IMG/VR virus record: IMGVR_UViG_3300032265_001122
Coordinates: 1 to 20,473 of that record
From: a virus
Reading direction: 5' to 3' (one strand)
DNA: 20,473 nt
Both the position numbers and the translations under genes were made by a program. The notes beneath the pieces were generated by a model that had not been told where the DNA came from, ran no database searches, and saw only the letters and a list, made by a program, of their open reading frames with translations. Below are positions 1 to 20,473 of the stretch, piece after piece; position 1 is the stretch's first letter, and each line of letters begins with the position of its first letter.

Positions 1-852
1 GGCATGATTGGCCGGGGCACTGCCAACAGCACTTACACGGAATGGCAGACCGACAGCCTCGCGGCTGCTTCGGCGACTAACTCGGCAATTCAGGGTGACG
101 ATACCCCGAACCTGTCGCGCGCCAACACCACCCGCGTCGGCACCTATACGCAGATCAGCACCAAGGTTGTCGGCGTTTCGACCACTGTGGAAGCCGTCAA
201 CAAGGCGGGCCGCAAATCGGAACTGGCGCGCGAACTGATGAAGGCTGGCCGCGAACTGAACACCGACATTGAGCTGCGTGCGACCGGCAACTATGCCTCG
301 GTTGCGCCGACTTCGTCGGTTGCTGGCCTGACCGCTGGCGCTCTGGCGTGGCTGACCTCTAACACCTCGCTTTCGGGCGCAGGCTCGCCGGCCAACGGCG
401 GGTTCTCGGCGGGTATTGTCTCTGCCGCGACCAACGGCACTCAGCGTTCGATCACGGAAGCCATGCTCAAGACTGTTATGCAGTCGGCCTGGTCGAAGGG
501 TGGCAACCCCAAAGCGGTGATCGTCTCGGGCACCCAGAAGCAGAATATGGCAGCCTTCTCGGGCCTTGCCACGCAGCGCCGCGAAACCGGCGACAAGCGC
601 GTGACCATTGTTGCTGGTGCGGACTTCTACGTCTCCGACTTCGGGACCGTGCAGTTCGTTCCGTCGCGCTTCTGCTCGGCCCGTGACGCCCTGATCGTTG
701 ACCCGGAATATTGGGACATCAGCGATCTGGACGGCCTGACCGTCGAAGACCTCGCGCAGACCGGCCTTGCCAAGCGCAAGCTGATGCGCCGGGAATGGGC
801 GCTCCGCTGCCGCAACGAAGCGGCTTCGGGTGTCATCCGCGACCTGAGTTAG
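1..852 (+). CDS. Major capsid protein, SU10/DUF5309 type (5' truncated)
   Basis: This is the main shell protein of the phage head. The visible 283 codons match the HK97-fold capsid family known as SU10 major capsid protein (DUF5309). The reading frame is open to the window edge. The first ATG (position 4, start of MIGRGTAN) is almost certainly internal, because in this family that segment follows a conserved stretch of about 30-40 residues ending in a TPFMS-like motif. The visible N-terminus (GRGTAN...YTEWQTDSL), the middle segment with AGRELNTDIE, and the C-terminal part ending in LAQTGLAKRKLMRREWALRCRNEAASGVIRDL are typical of the family. It heads the structural gene run and is followed by a strong hairpin. 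Family recognised from the protein text, not from a search. Confidence 0.85.
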   Translation, partial: GMIGRGTANSTYTEWQTDSLAAASATNSAIQGDDTPNLSRANTTRVGTYTQISTKVVGVSTTVEAVNKAGRKSELARELMKAGRELNTDIELRATGNYASVAPTSSVAGLTAGALAWLTSNTSLSGAGSPANGGFSAGIVSAATNGTQRSITEAMLKTVMQSAWSKGGNPKAVIVSGTQKQNMAAFSGLATQRRETGDKRVTIVAGADFYVSDFGTVQFVPSRFCSARDALIVDPEYWDISDLDGLTVEDLAQTGLAKRKLMRREWALRCRNEAASGVIRDLS

Positions 853-861
853 TTAAACTGA

Positions 862-887
862 GGGGGTGGGCTTCGGTCCGCCCCCTT
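862..887 (+). terminator. GC-rich UUCG hairpin after the capsid gene
   Basis: A 10-bp stem (862-871 with 876-885, two G-U pairs) is closed by a C(UUCG)G tetraloop, an exceptionally stable RNA hairpin. It starts 9 nt after the capsid stop. Only two T residues follow at once (TTACCTTTC), so it may be a partial terminator or a 3' end stabiliser for the capsid mRNA rather than a full stop. Such an element would let the capsid message outnumber the downstream genes. Confidence 0.6.
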
Positions 888-904
888 ACCTTTCGGGGTT
901 CCGC

Positions 905-1234
905 ATGGATTGGGAAATCATCGACGATGGCCGGTTCAACGGCCTTCGCAAGCTTCTGCGCGCCACCGACGATGATGAAGGCACGGTTGAAGTCAAATAC
1001 GAAGATGTCGGTTCCTCTCGCATGGCGATTGAAAAGAACAAGGCATCTGAAGGTTATAATGCTCGCGGCGATATGTGGTGTGTGGGTCACGTCCCCGCTT
1101 CGGTTGGCATGAAATGGCTGGTCGAAGAGGGGATAGATATGTGGAACCCGGACCATCAAGACGCGGTGATAAAGAAATTGATGGATTCAGACTATCGGCA
1201 TCTTGTGCCGGGCATGAAGCGCATAATCCTGTGA
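905..1234 (+). CDS. Conserved small protein between capsid and adaptor genes
   Basis: 109 residues, soluble and acidic at the N-terminus (MDWEIIDDGRF). No catalytic motif is visible. The C-terminal half (about 66-105) contains an ALK/GMKWLVEEGID-WNPDH...AVIKKLMDSDYRHL pattern that I know from small proteins lying just after the capsid gene in several podovirus genomes, where the function is not established. The start at 905 is preferred over 866 because the 866 start would lie inside the capsid-distal hairpin; a GGGG run sits 8-11 nt upstream of 905. It ends 8 nt before the adaptor gene. A role in head assembly is inferred from position only. Confidence 0.7.
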   Translation: MDWEIIDDGRFNGLRKLLRATDDDEGTVEVKYEDVGSSRMAIEKNKASEGYNARGDMWCVGHVPASVGMKWLVEEGIDMWNPDHQDAVIKKLMDSDYRHLVPGMKRIIL

Positions 1235-1242
1235 GGTGAGCG

Positions 1243-1848
1243 ATGGACTACACAGGATTGCTGGCCCAAGTGGTCGATACGCTCGGCGGCCAGATTACGA
1301 CTACGCAGGCAGCGGCGCTGATGCCGTTTGTGGAAGCGCGGTTTAACCGCACCATTAATTCGCCGCAACGTGAAGTGACGGCCTATGCCGTCCCCACTTC
1401 GGATATTACAATTCCCTCGGACTGCTGGCAGATTAGGGACGTGTGGCTTGACGGCACTCCGCCCACCACACTGGAACAGATGGCCCCGGATGAGGCGCGG
1501 CGGCTATACGGGCAGCAAACCGGCTCGCCTGTAGCCTATGTCATTACGGGCACCACAATTGACTTGTGGCCCACTCCTGGCGCGTCATCCACCGATGAGG
1601 TGTATATGCGCTATCAGGCGGCCATCCCGTCGCTTGCATCCAATGGAACCAATTGGCTGATCCTTGGGCATCCGGACATCTATTATTATTCGCTGCTGCT
1701 TCAAGCGGAGGCGTATATCGTCAATGACGAGCGGTTAGGCGTATGGAAATCGGCGCTTGATGAGGCACTGGCGGAACTCAACAAATTGAGCGCCAAGCAG
1801 CGTTATGGGGCATCGCCGTTGGTGCGAAAGCCTTATATTTATGCCTGA
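1243..1848 (+). CDS. Head-tail adaptor protein
   Basis: 201 residues. The order and features fit a podovirus head-tail adaptor (P22 gp4 / T7 gp11 position), which joins the portal ring to the tail hub. The N-terminal helix region (MDYTGLLAQVVDTLGG...ALMPFVEARFNRTI) is followed by a beta-rich middle (TIPSDCWQIRDVWLDGT, YVITGTTIDLWPTP) and a C-terminal helical region (HPDIYYYSLLLQAEAYIVNDERLGVWKSALDEALAELN) typical of this family. GAGGTGAG precedes the ATG. It overlaps the next gene by 8 nt. Family assignment comes from sequence pattern and context. Confidence 0.75.
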   Translation: MDYTGLLAQVVDTLGGQITTTQAAALMPFVEARFNRTINSPQREVTAYAVPTSDITIPSDCWQIRDVWLDGTPPTTLEQMAPDEARRLYGQQTGSPVAYVITGTTIDLWPTPGASSTDEVYMRYQAAIPSLASNGTNWLILGHPDIYYYSLLLQAEAYIVNDERLGVWKSALDEALAELNKLSAKQRYGASPLVRKPYIYA

Positions 1849-3250
1849 GCTTGGCCCGTGGCTTCCTGACCTCCCGCCATACGGGCACCAGGGGCTTACG
1901 GTTGCCCGCAACGTCTATGCTTCGCCGCTCGGGTATCGCCCGGTCAAAGATTTGTCGGCTGTAACCACGGCTATTCCAAGCGCATGGCAGGGCGGCGGTT
2001 CGTTTATTGATCTTGATGGAACGACCGTTACGCTGGCGGGGACGAATGCCGGGCTTTACGTTTATTCGGGCACGGCTTGGACACTGAAATACGGCGGGGT
2101 TTATTCCTCCGATTGGTTTTTCGGGCAATATGGCTCGTTTATCATCGGGGTAAACGGCGGGCAGCCGGTCAAATATACCATATCGACGGCAACGGGCGCA
2201 CTTTTGGGCGGCTCGCCCCCTAACGCTACGATGCTCGCGATTGTCCGCGACTTTGTGTTCATGGCGGGCAATTCTGCTGCCAATGGCACGGTTTATTGGT
2301 CCGGCAACAACAACGCTGAAAACTGGACCATCGGCACGGGGGAGTGCGATATTCAGCCGTTGCCCGATGGCGGCCCGATTACCGGGATTGCCGGGGGCGA
2401 ATACGGGCTGGTGTTTCAGGAAGCGGCGATTCACCGCTTTTCCTATGTCGGCAGCGCGCTGATTTTTCAGCGTGACAAAATCTCTGATGGGATTGGCTGC
2501 ATCGCGCCGGGAGCGATTGCCACATTCGGGCGCATGACGTTTTTTCTGTCCGGGCGCGGGTTTTATGTGATCCAAGACGGTGAATTGAGCAACATCGGCG
2601 ACCAGAAAATTAACGAAACCTTCTGGAAAGAATACAGCCGCCCAGACGTGCAAAACAACATACGTTGCGCAATCGACCCCAAGCGAACGCTCGTAATCTG
2701 GTCAATGCTTGATCGGTTGTGGGTTTATAACTGGACGCTGGACCGCTGGACTGACATTTACGTTCCTGGGATTATTGGCCTGTCAACCGGAATCAATGCA
2801 TCGGTGTCGCTGGAATACGTCGATGTGCTTTATCCCGGAGGCCTCGATAGCGTTCCGTATTCGCTTGATGATCCGATATTCAAGGGGGGGGAACCGCTGT
2901 TGACCGTTGTCAAGTCTGACAACATCGTTTATTCGTTTGGCTCCGCGCTCAACTTGCCATCTACCCTCACATTTCCTACGCTTGAACTTATTCCGGGGCG
3001 GGTAACGCGGGTGCGCAGGTCGCGGCTTTACAGTGATGCGCTCGACGGGGTGACGCTCACATTGGGGTATGCGAGCCGCTTGGGCGATCCGTTTACGACG
3101 GTGGTATCAAACGAAGTGCGCTCCAACGGTTTTATTCCGATCAGGGCATCAGGGCAGTTCCTTCAGCCGCGAATCAACCTGTCGGCAACTAGCGGGTGGT
3201 CCTACGCCAACGCTATTTCGTTCGATCAGGCGGTGGGCGGCAACGGATGA
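1841..3250 (+). CDS. Tail hub / packaged-DNA stabilisation protein, P22 gp10-like
   Basis: 469 residues, close to the length of P22 gp10 (about 470), which plugs the portal after packaging. The ATG at 1841 overlaps the adaptor stop. The sequence shows the beta-rich, propeller-like pattern of this group: repeated Gly/aromatic strands, a segment VFMAGNSAANGTVYWSG, then GGEYGLVFQEAAIHRFSYVG, IFQRDKISDGIGCIAPGAI, FFLSGRGFYVIQDG and LWVYNWTLDRWTDI. These blocks recur in many alphaproteobacterial podovirus proteins at the same position. It lies directly after the adaptor, as in P22 (gp4-gp10). An upstream in-frame start at 1805 exists but would lie deep in the adaptor gene. Confidence 0.75.
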   Translation: MPELGPWLPDLPPYGHQGLTVARNVYASPLGYRPVKDLSAVTTAIPSAWQGGGSFIDLDGTTVTLAGTNAGLYVYSGTAWTLKYGGVYSSDWFFGQYGSFIIGVNGGQPVKYTISTATGALLGGSPPNATMLAIVRDFVFMAGNSAANGTVYWSGNNNAENWTIGTGECDIQPLPDGGPITGIAGGEYGLVFQEAAIHRFSYVGSALIFQRDKISDGIGCIAPGAIATFGRMTFFLSGRGFYVIQDGELSNIGDQKINETFWKEYSRPDVQNNIRCAIDPKRTLVIWSMLDRLWVYNWTLDRWTDIYVPGIIGLSTGINASVSLEYVDVLYPGGLDSVPYSLDDPIFKGGEPLLTVVKSDNIVYSFGSALNLPSTLTFPTLELIPGRVTRVRRSRLYSDALDGVTLTLGYASRLGDPFTTVVSNEVRSNGFIPIRASGQFLQPRINLSATSGWSYANAISFDQAVGGNG

Positions 3251-3498
3251 ACGTCCCCGTTCAGTGGAACTCGATTCCTGAATGGCAGCGGCAGGTGGCA
3301 ACGGTGGTCAACCGCCTCATTTACCTGACGCAAACCAAAACGACCGTGACGAAGCTTCCTGCGGCGGCGGACATCGGCGCTGGCGCGCGGGCCTTTGTGA
3401 CGGATGCAACCGCCACAACGTTCGCTTCAGCTGTGGTTGGCGGTGGTTCAAACAATGTGCCGGTCTACTGCGACGGCACCATTTGGCGGATAGGATAA
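3247..3498 (+). CDS. Small tail-associated protein
   Basis: 83 residues. The ATG overlaps the tail-hub stop (ATGA), so translation is probably coupled. An N-terminal helix (WNSIPEWQRQVATVVNRLIYLTQ) leads into a C-terminal segment DIGAGARAFVTDATATTFASAVVGGGSNNVPVYCDGTIWRIG, a pattern I know as the C-terminal block of several phage tail or fibre proteins. The function is unknown; a structural role is inferred from position and from that block. Confidence 0.7.
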   Translation: MNVPVQWNSIPEWQRQVATVVNRLIYLTQTKTTVTKLPAAADIGAGARAFVTDATATTFASAVVGGGSNNVPVYCDGTIWRIG

Positions 3499-3501
3499 AG
3501 C

Positions 3502-3942
3502 ATGGCCGCTCTGTCGGATTATCTGGAAAACAAGCTGATTGACTTCCTGTTTCGCGGGCAGACGTTCACGGCTCCCACAACGGTATATGTTGGGCTGTTC
3601 ACCGCAACCCCTTCGGACACTGGCGGTGGCACGGAAGTATCGGGCAACGCTTATGCGCGTGTTGGGGTTGCGTCTTCGCTTGCTAATTGGGCGGGAACGC
3701 AGTCGGCGGCATCAACCACGGCCTCCACGGGGACCGGCGGCACGACCTCAAACAACGGGACGATAAGCTTTCCAACCCCCACGCCTTCGGGGTGGGGCAC
3801 GGTTACGGCAATTGGCCTGTTCGACGCTTTGTCTTCGGGCAACCTGCTGGTGTGGGGGGCGCTCACCACGTCGAAGACAATCAACGCCGGGGATACCGTG
3901 ACATTTCCGGCGGCTTCGCTCTCGTTCCAGATCGATAACTAA
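3502..3942 (+). CDS. Putative tail fibre / minor structural protein
   Basis: 146 residues. It begins MAALSDYLENKLIDFLFRGQTF...TVYVGLFTATPSD, a start seen in small phage proteins usually labelled tail fibre protein. The middle is Ser/Thr/Gly-rich and beta-prone, and the C-terminus (VTAIGLFDALSSGNLLVWGAL...INAGDTVTFPAASLSFQID) is a compact beta domain of the same group. It sits between the tail hub and another structural protein and ends 3 nt before the next ATG. The name is by family resemblance; the structural position is an inference. Confidence 0.65.
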   Translation: MAALSDYLENKLIDFLFRGQTFTAPTTVYVGLFTATPSDTGGGTEVSGNAYARVGVASSLANWAGTQSAASTTASTGTGGTTSNNGTISFPTPTPSGWGTVTAIGLFDALSSGNLLVWGALTTSKTINAGDTVTFPAASLSFQIDN

Positions 3943-3945
3943 GCC

Positions 3946-4758
3946 ATGGCGGTAACGACCCTCGACCTCGCGCTGGCGGGGATGCAGTCAACGCGGCCAT
4001 TCGCCAAAGCCGTTAGCGGAACGCTGGTGGCGGGTAGGCCGTTTTCCTATTGGTCTATCGGCGGCAATCCCGGTGCCGGTTCGTATGATACGACGCTGGC
4101 GGGTGTCGCTTTGTCAAGCACATCGTCTCAAGTCGCCGGGCAGCTTTACCACACCGACCCCGGTAGCGGTAACGCCTATATGGCGGGGCTTGCGGCGTCC
4201 TGCACTCAGCCGGGCACGCTTATTCTGTGTGATCGGCTCTGGCATAACGGCGGTTTTACGATCACCAGCACTTCGGCGCAGACTGTTACCAGTGCGGCTT
4301 TCCCGGCCCGCGACAACACCGGCACGACCAACGGCGACGGCGTTATCCTTGGAATGGAGATCAGCGCGGCGACGGGCGCAGGCGCACCGACAATCACGGT
4401 CGGCTATACCAACCAAGCCAATACGGCGAGCCGCACGGCAACAAACATTTATGCGACTGGGGCGACTTCTGCGGCGGGCGCGTTTTACCCCATAGGACTC
4501 CAGGCGGGTGATACCGGTGTGCGCTCTGTCCAGAACGTCACACTAAGCGCAACTTGGACCTCCGGGACAATGAACCTTGTTGCCTACCGGGTGCTAGCGG
4601 TTTTGCCGCTGCCCAACGGCAATACGGGCAACAACATCGATCCTCTGACGGGCGGCCTTCCGCGTCTTTACAACGGCGTTGTGCCGTTTTTCCTGTTCAT
4701 TCCTAGCGCGACAACTTCAAGCAACATCATCGGGACTTATCAGGAAACTTGGGGCTAA
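3946..4758 (+). CDS. Structural protein of unknown role (tail or capsid decoration)
   Basis: 270 residues, rich in Thr, Ser, Gly and Ala, beta-prone, without membrane segments. The central block LILCDRLWHNGGFTITSTSAQTV...FPARDN is a pattern I have met in structural proteins of alphaproteobacterial podoviruses and siphoviruses, where it is normally left as hypothetical. The C-terminus (LPRLYNGVVPFFLFIPSATTSSNIIGTYQETWG) looks like a jelly-roll edge. It is cotranscribed with the neighbours, 3 nt after the previous stop and 3 nt before the next start. No catalytic motif is visible. Confidence 0.65.
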   Translation: MAVTTLDLALAGMQSTRPFAKAVSGTLVAGRPFSYWSIGGNPGAGSYDTTLAGVALSSTSSQVAGQLYHTDPGSGNAYMAGLAASCTQPGTLILCDRLWHNGGFTITSTSAQTVTSAAFPARDNTGTTNGDGVILGMEISAATGAGAPTITVGYTNQANTASRTATNIYATGATSAAGAFYPIGLQAGDTGVRSVQNVTLSATWTSGTMNLVAYRVLAVLPLPNGNTGNNIDPLTGGLPRLYNGVVPFFLFIPSATTSSNIIGTYQETWG

Positions 4759-4761
4759 GTC

Positions 4762-5613
4762 GTGGCAACCGGCGCAAGCTTTACGACAAGCTGGGCGCGC
4801 CAACGCAATACCGGGTTTGGATACACCTCGCTGCTTGTCAAAACCGGCACAGCGGGAACGCTGTCCGGTTCGTTTTCGGCATTCTATTTCGGGGCCGCGT
4901 CATCGTCTTTGGCTGCGGCCTTGGCGGGTCAATCCTCGGTCACGGCGGAGCTAACCAATACGATCCCGCTGGCGACGTCGCTGGCGGGGGCCGCGTCGGT
5001 TTCTCCCGCGCTGGCTCTTGCAATTGGGCTGGCGGCAAGCCCGGCGGGGCTTAGCGCGGTTACACCATCGCTAAGCATGTCAGTTACGCTGGCATCGTCT
5101 GCTAGTGTCATAGCGACCGTCACTGCGGCGCTAGGGGCCTCTGGTAAGCTGTCTGCGGCTCTGGCGGGCCAGAGTGCGCTGTCCGGCTCTTTGGGCCTTA
5201 CGGTGCCTCTGGCGGCGTCGTTCGGGGCATTGTCTACGGCAAGTGCGGCGTTGTCGTCTGCGGCGGCAGGCGGCACGGCTGCGCTTTGGGCGCAAGATGG
5301 GGTTTTTGCGCCCGAGCTGATCGGTTCGGGCAACATTTGGACTGGCTTAGCGCCGGTTCGTGGCACGTGGTCGGGCACGGTTGTTTCGTCAAATGTTTGG
5401 CCGCAAGCCGGGCTGTTTGCACCGGAACTGGTCGGTTCGACGGTTTCCGATTGGGCGGCTCTTGGTTCGACGCTGGGCACTTGGTCCGGGGTGGCGGCGA
5501 ACAACAACTTTAGCGGCAACGTAAATAATTTCAACTTCAACCTGTTTTCGCCGGAACTGGCGGGGGCTTCGGGCTGGTCGATAACAACACCGGCAACGGG
5601 TTCATGGCGATAG
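4762..5613 (+). CDS. Repeat-rich structural protein with two kinds of internal repeat
   Basis: 283 residues, GTG start 3 nt after the previous stop. Residues 1-49 are a short N-terminal domain. Residues 50-169 are six consecutive 20-residue units of the form LAAALAGxSxVTAxLxxxIP, with the leading Leu at exactly 50, 70, 90, 110, 130 and 150. Residues 180-283 hold three units of an (I/L)FAPEL(I/V)GS...GTWSG motif (180, 217, 260). This suggests an elongated virion protein whose length could vary by unit gain or loss. The exact role, such as tail spike shaft or fibre attachment, is not known. The 3' end overlaps the next gene by 10 nt. Confidence 0.7.
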   Translation: MATGASFTTSWARQRNTGFGYTSLLVKTGTAGTLSGSFSAFYFGAASSSLAAALAGQSSVTAELTNTIPLATSLAGAASVSPALALAIGLAASPAGLSAVTPSLSMSVTLASSASVIATVTAALGASGKLSAALAGQSALSGSLGLTVPLAASFGALSTASAALSSAAAGGTAALWAQDGVFAPELIGSGNIWTGLAPVRGTWSGTVVSSNVWPQAGLFAPELVGSTVSDWAALGSTLGTWSGVAANNNFSGNVNNFNFNLFSPELAGASGWSITTPATGSWR

Positions 5614-5999
5614 AAGCGGGCTGGCTGCCTGACCCGGAAAAACGGGAATGGTGGCCTGAGTTGTGCGAGATGTTGCGGCCCGCTGCGGAGCGCGGCGGAT
5701 GCGATGTGTTTGTGTCGGGCGATCTGGTGTGGATCGCGGTTGATGACGGCTTGTTGATCGGGGCAGCAACGTCACGCATGACCGTCGAAGGCTTTGCGGA
5801 ACTGAAGCACACCGCCGGGACGCGGGCGCGGGAATGGTATCCCGAACTGGAAAGCAAAATCTGTGCATGGGCCAAAGACTGCGGCGCGGATTTGATCCGA
5901 GGGCGCGGGCGGCGCGGATGGATTCCTTGGATAACGAAACTGGGTTGGAAAGTGACCGGCTGCGAAAGCGGCCTGACATTGTTTGAAAAGGTGTTGTAA
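5604..5999 (+). CDS. Small GNAT-like phage protein
   Basis: 131 residues, soluble. The pattern is that of the acetyltransferase-like small proteins often found between tail and ejection genes of podoviruses: a strand DLVWIAVDDGLLIGAAT, a helix region with REWYPELESKICAWAKDCGAD, then RGRRGWIPWITKLGWKVTGCESGLTLFEKVL, which resembles the GNAT C-terminal strand-helix-strand with a GR-GW element. A clear acetyl-CoA Q/R-x-x-G-x-G/A loop is not obvious, so catalytic activity is doubtful. It overlaps the previous gene by 10 nt and shares one base with the next (TAATG). Confidence 0.6.
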   Translation: MAIEAGWLPDPEKREWWPELCEMLRPAAERGGCDVFVSGDLVWIAVDDGLLIGAATSRMTVEGFAELKHTAGTRAREWYPELESKICAWAKDCGADLIRGRGRRGWIPWITKLGWKVTGCESGLTLFEKVL

Positions 6000-6664
6000 T
6001 GGGCGGTACCAGTCATTCCGAGAGCGCGACCGGCTCGGCTCAGAAGTGGGCGCAGCCGTATGCCACGGCGGCGGCGGGGAGCGTTCAGGGCGTCTATAAT
6101 CAGAATCAGCCCGGCATTCAGTCAATCGCCAACCGTGTTCAGGGCCTCCTCCCCGGCCTTCAGCAGCAGTTTATGCAGGGCAGCCCGAACGTTCACGCAG
6201 CCCAAGGCTACAATCAGGATGTTCTCAACGGCAAGTATCTGAACGGCAACCCCTACCTTCAGGGCTTTCTCAACCAGACCAACCGCGATGTAACCAACCA
6301 GGTCAACGGGCAATTTTCCGCCGGGGGCCGCTATGGGTCAGGGGCGTATACTGACGTTCTTTCGCGCAATCTTGCGGAAGCTGACAACAATGCGCGCCTT
6401 GCGGACTACAGCCAGCAGCAGGGGCGGATGGACCAGGCGGCGCAGATGGCCCCTGCCCTCGCTCAAGCAAATTATCAGGGCCTACCGGAAATTCTCCAGA
6501 CCAGCGCGGCGGGTGCGGCGATTCCGTTCGCCGGAACAACCGCATATGCCAACGCTTTGGGCGCGCTGTTCAACGGCGGAACGTCATCCTCGACACAGAA
6601 AAAGGGCTTGCTCGACTATCTGGCGCAGGCCGGATCGAACGCGGCAACGGCATACGGCGGGTAG
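5999..6664 (+). CDS. Putative ejection / internal virion protein 1
   Basis: 221 residues, Gln-, Asn- and Ala-rich, predicted helical, no membrane segment. The middle (NPYLQGFLNQTNRDVTNQVNGQFSAGGRYGSGAYTDVLSRNLAEADNNARLADYSQQQGRMDQAAQMAP) is a recognisable conserved block of podovirus virion proteins encoded just before the large ejection protein. Based on that and on the order small-medium-large seen in P22 (gp7, gp20, gp16) and T7 (gp14-16), it is likely delivered into the cell with the DNA. The exact function is inferred, not shown. Confidence 0.6.
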   Translation: MGGTSHSESATGSAQKWAQPYATAAAGSVQGVYNQNQPGIQSIANRVQGLLPGLQQQFMQGSPNVHAAQGYNQDVLNGKYLNGNPYLQGFLNQTNRDVTNQVNGQFSAGGRYGSGAYTDVLSRNLAEADNNARLADYSQQQGRMDQAAQMAPALAQANYQGLPEILQTSAAGAAIPFAGTTAYANALGALFNGGTSSSTQKKGLLDYLAQAGSNAATAYGG

Positions 6665-6673
6665 GATCACACC

Positions 6674-7345
6674 ATGTTCAATCTTAATCAACCGATGTAT
6701 GGCCAATCGCCCTCGGGGCAGTATGATCCGACCGGGCTTGACCGCATTAGCAATGGGATGCTTCCGCCCGTTATGCAGCAGGCGCAGAAGCCCGGCGCGT
6801 TCGGTAAAGGTGGCTGGGCGTGGAAGATCATCGGCAGCATTGGCGATGCAATCACGAATACAGACGGCGGTCAGGGCACGTATATCCCGCATATCCTTGA
6901 CCTTCAAAAGCAGACGCAGGACGAGCGCAAGCTTCAGGAACAATACGCACAGCAGGCCGCATTGAAGCAGCAGGAGCTTCAGGCGCAGGCCATCGCACCG
7001 ACCCCCGAGCAAAAACTTTTGGCCGATTCTGCCAATTGGACGCAGGATCAGTGGGCGCGTCATGCGGCGCTGCACCCTAACACGGTTATGGGGCCGGATG
7101 GTCCGCAGCTTGTTGATCCGCGCGCGATTCTGAAAACGTTTGGCGTTGGCCAACCACCCGCAGCACCATTAACGGCATCCGATTGGTACAGTGCAAAACC
7201 CCTAAATGCAGCATCCGGGACGGCCACACCTTCAGGCCCATCCTCAACCATTAGCCAAGCGGAATTTCTGCGCTTGCGGCAAGCCATGGGGCCAGACAAG
7301 GCGCTGAATTACATCCGCTCTCAGAACATCGCTATCGGGAATTAA
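6674..7345 (+). CDS. Putative ejection / internal virion protein 2
   Basis: 223 residues. Residues about 75-110 form a Gln/Glu/Lys-rich helix likely to be a coiled coil (LQKQTQDERKLQEQYAQQAALKQQELQAQ). The flanks are Pro/Gly-rich and low in predicted structure, and there is a C-terminal helix with SQAEFLRLRQAMGPDKALNYIR. I do not recognise a named family. Position between two other probable ejection proteins and the lack of enzymatic motifs suggest an internal virion role. Confidence 0.55.
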   Translation: MFNLNQPMYGQSPSGQYDPTGLDRISNGMLPPVMQQAQKPGAFGKGGWAWKIIGSIGDAITNTDGGQGTYIPHILDLQKQTQDERKLQEQYAQQAALKQQELQAQAIAPTPEQKLLADSANWTQDQWARHAALHPNTVMGPDGPQLVDPRAILKTFGVGQPPAAPLTASDWYSAKPLNAASGTATPSGPSSTISQAEFLRLRQAMGPDKALNYIRSQNIAIGN

Positions 7346-7347
7346 GC

Positions 7348-9927
7348 ATGGGCGAACAGCGTGTTATGGCCGATGGCCGCATTATTGAAATGGGGCCGAA
7401 CGGCGTCCCGTTTGTTGTGCCCGCGCCGGGCGGAGGAATGACAGTTCCGGTTGGTGCCCGCAATCCCAAGTATCCCTTCGAAAGGCAGCAAATTCAAGGT
7501 CAAATCGCTCAAACTGCTACTAACACAACCGGTCAGCAGATTGACAATAGCATCAAAGGCGCGACCGCCGCCCCTGTAATCGCCAAGGCCGGAGCCGATG
7601 CCCAAAAAGCGGGCATTGAGGCAAAGAGCGCAGATCGGCTTAACGGCCTTCCGCCTGACGTTTACGCCAAGGCGCTTGCGCAGTGGAACGCCTCGCTTCA
7701 ACTTGATTCGATCATTAACGATCTGCACCAGAAGTTTGCCGAAGGCCCCGGCGCGACCCACGGACTTGCGGGCTTGGCAGATTACCTGCCGCTGCCGCAA
7801 AATCAGGCGTTCGACAACGTGGGCAATCAGGCGCGCGGTATCGTCCGTAACGCGCTTGGATTGACCGGCGGTGAAGCCAACACTGCGCAAGAAATGCAGA
7901 TGAACCTTGGGGCCTACATCCCCTCGGCGTCTCAATATGATGGCACGATTGTCAACACGATGGGCAACCTTGCCAAGGTGCGCGACAATGCCCGTAGGAA
8001 TGCCATCCAGACTCTTGGTGGCATTCCTGACGCCTCGGGTAAGATTACCCCAGTTGATTCCAAAGCTGCGCCGAACGTCTGGAATAACACCTATCTGGAC
8101 CCGACGCAAAACCTCGAAGCGGCGGCGTTCGGTGCAACAACCAAGCAAGGTGACATCCCGCCGGGGATGCAGCGGGAATATGATGCATGGATCGCGCAAA
8201 ATGCCCGCAACCTGAGCCCGGATGCTTACGTCAAGTTCCGCAGCGACCTTGACCGCAAATATGGCTATCAGGTCACCCCGGAACAGGAAGACGCCTATCG
8301 CAAGTGGGCGGTAGTTGCTGCCAATGCCGGACGGGGCGGCAACACCATCCCGACGACCATTCCCGGCCCGGCGCAGCCGATGTCCAACATGGAATTTCTG
8401 CGCAACAGTGCGGTAAACAATCCGTTCGGGGCATCTGCGGTAGGGCTTGGTGATGCTGCAAGCTTCGGTGCGATCTCTGCGCTTAATCCCGATCAGACGC
8501 AGGCCCTCGGTAACGCCAGCACCGGCAACGCGATTGGTATGGGGCTTGGGCAGGTTGCGGGTTCGATTGCGGGCACAGAAGGGCTTGGCCTCGGCCTGCG
8601 GTCGCTTGCTTCACGCATTGCCCCTGCGGTCCTGCGCGGCGGTGAAGTGGCGAAAATGATGCGGACGCTCGGCACCGATACCGCCTATTCCGGGATTTAC
8701 GGAAATAACACGGGGGCCGATCCCGCCCTTTCCGCTCTTGCTGGCGGCTTCGGCAGTGGTCTTGGACAAGTCGGCGGCAAGGTTACGGGCGCGGCCATCG
8801 GCGGGCTGGCGGCATCCAATGCAATTAAATATCTTCGGGATGCGGGGATTCCACTAACGGCTGCCCGTGTTATGGGTAAAACTGCATCGCGCATTGAAGA
8901 CGCGGCGATGTCCCTTCCGGGCGTGGGGGATATGATCGCCGCACGTCATAATGATAGCCTTGACGCGTTTAACCGAGCGGCATTTCAGCAAGCTGGCGCG
9001 CCAATCGGCGCGACCGTTCAAAATATCGGCGAACAAGGTGCGCAGGAGTTGCTTGGTGTTCCTGGGAGCAGTGGGGGAAAAGTCGGACAAGCCTATGATG
9101 CGGCAACGTCCGGCGTCACAGTTCCGCTTGATGCTCAGTTTGGCAGCGATATGGTTAACGCGCGTAACGCTGCAAACCTGTTGCCAAATGATTACCTAAA
9201 CAATTTCAACCAGGCCATTAACAACCGGGTATCTCCAATTGCGGCTGCGGGCCAACTGACAGGCGATACTTATCAACAGTCCATGCGGGGCCTCAAGGGC
9301 TATCGCTCATCTGCGGACGCGGCGGCTCCGGGGTTTGAACAAGATTACCGCGATGCGCTTTCAATTGCGATGGATGCCCTTCGCGGGCAGATGGAGCGCG
9401 GCGGCGGACAGCCGGTCATTGAAGGACTTGCCAATGCCGACAAATCCTATAAAATGGCAAAAATTTTGGAGGCGGCAAAAAATGCCGCCAAAAACGGCAA
9501 TAACGGCGAAATTCAAGTTTTCAGCCCCGCCCAATTGAATACCGCACAAACGCAGACGGTCGCTAAGTTTGGCGGAAGCCGCCCGTTTGGGGATTTGGCG
9601 GATGCGGGCCTTCAGGTTCTTCCATCTAAAGTTCCCGATAGCGGAACTGCCCGACGCCTATTTACCCAAGGTATTATTGGTGGCGGCGCGCTTGGAGCGG
9701 GAGCCGGGCTAGGTTATGCAAATGGCGACGCCGTAGCGGGGGCCGCGACCCCTCTTGCGGCAACCGCCTTACTCGCCCTCGCCGGGACGCGCGGCGGACA
9801 AAACCTAATGGTTAAGGCGTTACTTGACCGCCCGGATTGGGCCGCCAAGCTCGGGACCGGTATAAGTAAGTATGCGGGGCAAATCGGCGCAGCCCCTATT
9901 CCACTCCTCATTCAAAACACGCGCTAA
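7348..9927 (+). CDS. Large putative DNA-ejection protein
   Basis: 859 residues, the largest gene of the window. It begins 2 nt after the previous stop. The N-terminal third is helical and Gln/Asn-rich. Residues about 350-500 are Gly/Ala-rich and weakly hydrophobic (SAVGLGDAASFGAISALNP, GMGLGQVAGSIAGTEGLG). They are followed by a pattern common in podovirus ejection proteins: YLRDAGIPLTAARVMG...SLPGVGDMIAARHNDSLDAFNRAAF...GQAYDAA. Near the C-terminus (about 770-815) lies a second Gly/Ala hydrophobic stretch (GIIGGGALGAGAGLGYANG). Such segments could insert into the membrane during DNA delivery. No lytic transglycosylase motif was seen. The role is inferred from size, composition and order. Confidence 0.6.
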   Translation: MGEQRVMADGRIIEMGPNGVPFVVPAPGGGMTVPVGARNPKYPFERQQIQGQIAQTATNTTGQQIDNSIKGATAAPVIAKAGADAQKAGIEAKSADRLNGLPPDVYAKALAQWNASLQLDSIINDLHQKFAEGPGATHGLAGLADYLPLPQNQAFDNVGNQARGIVRNALGLTGGEANTAQEMQMNLGAYIPSASQYDGTIVNTMGNLAKVRDNARRNAIQTLGGIPDASGKITPVDSKAAPNVWNNTYLDPTQNLEAAAFGATTKQGDIPPGMQREYDAWIAQNARNLSPDAYVKFRSDLDRKYGYQVTPEQEDAYRKWAVVAANAGRGGNTIPTTIPGPAQPMSNMEFLRNSAVNNPFGASAVGLGDAASFGAISALNPDQTQALGNASTGNAIGMGLGQVAGSIAGTEGLGLGLRSLASRIAPAVLRGGEVAKMMRTLGTDTAYSGIYGNNTGADPALSALAGGFGSGLGQVGGKVTGAAIGGLAASNAIKYLRDAGIPLTAARVMGKTASRIEDAAMSLPGVGDMIAARHNDSLDAFNRAAFQQAGAPIGATVQNIGEQGAQELLGVPGSSGGKVGQAYDAATSGVTVPLDAQFGSDMVNARNAANLLPNDYLNNFNQAINNRVSPIAAAGQLTGDTYQQSMRGLKGYRSSADAAAPGFEQDYRDALSIAMDALRGQMERGGGQPVIEGLANADKSYKMAKILEAAKNAAKNGNNGEIQVFSPAQLNTAQTQTVAKFGGSRPFGDLADAGLQVLPSKVPDSGTARRLFTQGIIGGGALGAGAGLGYANGDAVAGAATPLAATALLALAGTRGGQNLMVKALLDRPDWAAKLGTGISKYAGQIGAAPIPLLIQNTR

Positions 9928-10068
9928 TTCGGCGTCCTCTTCGGCGAGCCGTTTGGCTTTCCGATTGTCGCGCGCCTCTTTGAAGGCGATCCAGCCCGTT
10001 ACGACCAGCGCCTTGCAAAACATTATTTCGCCGATGCCCATAGGGCGCGGAATACCACGAAAACCCAT
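9820..10068 (-). CDS. Possible small antisense gene opposite the end of the ejection gene
   Basis: 82 residues on the opposite strand. The ATG at 10068 is preceded by GGAGAGA. A hydrophobic stretch (about residues 16-26, MFCKALVVTGWIAF) is followed by a charged helix (KEARDNRKAKRLAEEDAELARVLNEEWNRG). In the 188-bp gap where no + strand gene exists, the codons show G/C-rich third positions, as expected of real genes here. The last third overlaps the ejection gene 3' end by 108 bp. I do not recognise the family. It may be a small membrane-anchored protein or a chance frame; only moderate to low confidence. Confidence 0.35.
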   Translation of the reverse strand: MGFRGIPRPMGIGEIMFCKALVVTGWIAFKEARDNRKAKRLAEEDAELARVLNEEWNRGCADLPRILTYTGPELGGPIRAVK

Positions 10069-10075
10069 TCTCTCC

Positions 10076-10104
10076 AAGGCTCCCTCGCGGGGGCCTTTTT
10101 TATT
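10076..10104 (+). terminator. Rho-independent terminator before the tail fibre gene
   Basis: A 9-bp stem (10076-10084 with 10089-10097, one G-U pair) has loop TCGC and is followed directly by TTTTATT; with the stem's last two T it gives a run of six. It reads on the + strand and ends about 12 nt before the ATG of the collar protein. It would limit read-through from the ejection genes into the fibre and lysis genes. Confidence 0.75.
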
Positions 10105-10115
10105 GGGGCTAACCA

Positions 10116-10808
10116 ATGCCAAGCCTTTTTGACTGGAACACCGCAGCCGGGTCCAATGGGACGGTTGACGGAACCAATATCGCTGAAGGCTGTCCCGCCG
10201 GAAACGTCAACAACGCCGTGCGTTCGATTATGGCGATCATCCGCCAATCGTTCACTTCCGGGCTGCAAAACTTCCTTGCGGGAACCTCGCCGCTTGCCCT
10301 CACCAGCGGCGGGACCGGGGCGACTTCGGCGTCTGCGGCGTTGGTCAATCTCGGCATAACGGCAACGTCTTTTATTCCTACCGGCGCGGTCATGCCGTTT
10401 GCAATGAACACCGCGCCTTCGGGCTGGCTTGGCTGCGATGGTTCGGCGGTATCGCGCACGACTTACGCAGCATTGTTCGCAGCTATTGCCACCACGTTTG
10501 GCACCGGCGATGGTTCGACCACATTCAACCTGCCCGATCTGCGCGGCGAGTTTCTGCGCGGTTGGGACAATGGGCGCGGCGTCGATACGTCTCGCACCTT
10601 CGGCTCTGCACAGGCTGCGATGGTTGGCCCGCACAACCACACGCTTTCGCTGCAAACCCGCGCCGGTAACGCTGCGACCACTAACCCGTCTCCGGGGTGG
10701 GGTGGGGACGACGCGCTAACCGGACCATTTGCGGCAACGACCGCAAACAACAGCGGGACTGAAACGCGCCCCCGCAACATCGCCCTCCTCTACTGCATCA
10801 AGGTTTGA
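10116..10808 (+). CDS. Tail fibre protein with phage tail collar domain
   Basis: 230 residues. Residues about 90-145 match the phage tail collar domain: GAVMPFAMNTAPSGWLGCDGSAVSRTTYAALFAAI...FGTGDGSTTFNLPDLRGEFLRGWD. After it come HNH at 173-175, a metal-binding type motif in collar fibres, and a C-terminal RPRNIALLYCIKV, which is the usual end of these fibres. The N-terminal part (1-85) is a likely virion-attachment segment. It presumably helps recognise the host surface. The start at 10116 has a GGGG run 8-11 nt upstream. It lies right after a terminator, so expression may depend on antitermination or a separate promoter. Confidence 0.85.
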   Translation: MPSLFDWNTAAGSNGTVDGTNIAEGCPAGNVNNAVRSIMAIIRQSFTSGLQNFLAGTSPLALTSGGTGATSASAALVNLGITATSFIPTGAVMPFAMNTAPSGWLGCDGSAVSRTTYAALFAAIATTFGTGDGSTTFNLPDLRGEFLRGWDNGRGVDTSRTFGSAQAAMVGPHNHTLSLQTRAGNAATTNPSPGWGGDDALTGPFAATTANNSGTETRPRNIALLYCIKV

Positions 10809-10812
10809 GCCG

Positions 10813-12588
10813 ATGACGATCAGTCTTACCCATAATTTCCAATCCCCGAAGGCGGACGGCACGGACACTTCGCTTGTTCAGCCATCCAATTGGAACGATC
10901 AACATCAACTCGCGCTGTCCTCTGGTAAACTAATCGGGCGCACTTCGACGGGGGCAGGTGCGGCGGAAGAAATTGCGGTAAGCCCGGACCTTGATCTATC
11001 GTCGGGAACGCTTGGCCTGTCATCCGCCACGTCAACCAAAATCAATTCCGGCAACACTTTCGCCACCACGGGCGCGGAATTGATCGGCCTTACTTCGGGT
11101 GCCGATCCGCGCAATCTCAAGTTCTGGCGCGATGGCCTCACCCGCCAGAACATTGCCAACCCCGGAAACTTTGCCCGGATTGCCGTTCTCGCGGACAGCC
11201 GGGCATCAAGCTATTTTGGCGGCTATGTCTACACCACAAACGCGCTGCGTTCGTGGCCGGTTGCGCTGGCAAAGCGGCTTAACCGCGACACCGGCCTAGC
11301 GGTCGCATATGATAGCTGGTGGGGCTCTACGCGCGGCGTGGGCGGAACGGTGGGCGACACGACCGATAGCCGCATGACTAATAGCGGGTGGTCGCAAGGC
11401 ACAACCAAAGGCCCCGGCGGTGCGCTGTTCAACACCGCGTCTGTAGGGTCTACGCTCAGCTTCACCACATCCCAAGCCGTCGATACCATTGACGTGATCT
11501 ATTACGGCGGTGGCGCTGGTTCGTTTACCGTTTCCGTGGATGGCGGAACAACCCCGCTCAATATGTCGCGGGTTGCGTGGAATGGCGCGGGAACCGATGG
11601 CGCGCACGGCGAGGTCCCGTTTACGTCTGCCAGTTTTACCGCAACAATTAGCGGCACCGTTATGACCGTTTCTGCGGTTTCGTCGGGCACCATTGCTGTG
11701 GGCCAGCGGGTGCGTAAGGTTGTCGTAAACCCCGTCACCGGCACCGTGATTACGGAATACGGGACGATTTCAACGCTCGGTACCGGGACGGGCGGAACCG
11801 GCACTTACAACATGAGTGCGAGCAACACCGTTGGCAGCGCCACCGCCATGATTGGAACTGCCCCCGCCACAACTCTGTCGTGCAACTTTGGCGCGTCGGG
11901 CGATAACGGGACCAGCTACATTCGCCGCCGGGTCATGGCTAGCGGGACGACGCTCGGGTTCGATGATACTAATTTCGGCGCATCGGGCGTAAAAACAATT
12001 ACGCTTAAGTCCACCGTGGGCGGGTGCAACGTCCTCGGTGTCGCCGCTTACAATTCGGCCAACCCGCAAGTGCAAATGCATCAATTGAGCTGGGTTGGTT
12101 CGACTACGGCAAGCTGGGGTGATGGCACCACTGCGCCGACTGCAACGCAGTGGTGGGATATCATGCGCCCGGACCTGACCATTATCGACATCGGCACAAA
12201 CGATATGACCAACAACCTGGGGCAGGCATCTCCTGCCGCCGGGCAGGCCCTCGCCACAAGTTACCTGAATACTATTGTTGGTTCCTCGGGGGTAAGTGGA
12301 TTGCGGCGTTATGGCGACGTAATGATGGTGATTCCGTTTGATATAAACCCGGCAACTGTTGACATAAACCAACAGATTTCATGGCAAAACTTTTTGCGCA
12401 GTTATGCGGCGGGCAATAACATCGCTGTATATGATATGCAAAAACGCTTTGTTTCATATTCTAACATTGGGCTGGGATTTGGGACAAAGGGAACAACGCC
12501 GGGCTGGTATGCAGATACCACACACGTTTATGACCCCGGACACCAAGATTACGCCAATGCCATCGCCAAATTCATCAATTGGATTTGA
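10813..12588 (+). CDS. Tail protein with SGNH/GDSL-type esterase domain
   Basis: 591 residues. Residues 1-100 are a fibre-like N-terminal part. The SGNH hydrolase signature is then visible: ADS at 127-129 (Ser129 nucleophile, block I), GTND at 461-464 (block III, Asn463) and DTTH at 568-571 (Asp568/His571, block V). Residues about 228-350 form a Thr/Ser/Gly-rich insert with the repeat pattern ASFTATISGTVMTVSAVSSGTI..., common in phage adhesins and likely a beta module. Known SGNH tail enzymes remove acetyl or other acyl groups from surface polysaccharide; that is the likely role, with the substrate unknown. The ATG at 10813 is used because the longer frame overlaps the collar gene. Confidence 0.8.
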   Translation: MTISLTHNFQSPKADGTDTSLVQPSNWNDQHQLALSSGKLIGRTSTGAGAAEEIAVSPDLDLSSGTLGLSSATSTKINSGNTFATTGAELIGLTSGADPRNLKFWRDGLTRQNIANPGNFARIAVLADSRASSYFGGYVYTTNALRSWPVALAKRLNRDTGLAVAYDSWWGSTRGVGGTVGDTTDSRMTNSGWSQGTTKGPGGALFNTASVGSTLSFTTSQAVDTIDVIYYGGGAGSFTVSVDGGTTPLNMSRVAWNGAGTDGAHGEVPFTSASFTATISGTVMTVSAVSSGTIAVGQRVRKVVVNPVTGTVITEYGTISTLGTGTGGTGTYNMSASNTVGSATAMIGTAPATTLSCNFGASGDNGTSYIRRRVMASGTTLGFDDTNFGASGVKTITLKSTVGGCNVLGVAAYNSANPQVQMHQLSWVGSTTASWGDGTTAPTATQWWDIMRPDLTIIDIGTNDMTNNLGQASPAAGQALATSYLNTIVGSSGVSGLRRYGDVMMVIPFDINPATVDINQQISWQNFLRSYAAGNNIAVYDMQKRFVSYSNIGLGFGTKGTTPGWYADTTHVYDPGHQDYANAIAKFINWI

Positions 12589-12591
12589 TCG

Positions 12592-12717
12592 ATGATCGCC
12601 GCACTGTTCTGGATCGGCGCGGGCCTTCTCCTGCTTGCCGCTGCGATACTCGCTGACGCTCTTACAGCGTTTGTGGTGCGTAAGTGGCGCGAGGCTGTCC
12701 GAAAGGATTGGCCATGA
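12592..12717 (+). CDS. Small single-pass membrane protein
   Basis: 41 residues, beginning MIAALFWIGAGLLLLAAAIL and ending with a basic tail (VVRKWREAVRKDWP). One membrane helix spans about residues 4-29. The stop overlaps the next ATG (ATGA), so it belongs to the same operon. It starts 3 nt after the tail esterase stop. Position at the head of the lysis cassette suggests a membrane-acting role, but no family is recognised. Confidence 0.65.
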   Translation: MIAALFWIGAGLLLLAAAILADALTAFVVRKWREAVRKDWP

Positions 12718-12977
12718 ACGCGCCTAACCATACCGATCTTTATCAGGGCCTTGGCGAAGTAAAGGCGGGGCAAACCATGCTGGAGCGCCGGATGGATCGG
12801 CTTGAAGAACTCGTAACTAGCCGGTTCGACAAGCTTGATGATCGGCTCGCAAAAATGGAGGCAGCGGAGAACAAACGGGGCGGCGCGACAAGCCTTGCCC
12901 TGTGGCTGGCGGGGGGTGCTGGCGGGTCCGCCGTAGCGCTGATTCTCGTCATCATCCAACATTTTTGGAACAGGTGA
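12714..12977 (+). CDS. XhlA-like coiled-coil membrane protein (lysis-associated)
   Basis: 87 residues. Residues about 8-52 form a charged coiled coil (LGEVKAGQTMLERRMDRLEELVTSRFDKLDDRLAKMEA), followed by one C-terminal membrane helix (about 59-83). This layout is that of XhlA-type proteins, which act with holins in lysis cassettes of other phages. AAAGGA lies 7 nt before the ATG, and the start overlaps the previous stop. It could be a holin partner or a membrane anchor; function by architecture only. Confidence 0.6.
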   Translation: MNAPNHTDLYQGLGEVKAGQTMLERRMDRLEELVTSRFDKLDDRLAKMEAAENKRGGATSLALWLAGGAGGSAVALILVIIQHFWNR

Positions 12978-12980
12978 TTG

Positions 12981-14129
12981 ATGCGTCCCAACGCCGTTTC
13001 CGACGAAGAACTGCGCCGCCGGGTTGAAGCCTATCAGAAATGCGGCAACCAGCGCATTGCCGCCGAAGAACTAGGCATTAGCCGGGAATCGTTGCAGCGG
13101 GCGCTCAAGAACGCGGCAAGGCTCGGGCTGGCACCAGGGCACTTTGAGAACGGTGTCGCGCCGGGCTACCTGATGGGCAAAGTCACCGTGCAGCGCAATG
13201 CTGACGGCGACGTGGAGCGGACTTGGGAGCGGCAGTCGCCAAGTGCCCAAGGCGCGCTCGACATTATCGCGGGCGCTGTGGAAGGCATCCTCGCAGATGC
13301 TAAGTCAGGCTTGGCAAAAACGGCAAAGCCCAAACTGCACGACGCCGATTTGCTGACAGTTATCCCGATGGGCGACCCGCACTTTGGACTGATGACCTGG
13401 GCGAAAGAAGTCGGCGAAAACTTCGATCTCAAGATTGCCGAGGAACTGACGTTTGGCGCGGTTGACCGGCTTTGCGAACTGACCCCGGCGTCGGAAATTG
13501 CTATGCTGCTGAACCTCGGCGACTTCTACCACGCCGACAACAGCACCAACCGGACACCAATCAGCGGGGCCAGTCTGGACGTTGACGGGCGCTTTCAGTT
13601 GATTGCGCAAGTCGGGCTTCGGGCCATGGCGCGGTGCATCCGGCGGCTGCTGGAAAAGCACGCAACGGTGGTCGTCAGGAACAACCGGGGCAACCACGAT
13701 CCGCACCAAGCATATATGCTTTCGCTGGCCCTTGATGCGTTGTTTTCCGAAGAGCCGCGCGTCACGGTCGAAATGACCCCGGCAAGCTTCTACTACTACC
13801 GCTTCGGCAAAACGCTGATTGGCTCGACCCATGGCGACGGGGCCAAGCTTGGCGATCTGCCACTTATTATGGCGTCCGATGTCCCGCACGATTGGGCAGC
13901 GTCAACGTGGCGCGTCTGGCACTGCGGGCACGTCCACCATGACCAGTTAAAGGATCATCCCGGCTGCACGGTGGAAACGCACCGGACGTTGGCCGCCAAT
14001 GACGCCTGGCACCGGCACATGGGCTATCGCTCGGGCCGCGATCTGAAAGCCATCATTTACCACAAAACCCACGGCGAGGTTAGCCGCATCCGTTGCGGCC
14101 TCTCGCAATTGCAGGAGGTGGCGGCATGA
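12981..14129 (+). CDS. Metallophosphoesterase with N-terminal helix-turn-helix
   Basis: 382 residues. The N-terminus (about 20-45, CGNQRIAAEELGISRESLQRALKNA) is a helix-turn-helix. Residues about 125-380 carry all five calcineurin-type phosphoesterase motifs: GDPH 131-134, GDFYH 180-184, GNHD 237-240, His284 (THGDG) and GHVHH 316-320, the ligands for two metal ions. The enzyme is probably a nuclease or phosphodiesterase acting on DNA or RNA; the substrate is unknown. A TTG at 12978 is possible, but the ATG at 12981 with AGGTGA upstream is better. It lies between membrane proteins and the endolysin, an odd place for this enzyme. Confidence 0.85.
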   Translation: MRPNAVSDEELRRRVEAYQKCGNQRIAAEELGISRESLQRALKNAARLGLAPGHFENGVAPGYLMGKVTVQRNADGDVERTWERQSPSAQGALDIIAGAVEGILADAKSGLAKTAKPKLHDADLLTVIPMGDPHFGLMTWAKEVGENFDLKIAEELTFGAVDRLCELTPASEIAMLLNLGDFYHADNSTNRTPISGASLDVDGRFQLIAQVGLRAMARCIRRLLEKHATVVVRNNRGNHDPHQAYMLSLALDALFSEEPRVTVEMTPASFYYYRFGKTLIGSTHGDGAKLGDLPLIMASDVPHDWAASTWRVWHCGHVHHDQLKDHPGCTVETHRTLAANDAWHRHMGYRSGRDLKAIIYHKTHGEVSRIRCGLSQLQEVAA

Positions 14130-14245
14130 CTTACTATTTCTGGCTCGGCAGGGAAGCCCACGCTGCCGCCACCGAACAAGCCACCCGCGAACAGCTCGAA
14201 CGCGAGCGCCTGCCCGTTGTGGAAGTGGCGCAGGAGTATGAGTGA
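14126..14245 (+). CDS. Small protein of unknown function
   Basis: 39 residues (MTYYFWLGREAH...ATREQLERERLPVVEVAQEYE). The ATG overlaps the phosphoesterase stop and has AGGAGG 7 nt upstream, a strong ribosome site. The middle is a charged helix. It overlaps the next gene. No family is recognised. Confidence 0.6.
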   Translation: MTYYFWLGREAHAAATEQATREQLERERLPVVEVAQEYE

Positions 14246-14411
14246 AGAGGAAAAACTTGACGTTGAGGTTGTCCTCATTGCGGACTCTGCGGAAGCGGGG
14301 GCGGAACTATTGGAGCGCCTGTCTGCCGCGCTGCTGTCGGGGGCGTCACAGCGGCAGATCGGGCAGGAAGCCATCTTGATTGGCCGGATGCTCGTAGGGG
14401 CGGACGAATGA
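14238..14411 (+). CDS. Small protein of unknown function
   Basis: 57 residues, acidic (MSEEEKLDVEVVLIADSAEAGAELLERLSAALLSGASQRQIG...LVGADE), predicted helical and soluble. It overlaps the previous gene by 8 nt and the next by 4 nt (ATGA), so it is in a translationally coupled chain. The start at 14238 is preferred over 14217 because of AGGAG just upstream. No family is recognised. Confidence 0.6.
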   Translation: MSEEEKLDVEVVLIADSAEAGAELLERLSAALLSGASQRQIGQEAILIGRMLVGADE

Positions 14412-14599
14412 ACAACTGCGGTGTTGCCATGATCGAGCGTCTAGCGCTTACCGTTCGGGAATTTGCACCCCTTCCTGATGTCGTTGACGCGTGTCTCTTC
14501 CTGCTCGGGAAGGCGGGAATGGGTATGCTGAAAGGCCCGGTCAGCGATCAAGCGGAAACCCTGAAAGCGCTTGCCACACTGGCGGAGCGCAAGGAATGA
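14408..14599 (+). CDS. Small protein of unknown function
   Basis: 63 residues (MNNCGVAMIERLALTVREFAPLPDVVDACLFLLGKAGMGMLKGP...ALATLAERKE). It is amphipathic with no clear membrane segment. The ATG overlaps the previous stop, and its own stop overlaps the endolysin ATG. The tight coupling implies it is translated with the endolysin, but it has no recognised function. Confidence 0.55.
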   Translation: MNNCGVAMIERLALTVREFAPLPDVVDACLFLLGKAGMGMLKGPVSDQAETLKALATLAERKE

Positions 14600-15111
14600 C
14601 CGCGTTCGACACCGCCCTAGCGTTCGTCCTGAAAGAGGAGGGCGGATACGTCAACAACCCGCGCGACCCCGGCGGAGAAACTAACCTAGGCGTCACGCGG
14701 CGCACATGGCAGGCGTATACCGGCAAGATCGATGTGGATATGCACTCGCTCACCCCGGCGTCGGTGGGGCCACTCTACAAGGATGGATATTGGCGGACGA
14801 TGGGCTGCGATGGCCTGCCCCCGGCGCTGGCGCTGTGCGTGTTCGACTTTGGGGTGAACGCCGGTTGTTCGCGCGCTGTGCGGCTTCTGCAATCCATCGT
14901 GAACGCATTGCCTGACGGTTCGCCCGGCCCCGTGACGTTCAAGGCTGTCCAAGCCTTCGCTGCGGCTCACACCCTGCCCGAACTGGTCCGCCGCTATCAG
15001 CAAGGCCGCCGCGATTATTACCGCTTGCTGTCCACCTTTGCCACGTTCGGCAAAGGCTGGCTGGCGCGGTGTGACCGGATTGAAACTCAAGCCCTAAGGA
15101 TGGTGTCATGA
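14596..15111 (+). CDS. Endolysin, glycoside hydrolase family 108
   Basis: 171 residues. This is the peptidoglycan-cutting lysis enzyme. The N-terminal motif EEGGYVNNPRDPGGETNLGVT (residues 14-34) is the signature of GH108 muramidases, with the Glu before GGY (Glu15) as the catalytic residue. Then follow LYKDGYWRTMGCDGLPPALALCVFDFGVNAG and the C-terminal peptidoglycan-binding part (LLQSIVNALPDGSPGPVTFKAVQAF...RRDYYRLLS). There is no signal peptide, so a holin is needed for export. The ATG at 14596 overlaps the previous stop; a longer frame from 14491 would overlap the whole preceding gene. Confidence 0.9.
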   Translation: MTAFDTALAFVLKEEGGYVNNPRDPGGETNLGVTRRTWQAYTGKIDVDMHSLTPASVGPLYKDGYWRTMGCDGLPPALALCVFDFGVNAGCSRAVRLLQSIVNALPDGSPGPVTFKAVQAFAAAHTLPELVRRYQQGRRDYYRLLSTFATFGKGWLARCDRIETQALRMVS

Positions 15112-15272
15112 AAGTCATTGCATACGTCAAAGCCCGAATCGGGGAACATTCAACATGGGCAAGCATCGTGCTGGCCGTGACCGGCGGCGCTGCGTTGGCT
15201 TCGCCGTATAGCTGGCTTGCCATTGCGGCGGGTGTCATTGGCGCACTGGTTCCGACCGGGCGCGGCAAGTGA
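15108..15272 (+). CDS. Holin candidate, two membrane helices
   Basis: 54 residues, not in a long frame of its own but clearly supported. The ATG overlaps the endolysin stop (ATGA) with AAGGA 7 nt upstream. Two hydrophobic helices (about 17-33 and 36-50) are joined by a short SPYS turn, and the C-terminus is short and basic (TGRGK). This matches a small class II-type holin that releases the endolysin. Its position between endolysin and spanin genes supports this. Confidence 0.7.
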   Translation: MKVIAYVKARIGEHSTWASIVLAVTGGAALASPYSWLAIAAGVIGALVPTGRGK

Positions 15273-15793
15273 TCTGGCTTGCGTTTCGCCTATGGACACG
15301 GAAAGCGCTGGGAACCGCTCTGAGCGTGTTCCGGGCATACCCCCTGCAATGCGCCCTGATAACGTCCTTGTGCCTCTCTGCGTGGCTCTGGCGGGGTTGG
15401 CACGGTGAACACGCTGGCCGGGCTGCTGACATGGCCCGCGTTGCCGCTGCGCAGGTGGAAGCTGACCGTATCGCACAACAGGCGCTTGCCGAGACTGAGC
15501 GCCGCTACAGGATGAAAGCCAATGAAGCCGATGCACATTATAATGCGCAACTTGCTGATGCTCGTGATGCTACTGCCCGTTATATTGCTAGCCACCGGGT
15601 GCGCGCGGACGGTTCACATTCAACCGGCCAAGCCGTTGCCAGCGCCCGAGGTGGCAGTCCCGGCGTTCCTGAAACAGTGCCCAGCCCCGATTCCTTCGTG
15701 GCTGTCAGCCAGTCTGACGTGCAAGCCTGCGCCGATCTCTACGTCTATGCCCTAGCGGCGCACGATTGGGCGCTGTCGATTGCAAGGAAGTGA
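15269..15793 (+). CDS. Rz-like inner-membrane spanin
   Basis: 174 residues, GTG start overlapping the holin stop. There is one membrane helix (about 26-42), then a charged Ala/Glu-rich coiled coil (about 50-105), then a Pro/Ser-rich part and a C-terminal helix (QSDVQACADLYVYALAAHDWALSIARK), the usual Rz end. Spanins fuse the inner and outer membranes in the last step of lysis in Gram-negative hosts. It carries the Rz1 gene inside it in another frame, the classic Rz/Rz1 arrangement, which strengthens the call. Confidence 0.8.
   Translation: MIWLAFRLWTRKALGTALSVFRAYPLQCALITSLCLSAWLWRGWHGEHAGRAADMARVAAAQVEADRIAQQALAETERRYRMKANEADAHYNAQLADARDATARYIASHRVRADGSHSTGQAVASARGGSPGVPETVPSPDSFVAVSQSDVQACADLYVYALAAHDWALSIARK
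15522..15755 (+). CDS. Rz1-like outer-membrane spanin lipoprotein (nested)
   Basis: 77 residues, wholly inside the Rz-like gene in a different frame. The N-terminal hydrophobic signal (MRNLLMLVMLLPVILLATGC) ends in a lipobox ATGC at 24-27, with Cys27 as the lipid-modified residue. The mature part is short and Pro-rich (PAKPLPAPEVAVPAFLKQCPAPIPS), as in other Rz1 proteins. AGGA lies 8 nt before the ATG at 15522; starts at 15531 or 15543 are also possible. It is lipidated, anchored in the outer membrane and pairs with the Rz-like spanin. Confidence 0.8.
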   Translation: MKPMHIIMRNLLMLVMLLPVILLATGCARTVHIQPAKPLPAPEVAVPAFLKQCPAPIPSWLSASLTCKPAPISTSMP

Positions 15794-15794
15794 T

Positions 15795-15867
15795 GCTGCG
15801 GCGGCGCGTCGGTGCGCTATGCTGGCCAGCACTATCCGGGGCAACCTCCCGGTCAATCCGCCGCAGC
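15795..15867 (-). ncRNA. Possible small structured RNA, closed multi-branched fold
   Basis: On the minus strand, starting about 7 nt after a promoter -10 box, a 73-nt segment can fold into a branched structure. The ends pair over 10-11 bp (15858-15868 with 15794-15804, perfect inverted repeat TGCTGCGGCGG). Inside are hairpins CCGGG/CCCGG (15836-15840 with 15848-15852), the palindrome GCTGGCCAGC (15821-15830) and GCGC/GCGC (15804-15807 with 15814-15817). No T-run follows, so its 3' end is uncertain, and read-through would run antisense into the spanin genes. Structure and promoter are seen; that it is an RNA gene is inferred. Confidence 0.4.
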
Positions 15868-15902
15868 AACAGCACTATAGCACCTGTCGCCGGTCAGGTC
15901 AA
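15827..15902. repeat. Imperfect tandem duplication around the intergenic promoter
   Basis: CAGCACTAT occurs at 15827-15835 and 15870-15878, and CGGTCA/GGTCAA follows each copy (15850-15856 and 15891-15902). The two units are about 43 nt apart with a small indel. Only the second copy has a correctly spaced -35/-10 pair; in the first the spacer would be 14 nt. Confidence 0.45.
15874..15902 (-). promoter_or_regulatory. Strong sigma70-like promoter pointing into the lysis operon
   Basis: On the minus strand: -35 TTGACC (15897-15902), a spacer of exactly 17 nt, then an extended -10 TGC-TATAGT (TATAGT at 15874-15879). This is near-consensus. It lies downstream of the early operon end and reads toward lower coordinates, that is antisense to the spanin, holin and endolysin genes. 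The expected start is about 15867, where the structured segment begins. A tandem GGTCA-GGTCA lies on the -35 region (15892-15901, + strand) and could be an operator. Confidence 0.6.
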
Positions 15903-15963
15903 AGCGGGGTGGGTTTACAAACTGGCGAATAGGTGAAGCGTCAATTCATTTCCGGCGCATTTT

Positions 15964-16043
15964 CTGAACCAGTCCATCATTTGTCCTTCAAATGCTCGCC
16001 GCGCCACGAGGGTCGGCTAGTTCTAATTTTTGATCGACTGGTT
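15964..16043. repeat. Inverted repeat in the convergent gap
   Basis: CTGAACCAGTC (15964-15974) and GACTGGTTTAG (16033-16046 region, core GACTGGTT at 16036-16043) are inverted copies with one mismatch over 11 bp, 61 bp apart. They lie just after the early operon stop at 16052. It may be a weak terminator-like structure for that operon or a protein site. No T-run is attached to it. Confidence 0.35.
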
Positions 16044-16051
16044 TAGCGCCG

Positions 16052-16387
16052 TCACACACCCTCCCGCACGAGTTCGATGCGGTAGCCAAGCTTAGAGCAC
16101 TCGGCACGCAATTCCCGAGCCATGCACTCCGCGTGTGACTCAAGCATCTGCCGCTCGGGCAAGAAAGGAACAAGCCCCGCGAATGCATCTACCAACGGGT
16201 CCACAGGCTCCGGCTGCGTCTTGTGGATCAGGCGGGCTAGGGCGCGGAACGATGGCGCGTCGGGGTTGATTACGTAACCCGTGTATCCCGGTTTGCGCGG
16301 GTTGCAGGCTTCCGCCAATTCGCGCGCCCGATCAATGCACCACTGCGGGATGTCATCGCTCATTGTTGGTTCCTTTGGTTGGGTCAT
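16052..16387 (-). CDS. Small protein of unknown function after the methyltransferase
   Basis: 111 residues (MTQPKEPTMSDDIPQWCIDRARELAEACNPRKPGYTGYVINP...RQMLESHAECMARELRAECSKLGYRIELVREGV), soluble and mixed helical. The ATG at 16387 overlaps the methyltransferase stop (ATGA) and has AGGAGGGG about 8 nt upstream. An alternative start at 16363 has AAGGA. I do not recognise a family. It is the last gene of the minus-strand operon and probably cotranscribed with the methyltransferase. Confidence 0.65.
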   Translation of the reverse strand: MTQPKEPTMSDDIPQWCIDRARELAEACNPRKPGYTGYVINPDAPSFRALARLIHKTQPEPVDPLVDAFAGLVPFLPERQMLESHAECMARELRAECSKLGYRIELVREGV

Positions 16388-16944
16388 GCAAAAAGCCCCT
16401 CCTGACATTCGCCGGTCTGGCATTCGAGCCAGCGTTGATGCGCTTCTGTCACCGCGCCGGAGCCGGGAAACAGGTCCGTGAACTCGTCGCCCGGCTTCAT
16501 GTTGAGCCAGTCGAAAATCCACCACGTAACCGCCGCAGGCTTGGCTCCAGTGAAGCCCCGCCGCAGGGTGATGTTCTCGGCAATCGCGGGGGCCTCGATC
16601 CAATCGCGGACAGTGTTTTGCGTTGTCGGGATTTTGCGTCCGCCCCAAAGCAGGATGGGCTCCCATGCCCATGCGCGGGTCACGTTCTTCTTGAACGAGG
16701 CGAAAGGCTTAACCCACGCACCGACCCGGATGTCATCCGGGCACATATTGAGCATCGCCTTGAGCGACGGCGCGTGCAGGGACAGCGCCCAGCCATCGAA
16801 CTCCGCGCACATGCGGTCGATCAGCGCCTGATGGGTTTCCGGGCTGTCATAGTCATCTGCGTTGGGATGCAAGTGACCATAGAACTTCGCCGCGCATCCG
16901 AAATACGGCGGGTCAGCATAGGCAAAGCGCATCGCCTCACTCAC
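16384..16944 (-). CDS. DNA adenine or cytosine-N4 methyltransferase (permuted type)
   Basis: 186 residues, GTG start with a near-perfect AGGAGGA 8 nt upstream, which decides the start over the ATG at 16932. DPPY at 11-14 is the catalytic motif IV of amino-methyltransferases. DLFPGSG at 157-163 is the SAM-binding motif I. The order (catalytic motif before SAM motif) is the beta-class permuted layout. The middle (about 60-150) is the target-recognition part. There is no partner nuclease nearby, so it is an orphan enzyme. It probably marks phage DNA against host restriction or regulates phage genes. It lies beyond attP relative to the integrase. Confidence 0.85.
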   Translation of the reverse strand: MSEAMRFAYADPPYFGCAAKFYGHLHPNADDYDSPETHQALIDRMCAEFDGWALSLHAPSLKAMLNMCPDDIRVGAWVKPFASFKKNVTRAWAWEPILLWGGRKIPTTQNTVRDWIEAPAIAENITLRRGFTGAKPAAVTWWIFDWLNMKPGDEFTDLFPGSGAVTEAHQRWLECQTGECQEGLFA

Positions 16945-17045
16945 AGCCTATTCCTCCTATAAATCACCACAGCCACCACCACGATCAGCACCACTGAACA
17001 TACAAGCAGCAAGGGGTCAGGGGTTGAGGGGGCGTAGGGGGTCAC
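16941..17045 (-). CDS. Small single-pass membrane protein
   Basis: 34 residues, GTG start. A short Pro-rich N-terminus (MTPYAPSTPDP) is followed by one hydrophobic helix (LLLVCSVVLIVVVAVVIY) and a basic tail (RRNRL). The stop overlaps the methyltransferase GTG (GTGA), and the start overlaps the stop of the attP-spanning frame. It is too short for automatic calling, but the membrane helix and positive-inside tail are convincing. Function unknown. Confidence 0.5.
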   Translation of the reverse strand: MTPYAPSTPDPLLLVCSVVLIVVVAVVIYRRNRL

Positions 17046-17275
17046 AGCGGGCCGCCAATCAGATCGAATAGCGTTCCCGTATCAGTTCCCGCAACGGGCG
17101 CAGAATCACGCTTTGTTCCGGTAACAGGCGCAGGCCAAAGCCGCGCAAATCCGCCAGTTTTGGCCGGGCGACATTCTTCGGGAGGCAGGGGCCGGAGGTT
17201 CGAATCCTCTTTCCCCGACCAGCTTTTGCCAACAATATCAAATATTTCCCCGTGCGGGGCGCAGTCGTTTATCAT
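17042..17275 (-). CDS. Open frame spanning attP, coupled at both ends (doubtful gene)
   Basis: 77 residues. The ATG overlaps the integrase stop (ATGA) and the stop overlaps the next GTG (GTGA), the same junctions real genes here have. However, the middle (SGKEDSNLRPLPPE) is simply the antisense of a tRNA 3' half and is a well-known artefact in translated databases. It may be just an open linker that keeps ribosomes moving through attP. Low confidence that a functional protein is made. Confidence 0.25.
   Translation of the reverse strand: MINDCAPHGEIFDIVGKSWSGKEDSNLRPLPPEECRPAKTGGFARLWPAPVTGTKRDSAPVAGTDTGTLFDLIGGPL
17071..17095 (+). repeat. Candidate integrase arm-type site, left
   Basis: GTTCC-N7-GTTCC unit (GTTCC at 17073 and 17085), 20 of 25 bases identical to the unit at 17279-17303 and in the same orientation. 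It lies 82 bp left of the attP core. The direct repeat is seen; the integrase-binding role is inferred from placement around the core. A half-site-like GTTCCGGTAAC lies at 17115-17125. Confidence 0.5.
17177..17221 (+). other. attP: attP core: 3' half of a tRNA-Pro(CGG)
   Basis: The segment reads as the anticodon loop to CCA end of a tRNA: loop TTCGGGA with anticodon CGG, T-arm GGAGG-TTCGAAT-CCTCT, acceptor strand TTCCCCG, discriminator A and CCA (17219-17221). The 5' half of a tRNA is absent to the left (the would-be anticodon stem does not pair). This is the usual form of an attP matching the 3' end of a host tRNA gene. The integrase gene ends about 50 bp away. The exact length of identity to the host cannot be seen here. 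Confidence 0.85.
17236..17248 (+). promoter_or_regulatory. Possible IHF-like site beside attP core
   Basis: TATCAA-ATAT-TTC matches the IHF consensus WATCAANNNNTTR except for the last base. It lies in a short AT-rich stretch 15 bp from the core, between core and the right arm repeat, where IHF bends DNA in lambda-type attP sites. Weak evidence on its own. Confidence 0.3.
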
Positions 17276-18345
17276 AGCGCGTTCCTGTATTGGTTCCCGT
17301 TACCGGCCTTACGCCGATCCACCGCCGCCATTGCCTCGCCCATAAAATCCGGGTGGTGGTGCGCGTAAATCTGGCTGGTCGTCTCCGGGTCTTGCCCGAG
17401 CCAACCGGCAATTTGCCAGATCGGCACCCCCTGTTGGGCCAGCCATGTCCCGCGCGTGTGGCGCAGCGTGTGCGGGGTTACGTCCGACAGCCCGGCCTTG
17501 CCCGCCGCCAGCGCAAAGCCCCGGTTCAGCTTCTGGATCGGCCTGCCGTCAATGTGCAGGACTGTTCCCGTATCGCTTGACCGGCGCTGCCATGCGTAGT
17601 GCAGGAACGTGCGCAGGCGGGCGGGCATCGGCAGCATAGGGCGGCGTTTTTTCGTCTGGCCGATACCGGGCCGGGCAAAGTTAATCCTCCCGCGCGCCAG
17701 ATCCACTTGCGGCCAGCGCAGGGACAGAATCGCCTCTTTCCGCGCCCCGGTGTAAAGCCCAATGAGGATGAACAACGGAAGGTATCCCCTGCCCCGCCCG
17801 GTTGACGTGCGTGCGGCGTTCAGCAGCTTGGCGGCCTCCGACACGGTGAGCCAACGCTCTTTCGGTGCCGGTTTCGGCGGCAAGGTAACGGGAACGGCGC
17901 GGGTTAAAACGCCTTCCCGGTGAATGTGGTTGATCGCCGCTGCCAGTGTGCCCAGCTCACGCCGGACGGTGCCGGGGGCCTTGTCCCTGTGGCGGGCGTA
18001 TTGATCGCACGACGCGGCATTAATCTCGGCAATCGTCTTGTCCTGCCAAAACGGCAGTAGCGCGGTTATCGCGTAACCTATGCGCGTCGGGTCTGCGGCT
18101 TTCGCGCCCGGCCCGGTGCCGTAAAGGTCAAGCGCCTCGCCCACCGTTATTGCATCCGGCTGGCGCGGGCCGCTGGCAGGCTTGTGACTTGCGCCGATGA
18201 ATTGCGCGAGGCATTTTTCAGCCTCGTGGCGGTCGCTTGTGCCCGTGCTGCGGACGCGCTTTTCTCCGCGCTCATACCATCGGATATAGTATGTGCCGCG
18301 CTCCGGGTGCCAGTATAGCTTAGGGCCGGTGTTCGGGCGTGGCAT
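17272..18345 (-). CDS. int: Tyrosine recombinase integrase
   Basis: 357 residues. It catalyses site-specific recombination between attP and a host tRNA gene. The N-terminal DNA-binding part (GPKLYWHPERGTYYIRWYERGEKRVRSTG) and core-binding part (about 65-150) precede the catalytic domain: Arg202 (TGARKEAI), Lys232/233, His292-x-x-Arg295 (HTLRH) and Tyr327 (TSQIYAHH). The usual LGH histidine position reads LGQ (Gln318), which is unusual. The gene ends about 50 bp from attP. Its 5' end overlaps the excisionase-like frame by 199 bp. GAGG is 10 nt before the ATG. Confidence 0.95.
   Translation of the reverse strand: MPRPNTGPKLYWHPERGTYYIRWYERGEKRVRSTGTSDRHEAEKCLAQFIGASHKPASGPRQPDAITVGEALDLYGTGPGAKAADPTRIGYAITALLPFWQDKTIAEINAASCDQYARHRDKAPGTVRRELGTLAAAINHIHREGVLTRAVPVTLPPKPAPKERWLTVSEAAKLLNAARTSTGRGRGYLPLFILIGLYTGARKEAILSLRWPQVDLARGRINFARPGIGQTKKRRPMLPMPARLRTFLHYAWQRRSSDTGTVLHIDGRPIQKLNRGFALAAGKAGLSDVTPHTLRHTRGTWLAQQGVPIWQIAGWLGQDPETTSQIYAHHHPDFMGEAMAAVDRRKAGNGNQYRNAL
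17279..17303 (+). repeat. Candidate integrase arm-type site, right
   Basis: GTTCC-N7-GTTCC unit (GTTCC at 17281 and 17293), direct copy of the unit at 17071-17095. It overlaps the 3' end of the integrase gene, as arm sites often do. The shared inner spacing of 12 nt supports a real binding site. Confidence 0.5.
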
Positions 18346-18509
18346 TCCTTCTGCGCCTCGATGAATTGGATCACGTCAGCGGCATCGTATAGGCATGACT
18401 TGCCCAGCCTGACAAACGGCAAACCCTTGGCGCGCATCCAACGCAGCGTTGCGGTTTTGGGCAAGCCGAATTGATCGCACACCTGGCGGTCGGTTAGAAG
18501 GCGGCTCAT
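18147..18509 (-). CDS. Excisionase-like HTH protein (overlaps integrase)
   Basis: 120 residues. Residues 1-54 form an AlpA/MerR-type winged helix (LLTDRQVCDQFGLPKTATLRWMRAKGLPFVRLGKSCLYDAADVIQFIEAQ), the form of many phage recombination directionality factors. The remaining residues (55-120) lie wholly over the first 199 bp of the integrase in another frame and look like low-complexity GC-rich translation (Ser/Ala/Arg). The ATG at 18509 overlaps the preceding stop (ATGA). Likely excisionase or regulator of the integration genes. Confidence 0.7.
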   Translation of the reverse strand: MSRLLTDRQVCDQFGLPKTATLRWMRAKGLPFVRLGKSCLYDAADVIQFIEAQKECHARTPALSYTGTRSAAHTISDGMSAEKSASAARAQATATRLKNASRNSSAQVTSLPAARASRMQ

Positions 18510-18673
18510 TCCGGTATGACCTCCTGGCGTTCGCGCAGCACGGCGGCGATGGCGTCGCGCATCATCCCGCCCGTGTCCCATTCGCCGGACCGAATGGCTA
18601 TTTCGCACGTCCGGCCCCAGCGGCGCGTTTCGATCAGCCGCTCGCGGGCGGCGCGGATTGTTTCGTCGGTCAT
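18506..18673 (-). CDS. Small protein of unknown function
   Basis: 55 residues (MTDETIRAARERLIETRRWGRTCEIAIRSGEWDTGGMMRDAIAAVLRERQEVIPE), charged and helical. The ATG overlaps the preceding stop and its stop overlaps the excisionase-like ATG, both as ATGA. A longer frame from 18736 would overlap the preceding gene. No family is recognised. Confidence 0.6.
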   Translation of the reverse strand: MTDETIRAARERLIETRRWGRTCEIAIRSGEWDTGGMMRDAIAAVLRERQEVIPE

Positions 18674-19107
18674 GATGCCTCCAGTTCGCCTTCGCGGCGC
18701 AAATCGGCTACGTCGATCCCGGTCCACGTTGACCAAAGCGCCAAGGCTTTGGTTGTAAAGTCAGCCCGGTCAGCCTCATTCATCGCGCTATTTTTGGTTG
18801 ACCAGCGCTTGCGATGCACTTCGCCGCTCGGCAGCTTGACTTCATCAAACATCTTGAGCTTGTCGCGGGTGATGTCGTGCAAATCGTCATCGTCGATTGT
18901 CATGCCGTGCTGTTCATTGAGCAGCGGGGCAACAATTGCGGCGACAGTCCAATACAGACCACGGCGCCGCTGGTTGGCCGACCCGCCCTTGATCTCGACG
19001 CGCACCCGGCCCTTGATCTCGCGCAGGGCGGCTTCCGCCTTGTTGTTGGCGGGCTTGAGCATCCCAAGGCGGGCCTCAAAGTAAAGCGGGGCAAGGTCTT
19101 TAGCCAT
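18670..19107 (-). CDS. Possible NinB-like recombination protein
   Basis: 145 residues, soluble. The order VRVEIKGGSANQRRRGLYWTVAAIVAPLL...DDDDLHDITRDKLKMFDEVKLPSGEVHRKRWSTKNSAMNEADRADFTTKALALWSTWTGID resembles, loosely, the NinB (Orf family) layout of a QN-x-LYW helix, an (E/D)DLH helix, an S/T-rich turn and a terminal helix. NinB-type proteins take part in phage recombination. Neighbours (HNH nuclease, SSB, YqaJ exonuclease) fit a recombination module. The ATG at 19107 overlaps the HNH gene stop by 8 nt. The family call is tentative. Confidence 0.5.
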   Translation of the reverse strand: MAKDLAPLYFEARLGMLKPANNKAEAALREIKGRVRVEIKGGSANQRRRGLYWTVAAIVAPLLNEQHGMTIDDDDLHDITRDKLKMFDEVKLPSGEVHRKRWSTKNSAMNEADRADFTTKALALWSTWTGIDVADLRREGELEAS

Positions 19108-19429
19108 TGCGGGCCTGCCGGATCTCGCGCGCCTTGGGGCTGGCTTTGCAGAACGCCTCAATCAGCCCTTCCACGTCCCGGCCCTGCCAGAACGTCAATT
19201 CGCCCGCCGTGTGCTGTAGCGCATGACAGTCATGGCAAAGGCTCACAGTGCGGTGATCGTCGGGCTTCTGGCCCATGCCTGCCCCGCTCCCGAAACGAAC
19301 GTGCGCAACCTCAATTGCGGTTGTCGATCCGCAAACGCTGCAAGCATGACTGCGGACAAAGTTGCAGTGCGGTTGCGAGCGCCAGCGGGATGAACGCTTT
19401 TTCGTTTTAGGGATGCGGGGCGGGAGCAT
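19100..19429 (-). CDS. HNH nuclease, DUF968-like
   Basis: 109 residues. A basic N-terminus is followed by a zinc-type HNH core: CSVC 30-33, AHVR with His43, then SLCHDCHALQH (65-73). The spacing and the GSGAGMGQKPDDHRTVSLC segment match the DUF968-type phage HNH proteins, which often stand in the place of Holliday junction resolvases. The start at 19429 is 1 nt after the previous stop; a longer frame to 19492 would overlap that gene. Probably cuts branched or nicked DNA during recombination; substrate not known. Confidence 0.75.
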   Translation of the reverse strand: MLPPRIPKTKKRSSRWRSQPHCNFVRSHACSVCGSTTAIEVAHVRFGSGAGMGQKPDDHRTVSLCHDCHALQHTAGELTFWQGRDVEGLIEAFCKASPKAREIRQARNG

Positions 19430-19430
19430 A

Positions 19431-19616
19431 TCAGGAGTTCGGCGTCCACGCGGGCAATTCTGATAGCCATTTCTCAATATCAGAGACAGCAATCAAAGTG
19501 CGCCTGCCAGACTTAATAGCGGGCAACCGCCCCTCTTTCATTTCAACATAAAGCGTTGACCGGGATGTTCCCGATAGTTGGACGGCATCGTTGATGTTTA
19601 CATAAAGCGGCGTCAT
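19431..19616 (-). CDS. AlpA-like helix-turn-helix DNA-binding protein
   Basis: 61 residues. The whole protein is a MerR/AlpA-type winged helix (YVNINDAVQLSGTSRSTLYVEMKEGRLPAIKSGRRTLIAVSDIEKWLSEL), as in HTH-17 excisionases and regulators. AGGGGA lies upstream of the ATG. It sits in the recombination module, not beside the integrase, so it may be a regulator rather than the excisionase. Two proteins of this fold occur in the operon. Confidence 0.75.
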   Translation of the reverse strand: MTPLYVNINDAVQLSGTSRSTLYVEMKEGRLPAIKSGRRTLIAVSDIEKWLSELPAWTPNS

Positions 19617-19633
19617 CTCGTTCCCCTATAGTT

Positions 19634-19693
19634 GGGCCGCTATCACCACGGCGGCCCGGCGTGGGTTAGGTCCGGCAACCCAACTTGCCGGAC
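19634..19693 (-). promoter_or_regulatory. Two hairpins between ssb and the HTH gene
   Basis: The 84-bp gap holds two perfect inverted repeats: GGGCCGC (19634-19640) with GCGGCCC (19651-19657), loop 10 nt; and GTCCGGCAA (19670-19678) with TTGCCGGAC (19685-19693), loop 6 nt. No T-run follows in the minus direction, so they are not ordinary terminators. They may stabilise the ssb message, act as a processing site or be protein sites. Confidence 0.4.
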
Positions 19694-19700
19694 GGGTGGC

Positions 19701-20093
19701 TCAAAATGGAATAAGGTCGTCATCCAGATCGGTCGCGAACCCGTTGCGCGGCCCGCTGTTGCTGGTGGAACCCTGCGCTTGCTGTGCGGGCTGGCTGTCG
19801 CTCTTGCCGCCCTGCAAAGCGATCTCACTGGCCTTGATGTTGAGCTGCGGTTTGCCTTCATATTCGCCAAGCTCAAACGAGCCTGAAACGGACACCGCCG
19901 CGCCCTTGGTCAGATATTGCGCCAGCGCCTCGCCGCGCTTGCCCCAGAGGCTTACGCGCCACCAGTTAGTGGTTTTCTCGCGCCCGTTCCGCTGGTCCAC
20001 GGCAACGGAAAAGCTGCAAACGCTGTCGCCGTTCTGCGTGTTGCGGAGTTCTGCGTCCCGGCCAAGTTTGCCGGCTATGGTGATGATTTGCAT
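19701..20093 (-). CDS. ssb: Single-stranded DNA-binding protein
   Basis: 130 residues. The N-terminal OB fold (about 1-95, MQIITIAGKLGRDAELRNTQNG...VDQRNGREKTTNWWRVSLWGKRGEALAQYLTKGAAVSVSGSFEL) is typical of SSB, followed by a Gln/Ser-rich linker and an acidic C-terminal tip (DLDDDLIPF) that binds partner proteins. It coats single-stranded DNA during phage replication and recombination. The ATG overlaps the exonuclease stop (TAATG), so the two are coupled. Confidence 0.95.
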   Translation of the reverse strand: MQIITIAGKLGRDAELRNTQNGDSVCSFSVAVDQRNGREKTTNWWRVSLWGKRGEALAQYLTKGAAVSVSGSFELGEYEGKPQLNIKASEIALQGGKSDSQPAQQAQGSTSNSGPRNGFATDLDDDLIPF

Positions 20094-20473
20094 TATGCTG
20101 CCTCCTTCATTTTGTAGCGGGTGGTTAGGCTGGCAACGGTGTCCGCAACCTCGTTCAGAAATGCCAAAACATCGCTTTCAAGCGCGGCAATAACGGCCTC
20201 GTCCCGCTCAATCCGGTGGATCACAAGCTGCATCTCGTGCGGGAAATCGGGATGGAAATAAGCCAGATCGACCCAGCGCCGACCGGTGCAAGCCATTTGC
20301 CAAAAGCACTGCTTGATGTAGCGGTCCTCGACCGCGCCCTCGTCGAGCAGCTCAATATGCCGGGCCGCGCCGCAGCACTTGATCTCAACCATACCATCAT
20401 CGCCGCAGAGGCCATCCGGGCTGCAATGCGAATGCTTGATGGATGGGTGTAGGACAATGCCGACCTCGGCCAC
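20093..20473 (-). CDS. YqaJ-type viral recombinase exonuclease (5' truncated)
   Basis: 126 visible residues at the C-terminal part; the gene continues beyond the window, and the GTG at the edge is not its start. SPDGL (Asp20 of the visible part) and EIK (Glu30, Lys32) are the PD-(D/E)xK active site of YqaJ/lambda exonuclease-like nucleases. They are followed by YIKQCFWQMACTGRRWVDLAYFHPDFPHEMQLVIHRIERDE, the usual QM-TGR block. It makes 3' single strands for annealing recombination; a RecT-type partner probably lies upstream. Coupled to ssb. Confidence 0.85.
   Translation of the reverse strand: MAEVGIVLHPSIKHSHCSPDGLCGDDGMVEIKCCGAARHIELLDEGAVEDRYIKQCFWQMACTGRRWVDLAYFHPDFPHEMQLVIHRIERDEAVIAALESDVLAFLNEVADTVASLTTRYKMKEAA

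Follow-up and report, generated by a model that had tools for sequence, protein, structure and literature searches.

The 258 non-coding bases that separate two converging operons in this phage record are best read as a transcript-end region carrying 3′-end structures, for termination or stability, of both operons, a reading to which we give about an even chance. The window, meaning the whole stretch of DNA analysed, is a record of 20,473 bases from a virus of bacteria. Its late genes are on the plus strand and end in a lysis cassette, while genes for an integrase, a protein with a DPPY motif and a 103-aa protein converge on them from the minus strand. The gap is bounded by the stop codons at 15791-15793 (plus) and 16052-16054 (minus) and contains, from left to right, an element 1, a middle stem and an element 2. 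The stems, their positions and the enrichment in inverted repeats are computed from the sequence. The features are as follows.

14599-15111, plus strand: GH108 lysozyme (Pfam PF05838)
15108-15272, plus strand: small 54-aa protein of the lysis cassette
15269-15793, plus strand: gene for an Rz-like inner spanin that closes the late operon, with TGA at 15791-15793 as its stop
15522-15755, plus strand: Rz1-like outer spanin, in another frame within Rz (PHROG 456, E 3.4e-3)
15794-15868: element 1, a closed branched structure with an 11-bp perfect stem, TGCTGCGGCGG/CCGCCGCAGCA, and a 53-nt interior
15832-15856, minus strand: imperfect second promoter-like motif inside element 1, TTGACC, 14 nt, GATAGT, then GCTG
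15874-15902, minus strand: promoter-like site, TTGACC (15902-15897), 17 nt, TGC, TATAGT (15879-15874)
15882-15934, plus strand: middle stem, ACCTGT.CGCCGGT/ACTGGCG.ATAGGT, which holds the -35 hexamer of the promoter-like site and most of its spacer
15953-16051: element 2, with a 6-bp outer stem CGGCGC/GCGCCG, 16-nt arms at 15964-15979 and 16031-16046 (14 of 16 paired) and a branched interior
16052-16363, minus strand: gene for the 103-aa protein, last of the converging operon, no assigned function, stop TGA at 16054-16052
16384-16944, minus strand: conserved 186-aa protein with a DPPY motif, 68% identical to its homologue in contig L082
17176-17221, plus strand: likely attP core, a 46-nt sequence that nearly equals the tRNA-Pro(CGG) 3′ end and finishes in CCA
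17272-18345, minus strand: tyrosine integrase (PF00589, E 5e-17; phrog_1, E 1e-52)

The naming of the last late gene as an Rz-like spanin is based on PHROG 312, 1327 and 2466 (E 3e-4 to 6e-3), and homologues of it are present in the related records L084, L088, L059 and L164; the Rz1-like product, judged by its sequence, has the lipobox LATGC and is proline-rich. On the opposing side the 103-aa gene is the sole frame with a positive coding score, has GGA upstream of its ATG and has a weak homologue in Pseudanabaena phage Pan3. Neither Pfam nor PHROG gives a match for the 186-aa protein, which by its DPPY motif resembles phage DNA methylases. The putative attP core is beside the integrase and matches replicons of Sphingomonas, Ruegeria, Tritonibacter and Azospirillum, which makes an alphaproteobacterial host probable. 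The original prediction put element 1 at the end of the integrated prophage; it is near that end rather than at it, since 1.3 kb containing minus-strand genes separates it from the attP core.

Element 1 is the structure that had been noticed first, and its 11-bp perfect inverted repeat is there as described, with 15794-15804 pairing with 15858-15868 across a loop of 53 nt. The three hairpins that were said to fill it hold for the minus strand, while on the plus strand there are two main ones. Its fold is -39.9 kcal/mol (z -2.8) on the minus strand and -38.2 kcal/mol (z -1.8) on the plus strand. By itself the stem is close to what chance would give in this record: a shuffled version has on average 0.60 perfect repeats of 11 bp or more with a loop of at most 80, and 48% of the shuffles contain such a repeat. 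When all viral contigs were searched, the 10-bp arms at a distance of 40-65 nt were found in 40 others, where the sequences are unlike element 1 and the enclosed segments all have plus-strand folding energies of about -27 to -56 kcal/mol; the energy of element 1, -38 to -40 kcal/mol, is thus ordinary for such a stem. Open reading frames over element 1 score as non-coding and have no PHROG match, and the idea of a coding remnant was set aside.

What is beyond chance is the placement of element 1, together with a second long repeat in the wider gap. The first base of its stem is the first base past the Rz stop codon. A perfect stem of at least 11 bp at an offset of 0-2 from a stop is found for just 1 of the record's 1070 stop triplets, all frames counted, and the stop-anchored stem was equalled in none of 400 shuffles of the 3′ region, keeping in mind that the P values on the gap structures are post hoc. 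These figures bear directly on the doubtful, though not negligible, explanation that a GC-rich repeat and a promoter-like sequence have by chance come together in a short non-coding gap and do nothing there. The expected frequency of the stem, the recurrence of its arms in other contigs with segments folding as well, and the lack of the layout in most relatives are all as that explanation would have it; the exact placement by the stop codon is not, nor are the independent second repeat by the opposing stop and the comparable layout of L164.

The second repeat belongs to element 2, a mirror element that is statistically the stronger of the two and that went unmentioned when the gap was described as having one structured element. 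With its 51-nt loop it is the only 14/16 repeat with a loop of at most 80 in the 20.5 kb, its quality is reached in 0.2% of gap shuffles, and element 2 has z-scores of -4.45 (plus strand) and -3.54 (minus strand). The last base of its outer helix, 16051, adjoins the opposing stop at 16052-16054, just as 15794 adjoins the stop of Rz, which is the arrangement to be looked for in convergent 3′-end structures. As one stem starts directly after the Rz stop and its mirror adjoins the opposing stop, the two flanking stop codons account for the structure better than the promoter-like site does. Over the entire gap, the best repeat is reached by none of 300 shuffles, whereas the same test on 17 coding tiles gives a wide spread of P values, three of them at 0.02-0.03; the whole-gap fold is only moderately better than that of shuffles (z -2.7 plus, -2.1 minus).

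As to which strand would matter, the 57 nt around the middle stem fold at -23.9 kcal/mol on the plus versus -15.1 kcal/mol on the minus strand, and where the closing helices of element 2 and of the middle stem have a wobble position, it is G-U in plus-strand RNA and A-C in minus-strand RNA. This pattern hints at a plus-strand RNA under constraint, weakly, because it was a fold of the plus strand on which the helices were chosen, and because for element 1 the minus strand gives the slightly better fold. A far more ambitious proposal, which we consider very improbable, would make the entire gap a single structured RNA of the plus strand, about 260 nt long and composed of three closed domains. 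This RNA would be released from the late mRNA at its 3′ end and have a function of its own (for instance as a sponge or a lysis timing device), while in the lysogen the minus-strand promoter inside it would direct an opposing transcript.

With the preferred reading, each message entering the gap would fold into a closed branched structure starting at its own stop codon, and this structure would help RNA polymerase to stop, shield the 3′ end from exonucleases, or both, so that late and early or lysogenic transcripts would be kept from running deep into each other. That the structures act as RNA, with a preference for the plus strand and in termination or 3′ protection, is what we infer. No terminator-like site or U-tract was found at 15794-16051 on either strand, and the loops, of 53 and 51 nt and branched, are not those of the short-loop GC-rich hairpin of an intrinsic terminator, with strong GC-richness confined to the closing stem of element 1. 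Elements 1 and 2 are not canonical intrinsic terminators, and because there is no U-tract the stopping would probably be via Rho or by collision. Plus-strand sequence 3′ of Rz, at about 15820-15899, has more C than G, which would be compatible with Rho loading.

Convergent 3′-end structures are a known kind of feature, and the candidate in this gap is a real but modest one. The terminators and 3′-end hairpins of convergent operons, including bidirectional intrinsic terminators, likewise have inverted repeats between converging units and next to stop codons. In contrast to these, the stems of the gap are long-range, with loops of about 50 nt that are branched, and lack U-tracts, and each side has a stem of its own, with a further one in the middle, instead of one shared short hairpin. 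Should paired, stop-anchored, branched stems without U-tracts prove to end transcripts, GC-rich phages would have a form of terminator that escapes standard scans; the convergent gaps that end phage lysis cassettes are rarely examined. Rfam gave no match at the gathering score and a permissive scan gave one chance match far below the cut-off; ARAGORN found no tRNA or tmRNA in the window.

The promoter that had been the starting point of the original prediction is present as claimed, a near-consensus minus-strand site TTGACC-17-TGC-TATAGT with the TGn extension. It scores 10/12, a level that is not rare by itself, being expected 0.68 times per shuffled record and found twice; with the extension the expectation is 0.08 and the site at 15902-15874 is the one found. 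It is the best in the record. The start that its -10 would specify, at about 15867 on the minus strand, is within 1 nt of the first base of the stem, again as had been stated. From here comes the reading that the minus-strand promoter at 15902-15874 directs synthesis of a structured RNA of about 75 nt, or of a longer antisense transcript into Rz/Rz1, that would be expressed in the lysogen and either damp the lysis genes or exclude superinfecting relatives. The rarity of the site, the closeness of the start to the stem and the slightly better minus-strand fold of element 1 (z -2.8 against -1.8) all accord with it, and antisense RNAs of prophages to lytic genes are known, STnc6030 and OOP of BTP1 among them (PMC7067206). 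Working in the other direction are the lack of a promoter match when the equivalent gaps of L148, L158, L152 and L164 were scanned in the same way, the preference of element 2 and the middle stem for the plus strand, and the fact that such an RNA does not predict anchoring of the stem on the Rz stop. There is also no homologue of the element in the sequences searched and no minus-strand ORF with coding signal over it. No terminator follows the minus-strand element, so a discrete small RNA is not defined. The claimed small structured or antisense RNA therefore keeps the best promoter-like site of the record and a fold that is real in silico; it loses ground to a promoter without match in relatives, to the missing terminator and to stop codons that explain the stem better. 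As neither promoter nor RNA is conserved, the minus-strand small-RNA idea is unsupported; we regard it as unlikely, and the case for a new regulatory RNA from the gap is weak.

The comparison with established antisense RNAs of phages is instructive. Lambda OOP RNA, antisense to the 3′ end of cII, and the OOP of BTP1 (PMC7067206) are, like the RNA predicted here, short, of similar size, and made from a strong promoter opposite the 3′ end of a phage gene. An RNA of that type is expected to be a short transcript that overlaps the 3′ end of a gene and has its own promoter and terminator; the gap has the promoter-like site and, on the minus strand after 15794, no terminator. It further differs in that the promoter is not conserved, in its location at the end of the lysis cassette instead of at cII, and in being a prediction from sequence. 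STnc6030 of prophage BTP1, which is 786 nt, is an experimentally shown RNA that runs antisense to the tailspike gene and to a gene for DNA injection (PMC7067206). The proposed minus-strand RNA would share with it the opposition to lytic genes and expression in the lysogen, though it is itself a prediction from sequence.

Within and beside element 1 there is also a direct repetition. The 9-mer CAGCACTAT and the 7-mer CCGGTCA recur in register 43 and 41 nt apart within 15827-15902, which reads as an imperfect second promoter-like copy within the stem element; its spacer, as judged from the motif at 15832-15856, is too short for a sigma-70 promoter. Such a repetition is what would be expected if the gap functioned as DNA and not as RNA, either through sites in tandem that bind a protein or as the ends of a small insertion, and its score is reached by 0.15% of gap shuffles. 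Yet 6 of 157 tiles of equal size from the record (about 4%) reach an equal score and the gapped self-alignment of the gap is not significant (46% of shuffles reach it), and as a tandem operator the repeat was rated weak. A mobile element was rejected as neither inverted repeat has a target-site duplication around it, and no copies are present elsewhere; a role at the DNA level is accordingly a slim prospect. In L088, at 7944 on the minus strand, the upstream region of a minus-strand ORF has TATAGTGCTAGCC, like the -10 region of the window, and this promoter form may be common to these phages.

Returning to transcript-end structures, the remaining evidence is from relatives. These were sought via Rz, the lysozyme, the DPPY protein, the exonuclease and the 103-aa protein, with L059, L082-L100 and L144 being useful, and the contigs of close relatives found through the exonuclease-like gene were read (L164 is the contig of L086, L158 that of L088 and L152 that of L096; Pan3 is L146). 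L164, whose neighbouring exonuclease-like gene is 80% identical, shows an 8-9 bp closed stem that starts inside the Rz stop codon and has a 48-nt loop (P 0.005), and in the same convergent gap, at 3426-3458, a 10-bp perfect repeat TTTCTGACAT/ATGTCAGAAA with a 13-nt loop. The sequence of these stems is unrelated to that of the stems in the window. Comparable stems are absent at the corresponding place in L158, L152 and Pan3; L158 has a weak hairpin alone after Rz, and in L152 the converging genes overlap. The gap cannot be compared in L084 and L059, since there the exonuclease gene directly follows Rz, which is not the last late gene. The stop-anchored layout is thus common to at least one relative, L164, and not general, and with one relative supporting it the comparison with homologues is thin. 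A sequence homologue of the element was not found in the 19 records L082-L100, the phage collection or the viral contigs, nor was the 18-mer on the promoter side matched in viral contigs by exact or gapped patterns. DNA similarity of the gap to phages and plasmids amounts to chance matches, the piece of tRNA-Pro near the integrase being the one addition. A 12-nt palindrome, TGCTGGCCAGCA, common to L089 and L096, was set aside as a coincidence, being apparently intragenic there, judging by sequence.

A minor observation concerns the history of the record. The single-stranded DNA-binding protein encoded at 19701-20093 of the window is 97% identical to that encoded at 9315-9704 of L084; as Rz is 55% identical between the two and the late gene order differs, recent module exchange is suggested.
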